Origin: a virus
Length of the DNA: 64,000 nt
Strand: one strand, 5' to 3'
IMG/VR virus record: IMGVR_UViG_3300005529_000003
Span: 1-64,000 of that record
Shown here piece by piece: positions 1 through 64,000 of this stretch (positions are counted from its first letter, which is position 1; each line of letters begins with the position of its first letter). A program made the translations under genes and the position numbers. The notes under the pieces are model-generated. The model was not told the origin of the DNA, ran no database searches, and saw nothing but the letters and a program-made list of their open reading frames with translations.

Positions 1-898
1 AGAACTGGAATGGCAACATCCTACTGACTTAAAATTCTACCCAGACTACGAAGGTCCACTCGTAGAGTTTTCTTCCAAGTCTATGAGTGCTGTTTCAACT
101 CCCGATCATCGATGGTTGGTAACAGATAAGACTACAGGAAAAGACGTCTGCAAACTAACATCTGAGATTTCACCTGCCGGCCATCATACTATTCACCGGA
201 CTGGAAAATATTTCGGCTCTTACGTCGAATGCTTTTCAAATGATTTCGTTGAGCTTGCCGGATGGTTTCTTACCGACGGTAGTTGCTCTCTAATTCCTCG
301 AAAGAGAGTTCAACATCAACCTCGCGTGATTCTATGCCAGAGCGAAAGAGGTAATCCAGAGAAAGTCAAAAGGATTGAAGACTTGATTCTTCGCATGGAT
401 ATACTGTCCTCTAAGTATCGACAGTCGCAAGGAGGGGTCGTCTGGTATTTGAAATCCTCTATGGCAAAGAAACTGCATACTCTCTTTCCAAACAGGACCT
501 TAACTCCCGACTTTCTTCTATCTCTGAAGAAGGAGCAACTTCATCTCCTATTAAACACCATGATAGATGGGGACGGGTGTCGATCGGGTGGAGAAATCAC
601 CTTTGCCTGCAAAGAAAAGGAACGATCAGACATGTTCCAGTTCCTATGTACTCTTTGTGGGTACGCAAGCAAGGCGACTTGGAGAGACATGTCTATGTAT
701 ACTCCTCGCTCTCCTAAGATAAACAACATTCCTAACATGACTGGTTACTGGTATGTAAGGGTACTGAAGCGAGATAAGGCTCAGATTACCGTTTCTCAAC
801 GTCGTGAGTTTACTGATAAGCGTCCTATCTGGTGCCCTATGGTTCCGAATACCTATTTCGTTGCTCGTCGTAATGAAAAGGTTTACATCACTGGCAAC
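1..898 (+). mobile_element. Intein with LAGLIDADG (DOD) homing endonuclease, in PolA
   Basis: Splicing-domain block B is visible near base 90 (STPDHRWLV, TxxH motif) and the C-terminal splicing blocks end as NTYFVARRNEKVYITGN, followed by Thr as the +1 extein residue. The penultimate residue is Gly rather than the usual His, which occurs in a minority of inteins. Between them are two dodecapeptide motifs, LAGWFLTDGS (near base 260) and LLNTMIDGDG (near base 550), typical of a two-motif DOD homing endonuclease, so the element is probably or recently mobile. The N-terminal splice cysteine is outside the window. Codon use is more AT-rich (tct, act, ttt) than in the extein, suggesting transfer. 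Confidence 0.92.
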
Positions 899-1138
899 AC
901 GAGGTTCCAGGCCCTCGCTGCTGATGGTATCAAACTGGCGATGTGGCGGCTTCTTTCAGAAGGCTTCAATATCGTTGCCATGATCCACGACGAACTCGTT
1001 GTGGAGTTGGAATCCTCAAGAGCCGACATACTCGCAGAACGAGTACAGAAGCTCATGCAGGATTCCATGTCTGAAGTTCTTGGGCATACTGTGCCCATCT
1101 CTACAGAGTTTCACGTCGCTGACTGCTGGACTAAGTGA
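1..1138 (+). CDS. polA: DNA polymerase I (family A), C-terminal part, interrupted by an intein (5' end outside window)
   Basis: The reading frame is open from the first base, so the gene starts upstream. The last 79 residues (899-1138) are the end of a family A DNA polymerase palm: the segment after the intein reads TRFQALAADGIKLAMW, and motif C is seen as IHDELVVE with the catalytic His-Asp-Glu. Everything before that in the window is intein. The polymerase motifs A and B and any exonuclease domain must lie upstream. It is the probable replicative polymerase of the phage. The intein sits just before the conserved Thr of the NT..Q..AADG.K segment, between motifs B and C, a position that cannot tolerate an unspliced insertion. 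Family assignment is secure; subfamily is not. Confidence 0.93.
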   Translation, partial: ELEWQHPTDLKFYPDYEGPLVEFSSKSMSAVSTPDHRWLVTDKTTGKDVCKLTSEISPAGHHTIHRTGKYFGSYVECFSNDFVELAGWFLTDGSCSLIPRKRVQHQPRVILCQSERGNPEKVKRIEDLILRMDILSSKYRQSQGGVVWYLKSSMAKKLHTLFPNRTLTPDFLLSLKKEQLHLLLNTMIDGDGCRSGGEITFACKEKERSDMFQFLCTLCGYASKATWRDMSMYTPRSPKINNIPNMTGYWYVRVLKRDKAQITVSQRREFTDKRPIWCPMVPNTYFVARRNEKVYITGNTRFQALAADGIKLAMWRLLSEGFNIVAMIHDELVVELESSRADILAERVQKLMQDSMSEVLGHTVPISTEFHVADCWTK

Positions 1139-1186
1139 AGTCCGCAAGCGACAATTTTACTTAACGAAAGAAAGGTCTTTCAAACA

Positions 1187-1480
1187 GTGTCTACTTCTAC
1201 TTCTACGACGACTCGTGCATCTCGCGCCTCGAAGGTCAACACCACCCAGGCCGCGGAGATGCTCGGCGTCCAGACTCGCACCTTCAAGCGGATCTGCGAG
1301 CGCGAGGGCATCACCCCCATCGCCTACGAGGGCGGTGCAATCTTCTACAAGCGGTCTGATGTCAACCGGCTGATCCGCCTGCGTGCGAAGGCTGCAAGAA
1401 CCGCCCGCCCCGCTCGCTCGACCGCGAATACGAACAACTCGACGCCGCATCCCTTCCATGCTACTCCGTCGATGTTCTGA
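1187..1480 (+). CDS. Helix-turn-helix DNA-binding protein (excisionase/MerR-like fold)
   Basis: 97 residues with a GTG start; an AAAGGT stretch lies about 10 nt upstream. After a Ser/Thr-rich leader, residues 18-70 read as a winged-helix of the excisionase/MerR class: VNTTQAAEMLGVQTRTFKR, then a wing-like segment ending FYKRSDVNRLI. The C-terminus is Ala/Arg-rich and low complexity. It may be a transcriptional regulator of the early region or a directionality factor; a second excisionase-like protein at 47190 is placed better for the latter job. No partner is visible; the next 600 nt hold no gene. Confidence 0.65.
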   Translation: MSTSTSTTTRASRASKVNTTQAAEMLGVQTRTFKRICEREGITPIAYEGGAIFYKRSDVNRLIRLRAKAARTARPARSTANTNNSTPHPFHATPSMF

Positions 1481-2086
1481 GATTGACGAAGTTCGTTCCC
1501 GAGAACAGGTTCGCACAGCGTAATTCGCGTACAAGTTTCCATCCGCGACTAAACGCAAGCTCTAAGAAGTCGTCGAAGGCCCGGAGCGCTTTCAGAGGTT
1601 GATTCACCTCTTCTCGGCACGATACACACGATTTTTAGAACGCCAACAGCAACTTCTTAAAACAATCTCCAATGTTGTGCCCACGGCGTTCTGTTGTTCT
1701 TTTAGTCGTCAACAGCTTCACGGCGGTTGATAAGATGTCGCAAGAAACAGGAGATGAAAAGATTGTGACATTGAGGTGAGTCACCATTAACCACAACTGC
1801 TCCGTTCGTTCATTCGACGAGGCACTCCTGGACGACTAAACTCATCCCCTCCGTTGCTTTGGCGGCGGAGTAGACGTCTGCGGCGTGGACAGCGTAGCGA
1901 GAAGTTCTGACCTTCTCGAATGGTACACGCGGTAGTGTAGTTGGGCTAATTGATCGCAGGGTCATCAAGCAGTCCTGGGACTCTCATGTCGAGCTTGAAT
2001 CTGACTACTTGCCAAAACAACAACACAAGAACTATGTTCATGAACTTGTGAGTCGGTGCAATTCCGATCGGACGTCTTTTACTTAC
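1481..2086. other. 606-nt gene-free leader region with structured RNA signal
   Basis: I see no convincing coding frame here. The region carries the hairpin at 1637-1692 that belongs to the ACAGCA RNA family (separate entry) and leads into two interrupted tRNA genes. Base composition is mixed. Other weak inverted repeats are present but none is strong enough to name. Confidence 0.5.
1637..1692 (+). ncRNA. ACAGCA-family structured RNA, minimal form (Y-RNA-like stem)
   Basis: An 8-bp closing stem AGAACGCC/GGCGTTCT is followed on its 5' side by one nucleotide and then ACAGCA, exactly the arrangement found in four - strand RNAs at 29.6-30.8 kb. Its first 20 nt are nearly the same as those of the copy at 29602-29648. 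The loop of roughly 40 nt contains a second weak helix (GCAAC with GTTG) and no tRNA-like arms. It is the only copy on the + strand. Transcription is not shown; function as a Ro-binding RNA is inferred from the family resemblance. Confidence 0.55.
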
Positions 2087-2237
2087 GCGGGTATAGCTCA
2101 GTTGGTTAGAGCGCGTGACTGATAATCACGAGGTCGGGCGCTGATCCCATAACGGAATTGATCACCTGTTATGAATCTAGGCGGCTACTATGAGGCATAT
2201 GACTCACAAGTAGATTGGTTCGACTCCCCCTACCCGC
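2087..2237 (+). tRNA. tRNA-Ile(GAT), interrupted by a 78-nt insertion in the T-stem
   Basis: A textbook tRNA 5' part: acceptor GCGGGTA, D-arm GCTCAGTTGGTTAGAGC, anticodon arm CGTGA-CTGATAA-TCACG with anticodon GAT, variable loop AGGTC, then GGG at 2136-2138. The rest, GG TTCGACT CCCCC and acceptor TACCCGC, resumes at 2217. Removing 2139-2216 restores a perfect 5-bp T-stem GGGGG/CCCCC and a 7-bp acceptor. The gene is therefore either spliced, non-functional, or tolerates an extra domain. No CCA is encoded. Confidence 0.88.
2139..2216 (+). other. 78-nt insertion (intron-like) inside tRNA-Ile
   Basis: It lies between positions 51 and 52 of the tRNA, splitting the T-stem GGG|GG. It can fold into two hairpins: CATAACGG...CCTGTTATG and CTACT-TGAG...CTCA-AGTAG. 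It is far too short for a group I or II intron and has no reading frame. The site is not the usual anticodon-loop position of bacterial tRNA introns. Confidence 0.7.
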
Positions 2238-2245
2238 TTTAAGAG

Positions 2246-2431
2246 TTTGGTGTGCGAAACGGAAAACGTAAACGTACCGACTTTCATTTTCATTCGTGTT
2301 TCTCGTCGAGCCCAAAGGATCGTGACACGGCCGATCACGACGAGAAACGAATACGAACGAACATGTTAACCCCGGAGCGGCCTAGAAGTCGGGAAGTATC
2401 GCCGCTTGAAGGTTCAACTCCTTCCACCAAA
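2246..2431 (+). tRNA. Probable tRNA-Leu(TAG), interrupted by a 99-nt insertion in the anticodon loop
   Basis: The acceptor TTTGGTG/CACCAAA pairs perfectly and extends to 10 bp with flanking GAG/CTC. The T-arm is GAAGG-TTCAACT-CCTTC. The anticodon stem CCGAC (2277-2281) pairs with GTCGG (2388-2392); joining CTT...TAGAA across the insertion gives a 7-nt loop TTTAGAA with U33, anticodon TAG and A37. A 15-nt variable arm (AAG...CTT) fits a class II leucine tRNA. The D-arm region contains a 6-nt tandem duplication (AACGTA twice) and is longer than normal. The short reading frames that overlap this stretch are ignored. Confidence 0.7.
2284..2382 (+). other. 99-nt insertion (intron-like) inside tRNA-Leu
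   Basis: It occupies the anticodon loop near position 33/34 (exact ends are ambiguous by one T). Most of it is one long imperfect hairpin, GTTTCTCGTCG paired with CGACGAGAAAC, holding a smaller TCGTGA/TCACGA stem. It has no reading frame and no recognisable group I core. Confidence 0.6.
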
Positions 2432-2469
2432 CTCTTTTCTTTCTCTTGTTCTCTATTGCGAAAGACCTA

Positions 2470-2649
2470 ATGAAAAGTCTCCTTTCCTTCCTTGGTGGCA
2501 AGAAGGCATATATCGGGGCTGTTGGCCTCGCCCTCGTTGCCCTCTTCCAGTACCTCAACGGCGATATGATGATCGCCTCGACGACGCTCTCCCAGGCAAT
2601 CAGTCTTGCTGGGCTGCGCCACGAGTTGCAGAAGACAACGTCAGCGTGA
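2470..2649 (+). CDS. Small membrane protein
   Basis: 59 residues from the ATG. Residues 11-30 form one hydrophobic helix (AYIGAVGLALVALFQYLNGD). It is the kind of small single-helix protein that phages use as holin or holin-like protein, but no endolysin gene is adjacent, so the role stays open. It directly follows the tRNA-Leu gene; a TTG start 24 nt upstream is less likely. Confidence 0.5.
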   Translation: MKSLLSFLGGKKAYIGAVGLALVALFQYLNGDMMIASTTLSQAISLAGLRHELQKTTSA

Positions 2650-2772
2650 GTCTTTGATTCACTCACGCCGACGCGAGAGTCGCGTGGCTGCGGTCGAGTG
2701 GTCCACACCTCCTCCCACGACGCCGCATAGAAGCAGATCTGAGTGTGAATCTCAAGAGCGCGACTTCTCGAT

Positions 2773-3000
2773 TTACTTTCTGTAACCTTTTCCGTCCACA
2801 TCGAGGTTGCGCTTTGGCTGCTTGTTGGTAATCTGAATATGCAGGGTGACATCTCCGACTGCGTGTGTTAAGCCCCAGTCGTCTTTCAACAAAGCAAGCA
2901 ACTCCTTGCAGAAGTCCTCTGGTGTGAACTCTCCGAGAAGATCGTAAGCGGCGTCAGAACCGCCGACCTCGTCCTCGACCCACGCTTCCACTTCAATCAC
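2773..3000 (-). CDS. Hypothetical acidic protein
   Basis: 75 residues on the strand opposite to its neighbours. The GTG start is chosen because AGGAG lies 6 nt upstream. The sequence begins VIEVEAWVEDEVGGSD and contains FTPEDFCKELLALLKDDW; I do not recognise the family. It is divergent from the PAPS-reductase-like gene, whose ATG lies 16 nt away, so the two must share a promoter region or overlap at their 5' ends. Confidence 0.5.
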   Translation of the reverse strand: MIEVEAWVEDEVGGSDAAYDLLGEFTPEDFCKELLALLKDDWGLTHAVGDVTLHIQITNKQPKRNLDVDGKGYRK

Positions 3001-3015
3001 GACGGACTCCTCTTT

Positions 3016-3903
3016 ATGAGTGATGTTAGTAACTGCTACTTGCTGGACCGTCCTGCGCGCATCGCCTTCTCTGGCGGCAGGACGAGCGGGTACATGCTCT
3101 ACCACGTCCTCCAGGCTTTCGGAGGAGTTCTACCTGACGACGTTCTAGTTACCTTCGCCAACACAGGCAAGGAGAGGGAAGAAACTTTACAGTTCGTCCA
3201 CGAATGCCAGAAGAGGTGGAACGTCTCTGTTCGCTGGATCGAGTACTGCCGCACACAGGCTCCTGTAGTTACGAAGAGCGGCAAGATCGGCTGTCATGGC
3301 TTCAAGGAAGTAGACTTCCACACAGCTTCGCGAAACGGCGAGCCCTTCGAGCAGATCATCGACGTCAAGGCAGAGTATCGACGTCTTTACAAGGAAGAGC
3401 CGCCGATCCTACCGAACGTGCCACAGAGGTACTGCACGGCCGAACTCAAGCAGCGGTCGATGAAGCGGTTCATGAAAGCCCTCGGCTTCGATGAGTACAC
3501 CGTCGCCATTGGTATTCGCCATGACGAACACTCGAGGATCGCCAAGCTCAAGGCCCTTAACGATTCGACAGAAGAGTACGTCGCTCCTCTAAACTCCGCG
3601 AAGGTCACAGAAGAGGACGTGATGAACTTCTGGGCCTCACAGCCCTTCGACCTTCAGCTACAGTCCTACGAGGGCAACTGCGACTTCTGTTTCCTCAAGA
3701 GCAAGGCGAAGATCTTCCGTCTGGCTGAGGAGCGCCCTGAAGGACTCGAGTGGTGGAGTCGTATGGAGCAGAAGACGGGGCAAACGTTTCGTAGAGACAG
3801 GCCGACTTACACCGACCTCAAAAACAAGAAGGTCGAGCTTCCGCTCTTCGCTGCGGCTGTTGCTTGCAACGATGATCAGGACACTTGCTTCTGTACCGAT
3901 TGA
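3016..3903 (+). CDS. PAPS reductase-like adenine nucleotide alpha hydrolase (PP-loop)
   Basis: 295 residues. The PP-loop SGGRTSG is at about residues 19-25, after a short leader, followed by FANTGKE, typical of the phosphoadenosine phosphosulfate reductase / adenine nucleotide alpha hydrolase superfamily. A Cys pair occurs as CDFCF near residue 222 and CFC near the C-terminus, so a metal site or Fe-S cluster is possible. Phage members of the family are common and mostly unassigned; roles in sulfur transfer to nucleic acid (as for DndC or thiolation enzymes) are conceivable but not shown. No Shine-Dalgarno sequence is seen before the ATG. Confidence 0.82.
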   Translation: MSDVSNCYLLDRPARIAFSGGRTSGYMLYHVLQAFGGVLPDDVLVTFANTGKEREETLQFVHECQKRWNVSVRWIEYCRTQAPVVTKSGKIGCHGFKEVDFHTASRNGEPFEQIIDVKAEYRRLYKEEPPILPNVPQRYCTAELKQRSMKRFMKALGFDEYTVAIGIRHDEHSRIAKLKALNDSTEEYVAPLNSAKVTEEDVMNFWASQPFDLQLQSYEGNCDFCFLKSKAKIFRLAEERPEGLEWWSRMEQKTGQTFRRDRPTYTDLKNKKVELPLFAAAVACNDDQDTCFCTD

Positions 3904-4042
3904 TGAATAAACGACTCTTCCCTTTGCTGGTCGCGGCCGTCTGGTGATGTGGAGAAGACGGAAACCGGAACTCCGTTGTCGTTACTTTCATAGAGTAAGC
4001 GGCGTAATTATCCGTTAGCTTGATGAAAGGAAACCGGGTTAA

Positions 4043-4111
4043 CGCGGGAGGGCGTAGTGCTCAATCGAGTCTCATAAACTCGAAATGCTTGGTGCGACTC
4101 CAAGGCCCGCG
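4043..4111 (+). tRNA. tRNA-Met-like(CAT) with minimal D-arm
   Basis: Anticodon arm CGAGT-CTCATAA-ACTCG is perfect and gives anticodon CAT; T-arm is CTTGG-TGCGACT-CCAAG; the acceptor CGCGGG pairs with CCCGCG. The whole is only 69 nt. The D-arm is reduced to GGGC-GTAGT-GCTC without the usual GG of the D-loop, and the T-loop starts TG instead of TT. It may be a working but reduced tRNA or a tRNA remnant. Confidence 0.6.
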
Positions 4112-4144
4112 ATTTCTTTTAATCTCGTCTTCAACGAAAGAATC

Positions 4145-4489
4145 ATGTACACGCTCAAACACAAAACCGACAAGGCGAAAGCGACTCCCGCTGTCAGTGG
4201 GAAGTACGCGATCCCCACAGGGCCTCGCGTCAACACGAAGGACATGAAGGACGGGGACATCGGCCTTATCCTCTGGAGTAGTGCGACAAGCGATAAGGTT
4301 GATTACAACATCATCCTTCGCACACCGACCTTCTTCGTCTCCCTGGACAATCCACAGCGCACATGGAGCAACGCGAGCAACCTCCCTGGTAACGGACCTG
4401 ATCTCCTTGTCGCTCTCTACGTCCCTGGCGACGAGTTGACGCTCACACCACTCGATTTCGTTCTTCCTTCTTCAGAAAAGAAAGCGTAA
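4145..4489 (+). CDS. Hypothetical protein, tandem paralogue family member 1 of 3
   Basis: 114 residues from ATG (MYTLKHKTDK). It shares with the next two genes a core of the form KxGDxGxI..., an RT/RxYD segment, and a final LTP/VLT strand, consistent with a small beta-barrel. It also shares the start MYTL with member 3. Unknown function; it precedes the ribonucleotide reductase gene and follows tRNA-Met. Confidence 0.65.
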   Translation: MYTLKHKTDKAKATPAVSGKYAIPTGPRVNTKDMKDGDIGLILWSSATSDKVDYNIILRTPTFFVSLDNPQRTWSNASNLPGNGPDLLVALYVPGDELTLTPLDFVLPSSEKKA

Positions 4490-4496
4490 TCCTCCT

Positions 4497-4883
4497 GTGT
4501 TCCTCACGACAAAGATTCATCCGCCCGCCCAACCGCCGCTCAAAGTCTCTGACCTGAAAATCGGCGATCTCGCCATACTCCACGAAGGGCCTCATGCGGG
4601 CGTCGTCGCCATTCGAGTTTACGATCGCCTGCTAATTCTTGATCCCTCGCTCAAGGCTTACCTCGTTTGCCCTGGAGACACGACAGCACAGAACTGGACG
4701 TGCCGGCGCTTCGACAAGGGGGAGAAGGTCTTGCTCACAATCAAGAGTGAGAAGGTTACTCCAGTTCCTCCCGTCACGAACAACACAACTACGGCTGCAA
4801 AAGTTTCTTCTTTAGAGATCGACTGGGACAAGCTCAAGTCGTTACTCAACAAGCCGCTTTTCCCTGATTCCCTTAGCTTCTAA
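4497..4883 (+). CDS. Hypothetical protein, tandem paralogue family member 2 of 3
   Basis: 128 residues, GTG start 7 nt after the previous stop. The family core is clear: LKIGDLAILHEGPHAG, then RVYDRLLIL, then KGEKVLLT. A C-terminal extension of about 40 residues (Thr/Val-rich linker, then DWDKLKSLL) is unique to this copy. Function unknown. Confidence 0.65.
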   Translation: MFLTTKIHPPAQPPLKVSDLKIGDLAILHEGPHAGVVAIRVYDRLLILDPSLKAYLVCPGDTTAQNWTCRRFDKGEKVLLTIKSEKVTPVPPVTNNTTTAAKVSSLEIDWDKLKSLLNKPLFPDSLSF

Positions 4884-4900
4884 CAAGAAAGAACAACACC

Positions 4901-5152
4901 ATGTACACGCTCGACGCCAAGACCAACACCCCTCCCAAGTCCATTCCCGCCTCTCAGATGAAGCGAGGCGACCTGGCCGTCCTCCTCGCAGGCAATGGTG
5001 AGTTCCTCGGTCACATCCTTCTCCGGACCTACGATCGGCTCATCAGCCTGACTTCACCGCAGACTGGCTCCTGGGTTAACCCCGAGAATATCCATACTCT
5101 CTCCGTTCGTCTGCTCGAGAAGGGCGAGGAAGTCGTTCTGACGTCTTGCTAA
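4901..5152 (+). CDS. Hypothetical protein, tandem paralogue family member 3 of 3
   Basis: 83 residues, the shortest and best-conserved copy: MKRGDLAVLLAGNGEF, RTYDRLISL, EKGEEVVLT. No signal peptide, membrane helix or metal motif. The three copies are adjacent and in the same direction, so they arose by tandem duplication. Confidence 0.68.
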   Translation: MYTLDAKTNTPPKSIPASQMKRGDLAVLLAGNGEFLGHILLRTYDRLISLTSPQTGSWVNPENIHTLSVRLLEKGEEVVLTSC

Positions 5153-5195
5153 ACCACTCTCCCTTCCGCCTTATTTCCGGAGTCCACCCCCACCC

Positions 5196-7274
5196 ATGAC
5201 CTCTGCCGCATCTTCTCCATCTACTTGCTCGTCGAGCGCGTCCTCTGCTTCTTCTAGTTCGACGACTTCTTCGCGTACTCAACCGTTCGCGGATTTTTCG
5301 GAGAGGGCGGCGGCGATCACGCTCCGGACGTACTGTCGTCAACTCGATGCCGACGACGAGTCAAAAGGCTTCGAGACGTGGAATCAGGTCATCCGTCGTT
5401 CGACGTTCGACCACCACCTCCGTCTCTGGGAAGAAGCAGGTGGTAAGCCCGTCAAGCGAGAACTTGAGGAGCTAACGCAACTCGGACTCCAGAGAAAGTC
5501 CCTCGTCGCCGGCCGTACGCTTTTCCTTGGCGGTACGCCTTATGCCTATGAACGCGCCTGTTGCAACTTCAACTGCTGTTACTCTCCTGTCGAGTCCATC
5601 TATGACGTTGTTGACGTCGCCTGGCTCCTCCTTAACGGCTGCGGTGTAGGCTTCCGCCCTCAAGTCGGTGTTCTCCACGGTTACGTCGGTGGCCCCCCTG
5701 AACTGATCCTTGTTCCCTCACTCAAGCAGGCCCAGGAGAAGGGCAATCCGCTTAACGTAGAGACAAAGCCAAATGACTCGAACGGATGGACGTGGACGCT
5801 GAAGGTCGGAGACTCCGCGGAATCGTGGGCGAAGCTCTTCGGTAAACTTCTCGCCGGCTATGCCTATAAAGCCCGTAAACTCGTTGTCGACTTCTCTGAG
5901 ATTCGAGGACCTGGAGGGCGTCTCCGCGGCTACGGCTGGATCTGCAACGGGTATACGCCCCTCGCCGACGCCATCACCAAGATCCACGCCCTCCTCGTTA
6001 AGAAGGCGGGGAATCTGCTCGACGAGATCGACATTCTCGACCTCGTGAACTTTCTTGGCGAGATTCTGTCATCCCGGAGGAGCGCTCAGATCGCTCTTCT
6101 CGACGCCTCGAATCCTCTGGCCGAAGAATTCTCCAGGGCGAAGCACGAGTACTGGCTCCACAATCCTCAACGCCGACAGTCCAACAACACGGAGATGTTC
6201 TGGTCCAAACCGTCGTTGAAGAAGATCCTGGAACTGGTATACGCGGCTGACGAGTGCGGAGGCGATCCTGGCATCATGAACGCGGAAGCCGCTCGACGAA
6301 AGGCTCCGTGGTTCACCGGAGCAAATCCGTGCCTTGAGATCCTTTTAGGGCGTTTTTGCAATCTGGTTACGAACTCACTTCCCCGATTCAAGCGGGACTT
6401 CTCTGCACTTGAGCGGGCTGTATACATCATCGCCAGGGCGAACTATCGCCAGGCGTGTGTCAACCTTCGCGATACAATCCTCCAACCCCACTGGCACCAG
6501 ACGAACGAAGCCCTGCGGCTTTGCGGCGTCTCCGTGACTGGTGTAGTTCAGGCCGACTGGATGACTGACTATCAGGTGCGGAAGCTGAAGAACTCGGCCG
6601 TTCTTGGGGCTTACTCAATGGCAGACGAACTGAGTCTGCCGCGACCAAAGGCTGTCACTTGTATCAAGCCTGAAGGCACCGGGTCGAAGTGCATGGGATC
6701 GTCGGACGTCGGTGAAATTGCTGAAGGCGTTCATCGTCCTTTAGGTCGATACATTCATAATTGGGTTAACTTCAGCGTTCATGATCCCATGATGCCGCTC
6801 TTCCGCTCCGCGGGGTATCGCGTTATGACCAACCCGCAAGATAGGAATAACGAACTCGTGTGCTTTCCTGTCAAGTATGACGGCATCAAGTTTGACTCAG
6901 CGAATGGTAAGGAAGTAAATCTCGAGCCTGCGGTTAAGCAGCTAGATCGGTACTTGCGGTGGAATAACCTATGGGCAGAACACACAGTAAGTGTCACTGT
7001 TTCTTACTCACCAGAAGAACTTCCCGAAATCGCTCATTGGATTGACGCGAATTGGGACAACGGCTTCATCGCTGTCTCTCTTCTCCGAAGGAACGACCCC
7101 ACCAAGACTGCCAAGGACCTAGGGCACAGCTATTTGCCGCAGGAAGTAGTAACTAGAGAAGAGTACGAGTCTTACAAGAACTCCTTGAAGCCTGTTGATT
7201 TCTCTAAACTCTCTGGAGCTGTCTTTGATCTATCTGTCGAAGATTGCCCGAAAGGTGTATGTGCTGTTCGATAA
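5196..7274 (+). CDS. nrdJ: Adenosylcobalamin-dependent (class II) ribonucleotide reductase
   Basis: 692 residues, the length of monomeric class II ribonucleoside-triphosphate reductases. After a Ser-rich leader of about 30 residues, motifs in order are ACCNFNCCYSPVES, LLNGCGVGFRPQ, the thiyl-radical loop NPCLEI near residue 380, KPEGTGSKC near residue 490, and a C-terminal redox pair CPKGVC. It reduces ribonucleotides to deoxyribonucleotides with B12 and needs no NrdB partner. It heads the nucleotide-metabolism run (MazG, DUF5664, thymidylate synthase). No intein is present. Confidence 0.95.
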   Translation: MTSAASSPSTCSSSASSASSSSTTSSRTQPFADFSERAAAITLRTYCRQLDADDESKGFETWNQVIRRSTFDHHLRLWEEAGGKPVKRELEELTQLGLQRKSLVAGRTLFLGGTPYAYERACCNFNCCYSPVESIYDVVDVAWLLLNGCGVGFRPQVGVLHGYVGGPPELILVPSLKQAQEKGNPLNVETKPNDSNGWTWTLKVGDSAESWAKLFGKLLAGYAYKARKLVVDFSEIRGPGGRLRGYGWICNGYTPLADAITKIHALLVKKAGNLLDEIDILDLVNFLGEILSSRRSAQIALLDASNPLAEEFSRAKHEYWLHNPQRRQSNNTEMFWSKPSLKKILELVYAADECGGDPGIMNAEAARRKAPWFTGANPCLEILLGRFCNLVTNSLPRFKRDFSALERAVYIIARANYRQACVNLRDTILQPHWHQTNEALRLCGVSVTGVVQADWMTDYQVRKLKNSAVLGAYSMADELSLPRPKAVTCIKPEGTGSKCMGSSDVGEIAEGVHRPLGRYIHNWVNFSVHDPMMPLFRSAGYRVMTNPQDRNNELVCFPVKYDGIKFDSANGKEVNLEPAVKQLDRYLRWNNLWAEHTVSVTVSYSPEELPEIAHWIDANWDNGFIAVSLLRRNDPTKTAKDLGHSYLPQEVVTREEYESYKNSLKPVDFSKLSGAVFDLSVEDCPKGVCAVR

Positions 7275-7295
7275 TGCCTGGTAGAAAGTAAGTAA

Positions 7296-7592
7296 ATGCC
7301 TCCAAAGAAACGCGACCTCGACGGCACGGAGCGGAGGGAAGCACAGGACTTCCCCCGCTTCTGTGAAGTGCATCCAGGAGCAGACTACACGCCCGACGAG
7401 ACGGAGTTCATGCTCACGATGCACGAGTACAAGAAGAAGAACCAGCGGCCTTTCCCGACGTGGAGAGAAGTGCTGCACGTTCTCTACTGGCTCGGCTATC
7501 GCAAGGTCGCTCAGCCAGGACCTCCCCCGAAAATCAACGAGCAAGACCGCCCTCTTAACTTCTCTGCATCCTCTTCTCTAGACCTGGAGTAA
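7296..7592 (+). CDS. Hypothetical protein with FPTW..E.L..LGYRKV motif
   Basis: 98 residues, strongly charged N-terminus, then DETEFMLTMHEYKKKNQR and FPTWREVLHVLYWLGYRKV. I recall this pattern from uncharacterised planctomycete proteins; a small DNA-binding helical domain is plausible. Its stop overlaps the MazG ATG by one base, so the two are translated together. Confidence 0.65.
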   Translation: MPPKKRDLDGTERREAQDFPRFCEVHPGADYTPDETEFMLTMHEYKKKNQRPFPTWREVLHVLYWLGYRKVAQPGPPPKINEQDRPLNFSASSSLDLE

Positions 7593-7972
7593 TGACTGTG
7601 GACTTCGACGAATACCAGCAACACGCCGATCGCACCAGCGCCCGCAGAGGCTTCACGCTTTACAACACTGAACCTCCTCTCACCCCAGAAAAGAACTTCT
7701 CCTTCGTCACCCGCCTTGCAGCAGCCGGCCTGGGACTCGTTGGAGAGGGAGGCGAGGTATCGGAGCATTTGAAAAAGTGGCTAACGCACGGCCATTCTCT
7801 CAATGCTCAAGTGATTGAGAAAGAGCTTGGTGATGTTCTCTATTACATCGCTGAGATTGCTACGACGTTAAATCTTTCTCTGAATTCAATCGCAGAGAAT
7901 AACATCGATAAGCTCAGGAAACGGTACGGCGAGAAATTCTCGACCGAGAAGTCTATCAACCGCAAAGAGTAA
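7592..7972 (+). CDS. MazG-like nucleotide pyrophosphohydrolase
   Basis: 126 residues. The all-alpha NTP pyrophosphatase signature is present: GLVGEGGEVSEHLKKW (ExxE metal site), then EKELGDVLYYIAEIA (ExxD) and a final helix with KLRKRY. The enzyme splits dNTP or NTP to monophosphate and PPi. In phages it adjusts dNTP pools or lowers host alarmones. It sits beside the ribonucleotide reductase. Confidence 0.85.
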   Translation: MTVDFDEYQQHADRTSARRGFTLYNTEPPLTPEKNFSFVTRLAAAGLGLVGEGGEVSEHLKKWLTHGHSLNAQVIEKELGDVLYYIAEIATTLNLSLNSIAENNIDKLRKRYGEKFSTEKSINRKE

Positions 7973-7979
7973 AACATCA

Positions 7980-8345
7980 ATGCCAATTTATACAGACGAC
8001 GACGGCATCCTCGTTATCGACCCCTACGACAACGACGTCCTTTTTGTACGCACTGATCGACACGACGAGGACTCTTCTGAACAGGGGATCGCCATCTGTC
8101 TTATTCCAGCAGAAAAGAAAGATGACGACTCTGTCTCGTGCAAACCGGGCGTCTCCTTGAAGGAGGCGGGGTGTAAGGCCCTCATCATCTTGCCCTCCGT
8201 GGAAGATGCCGTCATCCTCCTCGAGCAAGTCACGAACTGTCTTACGGATCTCTGCAAGCTCGGCTCTTATTCTTCAGAGTCAGAAGAAGACGAAGAAGAA
8301 GTAGAAGAACCTTCTTCAGCGACAACGAGCGATACTCCGACATGA
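7980..8345 (+). CDS. Hypothetical acidic protein
   Basis: 121 residues, very rich in Asp/Glu; the last 30 residues are a Ser/Glu/Asp tail. The middle (GCKALIILPSVEDAVILLEQ) looks like a beta-alpha unit. No recognised family. The end overlaps the start of the next gene (ATGA-type overlap). Confidence 0.55.
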   Translation: MPIYTDDDGILVIDPYDNDVLFVRTDRHDEDSSEQGIAICLIPAEKKDDDSVSCKPGVSLKEAGCKALIILPSVEDAVILLEQVTNCLTDLCKLGSYSSESEEDEEEVEEPSSATTSDTPT

Positions 8346-8605
8346 TCGCTGTGAATGTCGTGACATGCCCTTGTTGCGGTCAGTCGATTTACTCTAGAGC
8401 ACGTCACGACTTCCGCTACTGCAACTGTGGCGAGGTGTGGGTCGATGGCGGTCTTGATTACTTCCGCTACCCTCTTCATACTGAGAAAGACAACCTCGAC
8501 GTGAAGACGTCTGTCGTTACCGTGGACGCAACGAGAGAGCAACTCTACCTCGACTACAAGAAATCTCGCAATCTCTTTGGCACTCTTCCCTCGACAGATC
8601 CATGA
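8342..8605 (+). CDS. Zinc-ribbon protein (DUF7695-like)
   Basis: 87 residues. Four cysteines in CPCCGQSIYSRARHDF and YCNCGEVWVDGG match a small zinc-ribbon family that I know from phages as DUF7695. Function unknown; possibly nucleic-acid or protein binding. Translationally coupled on both sides. Confidence 0.7.
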   Translation: MIAVNVVTCPCCGQSIYSRARHDFRYCNCGEVWVDGGLDYFRYPLHTEKDNLDVKTSVVTVDATREQLYLDYKKSRNLFGTLPSTDP

Positions 8606-8886
8606 CCACTGAAGCGCAGACGTTCCTTGAGTATTTGAAAGCCTCTGGTCCTCCTCCAGATAAGCCCGACCCTCGCCCCTTCTACAATCAAGCCGGCAAT
8701 ATCATTCACTGGTATTGGGGAAGTGATCGGTCGTATGAGAAGTCGATCTTCCACGAAAGAGATGATGGGCTAAAAGTCTGGATAGGCTCTTTGGAAATCT
8801 CGATGGAAACAAATCAAGTTGTCGGTGTGAAGATACACGGCGAAGCAATTAAGGGCCTTGAGCTTTCTAGAAAGACGGCGGTTTAG
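8602..8886 (+). CDS. Hypothetical protein
   Basis: 94 residues. Begins with a helix (AQTFLEYLKASG), then a Pro-rich linker and a beta-rich C-terminal half (HWYWGSDRSYEKSIFH, KVWIGSLEISMETN). No family recognised. Overlaps the zinc-ribbon gene by 4 nt and precedes ruvC by 5 nt. Confidence 0.55.
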   Translation: MTTEAQTFLEYLKASGPPPDKPDPRPFYNQAGNIIHWYWGSDRSYEKSIFHERDDGLKVWIGSLEISMETNQVVGVKIHGEAIKGLELSRKTAV

Positions 8887-8891
8887 TCATA

Positions 8892-9416
8892 GTGATCTAC
8901 GTCGGTATTGACATTGGCCTCGATGGCGCTCTCGCGGCCCTCTCAGAACAAGGCGAAGTCCTCTGCGTGTCGAGGATGCCACTCCTCAAGAACTCGCATA
9001 AACGCAACGAGATCTCCTCGCCTGCTCTCGCCTCCTGGCTTCTCGAACTGCTTGATCAGACCGGCTTCGTTGCCGCTGAAACACGAGTAGTGATGGAGTA
9101 CGTCCACTCGTTCGGTTATGAATCGAGGAGTTCGATGTTCTCGTTCGGGCGGTCGGATGGAAAGACGAGGGCCGTCCTGGAGGTCCTGGCGATCCCCTTC
9201 ACCGACGTGGACCCGAAGACCTGGCAGAAGGCTCTCTTCCCTTCTCGTACGAAGAAGGAGAACACGAAACTCGCCGCCATAGAGTATTGTGAGCAGAAGT
9301 GGGGACGGTTCTTGACGCAGGAGCTGGGGATTCATCAACTCACGGACGGCATGGCCGACGCCCTCTGCATCGCTGAATACGGGCGGACTATCTATGATTG
9401 GAGTTCAATTACATGA
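8892..9416 (+). CDS. ruvC: RuvC-like Holliday junction resolvase
   Basis: 174 residues, GTG start. RNase H-fold active-site carboxylates are in order: GIDIGLDGALAAL (Asp), VVMEYVH (Glu), TDGMADALCIAEYG (two Asp), with DPKTWQKAL and KKENTK between them as in phage and bacterial RuvC. It would resolve branched DNA before packaging or during recombination. Confidence 0.9.
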   Translation: MIYVGIDIGLDGALAALSEQGEVLCVSRMPLLKNSHKRNEISSPALASWLLELLDQTGFVAAETRVVMEYVHSFGYESRSSMFSFGRSDGKTRAVLEVLAIPFTDVDPKTWQKALFPSRTKKENTKLAAIEYCEQKWGRFLTQELGIHQLTDGMADALCIAEYGRTIYDWSSIT

Positions 9417-9727
9417 AGAAGTTTTTCGCGGGCGTTTTTATTTCTTCGCTCGTCTGGTTCTCCTTGATGTGTTTCTATCATCTGCCGATGGGTTTCTACC
9501 CACCCCAACAGAAGTTGCACAAACAAGAAATGCGGATGTTCGTCGGTTTCGCGCCTGAGTTAGCACACCCTGCCGAGACGTTCTCGTCTGGGTTCGCAGA
9601 CCGTAAAGGGAACTTCTCTGTCTACTCTTTCAAACACAAACGCCACTACGAGGAATTCGTGAACGGTGTTCGTGAATACTCCAACTTGCTTTACCAGTCG
9701 ATGAACTTCTTCGACGGGAAAGACTAA
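9413..9727 (+). CDS. Hypothetical membrane-anchored protein
   Basis: 104 residues from the ATG that overlaps the ruvC stop (ATGA). N-terminal KKFFAGVFISSLVWFSLMCFY is a membrane helix or signal anchor; the rest is soluble and basic. Could be a lysis accessory protein or a superinfection factor; no motif decides. Confidence 0.55.
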   Translation: MKKFFAGVFISSLVWFSLMCFYHLPMGFYPPQQKLHKQEMRMFVGFAPELAHPAETFSSGFADRKGNFSVYSFKHKRHYEEFVNGVREYSNLLYQSMNFFDGKD

Positions 9728-10008
9728 TGGGAGTCGATTTCTTCCCTTGCGATCGCTGCAGAAACACGATCTGCGACTGCGGCGATTACATTCGCTGCAA
9801 GGGCAAACGTTGCGACCGCGTCTGGTGTTGCTTTGATTGCGCGAAAGAAGACGGATACCTCTTCGATTCCGACCACGATGATTACGGCACTTGCTCTTTC
9901 TGTCGTAAAGAACAGGCTACCGAATCCGAACTCCTTCATCATGCCCTTGATCTCTTGAAGATGACCAGGGCGAAACTCCTCAAGTCCTGGATTAACGAGA
10001 ACAAGTAA
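9727..10008 (+). CDS. Cysteine-rich zinc-binding protein
   Basis: 93 residues with about a dozen cysteines: CDRCRNTICDCGDYIRC, CDRVWCCFDC, CSFC. This is a treble-clef or PHD-like zinc domain followed by a C-terminal helix. It begins on the last base of the previous stop (TAATG). Probably a protein-binding adaptor; target unknown. Confidence 0.6.
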   Translation: MGVDFFPCDRCRNTICDCGDYIRCKGKRCDRVWCCFDCAKEDGYLFDSDHDDYGTCSFCRKEQATESELLHHALDLLKMTRAKLLKSWINENK

Positions 10009-10515
10009 GTGGAAATCCAAAAACACGACGACCTCTACCCGCACGATAAAGAACGCTTGACGGCTGTCTACCAGCAGTTCGTGACGAAGGACTCAGGAAA
10101 GCGGCAGGACTTCGACACAGGGGCCGTTCGAGATACGGACGAGAACAAGCCTCAGTACGAGCTGATCCCCTTCAGTCCTCACCGTAGAGTCGCTGAGCTG
10201 TACGCACGGGGCGGCAAGAAGTACCAGCCCCGCAACTGGGAGAAGGGGATGCCCTTCTCTCGCGTTCTCGGCTCGCTCCTTCGCCATGTCTACGCCTGGG
10301 CCGAAGGAGAGCGTTCAGAGGACCACCTGGCGGCTGTGATTTTTAACTCTTATGCTTTGATGTATTACGAGGAGCAAATCCTCAAGGGCCTCCTGCCGGC
10401 TGATCTGGACGACCTCGGCGTCTTGAAAGAACGTGAAGTCTATGTCTCGCCCTTACCAGTGATCGCAGAGATCAACCCCGTCATCCAGATCAAGGAAGGG
10501 CCTGCTCCGCCATGA
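10009..10515 (+). CDS. dATP/dGTP diphosphohydrolase-like protein (DUF5664 type)
   Basis: 168 residues, GTG start directly after the previous stop. The domain reads FDTGAVRDTDENKPQYELI, RVAELYARGGKKYQPRNWEKG, RHVYAWAEGERSEDHLAA and FNSYALMYYE, which I recognise as the phage DUF5664 family, now described as a dATP/dGTP diphosphohydrolase N-terminal domain and related to MazZ of the 2-aminoadenine pathway. It would remove standard purine dNTPs. No purZ or datZ is in the window. Function from family only. Confidence 0.72.
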   Translation: MEIQKHDDLYPHDKERLTAVYQQFVTKDSGKRQDFDTGAVRDTDENKPQYELIPFSPHRRVAELYARGGKKYQPRNWEKGMPFSRVLGSLLRHVYAWAEGERSEDHLAAVIFNSYALMYYEEQILKGLLPADLDDLGVLKEREVYVSPLPVIAEINPVIQIKEGPAPP

Positions 10516-10727
10516 ACAAAGAACAAGACGAAGCGGTGAGACGGATCGAAGCCGCGTTCAACCGCCTCGCTTTCGTCTTCGCGTGCGGTTTCGGGGCGGT
10601 CTGTTACATTCTCCACAAAGCGCAACAAGTCACGCCGATCGCCGACGCGACTCAACTACTTCACAAACTCGACAAGTTTGTTGACAAGCTCAACACGCTT
10701 CTCGACCGAGTACTCCCTCTTATCTAA
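10512..10727 (+). CDS. Small membrane protein with C-terminal coiled coil
   Basis: 71 residues: acidic N-terminus, one membrane helix (FVFACGFGAVCYILHK), then an amphipathic heptad region (LLHKLDKFVDKLNTLLDRVL). Resembles spanin- or holin-associated proteins in layout only. Overlaps the previous gene by 4 nt. Confidence 0.5.
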   Translation: MNKEQDEAVRRIEAAFNRLAFVFACGFGAVCYILHKAQQVTPIADATQLLHKLDKFVDKLNTLLDRVLPLI

Positions 10728-10741
10728 CTTCGTAAACATCG

Positions 10742-10867
10742 ATGGATAAGTTTCCGGACATTGAGCCGATGATTAAAAGCCTTGGGTGTGTCTTCTTCAT
10801 CCTCGGTTTCTCTACCGCCTGTGTGTTGGCGTCAATCGGACTTCTTCTTTGGAGTATCTATCAATGA
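10742..10867 (+). CDS. Micro-membrane protein (41 aa)
   Basis: A 41-residue frame, MDKFPDIEPMIKSLG followed by one long hydrophobic helix ending LLLWSIYQ. It ends in an ATGA overlap with the next small gene, which supports both as real. No known family. It is one of three adjacent single-helix proteins (10512, 10742, 10864). Confidence 0.5.
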   Translation: MDKFPDIEPMIKSLGCVFFILGFSTACVLASIGLLLWSIYQ

Positions 10868-10959
10868 ACTTCTTTGAAGGCTTCTTTCTCTCCTTGCTCC
10901 TCTGCGTGCTTTTCCTCTTTCTTCTGGCGGCGTACTTCGCTTCTCGTTGGATGCAGTAA
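10864..10959 (+). CDS. Micro-membrane protein (31 aa)
   Basis: 31 residues, almost entirely one hydrophobic helix (LSLLLCVLFLFLLAAYFA) with an Arg near the end. Start overlaps the previous stop (ATGA) and its stop overlaps the next ATG (TAATG). The chained overlaps argue for translation. Function unknown; holin-like size. Confidence 0.5.
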   Translation: MNFFEGFFLSLLLCVLFLFLLAAYFASRWMQ

Positions 10960-11528
10960 TGACTCTACCTCTTCGTATCAATCTTCATGGTGGTAGCGGT
11001 GTTGGTAAATCTGCTTTGGCCGCTCGCCTCTTCGCAGACCTCAAGGCAGCAGGGATCGAGAAGCTCGAACTCGTCAAGGAGTGGATCAAGCAGTGGGCGT
11101 GGGAGGGAAAGACGTGTGACGAGTTCGACCAGTGCAAGGTATTCGGTGAGCAGCTTTACGCAGAGCATTCTCTCTTGAAGCTTGGCGTCTCTCTGATCAC
11201 CGACTCGCCGATTCAGATGCAGATCCCGTACGTCTTGCGGTCGAAAGAAAAGTCCACCGCCCTCCTCTTCGCTCGCGGGCTGACAGACATCGCCTCGTCG
11301 TTCGACAAGCGGTGGTCGCACATCGACTTCTTCGTCGATCGGTCGTTCGTCTTCAAGCAAGCGGACGGAAGGTACGAGGACCTGAACGGAGCTAAAGAGA
11401 TGGACCTGGCGATCGTGCGACACCTGGGGACAGTAAGTGACGGCAATTTCTTCGTCATCAAACCTGTGAAGGATTACGACTTCATCTTGAGAACTTGCAA
11501 GAAGGCGTTGTCAGAACAATGTACCTAG
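10959..11528 (+). CDS. P-loop ATPase/kinase (NadR/AAA_28-like)
   Basis: 189 residues from the ATG coupled to the previous stop. Walker A is GGSGVGKSAL at residues 10-19; a DSP motif (LITDSPIQ) and FFVDRSF correspond to the Walker B and lid area of deoxynucleoside- or NadR-type kinases. It likely phosphorylates a nucleoside, nucleotide or NMN-type substrate; the neighbourhood favours nucleotide salvage. Confidence 0.65.
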   Translation: MTLPLRINLHGGSGVGKSALAARLFADLKAAGIEKLELVKEWIKQWAWEGKTCDEFDQCKVFGEQLYAEHSLLKLGVSLITDSPIQMQIPYVLRSKEKSTALLFARGLTDIASSFDKRWSHIDFFVDRSFVFKQADGRYEDLNGAKEMDLAIVRHLGTVSDGNFFVIKPVKDYDFILRTCKKALSEQCT

Positions 11529-11932
11529 TTTACACAGCCGGCCCTATTCGCTCCAAGAAGGGCCTCTACCATATCGAGCAGAACATCCGTCGCGCTGAAG
11601 GTGTTGCTCTTGAACTCTGGCGAATGGGATTTGCTGTTTTGTGCCCACACGCTAACACGAGACACTTTGACGGAGCCTTGATCGACGGTGACGAGACGGA
11701 CTTCTTCAAGGACGCCGACCTCTGGCTTAAAGGCGATTTCGAGATGCTCAAGCGTTGCGACCTCATCGTCATGCTGCCGGGCTGGATGGACTCCAAAGGC
11801 GCGACGGCTGAATACGAGTACGCCCTCGAACTCCGCCTCCCCGTCTTTCACTGGCCTGGAGCGAAAGAAGAACTCCAGATGATCGGCTCCGGTAAGATCG
11901 CCTTGAAGAAGAACAACACATGGAAATCTTGA
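11519..11932 (+). CDS. DUF4406 / nucleoside 2-deoxyribosyltransferase-like protein
   Basis: 137 residues; the ATG overlaps the end of the previous gene. Motifs: YTAGPIRSKKG at the start, LWRMGFAVLCPH, KRCDLIVMLPGWMDSKGA and EYEYALELRLP, the standard pattern of DUF4406/nucleoside deoxyribosyltransferases. Such enzymes exchange bases on 2'-deoxynucleosides, or cleave dNMPs to free base. Fits the dNTP-pool cluster. Confidence 0.82.
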   Translation: MYLVYTAGPIRSKKGLYHIEQNIRRAEGVALELWRMGFAVLCPHANTRHFDGALIDGDETDFFKDADLWLKGDFEMLKRCDLIVMLPGWMDSKGATAEYEYALELRLPVFHWPGAKEELQMIGSGKIALKKNNTWKS

Positions 11933-12564
11933 CTACTCCTGGATCTTCTGGTCATTCGTTCTCGCCCTTGAGCATCGCGTTTTATCACCTCGTCGCCCTC
12001 CTGGCGACGTATACGCCGTGGTCGCCGCCCGACTTCCTGGTCGAGAACAACCGATTCCAGCAGGCTCTCTACGTCGTCGCCCACGACCACCAGATCGCTA
12101 ACGTGGACTTCACCGATCGCTGGGAGTACTCCCAGGAAGCAGGAGACTTTGTTCGCTTCCGCGATCCGCCACGTCACTTTCTCGACTGGATGAAATGCAC
12201 GGCGTGGGAGGTTCTTCATTACCCTCGCGTCGAAGAAGTCGATCGCTTTCCACTCTGCGTCTATGGCGAACACTCACGCCTCGTTCGCATCCACCAGGAT
12301 CATGTTGACCTCTTCAAACTCCGTGGCGAGGTACTTGGTGGCTACGAAGGAGATAAATGGTTCGAGCTGGCGAATCATCTTGACGAATTCTGGAAAGCGT
12401 GGGAACTTATGTACGCCGCTCATGGTGCTGGCGATTACTTCTATCGCCGCCAGCAACTCCACAAGCTTCGCGAAATGCTCGGTGAGGACAACTGGAGGAA
12501 GGCGATCATGCCTCCTGTCGTTCCTGCTCACCTCCTTGAGCCACACCTCCTTACGAAAGAATAA
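11920..12564 (+). CDS. Hypothetical protein
   Basis: 214 residues, overlapping the previous gene by 13 nt. Rich in aromatic residues (YHLVALLATYTPWSPPDFL, WMKCTAWEVLHY, YYFYRRQQLHKLREMLG); mainly helical by eye. No catalytic motif recognised. Position suggests a role linked to nucleotide metabolism or replication, by context only. Confidence 0.6.
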   Translation: MEILTTPGSSGHSFSPLSIAFYHLVALLATYTPWSPPDFLVENNRFQQALYVVAHDHQIANVDFTDRWEYSQEAGDFVRFRDPPRHFLDWMKCTAWEVLHYPRVEEVDRFPLCVYGEHSRLVRIHQDHVDLFKLRGEVLGGYEGDKWFELANHLDEFWKAWELMYAAHGAGDYFYRRQQLHKLREMLGEDNWRKAIMPPVVPAHLLEPHLLTKE

Positions 12565-12581
12565 GATTTCACTCTTAAATC

Positions 12582-12854
12582 ATGAGCGAACACGAAGACT
12601 TGCTGGAGAAGATCTCTGACCTGGAAGACAAGCTCGACGACATCATCGACGCAATCGACAACGTTCAGACGATCGTCCTTCCTCTCCTGAAAGGTCGTGA
12701 AGTTTCTTTCAACAGCAATGTCAGCAGACCGCCTTACCATTATGCGAGTTCTGGGGTTGTCACTGAAATTACTCCTGACAATCGCGTTCTCGTCTTGCAA
12801 AAGAACGGTGAGACGATATCCGTTGACCCTTGTTATTTGAAGGCGATTACATGA
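12582..12854 (+). CDS. Coiled-coil protein with C-terminal beta domain
   Basis: 90 residues: residues 1-32 form a strongly acidic heptad coil (LLEKISDLEDKLDDIIDAID), then a beta-rich part (GVVTEITPDNRVLVLQKNG) like a small SH3/KOW-type barrel. Its stop overlaps the thymidylate synthase ATG (ATGA). Confidence 0.6.
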   Translation: MSEHEDLLEKISDLEDKLDDIIDAIDNVQTIVLPLLKGREVSFNSNVSRPPYHYASSGVVTEITPDNRVLVLQKNGETISVDPCYLKAIT

Positions 12855-13684
12855 ACACTGTCGATCTGACTTACGCCACCTTGATCAAGACGATCCTGGA
12901 GGAAGGTGATGAGATTCGCACAAGGAACTCGAACGTCCGCAGGATCATCGGAGAGAAGGTCGTTTTCAACCACGCTCCCTTGATCTCCGTTCGCAAGACG
13001 GCATGGAAGAACGCCCTTAGAGAATGGGAGTGGTTCATGAGCGGCCAAAGCGACATCCGATCTCTTCACCCTTCTGTTCACTCATGGTGGCTTCCTTGGG
13101 CTGATGAGAACCAAGTTGTTAAGAACAACTACTCCGAACAATTCCGTTGCTTTGTTGGGGGCATCCACAATCACGAAACGGATTCGATTGAGATGATCAC
13201 TCTTGATCAAATCGAAGCTCTTATAGACGGAATCAAGAACCACCCCTCCTCTCGCCGGAATGTCATTACGACCTGGAACACTGCTGAGATGTTTCACACA
13301 CAGACGCCTATCACGAACTGTCACGGTACTGTCATTCAAGCGTTCGTCGATCCCCAGAACCGTCTACACCTAACGACCTATCAACGGAGCGTGGACGTCA
13401 TCTGTGGGCTTCCTCACAACTGGATTCAGTACTGGGCCTTCCTCCTCTGGCTCGCGGAGAGAGGCGGACGAGAAGTCGGCTCGTTGATCTGGATCGGCGG
13501 CGATGTTCACGTCTACGAGGCTCACGAAATACTGGCGAAGAAGATCGTCATGGAGGCCGCGAATGTCATGAAGACGCCAAGTCTGATTTACGACCCGACT
13601 TCAGACGACTTCAAGGCAGAAGATTTCAAGCTCGATTGCGATTATTCGCCTATCATTACTGATAAGGCTGAGATGATTGTTTGA
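12851..13684 (+). CDS. thyA: Thymidylate synthase (ThyA family)
   Basis: 277 residues. Substrate-binding and catalytic parts are visible: an RRNVITTWN segment, the nucleophile in TNCHGTVIQ (about residue 156), then the dUMP-binding YQRSVDVICGLPHNW, in which Asn after LPH keeps the dUMP-type residue (Asp would indicate a dCMP hydroxymethylase). The loop before the nucleophile lacks the usual PPCH. It makes dTMP from dUMP with methylene-tetrahydrofolate; together with the reductase it supplies DNA precursors. Confidence 0.85.
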   Translation: MNTVDLTYATLIKTILEEGDEIRTRNSNVRRIIGEKVVFNHAPLISVRKTAWKNALREWEWFMSGQSDIRSLHPSVHSWWLPWADENQVVKNNYSEQFRCFVGGIHNHETDSIEMITLDQIEALIDGIKNHPSSRRNVITTWNTAEMFHTQTPITNCHGTVIQAFVDPQNRLHLTTYQRSVDVICGLPHNWIQYWAFLLWLAERGGREVGSLIWIGGDVHVYEAHEILAKKIVMEAANVMKTPSLIYDPTSDDFKAEDFKLDCDYSPIITDKAEMIV

Positions 13685-13711
13685 TTCACAAGTATGAAAG
13701 TTAGCTAGTCA

Positions 13712-14605
13712 ATGCCTGGTGGTCTTTTCTTCACACGCCCCTGTCCCCTCCTCTACTCTCCTGGGTCATCGGTTGGGTTGTTCTTCCAGAGCGACCCTCA
13801 CTTTGGCGCTTCGGACGTTGATTACGACCTCCTCGACCAGGAGCGTAAGAAAGTCCTGAAGCGGGGCGACCGCCTCTGTGTCAACGGTGACGTCTTCGAC
13901 GCAATCCTGACGCGGGACACGAAGCGGTACGAGCCAACGAAGTTGCACAAGTCGCTCCAGGGCAGGAACGACCTCCTCAACGGAGCGATCGACATGGCGT
14001 ACTCCTACTACGCCCCTCTCGCTTCCCGCATCGACATGATAGGAACAGGAAACCATGAGTCAGCACTAGAGAAGCACCACAACGTCGATCCCATCTCCTT
14101 GCTCGTCAAGCGATTGAATCAACTCCCCGACACCCAGATCGCTTACGGTGGGTACGCCGGCTTCGTTCAGTACTCCTTCCAGGACAAGCCCCAGAACTTC
14201 CAGCCGCAGAAGTTCACCGTCTTCTACTGGCACGGCTCTGGAGGCGGTAACTCGCTTGCATCCTCGGCCAGTGAGTTCGAGAAGAAGGGGTTCATCGAAG
14301 GTGCGGACGTTTTCTGGATCGCCCACAAGCATACGAGGATGGCGATCGAAGTCGAGCGACTCTCCTGCCCCCCGAGCGGCCACAAGCCCGTCCTCCGCAA
14401 GCAGTGGAACATCCGCACGGGGAGCTACTTCAAGACCTACGAAGGCCAAAGTCCGCAGGAGTTCAAGGAGTTCGGCAGGCTCTCTAACTTCGCCGCTGAC
14501 GCCCTTTTACCGCCTCAAGGGAGAGGGGGAATCCGCCTCGTGCTAACTTTCGACAGGAAGACGGGGAAGCGGAACGACACGAAAGTCGAGCTGTACTCGT
14601 CTTGA
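13712..14605 (+). CDS. Metallophosphoesterase
   Basis: 297 residues. Calcineurin-like motifs in order: FFQSDPHFG (D-x-H), VNGDVFD (GD), GTGNHES (GNHE), FYWHGSG (H) and WIAHKHT (GHxH-like, here AHKH). This binds two metal ions and hydrolyses phosphodiesters or phosphomonoesters; phage members can be nucleases or cyclic-nucleotide phosphodiesterases. The first 15 residues are hydrophobic and may not be part of the domain. Confidence 0.85.
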   Translation: MPGGLFFTRPCPLLYSPGSSVGLFFQSDPHFGASDVDYDLLDQERKKVLKRGDRLCVNGDVFDAILTRDTKRYEPTKLHKSLQGRNDLLNGAIDMAYSYYAPLASRIDMIGTGNHESALEKHHNVDPISLLVKRLNQLPDTQIAYGGYAGFVQYSFQDKPQNFQPQKFTVFYWHGSGGGNSLASSASEFEKKGFIEGADVFWIAHKHTRMAIEVERLSCPPSGHKPVLRKQWNIRTGSYFKTYEGQSPQEFKEFGRLSNFAADALLPPQGRGGIRLVLTFDRKTGKRNDTKVELYSS

Positions 14606-14726
14606 ACTGATTTATGAACGGATTCTTGCACACGTTTGATTCTTTCTAAAGTCTTATTCTTCCTCCACTTGCGAAGAAATTGACCAAAGTTATGAACAGA
14701 AAACACAGAAAGTTGAACTGATTTTC

Positions 14727-15023
14727 GTGGACACTCACTCCCTCCTCCTTGTCGCTGCCGCCGTTGCCTCTGGGGCTCTTTGCTTCCTCACTGCCGCTGT
14801 TCATCATCTTGCAAAGGAAATGAAGAAGGCCAACAAACAAGTGCTGCGCATCAGGAAGACGCAGCAAACGCTCTGCGACGTCCTCGACCGCGTCGTGGAC
14901 CTCCACAACACCGCCGCGAACTGCTTCCACCAGGACCTCCAGGCGATCCAGCAGACGATCCACGCACTTGTCCAGTCGAACATCGAAAATACAAACGGCG
15001 GCAACAGCGGAGGTTCGCTGTAA
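14727..15023 (+). CDS. Membrane protein with cytoplasmic or periplasmic coiled coil
   Basis: 98 residues, GTG start. One N-terminal membrane helix (LLLVAAAVASGALCFLTAAV), then a long helix with heptads (ADLHNTAANCF-like region, QAIQQTIHALVQ) and a Gly/Asn tail. Layout resembles i-spanins, but the Lys-rich stretch after the helix is also seen in phage membrane regulators. Function unknown. Confidence 0.5.
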   Translation: MDTHSLLLVAAAVASGALCFLTAAVHHLAKEMKKANKQVLRIRKTQQTLCDVLDRVVDLHNTAANCFHQDLQAIQQTIHALVQSNIENTNGGNSGGSL

Positions 15024-15027
15024 CGCC

Positions 15028-15576
15028 ATGACAGAAATCATCACCCCCACTTCGACGAAATCTGTCATGCGTCACAAGTCGAACGCTTCTCCGTACCGAT
15101 TTTTTCTAGCCTCCGCCAACGACCTTCCGTTGCTTGCAGAGATGGAGAAACAAGATTCAAGCCGAGAAGACTACTTCACGCTCCGCTCGTTCCAGAGGCA
15201 CCACTCGAACTCCAATGCCCTCATCCTCATCGCGAGATGTTCCTCGACAGGAAAGACCCTCGGGTACATTGCTACAAGGACCAGGCTACACGATATACTC
15301 GTGTCCAACTGGGCTGTATTTTCTCGACTTACGTCGGAGGATATTGATGAAGCGGTTGGGCTTGCCCTCGTGCGTAAGCTCAACAACCTCCCAGACGATT
15401 ACTCTGCATATCGACGTAAGATCGTGACTGTCTTCGTCCGTGAACGCAACCTGAAAGAGCAGTTGTTTTGGAAGAAAGCGGGATTTCGTTGCGAGAAGAT
15501 CCTCGACTCGTTCTTCGATTTTCCTCCTGACGCCGCTTATTTATTCCGTCGCCGCAGCATCACAAAGAACTCTTGA
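15028..15576 (+). CDS. GNAT-family acetyltransferase
   Basis: 182 residues. N-terminal FFLASANDLPLLAEMEKQD matches the start of a GNAT domain, and the C-terminal part (KIVTVFVRERNLKEQLFWKKAGF) matches motif B with the Asn-containing GNAT signature. The acetyl-CoA loop (usually Q/RxxGxG/A) is weak here. A related but better-preserved RimI-type protein lies at 24707-25291. Substrate unknown. Confidence 0.7.
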   Translation: MTEIITPTSTKSVMRHKSNASPYRFFLASANDLPLLAEMEKQDSSREDYFTLRSFQRHHSNSNALILIARCSSTGKTLGYIATRTRLHDILVSNWAVFSRLTSEDIDEAVGLALVRKLNNLPDDYSAYRRKIVTVFVRERNLKEQLFWKKAGFRCEKILDSFFDFPPDAAYLFRRRSITKNS

Positions 15577-15581
15577 TCCGC

Positions 15582-15776
15582 ATGTCAGTTGTTAAAGAAG
15601 AAGCCACCGTCTATTTCAGTTCCGACGCTTCCATGAACGTCACGGCAACCCCACTAGATAATCTTGAATTCACCCTTCAGGACAACACTCGTATCATCAC
15701 GGTCGTTACTACTCGAGAAGTTCTTCAACGGGCCTTCAGAATGCTTGGATCATTCCTCGCCGCTGGCGCTGACTGA
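15582..15776 (+). CDS. Hypothetical protein
   Basis: 64 residues from the ATG (a TTG 9 nt upstream overlaps the previous stop). Beta-rich first half (EATVYFSSDASMNV, FTLQDNTRIITVVTT), helical C-terminus. No family recognised. Confidence 0.45.
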   Translation: MSVVKEEATVYFSSDASMNVTATPLDNLEFTLQDNTRIITVVTTREVLQRAFRMLGSFLAAGAD

Positions 15777-15785
15777 GAACTCACG

Positions 15786-16634
15786 TTGAAGTCTTTTCGC
15801 AAACAACATCGTGAACAAGAACGCCGACGAAGAATGAAACTCAAGAAATCCGTGACTGCCGACGCTCATTCTTCGTCACTAAAGACGGAGTGGTTCGGGT
15901 ACTTCAACTTCGAGCCTCGCAACGAGTCGCAGAAGAAGGCCGCGGAACTTTTCAAGAGCAAGCGCGTTCTCTTCCTCCTCGGTCAAGCAGGGAGTGGAAA
16001 GACCTTTGCCGCAGTCGCCCTTGCCCTACAACACACCCTGGCCCTTCTCACGAACAAAAAAGTAAGAGACGCCGACTCGATGTCAGCGTCTCTCAAGGTC
16101 GAGGACTCTTCTTCTACAAGGCTTTCGTGGATTCACGGTGTGCCGCAGATCGTCTTGACGAGGCCTGTCGTGGAAGCGGCCGACGAACACCTGGGGTTCA
16201 TTCCTGGCGACACGGATGACAAGATTGCCCCTTATCTCGAGCCAGCTTATGCCGTCGTGGACCGCCTGAAGACGAGCATGATACTCCCTGACGGCTTCGA
16301 CCCTCGTAAGCTCTTCAAAGCCGTCCCCCTCGCTTACTTGAGGGGGTGGACACTTCCGAGCATTGCCGTCCTTGAGGAGGCGCAGAACTGCAACCTCAAG
16401 CAGCTCGTCTGTTTCTTGACGAGGCTCGGCAAGGGAGCTAAAGCTATCATCACCGCCGACCCCTCTCAGAACGACGTGGCGTCCAGGAGCCGAAAACCTC
16501 CTATCGTCGAGGTGATCAAGAAACTCTCAACGCTCGATGAAGTCGGAGTCGTTCACACAACGGCGGCAGACAACCTTCGCGACCCCTTCGTCAACAAGGT
16601 CCTCAAAGCCTTCAACCTCAACGGCGTTGAATGA
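15786..16634 (+). CDS. phoH: PhoH-like ATPase
   Basis: 282 residues from a TTG (an internal ATG at 15834 is possible). Walker A LGQAGSGKTFAA near residue 65, then the PhoH-specific VLTRPVVEA..HLGFIPGD, a PYLEP segment, LRGWTLPSIAVLEEAQN (Walker B, here LEEA in place of LDEA) and IITADPSQ. PhoH proteins are RNA-linked SF1-like ATPases, common in phages and often near RNA processing enzymes. Overlaps the next gene by 4 nt. Confidence 0.88.
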   Translation: MKSFRKQHREQERRRRMKLKKSVTADAHSSSLKTEWFGYFNFEPRNESQKKAAELFKSKRVLFLLGQAGSGKTFAAVALALQHTLALLTNKKVRDADSMSASLKVEDSSSTRLSWIHGVPQIVLTRPVVEAADEHLGFIPGDTDDKIAPYLEPAYAVVDRLKTSMILPDGFDPRKLFKAVPLAYLRGWTLPSIAVLEEAQNCNLKQLVCFLTRLGKGAKAIITADPSQNDVASRSRKPPIVEVIKKLSTLDEVGVVHTTAADNLRDPFVNKVLKAFNLNGVE

Positions 16635-17296
16635 CTCGCCTCACAAACCTCGATCCCTCTCCCGACGCCGACACGCCGCCCGTCCCACTCATCAACAACA
16701 GGCGACAAGACGTCGATAACCGCCCGAACGCCAGGACGATCGCCAAACGCGAGCGTGCCCTCCGCGCCCTCCAGATGCGTAAAGAGGGCTACTCCTTCCA
16801 GGAGATCGGTGAGGAGCTTGGGCTCAACCCGCACTACGTCTCTCAGATGGTGATTGCGGAGTTGAAGAAGATCAACAAGCTGTCGGCCGAGACACGCGAC
16901 GAACTCGTGCGGATGGAGGTCGAGCGCTGCGACTCACTCCTCAAGGCCCTCTACCCCGACCGCGGCCAGGCGAAGGTCACGGAAGTCATCCTCAAGGTAA
17001 TGGAGCGTAAGGCACGTCTGCTTGGCCTGGACGCTCCGCTAAAGCTCGAACAGGCGATCACCGTCGAGGATCTCACTCCCGAACAGCAGGCGGAGGAGGC
17101 ACGCAGGATTGGTCTTGTTCTTCTTGCTTCTGCTGAACCTCAAGCAATACCTCTCTTATCAGCGTCTGGTCAGGGCGGAATCGTGAGCGGCCTATTACCA
17201 GGCGAAACCATTGCCGTACCTGTATCTCCGTCAAACCACCCTGCTCAAGAAGTCCAAGACGCGGATTTCGAAATGAACGAGAAGAAAGACTCATGA
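16631..17296 (+). CDS. Probable terminase small subunit (helix-turn-helix)
   Basis: 221 residues. Residues 37-75 (RALQMRKEGYSFQEIGEEL, then NPHYVSQMV) form a helix-turn-helix, followed by a helical oligomerisation-type segment ending VMERKARLLGLDAP, a pattern I know from small terminase subunits. The C-terminal third is low complexity, as in TerS tails that contact TerL. It lies 2.8 kb before TerL with three genes between; that gap is the main doubt. Confidence 0.65.
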   Translation: MTRLTNLDPSPDADTPPVPLINNRRQDVDNRPNARTIAKRERALRALQMRKEGYSFQEIGEELGLNPHYVSQMVIAELKKINKLSAETRDELVRMEVERCDSLLKALYPDRGQAKVTEVILKVMERKARLLGLDAPLKLEQAITVEDLTPEQQAEEARRIGLVLLASAEPQAIPLLSASGQGGIVSGLLPGETIAVPVSPSNHPAQEVQDADFEMNEKKDS

Positions 17297-17649
17297 CTTT
17301 AGAAACTCCTGACAATCCCAAAACAGACCCCCTTGTCTGGAAGGACATCACGCCTTACGAAGCCGGCCAGAAGGGCAAAGTACCGCCGACCTTCCTCGCT
17401 GGTGGCATTGGCGACGTTTCGATCACAATCAAGAAGGTTCACGGCAGAGAGAATTCTTACGAGCTTTCTTTCCTTGGTCATCGTGAGAAGCTTGAAGGTC
17501 AGGCTTTCAAGAACCTGGAGGACGTCAAGATCGCAGCCCTTTACAAGCTCCATGACTGGCTGACGTTCCACCTCAACCTCGCCGAGATCTCTTTGCAAAC
17601 GAACTGGAGCGCCCCTTTCGCGGAGGTCCATGAAGATGAAGCTAAGTAA
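17293..17649 (+). CDS. Hypothetical protein
   Basis: 118 residues, overlapping the previous stop (ATGA). Contains a beta-hairpin region (GDVSITIKKVHGRENSYELSF) and a C-terminal helix (KIAALYKLHDWLTFH). No family recognised. Confidence 0.55.
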   Translation: MTLETPDNPKTDPLVWKDITPYEAGQKGKVPPTFLAGGIGDVSITIKKVHGRENSYELSFLGHREKLEGQAFKNLEDVKIAALYKLHDWLTFHLNLAEISLQTNWSAPFAEVHEDEAK

Positions 17650-18094
17650 GAACGCCGGCCACATCCTTCGACTCGTCGCCAACATCCTTGAACACGCCGA
17701 GCAGACGAAAGGGAAGGTTGACCTCCAGATCCTTCCGATCGGCGTACGCATCCCAGGCTTCGACCGCCCTCTCACCACAGGCGGTTACGTCCTCAAGATG
17801 GCGTACCAGCCTGGTCACGAGCAAGACAGCGGCGGCTTGCACTCTCTTGAAGGTTGTCTCGGCGAGGCAGAACTCAACCCTGACGGACTGCTTCCTTACC
17901 CTGACGCCGAGGACGTACTGGAAGCGTTGAAGCTGGCGTGTTCTTACAACGCGGATTCGGAGAAACTCGTACGCGAGTTGTTCGAGAAGAAGAACGTGCC
18001 GGTCGAAGAAGTGACGGATGCGAAAGAAGAAGTTGTGGAAGGCGTCACAAAGACGCCGCCGAAAGGTTTCAAGCTTGTTGGCGTTGATGATTAG
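17630..18094 (+). CDS. Hypothetical protein
   Basis: 154 residues; start overlaps the previous gene by 20 nt. N-terminal basic helix, central Gly-rich part with LTTGGYVLKMAYQPG, and a long acidic helical C-terminus (EKKNVPVEEVTDAKEEV). Its last 26 nt overlap the 3' end of the convergent gene on the - strand. Function unknown. Confidence 0.55.
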   Translation: MKMKLSKNAGHILRLVANILEHAEQTKGKVDLQILPIGVRIPGFDRPLTTGGYVLKMAYQPGHEQDSGGLHSLEGCLGEAELNPDGLLPYPDAEDVLEALKLACSYNADSEKLVRELFEKKNVPVEEVTDAKEEVVEGVTKTPPKGFKLVGVDD

Positions 18095-18500
18095 GTTTGC
18101 AACGAGCGTCTTTCTTCATCGCTTTCTTACCGATCTTTGCAAGCTTCTTCCAAAAACTACGAATGACGTCTGGACGCTTTTTGAAGCTGATTGGAAACAT
18201 GGCGGGTTCTACTTTTCTGCCTCTTTCCTTTGACTCTTCCAACCACCTATAAGACCAAAGTCTAGCCAGATTTGAAACGTCGTCGGGTCTGGTAGTCCAG
18301 CAGACACAACTACTCAAAAATTGGTTGGAATTGTTGTACAGATACTCCAACCACAATTGTCCGCCTGTTTCCTTGATCCCCCTTGCGATTGCTCTCGCCC
18401 TCTTCTCTCTCTTTGATTCGCCTTCTTGGTCAAATAGCCAGTCGGCGTAGATTAGCCATTCATCTTCTTTTGCCCACCGTGGCTCTTTAACTTCCACCAC
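18069..18500 (-). CDS. TIGR02996-like protein, copy 1
   Basis: 143 residues; GTG start chosen because AAGGAG lies 8 nt upstream. The motif is DEWLIYADWLFDQEGESKRE followed by KRARAIARGIKETGG. The same layout recurs in the copy at 24015-24452, including a C-terminal helix with FWKKLAKIG that resembles FWKTLEKIG there, so these two are true paralogues. TIGR02996 is a short repeat-companion domain known mainly from Gemmata and myxobacteria; function unknown. Confidence 0.65.
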   Translation of the reverse strand: MVEVKEPRWAKEDEWLIYADWLFDQEGESKREKRARAIARGIKETGGQLWLEYLYNNSNQFLSSCVCWTTRPDDVSNLARLWSYRWLEESKERGRKVEPAMFPISFKKRPDVIRSFWKKLAKIGKKAMKKDARCKPNHQRQQA

Positions 18501-18524
18501 TTTCTCTTCTCCTTGCAATGACCA

Positions 18525-19460
18525 ATGACCAACGACCAACTCAAACAGCTTGTTGACGCTGTCTTAGTCTACGCTGAACGTATTAACCGCTCCACTCTCG
18601 AAGCGTCGATTGTCGAACACACTCGCCGTCTTGTTGCGAGTGCAGGGCCTTCGGCTCTCATGACTTACTTGAAGTCGCACGGGCTTGCGAACGTCGTCGA
18701 TCCGCCGTCTACAACGCCACCACCTTCTCCATCTCCTACACCGACGACTCAACCAAAGCGGTTCATTCAGGTCGTCAACCAGTCCACGAGCGTTCCGAAA
18801 GACGAGTTCCTGAAAGTCGTCGCCGCCGTCCAGAAGCAAATCTCTCAAGACTTTGTCATCTTCTGGGGGCTTGACTGCGTCCTCTCGCCCGTCATGGCGT
18901 CCTCGACGACGTTCGTCCAGCCGAAAGTCGAAACGCTGTACGTCCTTGATGACAGCGACCAGGCAGGAGCGCTTGGCTACCACACGCTCACCGACGCCGA
19001 CGTCCCTGTGGGGTTCGTATTCGCCAGGACGACGAAGAAGAGCGGCGGGCAGTGGTCGGAGACGCTCTCGCACGAGGTCCTGGAGCAGCTCGCTGATCCA
19101 TTCGTCACGACTGCGGCCGTTGTGAACTTCCTTGGTAAGCCCCGCGCCGTTGCTTACGAGACGGCTGACCCTGTAGAGGCCGACTCCTACGCCATCGATG
19201 GCGTCAGTGTGTCTAACTTCGTCACGCCTCAGTGGTTCCAGGACTTCCTGCCGCCGACCGACATCAAGCTCGACTTCCTCGGGCGACTTAAGAAGCCCTT
19301 GACGCTGACTCCAGGCGGCTACGTCGCTTACTCCACTGATCTGATGAACTGGGAAAACTACTTCGCGTCTCACGACCTCCTCACCAAGGCGGCGGTCGTT
19401 AGGTCGCACCGTGAGAAGATTGATGAGTGGTGTCGCAGGAGTCGTCGTAACTCCCACTAG
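18525..19460 (+). CDS. Putative HExxE-type metalloprotease-like protein
   Basis: 311 residues. After a helical N-terminus and a Pro/Ser/Thr-rich linker (residues 60-78), the core has SHEVLEQLADPF, resembling the SHE..E...DP motif of uncharacterised secreted or virion-associated metallopeptidases, then AVAYETADPVEADSY and GVSVSNFVTPQWF. Two helices close the protein. It lies between probable TerS and TerL; lysis or host-entry roles are possible. Activity is inferred from one motif only. Confidence 0.55.
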   Translation: MTNDQLKQLVDAVLVYAERINRSTLEASIVEHTRRLVASAGPSALMTYLKSHGLANVVDPPSTTPPPSPSPTPTTQPKRFIQVVNQSTSVPKDEFLKVVAAVQKQISQDFVIFWGLDCVLSPVMASSTTFVQPKVETLYVLDDSDQAGALGYHTLTDADVPVGFVFARTTKKSGGQWSETLSHEVLEQLADPFVTTAAVVNFLGKPRAVAYETADPVEADSYAIDGVSVSNFVTPQWFQDFLPPTDIKLDFLGRLKKPLTLTPGGYVAYSTDLMNWENYFASHDLLTKAAVVRSHREKIDEWCRRSRRNSH

Positions 19461-20114
19461 TCATTCTTTATCGAGAAGTAAGTCGAGAACCCAGCACCCT
19501 CGAAGGTGTTCGTTCCTTCCACGACAATGAGAGAGGATGTCAGCGTCCTCGCAGCCGGCGTCTTCGAGAGCGTCAGCGAGGATGGGCATTCCTGAGAAGT
19601 CCTGATTGGCGTAGCACTCCGTGGCGATCTGGATAACGCTAGGAGTGAGCCAGTTCTTTTCGACTGATGGCACAGCCGTCCACAAAGGATCACCGAAGAG
19701 TTCTTCTAGCAGCCCCAGGACATTGACAACTCTTCCTGATTCTGGTTTGTTGTCTTTCACTGCTCGATCGATGGTTTGGCTTGCTGCTGATACTCCAGAC
19801 TCGTCATACACTATCCAGCCTTTTGCGATGTCTACAAGATTCGCTTTATCGATCAAGCCGTCTGCGTATTTCTTTGCATTCCATGTCGCCTTAATCAGCT
19901 TTTTGAAATGCGAAATCGTATGGGTATAGAAGGTCGTCCGTTCCAGATCTTCTCGCCTCTTTTGTTTAGCCCAGTCAAGCCCTAGCTTTGCATACTCTTC
20001 CCAGTAGTAACAACTAAAGAGTCGGAACTTTCTTTCTGATGGACGCACTGCTTTCAAGTGCTGGAAGATCGCCCACAAATCATCCTTGTCAGTTTTCGAT
20101 TCTTTTGTATTCAT
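19461..20114 (-). CDS. Gemmata-type conserved protein (host-like)
   Basis: 217 residues, GAGG 7 nt before the ATG. N-terminal SERKFRLFSCYYWEEY matches the KLRLFACACCR segment and the C-terminal MPILADALEDAGCEDADILSHCRG with RGCWVLDLLLDKE matches the near-invariant end of a large, uncharacterised family of Gemmata proteins that I recall well. In those genomes the family has dozens of copies. The phage gene stands alone between two packaging genes, in opposite direction, which suggests acquisition from the host. Confidence 0.8.
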   Translation of the reverse strand: MNTKESKTDKDDLWAIFQHLKAVRPSERKFRLFSCYYWEEYAKLGLDWAKQKRREDLERTTFYTHTISHFKKLIKATWNAKKYADGLIDKANLVDIAKGWIVYDESGVSAASQTIDRAVKDNKPESGRVVNVLGLLEELFGDPLWTAVPSVEKNWLTPSVIQIATECYANQDFSGMPILADALEDAGCEDADILSHCRGRNEHLRGCWVLDLLLDKE

Positions 20115-20128
20115 CGATCGCCTCGTAA

Positions 20129-21643
20129 GTGTCTTCCCTTCGCGTAGTTACTCGTGAATCGCCCCTCGTGGACCGCATCAAGCGGGCCTACGAACTCGCT
20201 GACAGCGTCTCCTCGCAGTCCGCTTTGGCGTACCTCAACCACGTCGTCATCAACTCAGAGCCGACTCCAAGGCGTTTCGGTGACGTGGCGAAGGACTGGC
20301 AGAAGATCCTCAACCAGCGGATCTTGCCGGCCGTCGAGTACGTCACGGGTGTTCGCACGGAGTACAGCGGGCCTCGGTCGTTCTGGATCACCCTCGCCCG
20401 TGGTCACGACAAGACGGGGGCGATCGGAAGACTTTGTAACTGGGCTTTGGCTTATACCCGTCGTTACATCAACTGTATTGCGTGTGCGAAAGACCGCGAC
20501 CAGGCGAACTTCCTACTCGAGTCCATGCAGGTCGAGGCAAACCTCAACCCGTGGCTGAAGAGGCGGCTTGAGTTCGCCAACTACAAGGTGACGGGGAAGG
20601 CGTCAGGCAGCGTTCTCAAGGCTGGAGCATCAGACGCAGCCGGCAGCTTCGGTGCTCGTGGCGACCTTATCGTCCTGGACGAGTTGACGCACTGGGAGAC
20701 GCGGGGGCTTTGGGACACGATCATGAGCGGCGCTGAGAAGCGTCGTAATCGTGTCGTCGTCATTATCACGAACGCTGGGCTGAAGCATTCGTGGCAAGAA
20801 GAAGAACTCCAGAAGATCAAGAAGTTCGCCCGCCTCCCGCAGACGAAGTGGTGGGTCTACGAAGCACCTGGAAGACTCGATACCTGGATGAACGAGGAGG
20901 CGATCCAGCGCGAATCGATCCTGCTTCCGCCCGCCACAGCTCGTAGGGTGTTGTTCAACCAGTGGATCGACCCTGGAGAAGAGAGCGGGTTCGTCACTCG
21001 CCAGGAGGTCGATTGCTGTTCAGAACTTGGCAAGCGACTACAGCTCACCTATCGAGATTCCCCTCACAACAAGGACGTCGAGCACTTCGCGGCCATCGAC
21101 TACGGGCCTGTCAAGGACCGCACCGCCCTCTGTGTCCTCCACCAAAGACCGGAAGACAACATCCTCGTCATTGACCGCCTCGACATCATGCAGGGATCTC
21201 GCGGTTGTCCTGTGTCGATCGAGGCTGTTGAACGGTGGATAGATGAGGTTCGCTCGAAGTTCCGTCTCGCTGCTGTCGTCATCGACCCGTATCAGATGGA
21301 GTCCACGATCCAGCGTTACACAGGTGTTGTCCCGATTGAGCGATTCGAGGCTCGTGGGGGGAAGTCGAACTACGAACTCGCCGCTAACTTGCGTGCGTTG
21401 ATCGTTAACAAGCAGATCGCCTGGTATGCGGACTGTGGAGGAATACCTAAAGAAGGAAGGATGCACTCACTTGACGACGAGCTGATCGAGTTGATCGTCA
21501 AGCAGATGGGGTACGGCTTCAGGATCGACCACTTGCCGTCTCTGCATGACGACCGTTGTGTTTGCGTCGGGATGGCGGCGCTCCACTGCGTTCAACGAGG
21601 GCGTCGAGTACTTCTTCCAGACGATCTGACGCAATGGTTTTAA
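20129..21643 (+). CDS. terL: Terminase large subunit
   Basis: 504 residues, GTG start. ATPase part: a deviant Walker A (FWITLARGHDKTGA, near residue 85-98), motif DRDQANFLLESMQ, and Walker B DLIVLDELTHWE near residue 180. Nuclease part: AAIDYGPVKDRTALCVL and AAVVIDPYQMEST provide the metal-binding Asp residues of the RNase H-like fold. It drives DNA packaging through the portal. The last 125 nt overlap a convergent gene. Confidence 0.88.
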   Translation: MSSLRVVTRESPLVDRIKRAYELADSVSSQSALAYLNHVVINSEPTPRRFGDVAKDWQKILNQRILPAVEYVTGVRTEYSGPRSFWITLARGHDKTGAIGRLCNWALAYTRRYINCIACAKDRDQANFLLESMQVEANLNPWLKRRLEFANYKVTGKASGSVLKAGASDAAGSFGARGDLIVLDELTHWETRGLWDTIMSGAEKRRNRVVVIITNAGLKHSWQEEELQKIKKFARLPQTKWWVYEAPGRLDTWMNEEAIQRESILLPPATARRVLFNQWIDPGEESGFVTRQEVDCCSELGKRLQLTYRDSPHNKDVEHFAAIDYGPVKDRTALCVLHQRPEDNILVIDRLDIMQGSRGCPVSIEAVERWIDEVRSKFRLAAVVIDPYQMESTIQRYTGVVPIERFEARGGKSNYELAANLRALIVNKQIAWYADCGGIPKEGRMHSLDDELIELIVKQMGYGFRIDHLPSLHDDRCVCVGMAALHCVQRGRRVLLPDDLTQWF

Positions 21644-22004
21644 TCTTACCGGCAAGCATCAACGCCTTCGCAAGAGCGAACTCCGCCTTGATGATCGACG
21701 AAAAAAAATTGAACCACTTCGTTTTTGTAGTCGTATCACCGTCTTCCATTTGTTCAAAGACATCTCTGTTAATGCAGAAGTTGGGGTCTTTGGCATTTGG
21801 GTACTTCACTCCATCACCCCAAACGTTATCTCCGTCGGAGTGTTCGTAGCTGGCGTACTGATGTTCGATTAACCAGCGTTGAGTTTCAGCGAGAACGTCT
21901 GTGATATCCGTGAACTGATCCTCGAGCCAGTCAGCAAACACAGAGCGAAGCTCCCAGTTCTGCTTGTCCTCCTCGATTTGCTTGTACCAGTCATCGATCG
22001 TCAT
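21519..22004 (-). CDS. TIGR02996 protein, copy 2
   Basis: 161 residues. MTIDDWYKQIEEDKQNWE then LRSVFADWLEDQ is the diagnostic motif. The middle carries WFNFFSSIIKAEFALAKALM. The last ~20 residues (Arg/Pro-rich) overlap terL antisense and may be a by-product of a late stop. AAGGAG is 11 nt upstream of the ATG. Its start overlaps the stop of copy 3 by 4 nt, forming a two-gene unit. Confidence 0.7.
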   Translation of the reverse strand: MTIDDWYKQIEEDKQNWELRSVFADWLEDQFTDITDVLAETQRWLIEHQYASYEHSDGDNVWGDGVKYPNAKDPNFCINRDVFEQMEDGDTTTKTKWFNFFSSIIKAEFALAKALMLAGKIKTIASDRLEEVLDALVERSGAPPSRRKHNGRHAETASGRS

Positions 22005-22420
22005 GCTTGCTCTTTCTCCTTGCTGGTTCTAATGACTTGTTCTCCGAAGAACCGCTCCAGCTTCAATAGGCTCCCGTTCGTAAACCACCACCTTGTATAC
22101 AACTCCTGATTTTCAAAACTGTATTTAGTCGGCGATGTCTCGAATACCTCCTTGACCTTCTTGGCCGGGAGCAAACATGAGGTCCATTTTGACTTCTTGT
22201 ACAAATCGTTGTCGTCTCTACCTAACTGGAAAAATGCGGGGAACGGAACCGTCGACTGTTCACGTTGAAATAAAGGGCTTATGCCTGTCGCCAGGAAGAT
22301 CTCCTGGGCCACTAAACACCACTCAACATCATTGTCGAATGCCCAATCACGCAACGCCGCCCTAGCCGCAAAGTCTCCAGGGTCCTTTTCGAGAATTGTG
22401 TACCAGTCGTCGATTGTCAT
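22001..22420 (-). CDS. TIGR02996-like protein, copy 3
   Basis: 139 residues. Opens MTIDDWYTILEKDPGDFA then ARAALRDWAFDND, close to copy 2 at the N-terminus but degenerate at the FADWLED core. Ends with a WWFTNGSLLKLERFFGEQV helix. GGAGG lies 7 nt before ATG. Confidence 0.65.
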   Translation of the reverse strand: MTIDDWYTILEKDPGDFAARAALRDWAFDNDVEWCLVAQEIFLATGISPLFQREQSTVPFPAFFQLGRDDNDLYKKSKWTSCLLPAKKVKEVFETSPTKYSFENQELYTRWWFTNGSLLKLERFFGEQVIRTSKEKEQA

Positions 22421-22445
22421 TAGTCTGCCTCCGAGCCTATCGTCA

Positions 22446-22619
22446 TTATCGAATCTCCTTTACGGTCGCGGTCATCTTCTCCAGATCGAACTCAACGATG
22501 ATTTGCTCGCCATACCTGATCCACTTTTTCAGCTTCTCGCGGATTTCGTCCTCGTTTTCTTTATCGGCGACGGCCCACTCAACGGCGTCAGGCGTCTTGA
22601 ATGTGATGGATACCTTCAT
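22446..22619 (-). CDS. Small hypothetical protein
   Basis: 57 residues; the ATG at 22619 is chosen for its AAAGGAG site 8 nt upstream. Sequence MKVSITFKTPDAVEWAVADK, then a charged helix and a final beta strand (IIVEFDLEKMTATVKEI). A beta-alpha-beta mini-protein found in other phages in my memory, function unknown. Confidence 0.6.
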   Translation of the reverse strand: MKVSITFKTPDAVEWAVADKENEDEIREKLKKWIRYGEQIIVEFDLEKMTATVKEIR

Positions 22620-22660
22620 AACTCGATCTCCTTTGAATGAGCAGAAAGAGAAAATTTCGC

Positions 22661-22689
22661 TTGACACGCACCATCGACTCTCTTAACCT
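22661..22689 (+). promoter_or_regulatory. Sigma-70-type promoter
   Basis: TTGACA, a 17-nt spacer and TAACCT, about 70 nt before the 22757 gene and between divergent genes. The -35 box is perfect and the spacing ideal; the -10 box is weak. Confidence 0.45.
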
Positions 22690-22756
22690 GAACGGCTGAG
22701 TGTTCGTTCATTCACCAGAGAGTTAAGAACGAAGAAGAAAGAAGGAGACGACTGCG

Positions 22757-23236
22757 ATGGCGCGAAAGAAGAAGCCTGTCTTCACCGACGACGAAGCCGC
22801 ATTGACTGACGAACCAGAAACTCCCGCGGCTTCTCCAACGTCCAGCAATGAAGAAGTCCCGACGTCCAGTTCGTCCTCGCCCTCTACTCCTGCGAGTCAA
22901 GAGCGTACCATGTCGAAAGCAGATGCGATCAGGACGATCCTCGACCGCGGCCTGACGTCCTCCCCCAGCGAGGTCGTGTCGATCGTCAAGGCGGAGTTCA
23001 ACATGGACGTCACGCCCGCTCAGGTGTCGGGGCTGAAAAACAAGAAGTCGCCAGACAGACCCTCCACAATCGCCAGGAGGACGCCTGCTGGTGTTTCGTC
23101 TGTCTCTCGAAGTGGAACTCTCAGTGGTGGCAAGGGCATCACACTGGACGACCTGGAACAACTCAAGGAGATGGCTGACAGACTCGGCGGCTGGGAGCAG
23201 TTGAAGGAGATCGTCGGCTTCATCGCCGCCTGGTAG
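22757..23236 (+). CDS. Hypothetical regulatory-like protein (planctomycete type)
   Basis: 159 residues. Disordered, Ser/Thr/Pro-rich first 50 residues, then MSKADAIRTILDRG, VVSIVKAEFNMDVTPAQVSG, LKNKK: a small helical domain (residues 51-95) that I know from planctomycete hypothetical proteins and that resembles a homeobox-like DNA-binding unit. C-terminal coiled part (LDDLEQLKEMADRLGGWEQ). It is the only + strand gene in this - strand region and has its own promoter and terminator. Confidence 0.6.
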   Translation: MARKKKPVFTDDEAALTDEPETPAASPTSSNEEVPTSSSSSPSTPASQERTMSKADAIRTILDRGLTSSPSEVVSIVKAEFNMDVTPAQVSGLKNKKSPDRPSTIARRTPAGVSSVSRSGTLSGGKGITLDDLEQLKEMADRLGGWEQLKEIVGFIAAW

Positions 23237-23260
23237 TTCTCGGTCGATACTGACAGACAA

Positions 23261-23293
23261 AAGGCCCGCCTGACTAACAATCAAGCGGGCCTT
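23261..23293. terminator. Bidirectional terminator
   Basis: AAGGCCCGC and GCGGGCCTT form a 9-bp stem with a 15-nt loop, followed by TTCTT on the + strand and preceded by a short A-run for the other strand. Serves the 22757 gene and the convergent 23274-23705 gene, whose stop is in the loop. Confidence 0.7.
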
Positions 23294-23705
23294 CTTCGTT
23301 TGCGATTGTCGGTAGGGGTTCATTCCATTTGACCTTCGGTGCCCACTCCTCAAGCAGCCAGATCCAGGGGTCTACTTCTTTGTGGGCTTCTTTCTTGAAC
23401 GTTTTCCAGCTTGTCTTTTCTTCTACTCTTGCGTCCAGGTCTTCGTGAGTGTTCTCTCCTGGAATATCCAGGTAACGTTGAGTACATAAATACCAGTCCC
23501 AGGAACTACTTAACTCAACAGGGTACTTCTCGTTCTTGATTGCCCATCGTACTGCCGCCAATGCTTCCTGGCAGTCTGCCTCCTCTAGCAAGTCCTGAAG
23601 AGCCATCTTTGCTGCCTCGTTCTTGTTGACCATCGCGTCTTCAAGGCACTGGATCATCACCGAGGTCAATGTCTTCTTTTGTGTCTGTGTCGTCTGTGTC
23701 GCCAT
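23274..23705 (-). CDS. Hypothetical protein, distant TIGR02996 relative
   Basis: 143 residues. MALQDLLEEADCQEALAAVRW resembles the DWLEE...A..RW arrangement of Gemmata proteins, but the FADWLED core is missing. C-terminus is Trp-rich (WIWLLEEWAPKVKW). GGAGG is 9 nt before the ATG. Overlaps the next gene by 65 nt in another frame. Confidence 0.55.
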   Translation of the reverse strand: MATQTTQTQKKTLTSVMIQCLEDAMVNKNEAAKMALQDLLEEADCQEALAAVRWAIKNEKYPVELSSSWDWYLCTQRYLDIPGENTHEDLDARVEEKTSWKTFKKEAHKEVDPWIWLLEEWAPKVKWNEPLPTIANEEGPLDC

Positions 23706-24018
23706 CTTCGTTGACCTCCACGTCGAGTTTCTTTAGCCGCTTGCCAGGAATGAAACGGTAGCGTGCGACCTCCTCTTTTGCCCCCACAAAGCCGCCTTGA
23801 TAATTGAGGGCACGACACAAGACGTCCTTCGTCAGCTTGTTCGTAGTGATCTTGAAGACGATGATTTCTCCTGCACACACTGGCGACGACTTCTCGCCAG
23901 TTACTTCCGTCTCTGCGGCGATCCCCTTCTTCACTGCTGACATCGAGGGGTAGTAGAAAGTGTCAAGCTCTTCGTCTTCGTTGACGTTGAACGGGAACTG
24001 GACTGCGTAAATGATCAT
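23641..24018 (-). CDS. Hypothetical protein
   Basis: 125 residues. Beta-rich N-terminal domain (MIIYAVQFPFNVNEDEELD, AGEIIVFKITTNKLT) and an acidic tail rich in Asp/Thr. No family recognised. It ends inside the next gene, and its start overlaps the stop of 24015-24452 by 4 nt. Confidence 0.55.
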   Translation of the reverse strand: MIIYAVQFPFNVNEDEELDTFYYPSMSAVKKGIAAETEVTGEKSSPVCAGEIIVFKITTNKLTKDVLCRALNYQGGFVGAKEEVARYRFIPGKRLKKLDVEVNEDGDTDDTDTKEDIDLGDDPVP

Positions 24019-30889: not shown

Positions 30890-30981
30890 CACGGAGGAGG
30901 ACGCGCCGTGAGTGACAACATCATGAGGGCGACGAGCAACAACGCGGCGATGTACGGAATCGCCTCAACGATACGTTTCAT
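30889..30981 (-). CDS. Micro-membrane protein (30 aa)
   Basis: AGGAG lies 7 nt before the ATG, which overlaps the stop of 30978-31451 (ATGA). MKRIVEAIPYIAALLLVALM continues to a Pro-rich end: one membrane helix with a basic start. Function unknown. Confidence 0.55.
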   Translation of the reverse strand: MKRIVEAIPYIAALLLVALMMLSLTARPPP

Positions 30982-31451
30982 TTGAGTTCTCCTCGGGCTT
31001 TCCTGAGCGAGTTCTGGTACTCTCTCGGATGTTTGCTCTTCCACTTCACCCACGCTGGTAGAAGGATCTTATATGCCCCACAGCACGTCGGGCTTTCGGC
31101 ATATTGTAGTGTGTACTTGTGTTTATCCTCTATAATTACGAAAAGACGACTGGGTAAAGCTGCTGGCGATTGTTTTGAAGTCTCGTTTACGCACCCATCA
31201 AAATTTTGCCAGTCAAACGAAAGCGTGTCCCATCTACTCTTCGTTGTGCCCCACCTTCCTGATTCATAAGCTTCCTGACTAACCGTGTGGATAAAAGGTC
31301 TTAGCTCAAGCTCCCACACCCACCGCCAGAACTCAGCCTCCTCCAGGCGGTCGTTGTCCTCGAGCCAGTCGCAGTAGTACGGGAGGTCCTTGAGTTTCCC
31401 CTGCTCGATCCTGGCGAGAAAGCCCTCCTCTGTTCTTTCTGTGGTGGTCAT
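30978..31451 (-). CDS. TIGR02996 protein, copy 8
   Basis: 157 residues. LKDLPYYCDWLEDNDRLEEA is the motif, then EFWRWVWELELRPF. The C-terminal two thirds contain ESPTCCGAYKILLPAWVKWK and are unlike the other copies. GAGG precedes the ATG. Confidence 0.72.
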   Translation of the reverse strand: MTTTERTEEGFLARIEQGKLKDLPYYCDWLEDNDRLEEAEFWRWVWELELRPFIHTVSQEAYESGRWGTTKSRWDTLSFDWQNFDGCVNETSKQSPAALPSRLFVIIEDKHKYTLQYAESPTCCGAYKILLPAWVKWKSKHPREYQNSLRKARGELK

Positions 31452-31453
31452 CT

Positions 31454-31627
31454 CTAGTACCTCGTATCTTGTTCTGAGTGGATCAAATCCTCGCTGTCTC
31501 TGAACTCGACGTCGGCGTACGTCAACGACTCTTCGCCTGAGACTTTCTTACCTGCGTGAAATAACATCCAGGAGGCGAAGAGTAGAGGCAGGGCGATGAG
31601 TTGCCTAATAAACCAGAGCGCTTTCAT
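31454..31627 (-). CDS. Small membrane protein (57 aa)
   Basis: MKALWFIRQLIALPLLFASW then MLFHAG: a membrane helix, followed by an acidic soluble tail (YADVEFRDSEDLIHSEQ). It overlaps the gene upstream by 23 nt. Function unknown. Confidence 0.55.
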   Translation of the reverse strand: MKALWFIRQLIALPLLFASWMLFHAGKKVSGEESLTYADVEFRDSEDLIHSEQDTRY

Positions 31628-32054
31628 TCTTTGCTCTTTCTTGTTTTTCTTCTCGCCATTCTTTCCAGGCGTTGAAGAGTGCCTCTTCTGCGTTCTGAAG
31701 AGATGAAAACCCTTTCCATCCTTCTTGTTTTCGTTCCCTCTTCACTTTGTCGAAGAGTTCCTTACAGAGGTAATCTCCTCTGTTCTCTTTAACTCCTATT
31801 GGTTCCCCAGGCCAGTAAGACCAATCTTCCTTGCCGTCACCTGTTGTCGTTCCTCCATATCCGTAGAGAGAAGGCAGCAGCTTCCTCTCAAGCAGCCACT
31901 CCTGAAATTGTGCGAAGTAGTCGTTGTCTTCCTCGTCGCGAATCCACCAGATGAACGCCTCCTTGCTTGAAGGTGCTCTTAGCCTTTCGCAGCGTTCATC
32001 CCAGTAGTCCTTAACCTCTTGTTCGAGGATCTTGTACCAGTCACTCCTCGTCAT
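31605..32054 (-). CDS. TIGR02996-like protein, copy 9
   Basis: 149 residues from the ATG with GGAGAAGATCA upstream. MTRSDWYKILEQEV, then FIWWIRDEEDNDYFAQFQEW; the WSYWPGEPIGVKE and EALFNAWKEW segments match copy 6 (25731-26150) along the whole length. This makes the pair the closest paralogues of the set. Confidence 0.65.
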   Translation of the reverse strand: MTRSDWYKILEQEVKDYWDERCERLRAPSSKEAFIWWIRDEEDNDYFAQFQEWLLERKLLPSLYGYGGTTTGDGKEDWSYWPGEPIGVKENRGDYLCKELFDKVKRERKQEGWKGFSSLQNAEEALFNAWKEWREEKQERAKNESALVY

Positions 32055-32526
32055 TGATCTTCTCCGGCGTCTTCTGTGTCTCTTGCTTTTCCCACGGGTA
32101 ACGAGCGGCGAGGCACGCATTCACGGACAACGGCTCGAGGTCCTCCCACATCTTCTGCACCTTCTCTTCGGGGACGCCGTGCGCGTTCGGGTAGCCGCCC
32201 TCGCAACGAATGAAGACGATTGTCGCGTTGTACTTCATGCCCAACTCGACGTAAGGGCGAGCTTCCCAAGCCTTGATGTTCGTGTTGTCCACGATCACGT
32301 TGTGCCCGTTCATCAGCAACGCCTCAACGCGGATCTGGTTGTAGCGGTGGAACTCCTGGAGCTTCTCGGGCTTGAAGACGTACGCTCCGGTCACATTGTC
32401 GATGAAGTACTCGTCCGTCGAGCAGATCTTGAAGCGAGGTTGTGCGTTCCTCCAGCCGTTGTTCAACTCGTTGGCGAATGTGGACTTCCCCGAGCCTGGC
32501 GGGCCTTGCATGATCACGAGGTACAT
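32041..32526 (-). CDS. Polynucleotide-kinase-like P-loop protein (AAA_33)
   Basis: 161 residues, AAGGAG 6 nt before ATG. Walker A GPPGSGKSTFANEL at residues 8-21, then CSTDEYF (substrate-binding loop), VIVDNTNIKAWEARPY (Walker B-type DNTN) and a C-terminal lid. These are the hallmarks of the NEDD4BP2L1/T4 Pnk-type 5' kinase domain. Substrate may be RNA or DNA 5' ends; an RNA repair role fits the nearby Ro-like gene but is inference. Confidence 0.8.
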   Translation of the reverse strand: MYLVIMQGPPGSGKSTFANELNNGWRNAQPRFKICSTDEYFIDNVTGAYVFKPEKLQEFHRYNQIRVEALLMNGHNVIVDNTNIKAWEARPYVELGMKYNATIVFIRCEGGYPNAHGVPEEKVQKMWEDLEPLSVNACLAARYPWEKQETQKTPEKINDEE

Positions 32527-32561
32527 CGATGTCTCCTTGTTCGTTCTGGTCTTGAAGTCGG

Positions 32562-32924
32562 TTAGTTGCTCGACGGCTTGATGTCGGTCTTCGGCGGAGG
32601 AACTTCTTTGCCCGCTGCCTCATAAACTCGTTCGGTGATGAGTTGAACAAGCTCTTCCGGTGAAGTCGCCTCAAGGACCTCGACTTCGACCGGGACCGCC
32701 TCGTTCGCTGTCTTGTCGATGGCATCGAAGACCGCTGCCAGTTTCAGTAGTGACTGCTCAAAATCGTCGCGGACGGAAAGCGCCTCAAGTAGGCTTCTGA
32801 AGTGAGGGCGTTCCATGCAGTTCATGAACAACTCGAACGCCAACTGGTACTTGATGGCGAGTGGGAGTCGGTCCATATGACCGATCAATATCTTCACGAA
32901 TGGGTTTACCTGATCGTCGCTCAT
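32562..32924 (-). CDS. Hypothetical protein
   Basis: 120 residues, AGGAG before ATG. Entirely helical by eye (FVKILIGHMDRLPLAIKYQL, SLLEALSVRDDFEQSLLKL) with a Lys/Pro tail. No family recognised. Confidence 0.6.
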   Translation of the reverse strand: MSDDQVNPFVKILIGHMDRLPLAIKYQLAFELFMNCMERPHFRSLLEALSVRDDFEQSLLKLAAVFDAIDKTANEAVPVEVEVLEATSPEELVQLITERVYEAAGKEVPPPKTDIKPSSN

Positions 32925-32952
32925 TCTTGTCTCCTGAACTTGATGTGTAAGT

Positions 32953-33031
32953 AGGGCCGGCAGGAATCGAACCTGCCTTCGGCGTTGATTAGCTATATCG
33001 TCGCCTTAGTCTAGTTAGCACCAGCAACCCT
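32953..33031 (-). tRNA. tRNA-like gene, identity unclear
   Basis: A 79-nt element with a canonical T-arm GCAGG-TTCGATT-CCTGC and acceptor AGGGTTG/CGGCCCT (all seven pair, two as G-U). The middle does not fold into a standard D-arm (no GG) and the best anticodon arm has only a 3-bp stem around ATAGCTA. It may be a degenerate tRNA or another tRNA mimic. Note GGTGCT of its 5' part complements AGCACC-type sequence upstream. Confidence 0.45.
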
Positions 33032-33072
33032 ATAAAACCTCCCGACGCTTCTCTTGCGATGGCGTCGGGAGG
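33032..33072 (-). terminator. Rho-independent terminator
   Basis: CCTCCCGACGC pairs with GCGTCGGGAGG (11 bp, perfect) and is followed by TTTTAT on the - strand. It ends transcription of the 33150-34028 genes just before the tRNA-like element. Confidence 0.85.
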
Positions 33073-33093
33073 CAGACCAGGAGAACCGCTGGT

Positions 33094-33137
33094 GTTCCGT
33101 CTAAGTGTGTTAACGATCGATCACAAAAAGACGGAAC
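33094..33137. repeat. Inverted repeat, 9-bp arms
   Basis: GTTCCGTCT and AGACGGAAC flank a 26-nt AT-rich loop containing GATCGATC. It lies between the 33150 stop and the terminator; no ACAGCA is present. Role unknown. Confidence 0.5.
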
Positions 33138-33149
33138 AGAGCAGATTTC

Positions 33150-33362
33150 CTAGTTCTTAATCGTGACGTACTTGCTTTGCTTCTGATCGAAACCGATTGC
33201 CGTGTTCGTCTTTGCGGCATGCCAGTACTCCACTCCGTCCTTGAAGTTGGAAACTCCGGTGAGGTCCATGCCGCGAGCTTGAGCCTCTGCCCTGATGAGT
33301 GCGGGGATCTTGATCATTGGACGGCTCTCCCTTTCTTTGTCGTTCGAGTATCCTTCGTTCAT
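33150..33362 (-). CDS. Hypothetical protein
   Basis: 70 residues from the ATG with AAGGAG 5 nt upstream; that ribosome site overlaps the stop of the 33372 gene, so translation is coupled. An internal ATG at 33317 (MIKIPALIRAEAQARG) also has a GGGAG site. Small basic alpha/beta protein, no family known. Confidence 0.55.
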   Translation of the reverse strand: MNEGYSNDKERESRPMIKIPALIRAEAQARGMDLTGVSNFKDGVEYWHAAKTNTAIGFDQKQSKYVTIKN

Positions 33363-33371
33363 CACATCTCC

Positions 33372-34028
33372 TTACTGAACGCTGAGCGAAGCCGCTTCGA
33401 CCTGCGGTTTCCCCTGGAAGAAGGACTGTGTCCCGCTCGCCGTGACTACTCGCCCCTTGAAGTAGTCGATGTTCTGCGCGTACTGCCCAAGAACCTGCGG
33501 ATTCTTGATGACGATCGTTCGCTGGGCGACCTTGTAGTCGGGGGTGTCGTTCAAGAACACCCACCCTCGACTGTTCTTGCCGACGCTCGCCACGACGAAC
33601 TGCGACTGAACCTGCTGGATCGGTGCGGGCGGAATCGTTCCGGCGTTCAGATAACCAGCGACCGGAGGACTCTGCGTCGGCAGCGGCACCGGCGTCGGAG
33701 CCGGAGCGGCGAACTGAGGCTGAGGCTGAGGATGGTAGTACATTGCGGGCGTCATCGGCGGAGCGACCGCAGCGGCGACGGCGGCGTGCGGCTTCTGAGC
33801 CTCCTCGACGTGTGCGTCCTTTTTCGTATCCTTCTGGTTCACATACCAGAGGATTGCCAGGGACGGCACGATGGCGGCGAGGGCCCAGACAGCCATCGGG
33901 TGCTGCTGGATGTACACGGCGGGACTGCGGCGGTTCTGCGGACTCATCTTGTTCTCCTCGTTCGTGACAGGCGACTCGTTGTTGGACAGTGACTCGTTCT
34001 TGACGCTCTCGACTGCTGACTCAGACAT
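33372..34028 (-). CDS. Membrane-anchored protein with Pro-rich linker and C-terminal OB-like domain
   Basis: 218 residues, GAGGAG before ATG. Cytoplasmic-type N-terminus of 45 residues, a membrane helix (AVWALAAIVPSLAILWYV), an Ala/Pro/Gln-rich linker (residues 80-140), then a beta domain (QFVVASVGKNSRGWVFLND, YFKGRVVTASGTQSFFQGK) that resembles an OB fold used for nucleic acid or ligand binding. Function unknown. Confidence 0.6.
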   Translation of the reverse strand: MSESAVESVKNESLSNNESPVTNEENKMSPQNRRSPAVYIQQHPMAVWALAAIVPSLAILWYVNQKDTKKDAHVEEAQKPHAAVAAAVAPPMTPAMYYHPQPQPQFAAPAPTPVPLPTQSPPVAGYLNAGTIPPAPIQQVQSQFVVASVGKNSRGWVFLNDTPDYKVAQRTIVIKNPQVLGQYAQNIDYFKGRVVTASGTQSFFQGKPQVEAASLSVQ

Positions 34029-34260
34029 CGTTCGTGACTCCTCGTTCGTTTAGTGGTTTTCGTTTTCGATCTTCTCGCCTCGTTTAGGAGTGAGAGAAAC
34101 TTTTCTTCATCATCCTTCGCCACCGAACTCTTCCTCGATCGGCCACTGGTGTTCTTCTGTTTCCGGATTCCTCGGACTTCTTTTTGGAAAATTCCTCAAG
34201 GCCCTTGACCTCCTTTGCCTTCACCCCATAGAATCTCTTGCTTCTCCTGCCGAAGAAAAG

Positions 34261-34303
34261 AAAAAGTCTTCTCTACTCCTTAGTGGAGGAGAGAAGACTT
34301 TCT
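34261..34303 (-). terminator. Terminator of the AGTCTTCTC family, after ssb
   Basis: AAAAAGTCTTCTCT...CC and GGAGG AGAGAAGACTTT form a long stem with a 5-nt loop; the - strand copy ends in a T-run. Confidence 0.8.
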
Positions 34304-34337
34304 CTTCTTTCCTGACTGACGATTCTGACCTGGAACG

Positions 34338-34829
34338 TCAGAAAGGGATCTCGCTGTCGTCGTTCTGGCTCTCGTCGCTATCGCCCTGGTCGTTGGGCAG
34401 CTCGACGGTCCTTGTCCCGACACTGACGGGCGACTTCTCGCTCTTCGCGCTGGCTGTCGCTGAACCCTCCTTGGGTTTCGCGTCGAGCGGCATGATCATG
34501 ATGGCCTCGACGACCCACTTCTCTCGATGTTCTCCCGTCTGACGGTCGGCCCACTCCTCCTTCTTGAGTCGGCCCTTGACGTACACGAGCCGCCCCTTTC
34601 CGTTCTGACCGAACAGCTTCTCCAGGTGGTCGGCGAGCTGCTGAGACTTGTTGTTGAAGCCCTTGACGTCCCAGTAGACCGGGAAGTCCTCCCACTCGTT
34701 CGTCTTCTTGTTGAGCTTTCTCTCGTTGATCGCCACGCTGATCTTCGTGACCTTGCCCCCGTTGTCGAACGTCTTCGTCTCTGCGTCTCGTGTCAGCCGC
34801 CCGATCAGTGTGAACTCCTGAAAATTCAT
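34338..34829 (-). CDS. ssb: Single-stranded DNA-binding protein
   Basis: 163 residues, GGAGG 7 nt before ATG. N-terminal OB fold: FTLIGRLTRDAETKTF, ISVAINERKLNK, VYWDVKGFNNKSQQLAD, GRLVYVKGRLKKEEW. Low-complexity linker, and the acidic protein-binding tip ends DSEIPF, as in bacterial SSB. It coats ssDNA in replication and recombination and probably recruits partners through the tip. Confidence 0.93.
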   Translation of the reverse strand: MNFQEFTLIGRLTRDAETKTFDNGGKVTKISVAINERKLNKKTNEWEDFPVYWDVKGFNNKSQQLADHLEKLFGQNGKGRLVYVKGRLKKEEWADRQTGEHREKWVVEAIMIMPLDAKPKEGSATASAKSEKSPVSVGTRTVELPNDQGDSDESQNDDSEIPF

Positions 34830-34911
34830 CGTAACCTCCGAAGTGTAGTGAAGTTAAGTTCTATCCGCCTCAATTAGGAGTGGAGAGAACTTTTCTTAAC
34901 ACTGAGCGAAA

Positions 34912-34951
34912 AAGAAAACGAGCCTCTCCACCGAGATGAAGAGGTTCGTTT
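34912..34951 (-). terminator. Terminator after the 950-aa gene
   Basis: AAACGAGCCTCT pairs with AGAGGTTCGTTT (one G-U); the - strand continues into TTTTCTTTTT. Confidence 0.75.
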
Positions 34952-34963
34952 CGTCGGTTGTTG

Positions 34964-37816
34964 TCACGCGGAAATCAATTCTGCGACTTCTTTGACTTCC
35001 GCCTCCTGAGTAAGGCGGAACTGCTCGACGTGATCCCCTAGATCTTCCGGGCAGACCCAGTCTAGTTCGGGCTCGTGGTCCAGTGCCTTGCCGACTGTCT
35101 CGGTGCAGAGGGCTGAGGCGACGTACATCCTTTCCTTGATCGTTTCCAGCCGCTCCTTGCTTTCCATGAGGAAGTCTGCGAGTTCCAACGCGACTCCTTC
35201 GTTACGTCCGATGGCGTACTGGATGGCGAGCGGATCGATTTCCATGCCGTTCACCTTCGCGAGTACCTTTGCGTACGTCTGGCGAAGCAGTTCGAGCCCT
35301 GAGACTTTCGCCGTCTCTTCACGATCGACGTAGATGATCTTCTCGTGGTCGTTCTGGTTCTTCCTTGCTTTCTTCTTTCGTTGAGACGCTGGAATCATTC
35401 TTGCGTTCAGCGAGCGGTTCCGGCCGATCCATTCCTTGAACCACTGGCCTCCTTGCTCGATCTGGCGGGCTACGTCGTCGATTGTCTCGACCTGGAGTAG
35501 CCTCTTGCGAATGATCGTTGCTGCCTCTGTCAGGAGTTTCTCTCCCTGAGCTTCGAGTCTCTCGGCCGTTCGCTCCAGGGCGGCTCGCAGCCTCTTCTGT
35601 CGGTCGATGTCCTCCTTCTTCCTGGGGTTTGCAGCCAGCATGTCCACTGCGTCAGCCGCGGAGTAGAGCGACTTGAACTCTGCCTCCTTCGCGATCGTGC
35701 AGAGCCTCGATGAATCGATCGGTTTCGTGTCGAGCCTCTCCAGTTCGTTGATCATCCTGATCAGGGTCCGCCAGGCGTTCTCTTCCGCCCGTCGTTCTGC
35801 CTTGAACTTCCACTTGCCGCAGCGACGTAGCGTTCTTGCCATGACGCCCTCGATCGTGTTCCTGAGCTTTGCCTCCTCTTCGAAGATGTCCTGGAGAACG
35901 TCCTTGAGGTACTCCGCGTTAGACTTCATGTCCTCCTGGACGTCTCTCGGTTGCTGGCGGTAGGTCGCCCGCATTGATTCGAGTTCCTTCTCGATCGTCT
36001 GTCGCTCGTTGTTCTTCTTGAGCAGCGAAGCCTCGTGCCATTCCATCGATCGTCGCTCTGACTCGACGTAGAACGTCTCTGGATCGAAGCTGAGAGGCGA
36101 TGGAGGAATGTAGTCGAGTGGCTCCTCACTCGCCAGTTCGAATTCCTCCCTGTCGAATGGATCGTTCTCTAGCCAGTCCTGAGCGTTGTGCTGCTTCCTG
36201 CTCGACGCAAGCTCCTCCAGGCAGGCGTCGAGTTCTTCGTGAGTGCCGAAGATCCACTTTGACGGCGGATCGTCCTCGTCTGCTCGTTCTTGCTCTCGCG
36301 TCTTGACGACTTGTAGCCAGATCGGAATGCCACAGAGGCGTGAAGGCAGAAACTCCTGACCGGACTTCGATGTGACGAACTCGCAGACGTCGAGCTTGTG
36401 CTGGTGTCTCGACTTCATGTCCGTCCTGTTCTGACGCAGTTTCATCCACTGCGTCATCCACTCCCTGAATGCCCCGTACACCTTCATCTGGTGGACATAC
36501 GGCTTGCCCGCTTCCGCGAGTGCTTCTGCCTCTTTCGATGTGGTGACGATGGGCAGTCTTGTGCCGTCGTCACGAACGTCGAGCATGTATCTCGACTTCC
36601 TTGTGTTGCCGTCCTTCTCGCCTGCTCCTGGGAAGAAGAACCCTTCCCCGAGCATGTCGTCGATCTTGTCGAGTGGGATGAAGCAGAGCGGGCTGTAGAC
36701 CTTGACCTCTTGTTTCTCCTGCGTCTTCCTGTTTGCGACGTCGTACTGCGTCACGGCGAGTTCTACTTTTGTCGGGAACTCCACTAGGCCCTTGCCGTCG
36801 TTGAACACCAGCGGCGTGAGGCTCGGGCGAGCGTAGAGCGTCCGCTCGATGACCATCAGCTCCAGCTCCTCGATCGCCTTCCTTGTTGCTCGATTCACCT
36901 TGATTCCGTGGAGTGAAGCTCCGAAGTCCATCACGAACTTGGATCGCCCCGGTCCTCCTGTCTTCGGGCGGTTCTTGATGTCCTCCATGATCGTGCCGAC
37001 GCATATCTTCCTGGGCAGTCCCGGAGCGTATCCCCACTTGCCACTGATCTCGTCCTGCTTCAGGTTCAGGAACGACAGGCAGGGCAGGAGAGAGTCTCGC
37101 TCGAATCCGTCTGGGTCGAAGACGTGATGCGACTTCGCCGTGCTGATCGTCTTCTGGGCGAGGTCGTTGAAGGTGTATACTGGCCGCTTGAAGCTCCATG
37201 CCGTGAAGCCGAGGGCCTTGAACTCCTCTCGCTCCTGGCGGACGAAGTTTCCTTCACGCGGCATCTTGCCAACGAGTTTGTCGTACACCTTGTATCCCTT
37301 CGACGGGACGACGACTGAGAACTCGATGCCCTTGTCGCAGATCTTCCTGACTCGAGAGAGGAACTGGCCTTTTGTCTTCTCACTGGCTGCCGCTGAGAGG
37401 ACGATGATCGCGTACTCGTTACGCTCTGGAAGAGCGTTCCCCTTGATTGGCCGTCCGCTCTGTCTCGTTGACGAGGCAATCACACCGAGGATCTCCGCCT
37501 CGCTCCCTCCTTTCCAGAGCATGGCGTCCTCGATCTGCTCGATCTCGAAGCCGTAGGGGAGGATGCAGACCGCCGATCTCTCCTTCGTTCTTCTGGCGGG
37601 AAGTTCCTGCTCTCCTGAGATTTCTTGCTTCAGGGGAATGTCGTCGTGAGCGTTGCTGAAGGCTGCACTTTTCTTCTCTTCTTCGGGAAATACCTTGCGC
37701 CTGAGTTGTGCAGTCTTGTTCTCGTGTTCGCGTGTCCACGCTTGGAGGTACAGCGGCATCATCCTGGCGAGATGAGGGTCTTGACTGAGGATTTCCGAGC
37801 ATGTAAGATGCTTCAT
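34964..37816 (-). CDS. Large orphan protein (950 aa)
   Basis: 950 residues, AGGAG before ATG. I recognise no domain. Residues 1-470 are mixed alpha/beta (for example RNEYAIIVLSAAASEKT, SKFVMDFGASLHGIKVN, KVYSPLCFIPLDKIDDML); residues 560-900 are a long, highly charged coiled-coil region (NERQTIEKELESMR, RKKEDIDRQKRLRAALE, AERLEAQGEKLLTEAA). A Lys-rich patch (RKKKARKNQNDHEK) lies near residue 815. It is neither a known polymerase, helicase nor tail protein. Position beside ssb suggests DNA- or RNA-linked function. Confidence 0.7.
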   Translation of the reverse strand: MKHLTCSEILSQDPHLARMMPLYLQAWTREHENKTAQLRRKVFPEEEKKSAAFSNAHDDIPLKQEISGEQELPARRTKERSAVCILPYGFEIEQIEDAMLWKGGSEAEILGVIASSTRQSGRPIKGNALPERNEYAIIVLSAAASEKTKGQFLSRVRKICDKGIEFSVVVPSKGYKVYDKLVGKMPREGNFVRQEREEFKALGFTAWSFKRPVYTFNDLAQKTISTAKSHHVFDPDGFERDSLLPCLSFLNLKQDEISGKWGYAPGLPRKICVGTIMEDIKNRPKTGGPGRSKFVMDFGASLHGIKVNRATRKAIEELELMVIERTLYARPSLTPLVFNDGKGLVEFPTKVELAVTQYDVANRKTQEKQEVKVYSPLCFIPLDKIDDMLGEGFFFPGAGEKDGNTRKSRYMLDVRDDGTRLPIVTTSKEAEALAEAGKPYVHQMKVYGAFREWMTQWMKLRQNRTDMKSRHQHKLDVCEFVTSKSGQEFLPSRLCGIPIWLQVVKTREQERADEDDPPSKWIFGTHEELDACLEELASSRKQHNAQDWLENDPFDREEFELASEEPLDYIPPSPLSFDPETFYVESERRSMEWHEASLLKKNNERQTIEKELESMRATYRQQPRDVQEDMKSNAEYLKDVLQDIFEEEAKLRNTIEGVMARTLRRCGKWKFKAERRAEENAWRTLIRMINELERLDTKPIDSSRLCTIAKEAEFKSLYSAADAVDMLAANPRKKEDIDRQKRLRAALERTAERLEAQGEKLLTEAATIIRKRLLQVETIDDVARQIEQGGQWFKEWIGRNRSLNARMIPASQRKKKARKNQNDHEKIIYVDREETAKVSGLELLRQTYAKVLAKVNGMEIDPLAIQYAIGRNEGVALELADFLMESKERLETIKERMYVASALCTETVGKALDHEPELDWVCPEDLGDHVEQFRLTQEAEVKEVAELISA

Positions 37817-37905
37817 GTGAGAATCTCTCCTGGTCGTGATGGGCCGGGGAATCTTCTGGCTGGAGACGCGGTTCTCGCAAGGGAATCGTGGAGATCCCTC
37901 ACGCT

Positions 37906-37934
37906 GAGTGGCGGTGCTAGTAACACCGCCACTC
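37906..37934. terminator. Hairpin after 37958 gene
   Basis: GAGTGGCGGTG and CACCGCCACTC (11 bp, perfect) with a 7-nt loop; no strong T-run on the - strand (TCTCTTTG on the + strand). Probable terminator or mRNA 3' stabiliser. Confidence 0.55.
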
Positions 37935-37957
37935 TCTTTGTCTCTACAGCCATTTGC

Positions 37958-38548
37958 TCATGATCGAGCCGCTGACGTCGTTCGACGTTCGTAGCGACTG
38001 TACTCTGTCGTCGTTGTTGATTCGCGATTTTCGCCTCGGGCTCTCGCTTCGAGTTCTTCTCGTTCGCGTTCGAGGCGTTCGCGTCGGCGTCGTCCCATTT
38101 CCCTCCAGTACGCCCTCTGTTCTGGCGTGCCTGGACGTCGTGGCCTCCTCGTTGTTCTTGTCGTTGTCGTGGTTGTTGTCGTTGTCGTCCGCGGTTCGCT
38201 TGCTGGCGGCACTGAATCCAGTCGCGTCTGCTCCTCCACGCTGACTGTTCGTTCGACATACTCCGCGTTCGTGAGGACATAGAGCGTCGTTGGCGTGAAG
38301 AGGAGCTGAACGCTTCTTTCGTGTCCGTTCTGCCTCCTGACTTCGAAGCAGATCTCGTTCTGTTCCTCCCGGTGTTCGCATTCTGCGAAGATGAGCAGCT
38401 TCTTTCTGAGCCGCTCGATCTCGTCGCCTGTTGTGTAGCGAAGCGTTAGCAACGCCTCTTGCTTCGCTTCGGGCCTGACCCTGATTTTCTTGACCAGGCC
38501 GTCGTTCGTGAACTTCACACCCAGAATCGACTCGATACCAGTATTCAT
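37958..38548 (-). CDS. Hypothetical protein with Thr-run and basic coiled tail
   Basis: 196 residues. N-terminal beta-rich domain (MNTGIESILGVKFTND, SVQLLFTPTTLYVLTN), then about ten consecutive threonines encoded by a trinucleotide repeat, and an Arg/Glu-rich helix (RRRRERLEREREELEARAR). The frame stays open upstream of the chosen ATG for about 75 codons without a usable start, so the 5' end is not certain. A -1/+1 frame on the same strand is a shadow. Confidence 0.6.
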   Translation of the reverse strand: MNTGIESILGVKFTNDGLVKKIRVRPEAKQEALLTLRYTTGDEIERLRKKLLIFAECEHREEQNEICFEVRRQNGHERSVQLLFTPTTLYVLTNAEYVERTVSVEEQTRLDSVPPASEPRTTTTTTTTTTRTTRRPRRPGTPEQRAYWREMGRRRRERLEREREELEARARGENRESTTTTEYSRYERRTTSAARS

Positions 38549-38901
38549 CTCCCAAATGTCCTTGCTTCCTTTTACATCGGCGAAGCTAATTCCGCTCCTG
38601 GCTGGAGTAAGAGAGATATCGAAGACACGATCCTCGACCCCCTTCCTACACTCAGGAGTACAGGGGAGACTTTTTTTCGAGGCGAGCGGCAGCGTATCGA
38701 GCGACTCCTTCTCGGATTGTTCATTCCGCTTGTGTTGTCTGTTTCCTAAAGTTTCCTTTCCCTCCTATCAAGAAGGAGAAGGAGACTTTTCTTACCGAAC
38801 CACAACGCTTGAAAGACAACCCTTCAGAGTGATTTTACCGATCTGGAGGATTGCCGATCAAGTGTGTGCAATGTCGTGAGACGGTCTGTGCTGGCTTAGC
38901 A
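38549..38901. other. 353-nt gene-free stretch with hairpins
   Basis: Contains at least two hairpins of the GGAGACTTTT family (near 38660 and 38760) and a GTGCT/AGCAC stem near 38890. No convincing gene. The open - strand frame continuing upstream from 38548 could be a 5' extension lacking a standard start codon. Confidence 0.45.
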
Positions 38902-39198
38902 CTAGAGGTAACAAACATAGACAGGCTTTTGCCCTGTGAGTTCGTTTGCGATTCTCACCGCGATCCGCCGCACTGCTAGCGCTCTGAGGGCACTTTCCCC
39001 TCCCATGTCGTCGATGTTGTCGTAGCTGTACCGCCCGTCACTCCGCACGAGGTAGACACGACGAATCCATTCGCCCTTCATTGCCTCGATCGTCACTAGC
39101 CAGAAGTGCTTTCCCACGACTTCGACGACGACATCGAAGTCGCCGTCTTGCCTGAAGTGCTCTTCTGTCTTGAGTTGCCAGCCCTGAGTTGAGATCAT
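38902..39198 (-). CDS. Hypothetical protein
   Basis: 98 residues. Beta-strand pattern WQLKTEEHFRQDGDFDVVVE, HFWLVTIEAM, RRVYLVRSDGRYSYD then a helix with ALRALAVRRIAVRIAN. No family recognised. Confidence 0.6.
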   Translation of the reverse strand: MISTQGWQLKTEEHFRQDGDFDVVVEVVGKHFWLVTIEAMKGEWIRRVYLVRSDGRYSYDNIDDMGGESALRALAVRRIAVRIANELTGQKPVYVCYL

Positions 39199-39321
39199 TC
39201 CATTCTCTTTCTGTAGTAGTTCGTTGTGTGTTGAGACAATAACGCCTCAGCAAGTCCCGCTCTTTCTGTTCTAGCGAGACCCGCCGAGGCATTCATTTAC
39301 CTGTCGGGCATGGGGGGCGAA

Positions 39322-39547
39322 TCAGTCTGTTGTCAGGTCTTTTACCACTTCGTCGCGGAGAAGTCTTGCATCCAGTTTGCGGCTTTCTTGCAGCTTCTCT
39401 TCATCGTCCCAGAGATCCTGTTCGATCTCTGACGTTCTGTTGACGAGGTTTTTTTCGGTCCTTCATCCATTGGCTGTCGATCGCTCTGAGTTTTTCCATC
39501 ACTTGAGCGTATTCGTCCTTCAGGGCTTGTCGTTCGTCTGCTGTCAT
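39322..39547 (-). CDS. Frameshifted small coiled-coil gene (A7 run)
   Basis: From ATG with AAGGAG upstream the first 33 codons read MTADERQALKDEYAQVMEKL to MKDRKK, then a run of seven A (39449-39455). The original frame stops 16 codons later; a shift of +1 (or one A fewer) at the run continues as LVNRTSEIEQDLWDDEEKLQ to DEVVKDLTTD and a stop at 39322. Both parts are charged heptad helix, so they belong together. Cause: sequencing error, mutation, or transcriptional/ribosomal slippage. Confidence 0.55.
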
Positions 39548-39556
39548 TTTTTCTCC

Positions 39557-39931
39557 TTACCAGTCGAGTTCTTCATTCAGCTTCTTCCTGATCCTCTTGA
39601 ACTGCTCTCCCAGTACTCCTTCTGTCTTATCTGCTGAGTCCAGCAAGAACAGGATGTGCCAGACTTCCTCGCTTGAAGGCGACCACGGTAGGCGTTTCTT
39701 GTCTGTTGCGTACGACATATAGTAGTCGTTTGCCGGCTTTCTATCCTCCTCCGAAGCTCGTGGCATTCGAGAGAGATAGATCGGTGGTCTTTTCTGGGCG
39801 GCTTCCATCTCCTGTCGTATCTGTTCTGTCAGGAGATCGTGCCAGCCTCGATCCTTTCCTGCCTGGAAAGAGATGAAGCTGACGAGAGCGACGACGATCG
39901 ATGCGAACACCCACTCGATGATCTGTTTCAT
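39557..39931 (-). CDS. Membrane-anchored hypothetical protein
   Basis: 124 residues from ATG with AAAGGAG 8 nt upstream. KQIIEWVFASIVVALVSFIS is a membrane helix; the remainder is helical and polar (EEVWHILFLLDSADKTEGVL). No family recognised. Confidence 0.6.
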   Translation of the reverse strand: MKQIIEWVFASIVVALVSFISFQAGKDRGWHDLLTEQIRQEMEAAQKRPPIYLSRMPRASEEDRKPANDYYMSYATDKKRLPWSPSSEEVWHILFLLDSADKTEGVLGEQFKRIRKKLNEELDW

Positions 39932-39977
39932 GACTGAATCTCCTTTCTGTGCAGATTGTCCTTTGGCCTGATGGGAT

Positions 39978-40328
39978 TTAGTCTTCCTTACGCTTGTGAC
40001 ATCCATCTGCGTAGCAGCCCTTGCACATCCTTGCCTCTTCTGCTGGTAGCATCTTCGTCGCTGTTGCCATTCGCTTCCAGTTGCACGGCTCGGTAGGGTC
40101 CTTCTCGTCCAGGACAATTACTGTCCACCCTTCCACGAGCCAGCCGACCACTCGTCCGTTGAAGGTGTCGTGAGCGTCCTCGTCGTTCATCGGGTGGCTG
40201 TGTTCGATGTGCCCGCGGCCGTCGTCCTCTCTGAAGCTGAACTTGTTCCCGAACCCGTTCGCTTTCTTTCTGTGGTACATCGTGAAAGTCATGGTGACGG
40301 CGACGAGAGCTGATGATGTTGTGTTCAT
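39978..40328 (-). CDS. Hypothetical protein with C-terminal Cys motif
   Basis: 116 residues, AAAGGAAGATCGA before ATG. N-terminal hydrophobic strand (SALVAVTMTFTM), His-rich centre (DGRGHIEHSHPMNDEDAHD) and CKGCYADGCHKRKED at the end, so one metal site is likely. Function unknown. Confidence 0.55.
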   Translation of the reverse strand: MNTTSSALVAVTMTFTMYHRKKANGFGNKFSFREDDGRGHIEHSHPMNDEDAHDTFNGRVVGWLVEGWTVIVLDEKDPTEPCNWKRMATATKMLPAEEARMCKGCYADGCHKRKED

Positions 40329-40458
40329 TCGATCTTCCTTTCGTGGTTGATGCTTATCAGATTCTCGAATTCACGTTGTCCAGCCGTACTGTTCGCTGAA
40401 GCAGACAGGGTACTTCTTCTCTGACTCGACTTCCTCAGCGAGCCATTCGCTCTCCTTG

Positions 40459-40743
40459 TCAGAACGGCATTGTATCTTCGAGCACCTGAAGATGGTTCTG
40501 GATGTACCGAGGTAGCGACCTTCGCTCCTCCTGCTCTTTCATCCTCCTCGCCTCTCGAATCCTGTCGAGTTCGTCGAGGCTGATTCCTTCGTCCTCGCCG
40601 TCTTCCTCTGTGTACTTTTCTTCAGTGCCGAGGTTGCTGAGGTTTTCACAGAAGCAGCAGACGTATCCGCCGTGGAGATTGTTGTAGTCGAGCGTCGGCT
40701 GACCGCAGTAGACGCACTCGCAGTCATCAGGATGTTGAATCAT
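40459..40743 (-). CDS. Zinc-ribbon protein
   Basis: 94 residues, AAAGGACATCGATC before ATG. CECVYCGQPTLDY and YVCCFCEN give a four-Cys ribbon; then an acidic linker and a long charged helix (LDELDRIREARRMKEQEERR). Unknown function. Confidence 0.6.
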   Translation of the reverse strand: MIQHPDDCECVYCGQPTLDYNNLHGGYVCCFCENLSNLGTEEKYTEEDGEDEGISLDELDRIREARRMKEQEERRSLPRYIQNHLQVLEDTMPF

Positions 40744-40791
40744 GATCGATGTCCTTTCTGTGTCTCTGACGTATTACGTTGTTCGTACGAA

Positions 40792-40836
40792 AGACTCTCT
40801 CTAACTTCTTAATGTGTAAGAAGTTAGAGAGAGTCT
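40792..40836. terminator. 20-bp perfect hairpin
   Basis: AGACTCTCTCTAACTTCTTA and its perfect complement flank a 5-nt loop. It lies between the 40861 stop and the 40743 start. No T-run follows on either strand, so it may act through RNase processing or stabilise the mRNA end. Confidence 0.65.
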
Positions 40837-40860
40837 ATGACTGCACACCTTGTCGTCGTA

Positions 40861-41025
40861 TCATGCTGCTCCATTTGCACTTACGACGACCTCCGAAACA
40901 CTCTCTCCATTTGCACACGAAGGGCAGTACTCGTCGCCGTAGAGAGTGCGAATGAGTAAGCAGCCGCAGTCGCTGCACCGCTCGTCCTCGTGGCACTCCG
41001 CCTCGATGTCGCGTTCTTCCGTCAT
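40861..41025 (-). CDS. Small zinc-ribbon protein
   Basis: 54 residues from the ATG with GGAG upstream. CSDCGCLLIRTLYGDEYCPSC is a compact ribbon. The longer upstream frame is not used because the ribosome site and the overlap with the next gene's stop favour this start. Confidence 0.6.
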   Translation of the reverse strand: MTEERDIEAECHEDERCSDCGCLLIRTLYGDEYCPSCANGESVSEVVVSANGAA

Positions 41026-41423
41026 GATGTTTCTCCAGTGTTTTCCTGGGTTTGCTGTGTCTGTTGAGACTTCATCCACTCGATGCACTTCATGATGACG
41101 TCGCAGTGGCAAGCTAGTGGCGAGCACCAGCAGCCGAGATCGAGTTCGGGATGCTCGATTAGAAACTGAAGAGCAGCGACGACTGGCTCGTATCCATCCT
41201 GGATGCACTGCCACAGGTCCTTCTTAAATGCTGGAATCGCCTCACCACGTTTGTGAATCACTGTCTTGCCCTCGGCGTCTCTGCACCAAGGACAGGCACG
41301 GTGGATCGGATGTTCGTTGGCGAGAGGCGAAAGAGGCCATCCGTTACAGGCCCGACCGCAGTAGTAGATTCGCTTGGCTCGTGGTGATCCAGGGCGAATC
41401 CCTTTCACGTTGACGACTTTCAT
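41022..41423 (-). CDS. DUF4326-like protein
   Basis: 133 residues. IYYCGRACNGWPLSPLANEH at the start and a C-terminal LGCWCSPLACHCDVI match DUF4326, a phage protein family with conserved SPLxNP and CxCxPxxCH motifs. Function unknown. Overlaps the ribbon gene by 4 nt. Confidence 0.75.
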   Translation of the reverse strand: MKVVNVKGIRPGSPRAKRIYYCGRACNGWPLSPLANEHPIHRACPWCRDAEGKTVIHKRGEAIPAFKKDLWQCIQDGYEPVVAALQFLIEHPELDLGCWCSPLACHCDVIMKCIEWMKSQQTQQTQENTGETS

Positions 41424-41629
41424 CTTGGCTCCCAGGTGTTGTTGTCGAGTTCTTCTTGGGCTGTTTCTCTGGTGCGGAAGTAGTCAGATTCTCTGGAGTA
41501 CGGGCCGCACTTGCAGATCGTGCCGATGTAGAAGCCCGCGGCCGATCGACAGACTTGCATCTGAAGTTTCGTTCCGCACTCAGAGCAGACGGGACTCGCA
41601 CCACTGAGGATCGTTTCACCAGGAAGCAT
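41420..41629 (-). CDS. Zinc-ribbon protein
   Basis: 69 residues. CSECGTKLQMQVCRSAAGFY and ICKCGPYS: a phage-type C4 ribbon followed by a helix (RTRETAQEELDNN). Its ATG overlaps the stop of the NADAR gene. Confidence 0.6.
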   Translation of the reverse strand: MLPGETILSGASPVCSECGTKLQMQVCRSAAGFYIGTICKCGPYSRESDYFRTRETAQEELDNNTWEPR

Positions 41630-42093
41630 CACTGATTCTCCTCTGCTTGTTTGAGTTCGTTGCGGACTTGCATGAGCAGCTTGCCGAGATAATTCTCGCC
41701 GACGCCGTTGCAAACTCCCCAGAAGACGTCACCCCAGGTGTTCGCTTCCACGAGTTCTTCCTCACCCGTCGCCAGGAGCTTCTCTTTCAGGGACGAGATG
41801 GCGAACTTCTGTCGCAGCAGTCTCAGCATTACCTCCAGCTTGATATCATCCCAGTCTGTTCGAACAGTCGATTGAAGTCCTCTTGCTGTTCGCTTTGCTG
41901 CTGCTGGCGTCTCACAGAGCAGGATCGCCTCACGAGCAGAGCGATCATCGCCTTGCCGAATGACTCCAGGGAAGAACTTTGCCCACTGATACGCCTGCTC
42001 GACAGAGTGAAACAGCGTGCCGTCTTTCGCCTTCACTTCACAAGCCCAGAAGTTCGAGAGCCAGCGGTATTCGCCAAAGAATCCAGCGATCAT
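41629..42093 (-). CDS. NADAR-domain protein (ADP-ribose glycosidase family)
   Basis: 154 residues; ATG at 42093 with AAGGAG 6 nt upstream. FFGEYRWLSNF at the start, VEQAYQWAKF, AKRTARGL, LRQKFAISSLKEKLLATG, LVEANTWGDVFWGVCNGVG, GKLLMQVRNEL: the full NADAR/YbiA signature. Relatives remove N-linked ADP-ribose, including from guanine in DarT-NADAR toxin-antitoxin systems, so a counter-defence role against DNA ADP-ribosylation is plausible. Confidence 0.9.
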   Translation of the reverse strand: MIAGFFGEYRWLSNFWACEVKAKDGTLFHSVEQAYQWAKFFPGVIRQGDDRSAREAILLCETPAAAKRTARGLQSTVRTDWDDIKLEVMLRLLRQKFAISSLKEKLLATGEEELVEANTWGDVFWGVCNGVGENYLGKLLMQVRNELKQAEENQ

Positions 42094-42137
42094 CTTCCGC
42101 TCCTTCACCAGACTTGTAAGCGAGCAAGAGCGAAACA

Positions 42138-42192
42138 TTCACTCTATCAAACTCACTTACACTCCAAGAAAGCAACCACGACAAACCGTTCA
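42138..42192 (-). promoter_or_regulatory. Shared upstream element, copy 1 (before NADAR gene)
   Basis: On the - strand: TGAACGGTTTGTCG, then GCTTTCTTGGAGTGTAAGTG and GAGTTTGA. The same succession appears before 43616-44155 and, less completely, before 44347-44607. Probable common promoter or activator site for the left-most accessory genes. Confidence 0.5.
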
Positions 42193-43107
42193 AGCCGTCG
42201 AGACAGCGTCCATCTCTAACACCACGAATAACAACTTCTCTCCAACCGACGATGAAGAGAGTGGAGAGATTTTCTATTATTCACAGAGCGTGTGGTTAGT
42301 CTGGCTACCTAAACACACTGTCAGAAATGGTTCTTTCTGCTTCTGAGCAAAAACTTTTCACGCCCTTTTCTTGTCGTCATTAACGCACCTGGCGAAGTTT
42401 TTTCTGCTTATCGCTTAAGGACTTATGGAATCGAAGATGATTTCCTGTTCACTTTTCCTTGACAAGTTGTTTTAAAGTATGCTACACGCTCTTAGAGAGC
42501 GTTCCGCAGCGTCCTATCTGCTATTCCACGATCCTCCAAAGCGGTAAAACAGCAAGGATTGTTTCAGCGGTGGACAAGTTGGTTCCACCTGTCCACATCA
42601 TCTCATCGAGGTTTTCGATGTGGACAGGTCTCTGATGTGGAATCTTAAAAGCTTCCTCCGCTCCTCTGTAGGAGTTGAGAGACGAGAAAGTTGTCAGTCC
42701 AGAAGCAAGGCTCTGGGCACTTGGGGACCAAAGGAAGAAGCAGAAATAACGTTCTCGGGCCTTGGGCCTTGATGAGGGTGTGAAGTTCTTCTTCCTCTTC
42801 CCGCCTCGTGACGGTCCCCAACACCCACACATGGCTCTGAAGCTCGCTTGACGAACAACAACGAGCAGCGAGTGACTGACAGCAGCCTGGACGAGTGACG
42901 AACAACGAAGAGGGACAGCCAACTTCTCTTTCTTCGCTGGGGAGTAAGAAGAGACTTTTGAAGTTCTCTTCTTCCACTTGTCCATTTCGAGATGACGAAA
43001 AAACGATCATTCGAAAACTTTAGAGATTGAAACCGCGAGAGTGAAGCGACTCAAGAAGCTGAGTTTTCTTGAGACGGTTTGACGATAAGAAGAGAAAAAA
43101 GAAAAGA

Positions 43108-43150
43108 CCGCGGCCTCTACTCCTTGCGAAGTAGAAGCTGCGGTCTTCTC
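43108..43150 (-). terminator. Terminator after 43161 gene
   Basis: GAAGACCGCAGCTTCTACTTC-type arm on the - strand pairs with the GAAGTAGAGGCCGCGGTCTT arm (small internal mismatch), followed by TTCTTTTTT. Confidence 0.75.
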
Positions 43151-43160
43151 GTTCACACGA

Positions 43161-43520
43161 TTAGAAGTGGATGCGACACAGCGTCTTGCGATATTTGATG
43201 AATCGCTCTGTGTACATCCTGCGGATCTTGTAGTCGGGGTGCTGTTCCGACTGTCGCTTTATGTACTGCATCTCTTCGACACACTTCTCTCTAAAGAATA
43301 GGAGGTCGTCGCTGCTGAGGTCCACGATGCACTCGTAGAGACGCTGGAGCGTGGAGAGGGTGCAGAGGCCGCCACACGCGAGGAACGCCATCCAGGCGTC
43401 CGCGATGGAGTGAGAGGGCCTGGTGATTCGACGCGGTTCACACACGATGAGGATCGTGAGCACGAGGGCCGCGAAGAAGATCAGACAGAGGGTGAGACGC
43501 AGAATCGACAACTCGTTCAT
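43161..43520 (-). CDS. Membrane protein
   Basis: 119 residues, AGGAG 6 nt before ATG. N-terminal helix LRLTLCLIFFAALVLTILIV, a second hydrophobic segment around MAFLACGGLCTLS, then a charged helical tail (FREKCVEEMQYIKRQSE). Function unknown. Confidence 0.6.
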   Translation of the reverse strand: MNELSILRLTLCLIFFAALVLTILIVCEPRRITRPSHSIADAWMAFLACGGLCTLSTLQRLYECIVDLSSDDLLFFREKCVEEMQYIKRQSEQHPDYKIRRMYTERFIKYRKTLCRIHF

Positions 43521-43571
43521 GTGATTCTCCTGGCTGGAGTGAGAGTTTACCAGAAACGAAGAGAGCCGCCT

Positions 43572-43594
43572 CGATCGTGAGACGGCTCGAAACT
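43572..43594 (-). terminator. Terminator after 43616 gene
   Basis: GAGCCGCCTC and GAGACGGCTC around GATCGT; a T-containing tract (CTCTTCG) follows on the - strand. Confidence 0.5.
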
Positions 43595-43615
43595 TTTCGG
43601 GACAGAGTGAGTCGC

Positions 43616-44155
43616 TTAGAAGCGATCCTCTTTAGTCGGCTGCTTCTTCGCGTTGAGAGCGGCGGTGCGGTCGGCGACGAACTTGCGGTGCTTCGTCGCC
43701 CGCTCGATTGTGACTTTCTTGCTGCCGTCACAGCACAGACAGACGCCAGGCTCCTTCCAGCCGGCGAACTGCACGAAGCCCTTGCCCTTGCACTTGGGGC
43801 ATTGGACGAGAGCGGGCTTCTTCGACGTGGATGCAGCGGGAGCAGCGGGAGCAGTCGGAGGAGTGAAGACCCAACTCCACTGCTCCGACTTCTTGTAGCC
43901 GAGATGCCTCAGCAGTTGGCGGAGAGCTTCACGCCCTTCCTCGGAGTACTCGGCGGGATCGACTTCGATCGCCTCACCCAGCACCTCGTTGCCGGTGTGG
44001 AAAGTGACGAGAGGAAGAAAGCCAGCAGGAGCAGAGACGTCGAGGCCCGACAGAATCGCTGTACCGCCTGAGTTGGGGACAGAGAACTCGATACGACCAT
44101 CGACGACTTTCCAGGAGAAGGACATCGCGGCCAGAACGGAAGAAGAAGCGGTCAT
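43616..44155 (-). CDS. Hypothetical protein with zinc-finger (DnaJ-like CxxCxGxG)
   Basis: 179 residues. N-terminal beta-rich domain, a helix (SEEGREALRQLLRHLGYKK), an Ala/Pro linker, then CPKCKGKGFVQF and CLCCDGSKKV, which resemble the CxxCxGxG repeats of DnaJ-type zinc fingers. C-terminus basic. Possibly a nucleic-acid- or chaperone-linked protein; preceded by the shared upstream element. Confidence 0.6.
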   Translation of the reverse strand: MTASSSVLAAMSFSWKVVDGRIEFSVPNSGGTAILSGLDVSAPAGFLPLVTFHTGNEVLGEAIEVDPAEYSEEGREALRQLLRHLGYKKSEQWSWVFTPPTAPAAPAASTSKKPALVQCPKCKGKGFVQFAGWKEPGVCLCCDGSKKVTIERATKHRKFVADRTAALNAKKQPTKEDRF

Positions 44156-44219
44156 GACAGACTCCTTGCCATGAAGTGAAGGAGTTCAAGCAAGCTGCAA
44201 CACACAGCTTCACCAACTC

Positions 44220-44260
44220 AAATCACTTCAACTCAAGAAAGCGAAACGGCAAACTGTCCA
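44220..44260 (-). promoter_or_regulatory. Shared upstream element, copy 2
   Basis: On the - strand: TGGACAGTTTGCCG, then GCTTTCTTGAGTTGAAGTGA and TTTGA; aligned with copy 1 at 42138-42192. Confidence 0.5.
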
Positions 44261-44296
44261 GTAACGCTGAATGATGTGGTCGTATGCGGAAAAAGA

Positions 44297-44330
44297 AAAA
44301 CCCCTCAGCCTTGTAGACTGAGGGGTTCGT
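44297..44330. terminator. Terminator after 44347 gene
   Basis: ACCCCTCAG and CTGAGGGGT form a 9-bp perfect stem (loop CCTTGTAGA-type); the - strand continues TTTTTCTTTTT. Confidence 0.8.
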
Positions 44331-44346
44331 GTTTGTGTCGTGACGA

Positions 44347-44607
44347 CTACTGCCATGCCGACGCCTCGACGGCGGATAGCATTTCGATCTCCTCAGCGAG
44401 GGCGTCACTGAGTTGTAGCCACCGCTCCCGCTCCGCATAGCCGCTGAGCCACCAGCGAGCTTGTTCGAGAAACACGGGCTGCACCTTGCACAGATCTGCG
44501 AGTGAGGCATTCTCACAGATCAGATGCAGTGCGTGGGGGAGCGAGTGAACGCCAGAGACGAACTGTCGTCCTGTTACCACCATGCCGAGCAGACTCTTGA
44601 CTGCCAT
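44347..44607 (-). CDS. Hypothetical protein
   Basis: 86 residues, AAAGGAG before ATG. Mostly helical: VHSLPHALHLICENASLADL, EQARWWLSGYAERERWLQL, ALAEEIEMLSAVEASAW. No family recognised. It is the last gene of the - strand block and diverges from the XRE regulator. Confidence 0.55.
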   Translation of the reverse strand: MAVKSLLGMVVTGRQFVSGVHSLPHALHLICENASLADLCKVQPVFLEQARWWLSGYAERERWLQLSDALAEEIEMLSAVEASAWQ

Positions 44608-45095
44608 CGTCAGTCTCCTTTCGTGTGATCAGTTGTCGCGAATGCAACACGCATCCACCTAACAACTGATTCACATCCTGAATGCAAAGCGACAAACCGT
44701 TCAGTTTCTTGAGTCGTGCGTACGTCGTTGTGTCTTCTAGCTCTTGAAGCCCAAAACACAACGAGTAGACCCCCGTACCCCCTCCAGATCATCACAGCAA
44801 TCAATGAAACACTAACGGGGCTCCTTACAGAAACCCAAAGGATTTTCAAAGTTGGGATACTTTGCGAGTCTTTTATTCGATTTGAATCAACTCGAGACGT
44901 GTCAGAAAAACTGGTACGAATTTCTTACAAAAAAATCACAGGAGTTCATAACTTTTTCATGCAATGCGTTGCATGTTATCTTTCCTTTTAGTTATCGAGT
45001 TCTCGATAACTCGAGGTGACGCTTTGCATCAACAGCGATCACTTCTTCACAAATTCGTAACGAAACAAACAAGAACGGAAAGAAAGTAAAAGAAC
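44608..45095. promoter_or_regulatory. Lysogeny control region between divergent genes
   Basis: 488 nt without a convincing gene. It holds the third, shorter copy of the shared upstream element (CGACAAACCGTTCA at 44690-44703), and two palindromes: ATGCAATGCGTTGCAT (44959-44974) and GTTATCGAG TT CTCGATAAC (44991-45010). The palindromes sit 85-135 nt before the XRE regulator and look like its operators. Confidence 0.6.
44991..45010. promoter_or_regulatory. Palindromic operator candidate
   Basis: A 20-bp perfect inverted repeat with 9-bp arms and a TT centre. A TTGCAT box lies 17 nt before TTATCG, so bound regulator would cover a possible -10 box of the 45096 gene. Confidence 0.6.
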
Positions 45096-45341
45096 ATGCA
45101 GGACTTCATCGCAAAGGCTCTGAAGAACTACAGGATGCAGCGGAACATGACGCAGGCGGACCTCAGCAGGGAGGCGGACGTCTCGCTCAGGATCATCAAC
45201 TACATCGAGAGCGGGGAGCAGTTGAACCCAAAACTCGTCACACTCACGAAACTTGCGAGGGCCCTCGGCGTTTCCGTGGAGGATCTGCTAAGGAATGCCA
45301 GGACGTCTTCTTCGAAGAAAACAAATGACGATGGGATTTAA
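45096..45341 (+). CDS. XRE-family transcriptional regulator
   Basis: 81 residues. Helix-turn-helix of the Cro/CI type: ALKNYRMQRNMTQADLSREA, DVSLRIINYIESGEQL, LVTLTKLARALGVSVEDLL. No C-terminal cleavage or dimer domain, so it is Cro-like in size. It lies between operator palindromes and the integrase. Confidence 0.88.
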   Translation: MQDFIAKALKNYRMQRNMTQADLSREADVSLRIINYIESGEQLNPKLVTLTKLARALGVSVEDLLRNARTSSSKKTNDDGI

Positions 45342-45361
45342 CGCACGCCATTTGCGTTAAT
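45339..45361. repeat. Inverted repeat at the end of the XRE gene
   Basis: TTAACGCA and TGCGTTAA with a 7-nt centre; overlaps the stop codon. Either a weak terminator without T-run or a third regulator site. Confidence 0.5.
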
Positions 45362-45452
45362 GCTTACGGATACTTCGAGTTCAGGAAAACACGTCGAATT
45401 TTGAGAGTCACTGTACCGTTCTACTACACCCCACATCGAGGAGTGCCTTAAG

Positions 45453-46700
45453 ATGACACACCACAAGAAGAAAAAGAAGCGTCGTGGAAGGGGCGAAGGA
45501 TCGATCTACAAGAGGGGCGACGGCCGGTGGGTCGCGATACTCGCTTCAGGGGAGGTTGACATTACAACGGGGAGGAAGAAGCGGAAGTACATCTACGCTG
45601 AGTCGAAGACAGAGGTCCTTCATCTTCTGGAAGATCACAAGGCGAAGTTAAAGGCGAAGCGTGTCGAGTCTCATGATAAGCGACTCCTTTGTGATTACCT
45701 CGACTCCTGGTTGGAGACGAAGAAACTTTCTGTAGAGAAACGGACACAGGAGTCGTACGAGTCGCATGTCCGCGTCCACATCAAGCCGAATCTCGGATCG
45801 ATCAAGCTGCAAGATCTGACTTCGCAGAACGTTCAGGACTTCTACTCAAAGCTCGTCAAGGATGGTGTCTCCTCGACGCAGGCGCGCAAGGTCGGGACGA
45901 CACTTGGAGTCGCCCTGGCGGACGCGGTGAGGGCCCGACATCTGCTAGTCAATCCCTCTGTCGGCATTCGCAAGCCCAAGAAGGTCTTCAAGGAGAGTGA
46001 AGTATGGGACGAGGAGCAGTTGCGTTCTTTTCTCGCCGCCGCAAAACAAGACGAACGGCACTGGCCTTTCTACTTGACGATGCTCGACAGTGGACTACGC
46101 CCCGGTGAGCTTTGGGCATTGCGTTGGTCCGACGTGAACCTCGAGTTGGGAATACTGACGATCCGCAGGGCGATTGAAGGCGGATTAGGACCAGTCGGCG
46201 TCAAGGCTCCCAAGACGTCAAAAGGTCGGCGAAATGTCGTTCTATCTCCGCCGACAGTTGCAGTCCTTCGTGAACTGAGAGAGAAACGGCTGTTAGCAGG
46301 CGCGAAGGAAACGGACCTCATCTTCTGCAACATCCGCGGCGGCTTCATGAGGTTCTCGAACTTCTATCGCGATTCATACAACCCCCTTCTGGAACGAGCG
46401 AACCTTCCTCACAAGCCGCTCTACACCCTCCGACACACATCCGCCACGCTCTTGCTCCTCCTGGGAGAGCCAGCGAAAATTGTCTCAGAGCGCCTTGGGC
46501 ACTCGACAACGAGGCTCACACTTGATACTTATAGTCATGTCCTCCCGTCCATGCAAAAGACGACAGCGGACAGGCTTGGCGGCCTGCTCGAGGGACTCAT
46601 GGCGAAGAAAGATTTGAAACCTTCAGAGGCCGACGGGGTTAATACTCGGGTTGTAGATGGCGGTCCCGGAGGCTGCAACTCAGCAGATGGACAAACGTAA
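45453..46700 (+). CDS. int: Tyrosine recombinase (phage integrase)
   Basis: 415 residues, GAGGAG upstream. N-terminal basic arm-type binding domain (GRGEGSIYKRGDGRWVAIL), SAM-like core-binding domain (residues 60-150), catalytic domain with Arg in SGLRPGELWALRW (about 215), Lys in APKTSKGRRNVVL, LRHTSA (about 326) and the nucleophile Tyr in DTYSHV (about 359). The residue two before the second Arg is Tyr/Thr instead of His. It inserts phage DNA at the tRNA-Lys-like site just downstream. Confidence 0.95.
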   Translation: MTHHKKKKKRRGRGEGSIYKRGDGRWVAILASGEVDITTGRKKRKYIYAESKTEVLHLLEDHKAKLKAKRVESHDKRLLCDYLDSWLETKKLSVEKRTQESYESHVRVHIKPNLGSIKLQDLTSQNVQDFYSKLVKDGVSSTQARKVGTTLGVALADAVRARHLLVNPSVGIRKPKKVFKESEVWDEEQLRSFLAAAKQDERHWPFYLTMLDSGLRPGELWALRWSDVNLELGILTIRRAIEGGLGPVGVKAPKTSKGRRNVVLSPPTVAVLRELREKRLLAGAKETDLIFCNIRGGFMRFSNFYRDSYNPLLERANLPHKPLYTLRHTSATLLLLLGEPAKIVSERLGHSTTRLTLDTYSHVLPSMQKTTADRLGGLLEGLMAKKDLKPSEADGVNTRVVDGGPGGCNSADGQT

Positions 46701-46743
46701 AGGACGACCAAGTCATGATGGCGCAAGGACTTACAGGCGCAGA

Positions 46744-46783
46744 AGGCGTAGCTCAGCTGGTAGAGCAACGGACTTTTAATCCC
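46744..46783 (+). other. attP: Probable attachment site: 5' two-thirds of a tRNA-Lys(TTT)
   Basis: Starts AAGGCGTAGCTCAG, D-arm GCTCAGCTGGTAGAGC, anticodon arm 5' strand ACGGA, loop CTTTTAA, then only TCC of the 3' strand before the match to a tRNA ends (CCACCAACAAC). No T-arm follows. It lies 43 nt after the integrase stop. Integrases that cross over in a tRNA anticodon loop leave exactly such a partial tRNA; here the phage would replace the 5' part of the host gene. Confidence 0.75.
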
Positions 46784-46935
46784 ACCAACAACTCCCGCAC
46801 TGACGACCTCCGATCGTCGCAAACCCTTCCGTTTTCCCTCATTTACAGCGATTTTGCTGGCATTTTCGATAGCGGCGGCTGCCACGATAAACGCCCCCTG
46901 TCCGACTTACAGGCTGTCAGTAAGCGGTCAACGCC

Positions 46936-46963
46936 AGAGACGCGGTATCGCGTCTCTTTTGGT
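46936..46963 (+). terminator. Rho-independent terminator
   Basis: AGAGACGCG-GTAT-CGCGTCTCT, 9-bp perfect stem, then TTTT. Confidence 0.85.
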
Positions 46964-47013
46964 GTCCATTCGTCATTTTGGTTGATTCTTTGGATCACCC
47001 CACGGATCGCCTC

Positions 47014-47042
47014 TTGACAACGGCGGCGTGAGGGCGGATCAT
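47014..47042 (+). promoter_or_regulatory. Sigma-70-type promoter for the excisionase-like gene
   Basis: TTGACA, 17-nt spacer, GATCAT (4 of 6 matches). The gene starts 150 nt downstream. Confidence 0.45.
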
Positions 47043-47189
47043 CAAGGAGTACAAGTGAGAAGTGTACTTGCGATCAGTAGACGGAAATGGATGGGATCTC
47101 CATCAGGCTCGTGTTCTCGCCGCAGAGCGTATTCCTCGACGTAGAGGAAACCTCGTCTTGCGGTTTTTTCTCCAGCCAGGAGAAGTACG

Positions 47190-47477
47190 ATGACGGTCGG
47201 AACGGTCGCAGTGATGGCGACGAGCGGTTCTCGCAACGCAGGGATGGTGACGACATCTCAACCGACACCCCCCTCACAAGGAGAGCGAGGAGACAAGCTC
47301 TACCTGCTCAAGGAGGTATGCCGTATTTTGCGGGTATCGCGGGCGACTCTCTACCGCCTCATGAACTCTGGGGCTCTCCACTACTCGAAGGTCGGTGGGC
47401 AGCGGCGAATCTCGCGACGGCAGCTCGACGAGTGCATCGACAGGCACGACACGTCGAGGCACGATACCGCGGCATGA
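47190..47477 (+). CDS. Excisionase-like helix-turn-helix protein
   Basis: 95 residues, AGGAG 7 nt before ATG. Residues 36-84 (KLYLLKEVCRILRVSRATLY, RLMNSGALHYSKVGGQRRI, SRRQLDECI) form the excisionase/MerR-type winged helix. Next to the integrase and attachment site it is the best candidate for the recombination directionality factor. Confidence 0.78.
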   Translation: MTVGTVAVMATSGSRNAGMVTTSQPTPPSQGERGDKLYLLKEVCRILRVSRATLYRLMNSGALHYSKVGGQRRISRRQLDECIDRHDTSRHDTAA

Positions 47478-47498
47478 TGCCGGTTCTGTAAACGATAG

Positions 47499-47540
47499 GA
47501 GCGGGTCTGACAGGGAGTTCAGGCCCGCTCTTTCTATTTT
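47499..47540 (+). terminator. Rho-independent terminator
   Basis: GAGCGGG-TCTGA...TTCAG-GCCCGCTC (small bulge) followed by TTTCTATTTT. It also marks the end of the convergent 47540 gene. Confidence 0.75.
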
Positions 47541-48136
47541 CAGTCGAGATTCCACTTCGCTTTTCGGAGGTGGAGGGTGAATATATGCCCTGTTGTCTTG
47601 TAGTCGTATTCTATTCGGTGCAAGACGGCCTGGAAAGACAGCTCGTGTCCTGGTTTTAATTTCTTTGCCTTTTCGCGGTCTTCTTTTGTCTTGAGCGGAA
47701 TGATCGCCGGACTCAGGGGGCGGACGTCGGCATCTTCCTGACTGATCAAGAAGATGAATTTATACAACTCGCGAGGGTGTCGGCGGTTGTCAGGTCTTGC
47801 GTCTCTGACGTCGTGCTGCCGGGCGTGGAACACGATGCAAGGTCCGAGAGGGGGTGCGTCCTGGATGTCGATCGCCGGTAGTTTCCAGGAGATTTCCTTT
47901 ACGTTTTGCGAACTCAATACCTTCTTCAACATTAGGATTTGATCGTTCAGGGCTATCTCGTTCCTCTTATTGTCGAATCGCTGAACGATGTCGGTCTTTT
48001 CAATCACCCACTGTTTCGTATTTTGTAGCGACTTGGCATCAAATTCAGCCTCCTTCGCTTTCGGCGGGGCTTTCTGAAGAAAGAAGACCAGAGCCAGGCA
48101 CACGAAGAGGGGTAGTCGGGGTTCGCTGATGAGCAT
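47540..48136 (-). CDS. Exported or membrane-anchored hypothetical protein
   Basis: 198 residues from the ATG with GGAG 7 nt upstream. N-terminal PLFVCLALVFFLQKAPPKAK is a signal anchor or signal peptide. The body includes an OB-like pattern (KLPAIDIQDAPPLGPCIVF, RELYKFIFLISQED, FQAVLHRIEYDYKTTGHIF). In a temperate phage such a protein next to int could be a lysogenic conversion factor. Confidence 0.6.
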   Translation of the reverse strand: MLISEPRLPLFVCLALVFFLQKAPPKAKEAEFDAKSLQNTKQWVIEKTDIVQRFDNKRNEIALNDQILMLKKVLSSQNVKEISWKLPAIDIQDAPPLGPCIVFHARQHDVRDARPDNRRHPRELYKFIFLISQEDADVRPLSPAIIPLKTKEDREKAKKLKPGHELSFQAVLHRIEYDYKTTGHIFTLHLRKAKWNLD

Positions 48137-48199
48137 GTCGGATCTCCGTTGAGGGCGACCCAACGACTCTATCAGCGCGCTGTTTTGTCTGTCAAGCGT

Positions 48200-50800
48200 T
48201 TACCCGCCGATGTCCGACCCCTTCGGCGGTTTCGGCAGCGACTTCAGGTCGGGGAGTTCCTCCGGGAACCAGGGGTGGGTTTCGCCGACTTCCTCACGCA
48301 GGAACTGGGACGTCGATTGGCCCTGCTCGGTAAATCCAGGTTCGAGACGGGCTTCGCGGGACTCCTTCGCCGCCTCGCCGGCCCAGATCCTCGCCCGCTC
48401 CTCGATGGGTAGGTCTGAGTCCAGATAAGTTCCTTGCGAGGATTCTCTTTCGACCTCGAAGGCGATGTCCGCTGCCTCCTGTGCCGACATCCTCCGATCT
48501 CTCCTGCCAATTCTTTCTCCCCTAGCCTCTTCTCCTTCCTCGAACGACTCGAGGGCAGAACCCTCGTCCGCTGCGTTTTCTCCTTTACTCCGCCCTTTCG
48601 AGATCGTGTTTGTTTTTTCGAATTCGAAGCTGTCGAGCTTCGCATCGAGTTCCTCGATCAATTGGTTGCCGAGTTGCTGAGAGAGGGGAAGCTCATAATC
48701 CTGGATGTCGAACTCCTCTATCTCGTCGTCGAGGTAACGAATGAGGAGGCGGTGGATGTCTTCCCGCAGGAGGTCAGCTTCGTCCTTGATCGTCTCCAGA
48801 TCGTGTGCTGCGACTCGGTCGGCCGTGATCTTCTCCAAACGGCGGCTGAGGTCTTCGTAAGCCCTCCACGGTCCCTGCCTCATCTCGTCCTGTTCCTTGA
48901 AGTGGGCTCGCCACCAGCCAGGAGATCCTGGTGTTTGACCTTCCTTAGCGGACCACTCCTTTTGCCCCATCGACCACCAGTCCTCGTTCCCCATCGACGG
49001 ACGCCATTCAGGGTCGGTCCTAGCGTTCAACGAATGCAGGCGGGCGAGTCGTTTCTGGAAGAGGGCCTTGGAGACTTTCTGGTCTGCGTGGTCTTTCCCC
49101 TGGTTCGACAGAATGTCTTGCTGCTTCTCAAGGAAGTTTTCGTCACGGTTGTCGTCAATGAATTCGATGAACTGGACGGACTCGAGGAGTTTCTGCTGAC
49201 CTTCTGGCGACATCGACATGATTTGCTGGACGGTCCACCGCTTCTTCATCGCCTCATGGTGTCGTGATTCTTCCTCTTCTTCCTTGATTTCCCTTTTATC
49301 GCGGTATTGCTCCGCGAAAGCCGCTGGCGATTCCCGTTCCTTCTCCACGACTTGCTCGGCGAACTCGGGCGTACCCACCTTGACGATCTCACCCTTCGAG
49401 CCGAGGGCGACAGGCCCTTCTCCTCGTCTGCGATAGTCGTCTTCCGTCAACCTCTGCACCGTTGATGGGTGAGAGAGACTTTGGTATTCGCGATCGAATT
49501 CCGCTTCTCGTCGCCTTCCTGTCCCCGTCTTCAAGTATTCGTTGGCGTACTTGACCATGAACGAGTCGGGCTCGAAGGAGTCGTACTCGAACTCTGAGGG
49601 GGCTTTCGGCGTCGTCGCAGCCGCCTTGTTGATCGTGTGGATCTGGTCGCGGTAAACCTTGCGGATCTTTCCCTCGTCGGTGTAGACGAAGAACTCGTAA
49701 GGCTTCGTGTCCTTCGCCTTCTTGTACACAACGAACCCGTGCATGACGACGTTCTTGCCTGTCTGTTCGTCCTTATCCTTGAGGACGATCTGGGCCTCGA
49801 GGGTGTTTTCCTCCTTCCGCTCCATGTGCCCGCGTTTAGCTAGCCAGATGATGTAGCCGGTCGGACACTCCTCGATCCGCTTGCCGAAGAACTTCCCCTT
49901 CGTCATGACGTAAACATCGCCAGGTGGTTTCCGGTAGGAGACGACCAGGGCGTACTCGAGTTGGGCCGAGAGCGTAAGGGCTTCGCCAGCGAGAGGGGCC
50001 TGGACTCGCTCTCTCCGCCCGATAGCCGCTTTCAGCTCCTGTGCCGCTTTTCCCAGGCGATCGAGGTTGTTGGCGTACCAGTTCAGGTCGCGTTCCTGTT
50101 CTCCCGCCTTGATGTCTCCCTTGTGAATTCCTTTCTTGAGTCTCGTGTAGGCGTCGATGACGTCCTGGTGGATCTCCGCCTGTGACTTCAGGGCTTCCGA
50201 AAGACCCTTCTCCTCGGCTTCCTTGATGATTTCCTTGAGTCTGCCCGCGATGCCTGCACTCTCGGCATTCGTCCGGAAGCTAAAGCCAGTGGCGTATCCG
50301 CTGTCTTCCAGTGTGTCCACGAGTTTGAGCCGCTTCTCAACTTCCCTTACATCCTCCTTCGAGTCCACAAAGAGAACGGCATTCCCAGGAAGTCGTTTGA
50401 CCGTCGTCAGGAGGAACCAGTAACGGTCCACAACTTTTGCCAACTCCTTTTCTGCCGTCTGTTTCGCATTGATCTTGGCCTTCTCTGCCTGAAAACGAAG
50501 CTTCTCGACTGCGGCGATGTACTCATCTCTGGCCCGCTGCACCTTCATTTCCTTCGACTTATCGTTCGGGCTATTTCTGCTGATCTGAGCGAATTTCTCA
50601 TAAGCTTTCCGTTCCCTGACCTTCAACTCGCCTTCAATGAATTCGACTTCCTTCTTCAGCTCCTTCTCCACTTTCCTGTTAAGGATTTCTGGAGCCAACT
50701 CGGACGGCGTCTTCTTGTTTAGTAACGGGTGAACGCTCGTAACGAGGACGTGGTTCCTGTTCTTTGCGTCGTATTTATCACGACCAACTTCAATTTTCAT
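48200..50800 (-). CDS. Large orphan protein (866 aa), charged and helical
   Basis: 866 residues. No domain recognised. Residues 35-110 form a long coiled coil (RKVEKELKKEVEFIEGELKV); residues 270-400 are more globular (ALVVSYRKPPGDVYVMTKGK, KKAKDTKPYEFFVYTDEGK); the C-terminal 400 residues are acidic and probably partly disordered (DREIKEEEEESRHHEA, LDDEIEEFDIQDYELPLSQQ). It is convergent neither with int nor portal: it points away from the structural genes. Size and composition could fit an internal virion or host-takeover protein; this is a guess. Confidence 0.7.
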   Translation of the reverse strand: MKIEVGRDKYDAKNRNHVLVTSVHPLLNKKTPSELAPEILNRKVEKELKKEVEFIEGELKVRERKAYEKFAQISRNSPNDKSKEMKVQRARDEYIAAVEKLRFQAEKAKINAKQTAEKELAKVVDRYWFLLTTVKRLPGNAVLFVDSKEDVREVEKRLKLVDTLEDSGYATGFSFRTNAESAGIAGRLKEIIKEAEEKGLSEALKSQAEIHQDVIDAYTRLKKGIHKGDIKAGEQERDLNWYANNLDRLGKAAQELKAAIGRRERVQAPLAGEALTLSAQLEYALVVSYRKPPGDVYVMTKGKFFGKRIEECPTGYIIWLAKRGHMERKEENTLEAQIVLKDKDEQTGKNVVMHGFVVYKKAKDTKPYEFFVYTDEGKIRKVYRDQIHTINKAAATTPKAPSEFEYDSFEPDSFMVKYANEYLKTGTGRRREAEFDREYQSLSHPSTVQRLTEDDYRRRGEGPVALGSKGEIVKVGTPEFAEQVVEKERESPAAFAEQYRDKREIKEEEEESRHHEAMKKRWTVQQIMSMSPEGQQKLLESVQFIEFIDDNRDENFLEKQQDILSNQGKDHADQKVSKALFQKRLARLHSLNARTDPEWRPSMGNEDWWSMGQKEWSAKEGQTPGSPGWWRAHFKEQDEMRQGPWRAYEDLSRRLEKITADRVAAHDLETIKDEADLLREDIHRLLIRYLDDEIEEFDIQDYELPLSQQLGNQLIEELDAKLDSFEFEKTNTISKGRSKGENAADEGSALESFEEGEEARGERIGRRDRRMSAQEAADIAFEVERESSQGTYLDSDLPIEERARIWAGEAAKESREARLEPGFTEQGQSTSQFLREEVGETHPWFPEELPDLKSLPKPPKGSDIGG

Positions 50801-50917
50801 CGGGCTGCTGAGCAGAAGAAAGAAAGAGAGTTATCCTTCCTGGTGCGGAAGAAGTCCGCAACAAGAATCTTCTGTCAGCATCATCGCTCTAATTCACTCA
50901 CTTCTTGATTTCACTTA

Positions 50918-51010
50918 ATGTTCGACACCCTCCTAGGTAAAATCAAGACGTTCTGGAAGTCCCTCTGGGCTGGTAGTTCGTCTCATCGCGAGGTGGCGTC
51001 CCGTCTACGC
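50918..51010 (+). pseudogene. Severed original 5' end of the portal gene
   Basis: Codes MFDTLLGKIKTFWKSLWAGS then SSHREVASRLR before running into the inserted endonuclease gene. The stretch FWKSLWAGSSSHRE is identical in protein to the start of the present portal (51555), yet 14 of 51 bases differ. It is the leftover N-terminus displaced by the HNH insertion; any product would be about 60 residues and non-functional. Confidence 0.75.
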
Positions 51011-51541
51011 CTAAGTAGGGAAGTTAAGCTTGGCGAATTCTCCGTATCTTTCAATAGCGGCAGAGTCGTACATTCTGGCTGCCTCTTCTTCGCTGTCCGA
51101 ACTCCCTAGATATACAGTCTCGCTTTGGTCGTTTTTTATTTGAGCCCGCCACTTTGCGTACTGCTTATGCCAGCTAACCCCCTTGAACCGGCTGGTTTTA
51201 CCAGGCTTGTTTTGGGGTGTCGAGTTCCTCCTGTTTTGTCTGTGAGTAGCTAGACGAAGATTTGAGCGAACGTTGTTCAGGCCGTTTTGGTCGATGTGGT
51301 CAACTTCCATCCCTCTAGGCGCATTCATGATGAGTCGGTGCAGATAAACAGTTCTCCAGATCCCCTCGACTTTCACTTTTGCTGCGGCATATACGCCGTT
51401 TCTCTTTCTGTTCAAAAACCAGTGATAGTTCCTTACCAACTCGATATCTTCCGGACTAATCCAAGTTACGATTCCCTCACGCAGTTCAATTGAGTAACGA
51501 GCAGTTGTCGATTGCAGGGTATTTTCAGCTAGTTCAGACAT
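51011..51541 (-). CDS. HNH homing endonuclease with AP2 domain
   Basis: 176 residues. N-terminal ISPEDIELVRNYHWFLNRK is the NUMOD-like start; HNH core is VYLHRLIMNAPRGMEVDHID then NGLNNVRSNLR; C-terminal AP2 DNA-binding domain SRFKGVSWHKQYAKWRAQI to YLGSSDSEEEAARMYD. It is antisense inside the portal 5' region and more AT-rich than its surroundings. It would cut an uninterrupted portal gene and copy itself in. Confidence 0.92.
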   Translation of the reverse strand: MSELAENTLQSTTARYSIELREGIVTWISPEDIELVRNYHWFLNRKRNGVYAAAKVKVEGIWRTVYLHRLIMNAPRGMEVDHIDQNGLNNVRSNLRLATHRQNRRNSTPQNKPGKTSRFKGVSWHKQYAKWRAQIKNDQSETVYLGSSDSEEEAARMYDSAAIERYGEFAKLNFPT

Positions 51542-51554
51542 TTTAAGATTGTAG

Positions 51555-53018
51555 TTGGTCGTGGGTCTAATCAACAAAGTTGTTCAATTTTGGAAGTCTT
51601 TATGGGCAGGCAGTTCTTCCCATAGAGAAATGGCCTCGCTATTACAATATGGGGCTGGCCTCGGGACTTTCTCAGGAGCGTGGACGGACTCGCGCATCGA
51701 GCTGGTGCGGCACTTCCGCCACTGGGTCTACATCGCCGTCGATCGCATCGCGACAAAAGTAGCCACGCAGGTTCCGAACGTCACGTTCGTTCGTGCGGAC
51801 CTGGATTACATGGACGCGGCGAAGAAGCGTAGAAACGGCAAGGCGACTCTTTCTCCCTATCACCGCAGCAAGGCTCTCACTCCTCTCCGCAGTCATGAAG
51901 AACTCGAGCCGGCAAGAGAAGATCACCCGCTTGTCAGACTCCTCCACGACCCGAACGAACCCGACACCGCCTATGACCTGTGGTACGAGACGGTCCTGTT
52001 CTTGAAGCTCACCGGCTCTTCCTACTGGTGGATTCCGAAGAACAAGACGACGGGGTTGCCCGAGGCGATCTGGGTCATCCCCTCTCACTGGATCTGGCCT
52101 GTCGTCGGCAAGGATCGCACGATCGACGGCTACGAGGTCCGCCCGGTTGAGGGCAACTACCTCCGCAAGTTCCTCCCTTACGAGGACGTCCTCCACTTCA
52201 AGTTCAAATCACCGACTTCAAAGATCGACGGTTACTCCCCGCTCACCGCAGTCAACAACTGGGTGGACACGCAGGAGAGCGTTGATCGCTCCCGCTTCTT
52301 CTTTTTCCGCAACGGCACGTTCCCAACCGTCGCCATTGAATTCGCGGGCGACCTTCAGGATCTGACGAAGGAGAAACTCGATCAGATCGAGGCGAAGTTG
52401 ATGAACCGCTCTCAAGGCGAAACAAAAAGCGGGAAACCACTTTTTGTTCCTCCGGGGATGAAGCTCAAGCCGCTGTGGATTACCGCTCCGGAAATGGGCT
52501 TCATCGAGAGCGCCGAGCAACTCCGCGACAACATCCTGGCAGCGTTCGGCGTGCCGGCGTGTATCGCTCAGATCAACTCCGATATGACGTACGGGAGCGT
52601 GACGGCGGCTCAGGCCGGCTTCTTCACGATGACCGTCAATCCTCTTCTTCGTTTTCTCGGCCAGGTGATTACTGAGAAGATGGCGTGGCTCTACGATCGC
52701 AAGCTCCGCGTGTGGTGGGAGGACATGACGCCCGACGATCCTGAGATGGTGGAAAAGCGTATCCAGACGGATCTTCTCGCCGCTGCCAGGACGCCCAACG
52801 AGATTCGCGGGCTTCGCGGATACGCCGCTTACACGCACGGCGGTGACGATCCCATCGTCGCCCGTAACCTCGCCGTCCTGCCGATCGGTACGGGGCGAAA
52901 GCCTGAGTGGCAAATCGCTGATCCAGGGCTCGACAACGAACGCAACGCCCTTAAAGACCCCTCTTCTCCCACCGAAAAGCCGCTCGTCGAAAACGACGAC
53001 ACTGACGATAAAGAATAA
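51555..53018 (+). CDS. Portal protein (HK97 family)
   Basis: 487 residues from TTG (GTG at 51561 also possible). Portal features: HWVYIAVDRIATKVATQVP, PLVRLLHDPNEP, LTGSSYWWIPKNK, FKSPTSKIDGYSPLTAVNNW, GVPACIAQINSDMTYGSVTA, acidic C-terminus. It forms the dodecameric DNA gate for TerL. The first 30 codons are AT-rich and recoded relative to the severed copy at 50918, so the working N-terminus came with the endonuclease element. Stop overlaps the protease ATG (TAATG). Confidence 0.92.
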   Translation: MVVGLINKVVQFWKSLWAGSSSHREMASLLQYGAGLGTFSGAWTDSRIELVRHFRHWVYIAVDRIATKVATQVPNVTFVRADLDYMDAAKKRRNGKATLSPYHRSKALTPLRSHEELEPAREDHPLVRLLHDPNEPDTAYDLWYETVLFLKLTGSSYWWIPKNKTTGLPEAIWVIPSHWIWPVVGKDRTIDGYEVRPVEGNYLRKFLPYEDVLHFKFKSPTSKIDGYSPLTAVNNWVDTQESVDRSRFFFFRNGTFPTVAIEFAGDLQDLTKEKLDQIEAKLMNRSQGETKSGKPLFVPPGMKLKPLWITAPEMGFIESAEQLRDNILAAFGVPACIAQINSDMTYGSVTAAQAGFFTMTVNPLLRFLGQVITEKMAWLYDRKLRVWWEDMTPDDPEMVEKRIQTDLLAAARTPNEIRGLRGYAAYTHGGDDPIVARNLAVLPIGTGRKPEWQIADPGLDNERNALKDPSSPTEKPLVENDDTDDKE

Positions 53019-54625
53019 TGAGTACTCTCGAAATCAAATCCGTCTTCCTCTCCGTCGCCGAGAGGGAGAAGAAACTTTCTGAACTCGCGAATCACAAGGA
53101 CTCGCAGAGTCTTTGTTTCAAAGACGCCTCTCAGTTCTCCTACACGCTGTCGGAGTCGAAGGGAGGTATTGTCGGTCACGACCACACCGATCCGTCCGTC
53201 CTTGAGATCAACGAGAAGGAGATGTGGGCGGAGTTCAAGCTAACACAACTCCGCAGAGATCACCACGGCGACATCGTCGAGCCGAAGGGCTGTCTGCCCT
53301 TCCTCTCGGAGTACGAGAAGAACGCGCAGGTGTTCTTCAGCCACCGCTCCAGTGATGTACCGATCGCCAAGTCCACCGATGCCAACGGCAAACTTCGCCT
53401 GCGAGTCACCGACGAGGACATGGTCGCAAGGGCGTACTTCCACAACGTCACGCAGGAGAGCGTCGAGGTCTTTAAGCTCATCACGCTCGGGTACTTGAAG
53501 GGGGCATCGATCGGCTTCGTGCCCGTCCTCGGAGAGTGGATCGAAAGGCCCGAACGCAAGAAAGACAAGGACGAAAACAAGAACGAGATCGACTTCGACT
53601 TCGGCGGCATCCGTTTCAAGAAGTGGAAACTTCTGGAGTGGAGCGTCGTCCCGATCCCCGCCAACGCTGACGCCATTCGCGGCTTCCTGTCACGCGAGAA
53701 GTCCCTCTCCCCCATCACCCGCAACTTCCTCTCTCCTTACGCCGCCGAGAGGAAGGCGTTCCTCTTCCTTCCCGGTCAACTCACCAAAGAGATTCAACAT
53801 ATGTCTGTCGATACGAACACTGAAGAAAATAAAATCACAACCGCAGCGGAGGAGCTTACCAAGGCGGTTGAAAACATGGACAAAGTCATTGAGACGATGA
53901 AGGACGTCACAAAAAATATCGATTCGATGGTTGTTGAAGCTACCGTCACTGATAACCCTGAAACGAAGAACGTCGAAGTTGTTGAGAAGGCCGTAGAGAA
54001 GAGCGTGGAAGCTACTTCCGCCGCGGAGATGAACTCCTCCGACAAGACTCCCAGCGACGACATGCCGTACGGATGCAGCGTCCTCTGCAAGGCTCACGAG
54101 CTGCACAAGGCGGCTCATGATCACTTCATGACGAGTTACAAGAAGATCGACAACGAGAAGACGATCAAGTTCGTCACCCGTCATGTGAACAAGTTTGCCA
54201 AGGCGATGAACGCTCTGTCGAAGTTCGCGGCAGAGAATTACCCGAAGCACGTCAAGGAGCCGGTCGAAGTCGCGGGCATCGACAACAGCGACGATGACGA
54301 ACCGGAACACAAGTCGCTCTTTATTGATGATTCTCTTGTCGAGGTTGTCGAATTCCTGAAGGAACTCGCGGAGGATAACAAGCTCACGAAGGCCCAGAAA
54401 GCCGCGTGCAAGTTGTATTCTCAGTCGCTCAAATCCGTTAATTTTACCAGTTCACCGGCAAAACCGCAGGAAGTGAAAACGGTTTTCGAGGAAAAAACAT
54501 CGGCGACCGAAACTCAGACCCCTAACAAGGAAGAGGCGCATATTGTCAAAGTTCTGGAGAACTGCGAGAAGGTCGATGAGAAGATCAAGAGTTTGTTTTA
54601 CAAGTTGTTCGGCACAGAGATGTAA
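53018..54625 (+). CDS. HK97-type prohead protease fused to scaffold-like C-terminus
   Basis: 535 residues. Protease part, residues 1-240: FSYTLSESKGGIVGHDHTD, HRSSDVPIAK, LITLGYLKGASIGFVPV, LLEWSVVPIPANADA; the His-Ser motif lies in FFSHRSSD and GASIGF. From residue 260 a long charged, coiled-coil-prone region (EENKITTAAEELTKAVENMD) with CKAHELHKAAHDHF could be the scaffold, cleaved after assembly. An internal ATG at 53802 (MSVDTNTEE) might also start a separate scaffold. No separate scaffold gene exists. Confidence 0.88.
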   Translation: MSTLEIKSVFLSVAEREKKLSELANHKDSQSLCFKDASQFSYTLSESKGGIVGHDHTDPSVLEINEKEMWAEFKLTQLRRDHHGDIVEPKGCLPFLSEYEKNAQVFFSHRSSDVPIAKSTDANGKLRLRVTDEDMVARAYFHNVTQESVEVFKLITLGYLKGASIGFVPVLGEWIERPERKKDKDENKNEIDFDFGGIRFKKWKLLEWSVVPIPANADAIRGFLSREKSLSPITRNFLSPYAAERKAFLFLPGQLTKEIQHMSVDTNTEENKITTAAEELTKAVENMDKVIETMKDVTKNIDSMVVEATVTDNPETKNVEVVEKAVEKSVEATSAAEMNSSDKTPSDDMPYGCSVLCKAHELHKAAHDHFMTSYKKIDNEKTIKFVTRHVNKFAKAMNALSKFAAENYPKHVKEPVEVAGIDNSDDDEPEHKSLFIDDSLVEVVEFLKELAEDNKLTKAQKAACKLYSQSLKSVNFTSSPAKPQEVKTVFEEKTSATETQTPNKEEAHIVKVLENCEKVDEKIKSLFYKLFGTEM

Positions 54626-54630
54626 TCGTG

Positions 54631-54707
54631 ATGTATAGAAATTACATGCGTCGTTTTCGTGTTATCATGAAAACTGATTCGTTGTCTTTCTTCCTTTATG
54701 TATAGAA
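54631..54707. repeat. Direct repeat ATGTATAGAA before the 54712 gene
   Basis: Copies at 54631-54640 and 54698-54707 in an 86-nt AT-rich gap. They may be promoter or regulator sites for the capsid genes; the second ends 4 nt before the ATG. Confidence 0.45.
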
Positions 54708-54711
54708 CTGA

Positions 54712-55032
54712 ATGCCGCCGCCGTCATCGTCTTCTTCTCGACGTAGTGAGACTTCCGCTAGCAAGACGCAGCAAACTCCTATCTCTTTGTCAGTTAGCCA
54801 GAAAGCAACGTCTTCGGCGACTCGAGAAGGCGAAGCAAGTAAAGAATGCAAGGAATGTAAACACTGGCTGAAGAAGGGCGTCAGTGAGCAGACGCAAGCA
54901 GAACTCGGCGACTGCCGTCTCGAGCCCCCTTTCCTGATCGTCCCTGGAATCCCTCTCACTCAGTTCGGCCCTCTCTCCTTCCACCCCGTCACATCTGGCA
55001 GCGACTGCTGCTCTCACTTCACGCAGAAATAA
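54712..55032 (+). CDS. Cys-rich small protein between protease and capsid genes
   Basis: 106 residues. Ser-rich disordered first 45 residues, then CKECKHWLKKG, GDCRLEPP and SGSDCCSHF: a compact Cys cluster with HxV context known from small phage proteins of this position. Possible metal-binding structural accessory. Confidence 0.6.
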   Translation: MPPPSSSSSRRSETSASKTQQTPISLSVSQKATSSATREGEASKECKECKHWLKKGVSEQTQAELGDCRLEPPFLIVPGIPLTQFGPLSFHPVTSGSDCCSHFTQK

Positions 55033-55080
55033 CCAGCGGCACTCATCTCTCGCCGCTCACTTCGGAGAAATCCAACTCTA

Positions 55081-56505
55081 ATGTCCGCAGATAACAAGAC
55101 TCCTTCCGTTACTGACTCGCTTGCTCAGAAGGTCGAGTCGCTGGCCGATTCGCAGAAGAAGACCGTTGAGGTCCTCGAGAAACTCGTCGAGAAGACATCC
55201 TCGAATGCCGAGCAGAACCGCAAGTCGCTCTTCGGTGGCGGCGCTCCTAACGTCCGCACTGGCGAGAGCGCTCTAACGAGTCGCGGCTTCAGCTACATGA
55301 AGCTGCTCCAGGCGATGTCGAAGATCGTTCCTTATGAGGACGCGAAGGTCGAGATCGACCTCCACAATCGCCTCCAGAAGCTGTACGTCGATAAGTTCGG
55401 CTACCAGAAGGCCGAGACGAACTCGATCCTCGTCCCCATGTCCTCGTCCTTCCTGGCGATCAGTTGCCCGGAAGAGCGGCAGTTCAGCGAGGAAGTCGGC
55501 CAGGTCGTCAAGGCCGGTCTGCACGGGCTCGACTGGCATGAGTACGTCGCTCTTCGCAAGACGCTGTCGTGGACGGACGAGTCTGCTCTCGGTTCGTTCG
55601 TCGCCCCGCCGATCCAGGGCGAACTGATCGAGCTGTTCCGCAACCGTGAAGTCTTCATGCGGGCGGGGGCTCGTGCGATGCCGATGCCGCCCAACGGCCG
55701 CATTGTCTTCCCCCGTCACACCGGGCCGTCGAGTGCCTACTTCATCGGCGAGAACACGTCGATCACCACGAGCGAGCAGACCTCCGGCGATCTGACCCTC
55801 CAGGCGAAGAAACTCGCCGCCCGCGTCACCGTCCCCAACGAGCTGTTCCGCTTTAGCTCCGTCAGCATGGAGATGTTCCTCCGCGACGATATCGCGAAGG
55901 TCTGCTCCCTGAAGCTCGATAGCGCCCTGCTCCAGGGCGTCGGCAGCACGGTCGCTCCCAAGGGCCTCATCAACTACTCCGGCATCAATACCCACACCGC
56001 TCTTACTGTTGGCGCGAACGGCAACACCTTCCAGCCGGAAGACGTCGCCACGATGATCTCGAAGGTCGAGGAGCAGAACGCCGTCTTCAAGGGCTTCGTG
56101 ATGCGCCCGCAGCTTTGGGGTGGGATCGTCAACCGCCGATCGGACGCTGTCAACGCGGGCGATTCGAAGGGGCCATTCGTTTTCAACTACCTGCGTGGCT
56201 ACGAGCAGAGTCAGAAGCTCGAGAATGGCACCGACGCCAACCTCTACGGCTACCCGGTGTGGAAGAGTACGAACATCTCCAACACCCGCTCGAAGGGGAG
56301 TGCCTCGAACCTGACCTACATCCTCGGCGGCGACTTCAACGACTACGTCCTCGCGATGAGTGCCGTCATGGAGTTCGCCATCAACACGCAGGGTGACACG
56401 GTCTTCGCCAACGACCAGACGCAGATCCGCGCCATCATGATGTGTGACGGCGGGCCTCGCCACGAGGCTTCGTTCATCCTCTGCGATAACCTGCTGAACG
56501 CCTAA
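55081..56505 (+). CDS. Major capsid protein (HK97 fold)
   Basis: 474 residues. N-terminal coiled region (QKVESLADSQKKTVEVLEKL) is probably the scaffolding delta domain removed by the protease. HK97-type signature follows: SFVAPPIQGELIELFRNREV, RIVFPRHTGPSSAYFIGE, LAARVTVPNELFRFSS, KLDSALLQGVGSTVAPKGL, GYPVWKSTNIS. Forms the icosahedral shell. Confidence 0.93.
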   Translation: MSADNKTPSVTDSLAQKVESLADSQKKTVEVLEKLVEKTSSNAEQNRKSLFGGGAPNVRTGESALTSRGFSYMKLLQAMSKIVPYEDAKVEIDLHNRLQKLYVDKFGYQKAETNSILVPMSSSFLAISCPEERQFSEEVGQVVKAGLHGLDWHEYVALRKTLSWTDESALGSFVAPPIQGELIELFRNREVFMRAGARAMPMPPNGRIVFPRHTGPSSAYFIGENTSITTSEQTSGDLTLQAKKLAARVTVPNELFRFSSVSMEMFLRDDIAKVCSLKLDSALLQGVGSTVAPKGLINYSGINTHTALTVGANGNTFQPEDVATMISKVEEQNAVFKGFVMRPQLWGGIVNRRSDAVNAGDSKGPFVFNYLRGYEQSQKLENGTDANLYGYPVWKSTNISNTRSKGSASNLTYILGGDFNDYVLAMSAVMEFAINTQGDTVFANDQTQIRAIMMCDGGPRHEASFILCDNLLNA

Positions 56506-56553
56506 GCAGTCAGCTTTTTCTAACAAACTCACTTATCTCGGAGAAAGCTGATA

Positions 56554-57219
56554 ATGGCAGATCTCTCTAAACTTCAGACGGACGGTGGGCAGAAGACCGC
56601 CGCCGTTGCCGCGGGCTCTGGTGCTGCCGACGTCGTCGTCAGCGCCAAGCCTGGCCGCATCAATCGTATCGTCATCACCACCGCAGGGACGGCCTCTCTC
56701 GAACTCTACGACCACGCTTCCGCCACGGCGGGTGCGAAGCTCGTATGGAAGAGTGGGGCTACGCCGGCTGTTGATACCGACAACAAGACGCTGGACATCC
56801 CTGTCGCCAACGGCATCGTCGCCCTTCAAGCAAGCGGAACGGCCGCTGTCACGATCTACTTCACGGAGGACGAGGTCGCTGGCACTGGCGAGTCGGCCGA
56901 CAAATCTCACCCCGTCGCTCTTGGCGGACACTACACGTCCTACCACGCCGCCGGGAGTTCCGGAGCGGGTGCTGCTCTTGCCGAGCAGGGTCGTCTCTGC
57001 CGACTTGTCGTCCTCTCGTCTGGCTCCGCCGCGACGGTGATCTACGACAACGACGACGCTGCTTCAGGGACGAAGGTCTTCACGCTGAAGGCCAACCCGA
57101 CCGTCGGTGCGGTCTACGACATCCAGGCCCCCTGTGCGGCCGGCATCTACGTCGCCGGCGCGACGAACACTTCTGCCCTCCTCATCACTTACTCGAAGAA
57201 CGCAGCCAACGGTCGGTAA
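56554..57219 (+). CDS. Virion protein with two repeated beta domains (capsid decoration candidate)
   Basis: 221 residues, Ala/Gly/Thr-rich. Domain 1 (GRINRIVITTAGTASLELYD) and domain 2 (GRLCRLVVLSSGSAATVIYD) share the same succession of strands, each ending IVAL/IYVAG-type, so the protein is an internal duplication. It follows the capsid gene, the usual place of decoration proteins. Confidence 0.65.
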   Translation: MADLSKLQTDGGQKTAAVAAGSGAADVVVSAKPGRINRIVITTAGTASLELYDHASATAGAKLVWKSGATPAVDTDNKTLDIPVANGIVALQASGTAAVTIYFTEDEVAGTGESADKSHPVALGGHYTSYHAAGSSGAGAALAEQGRLCRLVVLSSGSAATVIYDNDDAASGTKVFTLKANPTVGAVYDIQAPCAAGIYVAGATNTSALLITYSKNAANGR

Positions 57220-57265
57220 ACCGCTAACTTTTCTCGAAGATACTAAACACAAGAAAGATACATAA

Positions 57266-57706
57266 ATGAGCGCGACGTTTTTAGTTGACCTCGCCCACAC
57301 GCTCGAGGGCGACGTCTCCATTGCTCCGCAGAACTACTCCACGGCGGGCACGAAGACTGGCAGCTTTGTTGATCTCCTCGGCTCCGACGGCCCGGTTCAT
57401 GCTTTCGTCATGACGGGGGATTGCGGCGATGCCGACACGAGCTTCTATGTGAAGCTTCAGGAGTCCGTTGATGGAACGAACGACATCACAGATGTCGCCG
57501 ACTCTACCTCCTCGACTTACTCGGGAGCGAGCGGCATGGACAACCTTCTCTTTGCCGTCTCCACGAACAAGCGTACCAAGCGTTACGTTCGGGCTGCTGT
57601 CGTGATCGCGACGTCCGGTACGGCTGATGTGGATATTGCCGTTGGCGTCTTCGGTCGGAAGAAGATTGCTGGCAGCGGTGCCGGAACTTACACGACTGTT
57701 TCGTAA
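57266..57706 (+). CDS. Virion protein (head accessory)
   Basis: 146 residues, beta-rich, with SFYVKLQESVDGTNDITDVA and RYVRAAVVIATSGTADVDIA. This pattern is common in small structural proteins next to capsid genes. Decoration or head-stabilising role inferred from position. Confidence 0.6.
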   Translation: MSATFLVDLAHTLEGDVSIAPQNYSTAGTKTGSFVDLLGSDGPVHAFVMTGDCGDADTSFYVKLQESVDGTNDITDVADSTSSTYSGASGMDNLLFAVSTNKRTKRYVRAAVVIATSGTADVDIAVGVFGRKKIAGSGAGTYTTVS

Positions 57707-57761
57707 CGAAGTCACTTCCACGCGAGTATTCTAGAACTCGCAAGTCACTTCCCCTTCGAAA

Positions 57762-57851
57762 CCCTCGCGACCGACTTCATTTCTTACTCGTAAACTTCTC
57801 ACCAATCCTCTCTCCTTCAAGTTTTACGAGTAGACAAGTCGGTCGCGGGGG
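57762..57851 (+). repeat. Large hairpin in the structural operon
   Basis: Outer arms CCCTCGCGACCGACTT and AAGTCGGTCGCGGGGG (one G-U) and inner arms TACTCGTAAA and TTTTACGAGTA with a 27-nt loop. It ends 12 nt before the ATG of the connector gene, so it could control its translation or be an RNA processing site. Confidence 0.75.
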
Positions 57852-57863
57852 TTCATCTCTTTC

Positions 57864-58526
57864 ATGGCTCTGACAACGCTCCTGAAGATGAAGTCCTTCC
57901 TGGGTATCACGTCCACGACGCAGGATACTCAGCTCGATGCTCTTCGTGCGGCTGCGGAGCAAGCCATCAAGACGGAACTCGATCGCGACCTTGAAGCAAA
58001 CCCCCTGACGGAGTACTATTCGGGCACAGGCACTCGCGTTCTCTGCCTTCGGGAAACTCCCGTCGCCTCCATATCCTCGATTCATATCGACTTCTCAGGT
58101 TACTACGGACAGAACACCGACAGCAATTTCCCCTCTTCAACTCTCCTCACTGCTGGCAAGGACTACGCACTCAGGATCGATCGTGGCGGCATGAGTTACT
58201 CGGGCATCGTCGAGCGAATTGGCACGGTGTGGTCGGAACTCAACCGCTCGTACACGCAGGCCCACGTCACGCAGGAAGTTGCTCCAGCTATCGGCAACAT
58301 CAAGGTCAGTTACACGGCAGGCTTCACGACGATTCCCGAAGACATTCAGTACTGTGTCGCCCTCGTCGTTCGCAGGATGCAGCAGAACGCTCAGTACGGT
58401 TACTTCCTTGCGTCCGAGAAGCTCCGCGACTACACCTATCACCTCCTTCCACTTGCCAAGAAGGCGATTAGCGAGGTTGGCTCTGTGGAGCGAACGCTTC
58501 GTGTGTACAAGAAGGTGCCGTGGTAA
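57864..58526 (+). CDS. Head-tail connector (HK97 gp6-like)
   Basis: 220 residues. TTLLKMKSFLGITSTTQDTQ and LDALRAAAEQAIKTELDRD at the start are typical of gp6-like adaptor proteins; GNIKVSYTAGFTTIPEDIQY is the hallmark middle, followed by VALVVRRMQ. It binds under the portal to close the head. Confidence 0.82.
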   Translation: MALTTLLKMKSFLGITSTTQDTQLDALRAAAEQAIKTELDRDLEANPLTEYYSGTGTRVLCLRETPVASISSIHIDFSGYYGQNTDSNFPSSTLLTAGKDYALRIDRGGMSYSGIVERIGTVWSELNRSYTQAHVTQEVAPAIGNIKVSYTAGFTTIPEDIQYCVALVVRRMQQNAQYGYFLASEKLRDYTYHLLPLAKKAISEVGSVERTLRVYKKVPW

Positions 58527-59347
58527 TGTCTTCACAAAGACTCTTTCTTGAAGCCGTCAGTGTTTGCATCGGTTACGGCGACTTCCTGTCGGTCACACTA
58601 CCGAAGAATCAGCCGATTTTTGATCACCTTGTCATCGTGACCTCGCCAGAAGACGAGGAGACACGCGAGGTTTGTCGCAAGCACAGCGTTCGCTGTTTAT
58701 TGACAAACGACCACAAGAAGAACGACGACGTCTTCAATAAAGGCCGGTGTATTCAGCGAGGGCTTGATCAGCTCTCTTACGGAGGCTGGGTCGTTCACAT
58801 GGATGCCGACATTGTTCTTCCAGAGAGAACCAGGAAGGTACTTGAGTGGGCGGATCTCGAGGAGGACTGCATTTATGGATGTGATCGCGGCATGGTGAAG
58901 TCCTGGGATCACTGGCAGCGCGTCCTGGCGAGCGGTTGGCTGACGCATGACTACCACTGCCGTGTGAACCCTCCCCCCGACACGGCCATTGGTACGAGGT
59001 GGGCTTCCCCCGAACACGGCTACGTCCCGATCGGCTTCTTTCAGCTCTGGCACGGGCCTTCTTCCCTCTATCGCGGTACTCACGCCCGCCCTTACCCACA
59101 GCACCACCAGGACGCCGCCCGCGGTGACGTTCAGCACGCCCTTCAGTGGGATCGTTGCAAGCGAGTTCTACTCCCCGAGCTGATCGTCCTCCACCTGGAG
59201 AGCGAGCCTGCAAAGCTTGGAGCGAACTGGAAGGGAAGAACAACTGCGCGTTTCGTTCCAGGCGGGCCTGTAAGACGTCCAACTCCTTCTCCTTCTTCTC
59301 CTCCTTCTCCTCCTCCTCTTCCTCCTGTTGACGTACGAGTGTCCTAA
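58526..59347 (+). CDS. Glycosyltransferase-like protein in the virion operon
   Basis: 273 residues from the ATG overlapping the previous stop (TAATG). SVCIGYGDFLSVTLPKN and FDHLVIVTSPEDEETREVC are a GT-A-type start; the metal motif is VVHMDADIVLP (DxD). GFFQLWHGPS follows. The last 30 residues are Pro/Ser. It could glycosylate capsid or tail proteins, or host surface sugars. Confidence 0.78.
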   Translation: MSSQRLFLEAVSVCIGYGDFLSVTLPKNQPIFDHLVIVTSPEDEETREVCRKHSVRCLLTNDHKKNDDVFNKGRCIQRGLDQLSYGGWVVHMDADIVLPERTRKVLEWADLEEDCIYGCDRGMVKSWDHWQRVLASGWLTHDYHCRVNPPPDTAIGTRWASPEHGYVPIGFFQLWHGPSSLYRGTHARPYPQHHQDAARGDVQHALQWDRCKRVLLPELIVLHLESEPAKLGANWKGRTTARFVPGGPVRRPTPSPSSPPSPPPLPPVDVRVS

Positions 59348-59349
59348 CG

Positions 59350-59730
59350 ATGGCTTCCACACCCGCTTCACACGGCTCCAACAGGACAATCGAGCAAACG
59401 GCCGTCCGCCTTACCGCTGCGGATCTGCCGAATGATTACGAACTTGAACTGAAGGCCGCTGCTGGCAACGGCGGAATCATCTACGTCGGCCTCGGTAACA
59501 CAGTCACGGCTGGGAGCGATGCTGGCTTTGACGGCTTCCCTCTTTCTGCCAATCAGTCCTTGAGTATTCCGAAGGCGCTGGTGGCTCTCACCTCTGACGT
59601 GTGGCTTATCGGCTCTGCCGGCACTCAGGTCGTTTACTGGATGCTCCATAACCAAGTCACTCCCGAACGCCTTGCCTGGGCACTCGACTTCTCTTCGCCT
59701 GGCACTTCGGGCTATCTTCCTCTCCTTTAA
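59350..59730 (+). CDS. Virion protein, beta-rich
   Basis: 126 residues. DLPNDYELELKAAAGNGGII, YVGLGNTVTAGSDAGFDGFP, LSIPKALVALTSDVWLIGSA: pattern of small head or fibre-associated proteins. Starts 2 nt after the previous stop. Unknown function. Confidence 0.6.
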   Translation: MASTPASHGSNRTIEQTAVRLTAADLPNDYELELKAAAGNGGIIYVGLGNTVTAGSDAGFDGFPLSANQSLSIPKALVALTSDVWLIGSAGTQVVYWMLHNQVTPERLAWALDFSSPGTSGYLPLL

Positions 59731-59753
59731 GAATTAAGAATACGAGAACATAA

Positions 59754-60770
59754 ATGGCGAACATTCCTGTCAAGGATGCCCTTGGCGCAACGGATTATCT
59801 GAAGTCTTCTGGTGCAGGCTCGGATGGCGATCCCTTCATCCCGCAGAACACAACCACGCTTCTTGCTGGTTCTGCGGCGGTCGGTACTGTCGGCGTCACC
59901 AGCGTTGTAACTGGCGTTGCTGCGACCTCTCTTGGTAAGGCTGAAGACGCTGCTCACAGTTCGGGCGATGTTGGTGTCATGATGCTCGCCGTGCGCGAGG
60001 CATCTGCTACCGATCTTTCCGCAGGGAACACGGACGGAGATTATGAACCCCTTCAGGTCGATGCGAGCGGCCGTCTGTGGGTTAACGCGGGTGCCGTCAC
60101 CCCAGGTACTTCTGCTGCTAATCTTGGCAAGGCAGAGGACGCTGCGCATTCGAGCGGTGATACGGGCGTCATGATGCTTGCCGTTCGGGAAGCCACGGCT
60201 ACAGATCTCTCTGCCGGTAATAGTGACGGTGATTATGAGCCACTCCAGGTGGACGCCAGCGGGCGACTCTGGACGCACGCTGGCGTTATCGACGCAGGCG
60301 AGACGCATGTCAGCGACCCCCGCGACGTTATTTCCGTCACACCGACCGTCAGTGCTTCTTCTGCCTACACTGCTGGTGATGCTGTCGGTGGCAAGCAAAC
60401 CCTCACTTCCGCGGCTCGCGTCAGCGGCGGCAAGCCAATGCTTGAATCGTTGACGATTATCGACAAGGGCAATCAGAAGGCTGCCCTGACGATCCTCTTC
60501 TTCGACGCCGACCCTTCCGCCGCGACGATCACGGACAACTCCGCCTTCGCCTGGAGTACCGACATCGCGAAGTTCGTCGGCAAGATTGATGTCGTCACGG
60601 GCGACTACCAGACGATCGACTCAAAAGCTGTCGCGACGATTGAGAACCTTGGACTCATCCTGAAGGCGAACGGCTCCGCCAACCTCTACGCTGCGGTTCT
60701 GACGACTGGCACGCCGACTTACGCTTCTACGAGCGACTTGATCTTCCGCTACGCCTTCCTCCAGAACTAA
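59754..60770 (+). CDS. Virion protein with two near-identical 53-residue repeats
   Basis: 338 residues. The unit GKAEDAAHSSGDVGVMMLAV...DYEPLQVDASGRLW occurs twice (about residues 62-114 and 122-174), 48 of 53 residues identical but with many silent base differences. This unit is common in phage structural proteins. C-terminal domain beta-rich (LESLTIIDKGNQKAALTILF, NLYAAVLTTGTPTYASTSDL). Likely head fibre or decoration. Confidence 0.7.
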   Translation: MANIPVKDALGATDYLKSSGAGSDGDPFIPQNTTTLLAGSAAVGTVGVTSVVTGVAATSLGKAEDAAHSSGDVGVMMLAVREASATDLSAGNTDGDYEPLQVDASGRLWVNAGAVTPGTSAANLGKAEDAAHSSGDTGVMMLAVREATATDLSAGNSDGDYEPLQVDASGRLWTHAGVIDAGETHVSDPRDVISVTPTVSASSAYTAGDAVGGKQTLTSAARVSGGKPMLESLTIIDKGNQKAALTILFFDADPSAATITDNSAFAWSTDIAKFVGKIDVVTGDYQTIDSKAVATIENLGLILKANGSANLYAAVLTTGTPTYASTSDLIFRYAFLQN

Positions 60771-60793
60771 TTTTCTTTGTCGTTGTCGTGGCG

Positions 60794-61144
60794 ATGACCA
60801 ACCTCCGAAACTTCACTCTCCAGACTGTCCTCGTGCAACGTCCGCGTTACACGAAGGACGATTCGGGGGCAGGCCGGCAGCAGTTTTTCCAGGTTAGTGC
60901 GAGTGAGATTCCCTGTTCGATTCAGCCGGCGGGCGGCGGTACGAGTTACTTCTTCGGGGAAAGGCAGACGACGAACGAGTTCTTCGTCTACTTCGACACC
61001 GATCCAGGAATTCAACGCGGCGACCGCTTGCAAGACCAGGACGGGATTTACTACTCAGTGACAAACTGGGAGAACATTGCCGGCCGCTCTCAAATCTGGG
61101 TCGCGCGCGCGACTCAACTCAACGCCTCCTCTCCTCTTACTTGA
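60794..61144 (+). CDS. Head-tail adaptor / closure protein
   Basis: 116 residues (GTG 6 nt upstream possible). LVQRPRYTKDDSGAGRQQF, TNEFFVYFDTDPGIQRGDRL, YYSVTNWENIAGRSQIWVA: SPP1 gp16/HK97-type head closure small barrel. Acts between connector and tail. Confidence 0.75.
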   Translation: MTNLRNFTLQTVLVQRPRYTKDDSGAGRQQFFQVSASEIPCSIQPAGGGTSYFFGERQTTNEFFVYFDTDPGIQRGDRLQDQDGIYYSVTNWENIAGRSQIWVARATQLNASSPLT

Positions 61145-61152
61145 TTCAGTAA

Positions 61153-61851
61153 ATGCCTTCTTACCTCACACAACCCGGACTTAGCCTCGCGAGGACGTCG
61201 AACACGTCCTTTTCGGCTTCCATCTCCGGTGATGGGGGGAATACGCACCGGCTCTTTTACCGCAAGATTGGCGACTTGCTCGACACGACAGGGCCTACTC
61301 TTGTCGGGAGCGGGTCTGTCAACGTCCTCGGGCTAACGAGTCAGGGGCAATATCTCGCCTATGTCGTCGCGGATGACGGCATCTCCTCTTACTCCAGGCC
61401 GACATTCAAGGCCGTCTCACTCGCTGCGACAGACTCGCTTACCGGAGCGATGATCGCGAGATTCGACGCCAACCCGATCACTGTCGAGATGATCACGGGG
61501 GGCATGTGGGCAGGCGAAGTTCCTGAGCATGTCGAGCCTCCCTACTGTCACATCGAGCAGTCTGTCGCCACCACGCTCCCGAACTTCGTCGATGAGATAG
61601 AGTTCTCTCGGGTGCTGGTGCAGGTCTTTGCTCTGGGTTACGACAACTGTTACAAGGCAGTCCGGCAACTCAAGTCCACTTACGACTATCAGTCCCTCAC
61701 CTTCTCTTCCTTCGCCGGCACTGTCGGCATCTGGCCTCTTAGCTGGCGAGTCTATAACGAACGCCGCCGCTGGCGAGACAACGAGGTCATTCACCGCGGC
61801 GTCCTCACATGGCGCGTCGGGGCTGAAAAGCCGCGAGCTTCTAACGCTTAA
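61153..61851 (+). CDS. Tail-completion-like protein with N-terminal Ig/Fn3-like domain
   Basis: 232 residues. Residues 1-95 look like a fibronectin-type III or Ig-like domain (NTSFSASISGDGGNTHRLFY, QGQYLAYVVADDGISSYS). Residues 100-232 (ITGGMWAGEVPEHVEPPYCH, FSRVLVQVFALGYDNCYKAV) resemble tail terminator proteins. An unusual fusion at the neck. Confidence 0.65.
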   Translation: MPSYLTQPGLSLARTSNTSFSASISGDGGNTHRLFYRKIGDLLDTTGPTLVGSGSVNVLGLTSQGQYLAYVVADDGISSYSRPTFKAVSLAATDSLTGAMIARFDANPITVEMITGGMWAGEVPEHVEPPYCHIEQSVATTLPNFVDEIEFSRVLVQVFALGYDNCYKAVRQLKSTYDYQSLTFSSFAGTVGIWPLSWRVYNERRRWRDNEVIHRGVLTWRVGAEKPRASNA

Positions 61852-61927
61852 CACGCTTAAATCACTTCTTTCTTTCGATCCCTTCTTCGATCACTTCTTC
61901 GTTTAACGAAAGACAAATACACTTCTC

Positions 61928-62449
61928 ATGGCAACCACGCTCACCGTCCCCCAGATCAGTGCGGGCATCCGCTGGACCTTCTCGCAGACTCAGACGTGGG
62001 GTGACGCCACCTCGCAGTCCTCGGCCTTTAACTTCAACGACACCCTCGCCGACGGTACGGGTGCCGACCAGGCGAACCGCCTCTACGTCCTCCAGTCCAC
62101 GATCGCTGGCGGGGCGACTCTCACCCTTGACCTCGCCGCCTCACTCACGGACGTCTTCGGGTCGAGCATCACGTTCGCCCGCGTCAAGACGTTCTACTTC
62201 GAGCTGACGTCCGACACCTCCTCTTCGAGCGTGACGCTTGGTAACTCCGGTACTGCTCCCGCTCCGCTGTGGTTCGGTGCTGACGACCAGACGATCACCA
62301 TCAAGAACGGTGGGTGTTTCCTCATTCACGCTCCGGGCGCGACGGCCTACCCCGTGACCGCGACGACGGCGGACAAACTCCTGCTCACGAACGACGACGG
62401 CTCGAACGTCGCGACGATCAAGATCGTCATCATCGGCGTGTCGGTGTAA
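61928..62449 (+). CDS. Virion protein, beta-rich
   Basis: 173 residues. IRWTFSQTQTWGDATSQSSA, LAASLTDVFGSSITFARVKT, FYFELTSDTSSSSVTLGNSG, FLIHAPGATAYPVTATTADK: a jelly-roll-like structural protein known from several phage groups. It lies between neck and tail-tube genes. Confidence 0.6.
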   Translation: MATTLTVPQISAGIRWTFSQTQTWGDATSQSSAFNFNDTLADGTGADQANRLYVLQSTIAGGATLTLDLAASLTDVFGSSITFARVKTFYFELTSDTSSSSVTLGNSGTAPAPLWFGADDQTITIKNGGCFLIHAPGATAYPVTATTADKLLLTNDDGSNVATIKIVIIGVSV

Positions 62450-62503
62450 TCCCTTCTCTCCGCTTCGCTCCACTTCAAATCGCACTTCTTTCGAGTCTCA
62501 TAA

Positions 62504-62974
62504 ATGCCTGCATTTGCTGCTTATAATTGTCGAGTGACGTTCGGCGGTGTCGCGCTCCACGCTAATTCCGTGACCATCAACGTCAAGAGCGACATCCAGG
62601 ACGTCACGAGTTTCTCCCAGAACATCGGGACGCCCGTTGCGATCCCCACATTCCCTACGGCTGTTGCGGTTGGCGCTGCGGCCGGCTCCAACGGCTACGG
62701 CAACTACGTCCAGGGCGTCATCGACGCTGACGTGACTCTCGACGCCTTCTGGTTCTCGGATGACAACCCCTACCTCGCCGTGGGTTTCAACATCAACCCC
62801 GGCGTGGTCGTGGGGCCTGTCGTTATCCTCCTCGACTCCGTCAACGTCAACAAGTCGTGGTCCTTCTCGAAGATGATCGTCGAGAGCCTTGACCACATGG
62901 AAGCCGTCCGCGAGACGATCCGCTTCACCGCCCGCCTCAAGAACTGCGGCACGCTCCTCGTGGCACCCGTGTAA
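62504..62974 (+). CDS. Tail tube-like protein 1
   Basis: 156 residues. CRVTFGGVALHANSVTINV, DAFWFSDDNPYLAVGF, KIMVESLDHMEAVRETIRF-type ending: beta-sandwich tail tube. Paralogue of the next gene (shared VTL/VTFGG..., DDNP). Confidence 0.65.
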   Translation: MPAFAAYNCRVTFGGVALHANSVTINVKSDIQDVTSFSQNIGTPVAIPTFPTAVAVGAAAGSNGYGNYVQGVIDADVTLDAFWFSDDNPYLAVGFNINPGVVVGPVVILLDSVNVNKSWSFSKMIVESLDHMEAVRETIRFTARLKNCGTLLVAPV

Positions 62975-63006
62975 TCGGTCCTGTCTTTTCTTCCTTCTGA
63001 CTTTTG

Positions 63007-63423
63007 ATGGCCTCCTTCAGCGGCTTTAACGGCGCGGTCACACTGAAAGGCGGGGCGATCTTCCTTCACGCGAAGGAATGGTCGCTCCGCCTTTTGGCTG
63101 ACGAGTTCGACGTCACGCACGCCCTCCCGCGTGGGGACGTGGACGCCGGCTTCATGAAGACGCTCACCACGCTTCAGGGGGCCGAGGGGGGCGTACGCGC
63201 CGTCTGGAACGACGACGACAACCCCTTCTTCACCGCAGAGGACGTGCGGCCTTCTTCCCGCGTGGAACTCGAGCTGTGGCTCTCCAGGAACCTCGCTCAG
63301 GGGTTCTTCCATTTCTACGCCTATATTACAGGTGCCGAGTCCTCCAACTCCGTCAGGGGAGTACCCGAGTTTTCCTTCACTTTCAAGTCTGACGGTTTCA
63401 TCTCTTACGCCCGCTCCAAGTAA
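63007..63423 (+). CDS. Tail tube-like protein 2
   Basis: 138 residues. GFNGAVTLKGGAIFLHAKEW, FDVTHALPRGDVDAG, VWNDDDNPFFTAEDVRP and VPEFSFTFKSDGFIS. The same order of strands and DDNP as the previous protein. One of the two is likely the main tube, the other a tail-associated variant. Confidence 0.62.
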   Translation: MASFSGFNGAVTLKGGAIFLHAKEWSLRLLADEFDVTHALPRGDVDAGFMKTLTTLQGAEGGVRAVWNDDDNPFFTAEDVRPSSRVELELWLSRNLAQGFFHFYAYITGAESSNSVRGVPEFSFTFKSDGFISYARSK

Positions 63424-63456
63424 CTACTTCTTTCATTTCCAGAGATACCGAAACAC

Positions 63457-63894
63457 ATGGGAGCAGTCTCCGCAGCGCTTGCAGAAGGCGCTGATTTCGT
63501 CTACGAGGACAAGACCTACAAGGTCCACCCTTGCACTTATGAAGTGCAAGCCGCGTTCGAGCGTTACCTCGAGGGTTACGCCATCGACACCTACTACAAA
63601 CTCTCACGGAAGATGAGTGTCGAGGACAGCGACAAGATGCTCGCACAACTCCACCGCGACATCTCGATGGGCTTTTACAGCTTCGGCAGCAAGGCGGTTC
63701 GCGAAGCTCTGGACAGCAAGGTCCACCTCCGCCACATGGTCTTTTTGATGCTCAAGAAGAACCACCCCGAAGTCACCGTGGAACTCGTGCGCGAGATGTT
63801 CGACGCGCAGGGAGATCGGTTGATGCTCAGCGTAAATCTGGCGAACGCCGACCCAAACCGCCAGAGCCCGGAAACGAAACAGCCGAACGGCTGA
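63457..63894 (+). CDS. Tail assembly chaperone (short, unshifted form)
   Basis: 145 residues. YKVHPCTYEVQAAFERYLEG, IDTYYKLSRKMSVEDSD, LDSKVHLRHMVFLMLKKNHP, VELVREMFDAQGDRLML. It guides tail tube assembly on the tape measure. A -1 frameshift near its end makes a longer form that continues past the window (next entry). Confidence 0.72.
   Translation: MGAVSAALAEGADFVYEDKTYKVHPCTYEVQAAFERYLEGYAIDTYYKLSRKMSVEDSDKMLAQLHRDISMGFYSFGSKAVREALDSKVHLRHMVFLMLKKNHPEVTVELVREMFDAQGDRLMLSVNLANADPNRQSPETKQPNG
63852..63858 (+). other. -1 ribosomal frameshift slippery heptamer
   Basis: C CCA AAC in the reading frame of the chaperone fits X XXY YYZ. The -1 frame stays open to the window end and reads PPEPGNETAERLRRLTGHQL then NFNYVCGILVREPYFLSLEQ, a protein-like G-T extension, as in lambda-type chaperone pairs. 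Confidence 0.75.

Positions 63895-64000: not shown

Follow-up and report, generated by a model that had tools for sequence, protein, structure and literature searches.

A tRNA-Ile(GAT) gene with an insert in its T-stem lies between two further interrupted tRNA-type genes in a tailed phage

Introduction

A phage gene for tRNA-Ile(GAT) that carries 78 nucleotides inside its T-stem raises the question of how, or whether, its product is used. Either the virus relies on an RNA-splicing route not known in bacteria, or its tRNAs are dead, or they have a role outside translation. The gene lies near the start of a 64,000-nucleotide stretch of DNA (the window), which forms the beginning of the 94,830-base virus record IMGVR_UViG_3300005529_000003. 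Protein-dependent splicing of tRNAs is not known from bacteria, and their known tRNA introns are group I self-splicing ribozymes. In bacteria and phages these are much larger than the insert considered here and typically sit in the anticodon loop. Here we describe the interrupted gene and its neighbours, compare them with inserts in other phages and weigh the explanations for their origin and use.

The tRNA-Ile(GAT) gene and its insert

The gene occupies positions 2087 to 2238 on the plus strand, where the Rfam tRNA model RF00005 gave a match of 45.1 bits (E 2.3e-6, whole window searched) despite the insert. This match, the sole one of the Rfam tRNA model in the window, covers the 71 model positions in full and places a long insertion in the T-arm. 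The 5' exon (2087-2138, plus strand) holds the 5' strand of the acceptor stem (2087-2093), the D-arm (2096-2112), the anticodon arm (2114-2130, loop CTGATAA), the variable region (2131-2135) and the initial three T-stem bases, GGG (2136-2138). The 78-nt insert (2139-2216, plus strand) then interrupts the 5' strand of the T-stem after its third base, tRNA nucleotide 52. In the 3' exon (2217-2238, plus strand) the T-stem resumes with GG (2217-2218), followed by the T-loop TTCGACT (2219-2225), the 3' T-stem strand CCCCC (2226-2230), the 3' acceptor strand (2231-2237) and U73 at 2238. Both exons were delimited by the Rfam match and by ARAGORN run on the spliced sequence, and the insert by the tRNA that its exact excision restores.

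Cutting out 2139-2216 exactly leaves a canonical 74-nt tRNA, called tRNA-Ile(gat) by ARAGORN, with all pairs present in the acceptor (7/7), D (4/4), anticodon (5/5) and T (5/5, GGGGG/CCCCC) stems. CCA is not encoded, and U73 is unusual for a tRNA-Ile. The boundary of the insert is unique, as a shift by one base in either direction disrupts the T-stem. The preliminary description of this DNA had placed the insertion in the T-stem and stated that its removal regenerates a perfect tRNA, and our analysis bears out both points. The anticodon fits the commonest Ile codon of the phage, ATC (73%). With default settings ARAGORN called no tRNA in the window, intact or otherwise. Its intron mode did report tRNA-Ile(gat) at 2087-2238 with a 78-nt intron, located near the anticodon loop; we rejected this site, which gives poor anticodon and T stems.

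The insert folds into two hairpins with a predicted free energy of -21.4 kcal/mol (z -2.37), equally good folds being found in 5 of 200 shuffles, and it contains no sizeable open reading frame, in agreement with the preliminary account of a two-hairpin, non-coding element. When all tRNA stems were enforced, the predicted fold of the precursor lay just 4.3 kcal/mol over the optimum, with the junction of the insert on the T-stem. An equally good fit to the tRNA fold was reached by 1.5% of 78-mers drawn at random from this genome and by 8% of mononucleotide shuffles of the insert. Checking for a mobile element, we found no second copy of the insert in the 94.8-kb record or in the fetched loci.

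Interrupted genes on either side

Interrupted tRNA-type genes adjoin the Ile gene on both sides, a Gln-like one on the left and a Leu-like one on the right, so that it is the central one of three in a row. Every stretch of 40 to 160 nt was removed in turn from each strand of the record, and the products were searched for tRNAs with ARAGORN. Apart from tRNA-Ile, two candidates came out of this excision scan directly next to it: tRNA-Gln(CTG), which begins at 1873, and a class II tRNA at 2245. A handful of further candidates, a Gly(tcc) at 28799 among them, lie inside coding sequence with mismatched stems and were set aside as background.

The tRNA-Gln(CTG)-like gene (1873-2076, plus strand), supported by the excision scan and the architecture test described below, has an 8-bp acceptor stem (GACGTCTG at 1873-1880 paired with CGGACGTC at 2069-2076), an anticodon arm at 1900-1916 (loop TTCTGAC), a T-arm at 2052-2068 (loop TGCAATT) and a weak D-arm. 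Its insert of about 130 nt (1923-2052, plus strand) falls in the interval between the anticodon arm and the T-arm, with ends that are ambiguous by several bases. The anticodon fits the commonest Gln codon of the phage, CAG (69%). The tRNA-Leu(TAG)-like gene (2245-2432, plus strand) was recognised from an inverted repeat and the same architecture test. Its acceptor strands (GTTTGGTG at 2245-2252 and CACCAAAC at 2425-2432) sit within a perfect 12-bp inverted repeat, 2241-2252/2425-2436, and enclose an anticodon stem (CCGAC at 2277-2281, GTCGG at 2388-2392), a variable region (2393-2407), a T-arm (2408-2424) and a non-canonical D-arm region. Here the insert is 99 nt long (2284-2382, plus strand) and interrupts the anticodon loop, the boundary being movable by one T. 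Whereas excision restores tRNA-Ile exactly, it restores these two tRNAs approximately; the D-arms of both are aberrant. Their amino-acid identity is only probable, and ARAGORN calls the right-hand gene tRNA-Ser, a reading in which the anticodon stem is poorer.

For the architecture test we required a T-arm with a 5-bp stem and a 7-nt loop fitting T[TG]CRANN, then a 7-nt acceptor strand with its partner at most 280 nt upstream. Across both strands of the 94.8-kb record this combination occurs at 1874-2075 and 2246-2431 only, against 0.31 per genome expected by chance from dinucleotide shuffles. With an anticodon arm added, the Gln-type architecture had a single occurrence in the record and none in 100 shuffled genomes, and the Leu-type architecture occurred only at the Leu-like gene, against 0.03 per shuffled genome; all these figures are somewhat overstated, as the criteria were set after both elements had been seen, while the excision scan is independent of them.

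The three inserts show no similarity to one another beyond that of shuffles, occupy three different tRNA positions and have no common splice signal that we could see. Rfam found no ribozyme or riboswitch in them, the tRNA model being the only one to hit 1130-3100 at E values up to 10. Three adjacent tRNAs, each interrupted differently, argue against a single accidental insertion. The preliminary description had posed a choice between a splicing route and a tRNA with an extra domain. That dilemma was fairly drawn, but the interrupted neighbours on each side had been missed, and the position of the Ile gene in the middle of the three both weakens a reading as accident and raises the stakes.

Two other tRNA-like elements were observed in the window. 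A tRNA-Met(CAT)-like element at 4043-4112 (plus strand) is uninterrupted, with an aberrant D-arm and the T-loop TGCGACT; it shares with the T-arm at 2052-2068 a T-loop with TGC for TTC, that is G at position 55. On the minus strand, 32953-33033 has a perfect T-arm (GCAGG-TTCGATT-CCTGC) and the acceptor AGGGTTG/CGGCCCT together with an overlong anticodon arm and an odd D-arm; both ARAGORN and Rfam are silent on it.

The phage and its probable host group

The record belongs to a tailed phage, with an integrase (45453-46700), a terminase and a class II ribonucleotide reductase. At 26598-27299 it encodes a TIGR02996 domain (rpt_mate_G_obs), named after Gemmata obscuriglobus. Directly after the integrase gene, 46742-46837 corresponds to the 5' part of a tRNA-Lys(TTT) through the anticodon stem. 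This fragment matches Gemmataceae and other planctomycetes, and also Gemmatimonadota and others, and is probably the attachment site of the phage. The host is likely, though not proven, to be a planctomycete of the Gemmata group. We found no close phage relatives among viral contigs with the PAPS-reductase-like protein, the class II ribonucleotide reductase or the capsid, and none among phages or genome contigs with the terminase. The window also contains the C-terminal part of DNA polymerase A, preceded by a LAGLIDADG-type, intein-like element (83-1138), and on the minus strand genes for a DUF7788/DUF2828 protein (27596-29257) and a NADAR-family protein (TIGR02464, 41629-42138).

Candidate routes for cutting and joining

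Archaeal and eukaryal tRNA splicing requires a bulge-helix-bulge motif and an EndA-type endonuclease. The preliminary description had mentioned bulge-helix-bulge introns as the archaeal type known at this position. Our results make it very improbable that the insert is such an intron, cut by a splicing endonuclease of the EndA family. The Ile gene does permit one relaxed pairing with 3-nt bulges. However, relaxed pairings of this type occur at 55% of random site pairs, the sites of the Ile gene show no excess over this, and even the best of its pairings would set the cuts at the bulge edges. In the likely host group, sampled by 95 genomes around Gemmata, no member of the EndA family was found, nor was one found in any of ten phage records (that of the window and nine other intron-bearing ones), whereas all four archaeal control genomes were positive. 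Archaeal introns do resemble the insert in being short and in occupying non-canonical tRNA positions that extend to the T-arm, including 53/54, 56/57 and 59/60 (PMC4090602).

A group I intron is excluded by the size of the insert and the absence of an Rfam group I match, and here the preliminary view that this is not one of the larger self-splicing bacterial introns was upheld. No match to tmRNA was obtained for the window with either Rfam or ARAGORN. Of the 95 genomes around Gemmata, 72 encode RtcB, the ligase that in archaea and in animals seals the halves of tRNAs (PMC3400036, PMC8668186). In the phage record itself we found no RNA ligase, RtcB included.

Inserts in other phages and in planctomycetes

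We searched viral contigs for tRNAs with an abnormal distance between D-arm and T-loop, limiting the scans for T-stem inserts to tRNAs with AGCTCAG D-arms. No insert of the T-stem type was found among the at least 119 stretches listed with a gap of 51-81, nor among the 58 stretches of a complete scan with a gap of 40-70; two sequences left by the filters proved on inspection to be a normal tRNA and a tandem pair. In 392 Planctomycetota genomes, scanned under the same D-arm limit, there were likewise no T-stem inserts, two hits being tandem tRNAs by inspection.

The viral contigs did contain a family of structured tRNA inserts of about 50-70 nt after nucleotide 28 or 29, in the anticodon stem. 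These occur in Asn, Cys, Arg and Ile tRNAs, and their removal leaves perfect or near-perfect stems. Several have the 3' end TTACTT in common and a GNRA-type hairpin, and the stem of the insert shows two-sided (covarying) changes that a slid control did not reproduce. Examples, in our locus numbering, are L142:10401-10491, L199:94-417, L275:2095-2417, L276:895-1215, L087:4132-4222, L273:6161-6252 and L158:147-270 (alignments A1 and A2). In L199, L275 and L276 like inserts are found in both the Asn and the Cys tRNA of one phage. The search for homologues advised earlier thus returned no T-stem insert, but it did return structured tRNA inserts in other phages. A covariance model of this family (R1) hits only 2103-2138 in the window, within the Ile exon, and since it matches exon only, the inserts of the window are not members.

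Among the five intron-bearing records longer than 150 kb, four encode RtcB (L142, L272, L276 and L277) and the fifth a T4-type RNA ligase (L133), and L158 encodes RtcB on the same 11-kb contig as its tRNA intron. RtcB was present in two of 18 large tRNA-bearing control phages. That anticodon-stem tRNA introns accompany a phage RNA ligase is only suggestive, the positive records being mostly related rather than independent.

Discussion

We propose that the inserts of the Gln-CTG, Ile-GAT and Leu-TAG cluster leave the transcript so that the tRNAs fold and work, and we give this reading a probability of roughly 0.45. The tRNA parts would fold around the structured insert, a candidate nuclease or ribozyme activity would cut at both of its ends, and an RtcB-type ligase from the planctomycete host would join the exons. 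The tRNA would afterwards be finished by RNase P, RNase Z and the addition of CCA. Such a route would amount to protein-dependent or self-cleaving tRNA splicing in bacteria, without the archaeal or eukaryal splicing endonuclease. We favour cutting by some activity with sealing by host RtcB because EndA is absent from the genomes and phage records searched, a group I intron is excluded and RtcB is widespread in the likely host group. Counting towards excision are the canonical tRNA-Ile left by exact removal, the two interrupted tRNA-type genes adjoining it, an insert in the Ile gene whose structure exceeds that of shuffles and which leaves the tRNA fold more intact than do 98.5% of 78-mers drawn at random from the genome, the match of the Ile and Gln anticodons to the commonest phage Ile and Gln codons, and the RtcB of the likely host group. 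By analogy, the RtcB or T4-type ligases of other intron-bearing phages may be added, as may an independent report of phage tRNA introns (PMC6784885). Against excision stand the inserts' lack of an Rfam match and of a shared sequence or position, a phage record without a ligase, a U73 atypical for Ile, and the aberrant Gln and Leu D-arms with a Gln-like T-loop of TGC and not TTC, which decay would yield likewise.

A serious rival to splicing, if a less probable one, is that the array is a relic. The three genes and the Met-like element would then be insertion-broken, drifting tRNAs, with the otherwise perfect Ile gene as the most recent casualty. Aberrant D-arms in the Gln-, Leu- and Met-like elements and G at position 55 in two T-loops would fit this history, as would inserts unrelated to one another, a T-stem insert with no counterpart found in other phages and hence no conservation, and a window in which default ARAGORN finds no intact tRNA. 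It would nevertheless be a peculiar decay that gave each of three neighbours one insertion of 78 to about 130 nt and retained the acceptor, anticodon and T-stem pairing throughout, with acceptor stems of 8 to 12 unbroken pairs and an Ile insert that is structured and compatible with the tRNA fold. We consider it unlikely that the RNAs act unspliced, after the manner of tmRNA: the acceptor and T-arm would then be the handles by which the RNA is processed or bound by proteins, and the insert would be a functional domain, perhaps a decoy, a regulator or a packaging element. The Gln- and Leu-like elements do look like tRNA-ended RNAs of about 190-200 nt with an insertion, comparable to tmRNA, and the small cost of enforcing the tRNA stems in the Ile precursor, with the junction on the T-stem, is also consistent with an unspliced RNA. 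Yet the Ile insert divides the T-stem that such RNAs need whole, the canonical anticodon, D-arm and acceptor of tRNA-Ile would not be required without an adaptor role, and no Rfam match to tmRNA or another family was obtained. The anatomy is what we observe in the DNA; splicing, decay and unspliced use are readings of it.

Splicing of the cluster would have partial precedents. The preliminary description knew of T-arm introns from archaea only, but algal nucleomorph tRNAs carry T-arm introns whose excision has been demonstrated experimentally (PMC4090602); these lie in the same arm as our insert and differ from it in being 3 nt long and in using the eukaryotic splicing machinery. Nor are tRNA introns unheard of in phages. 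Those of the Lak megaphages, called 'enigmatic', were the first in phages known to their authors (Devoto et al. 2019, PMC6784885), and a 2026 survey describes introns in the tRNAs of jumbo phages that use alternative codes (PMC13037316). With these the window has in common short inserts in phage tRNA genes, bacterial hosts and an obscure route for any excision. There, however, most of the 30 or more tRNAs are free of inserts, and some inserts reportedly contain a tRNA, whereas the window has three adjacent tRNA-type genes that are interrupted, Ile within its T-stem. The anticodon-stem introns described above are also short and structured, and restore perfect or near-perfect tRNAs on excision, but they follow nucleotide 28 or 29, mostly with the TTACTT end and the covarying stem, and not nucleotide 52. 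We came across no description of a long T-stem insert in a tRNA of phages or bacteria in the limited literature searched.

It is conceivable, though less likely than not, that bacteria and phages share a general tRNA splicing route, as yet unrecognised, which is independent of the endonuclease, removes short structured inserts at various positions and relies on RtcB- or T4-type ligases for sealing. The window would then present three cases of it in a row, one of which may be the first T-stem insert of such length in a bacterial system. Should the tRNAs be dead, the cluster would still be a clear case of a tRNA array decaying by insertion. Interrupted tRNAs escape the default tRNA finders, so that phage tRNA counts would be underestimates. 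If phage tRNAs with inserts of 50-130 nt are spliced without the splicing endonuclease, a new nuclease or small ribozyme would exist, and RtcB, an enzyme without a clear role in many bacteria, would have in these tRNAs a natural substrate for both its bacterial and its phage forms.
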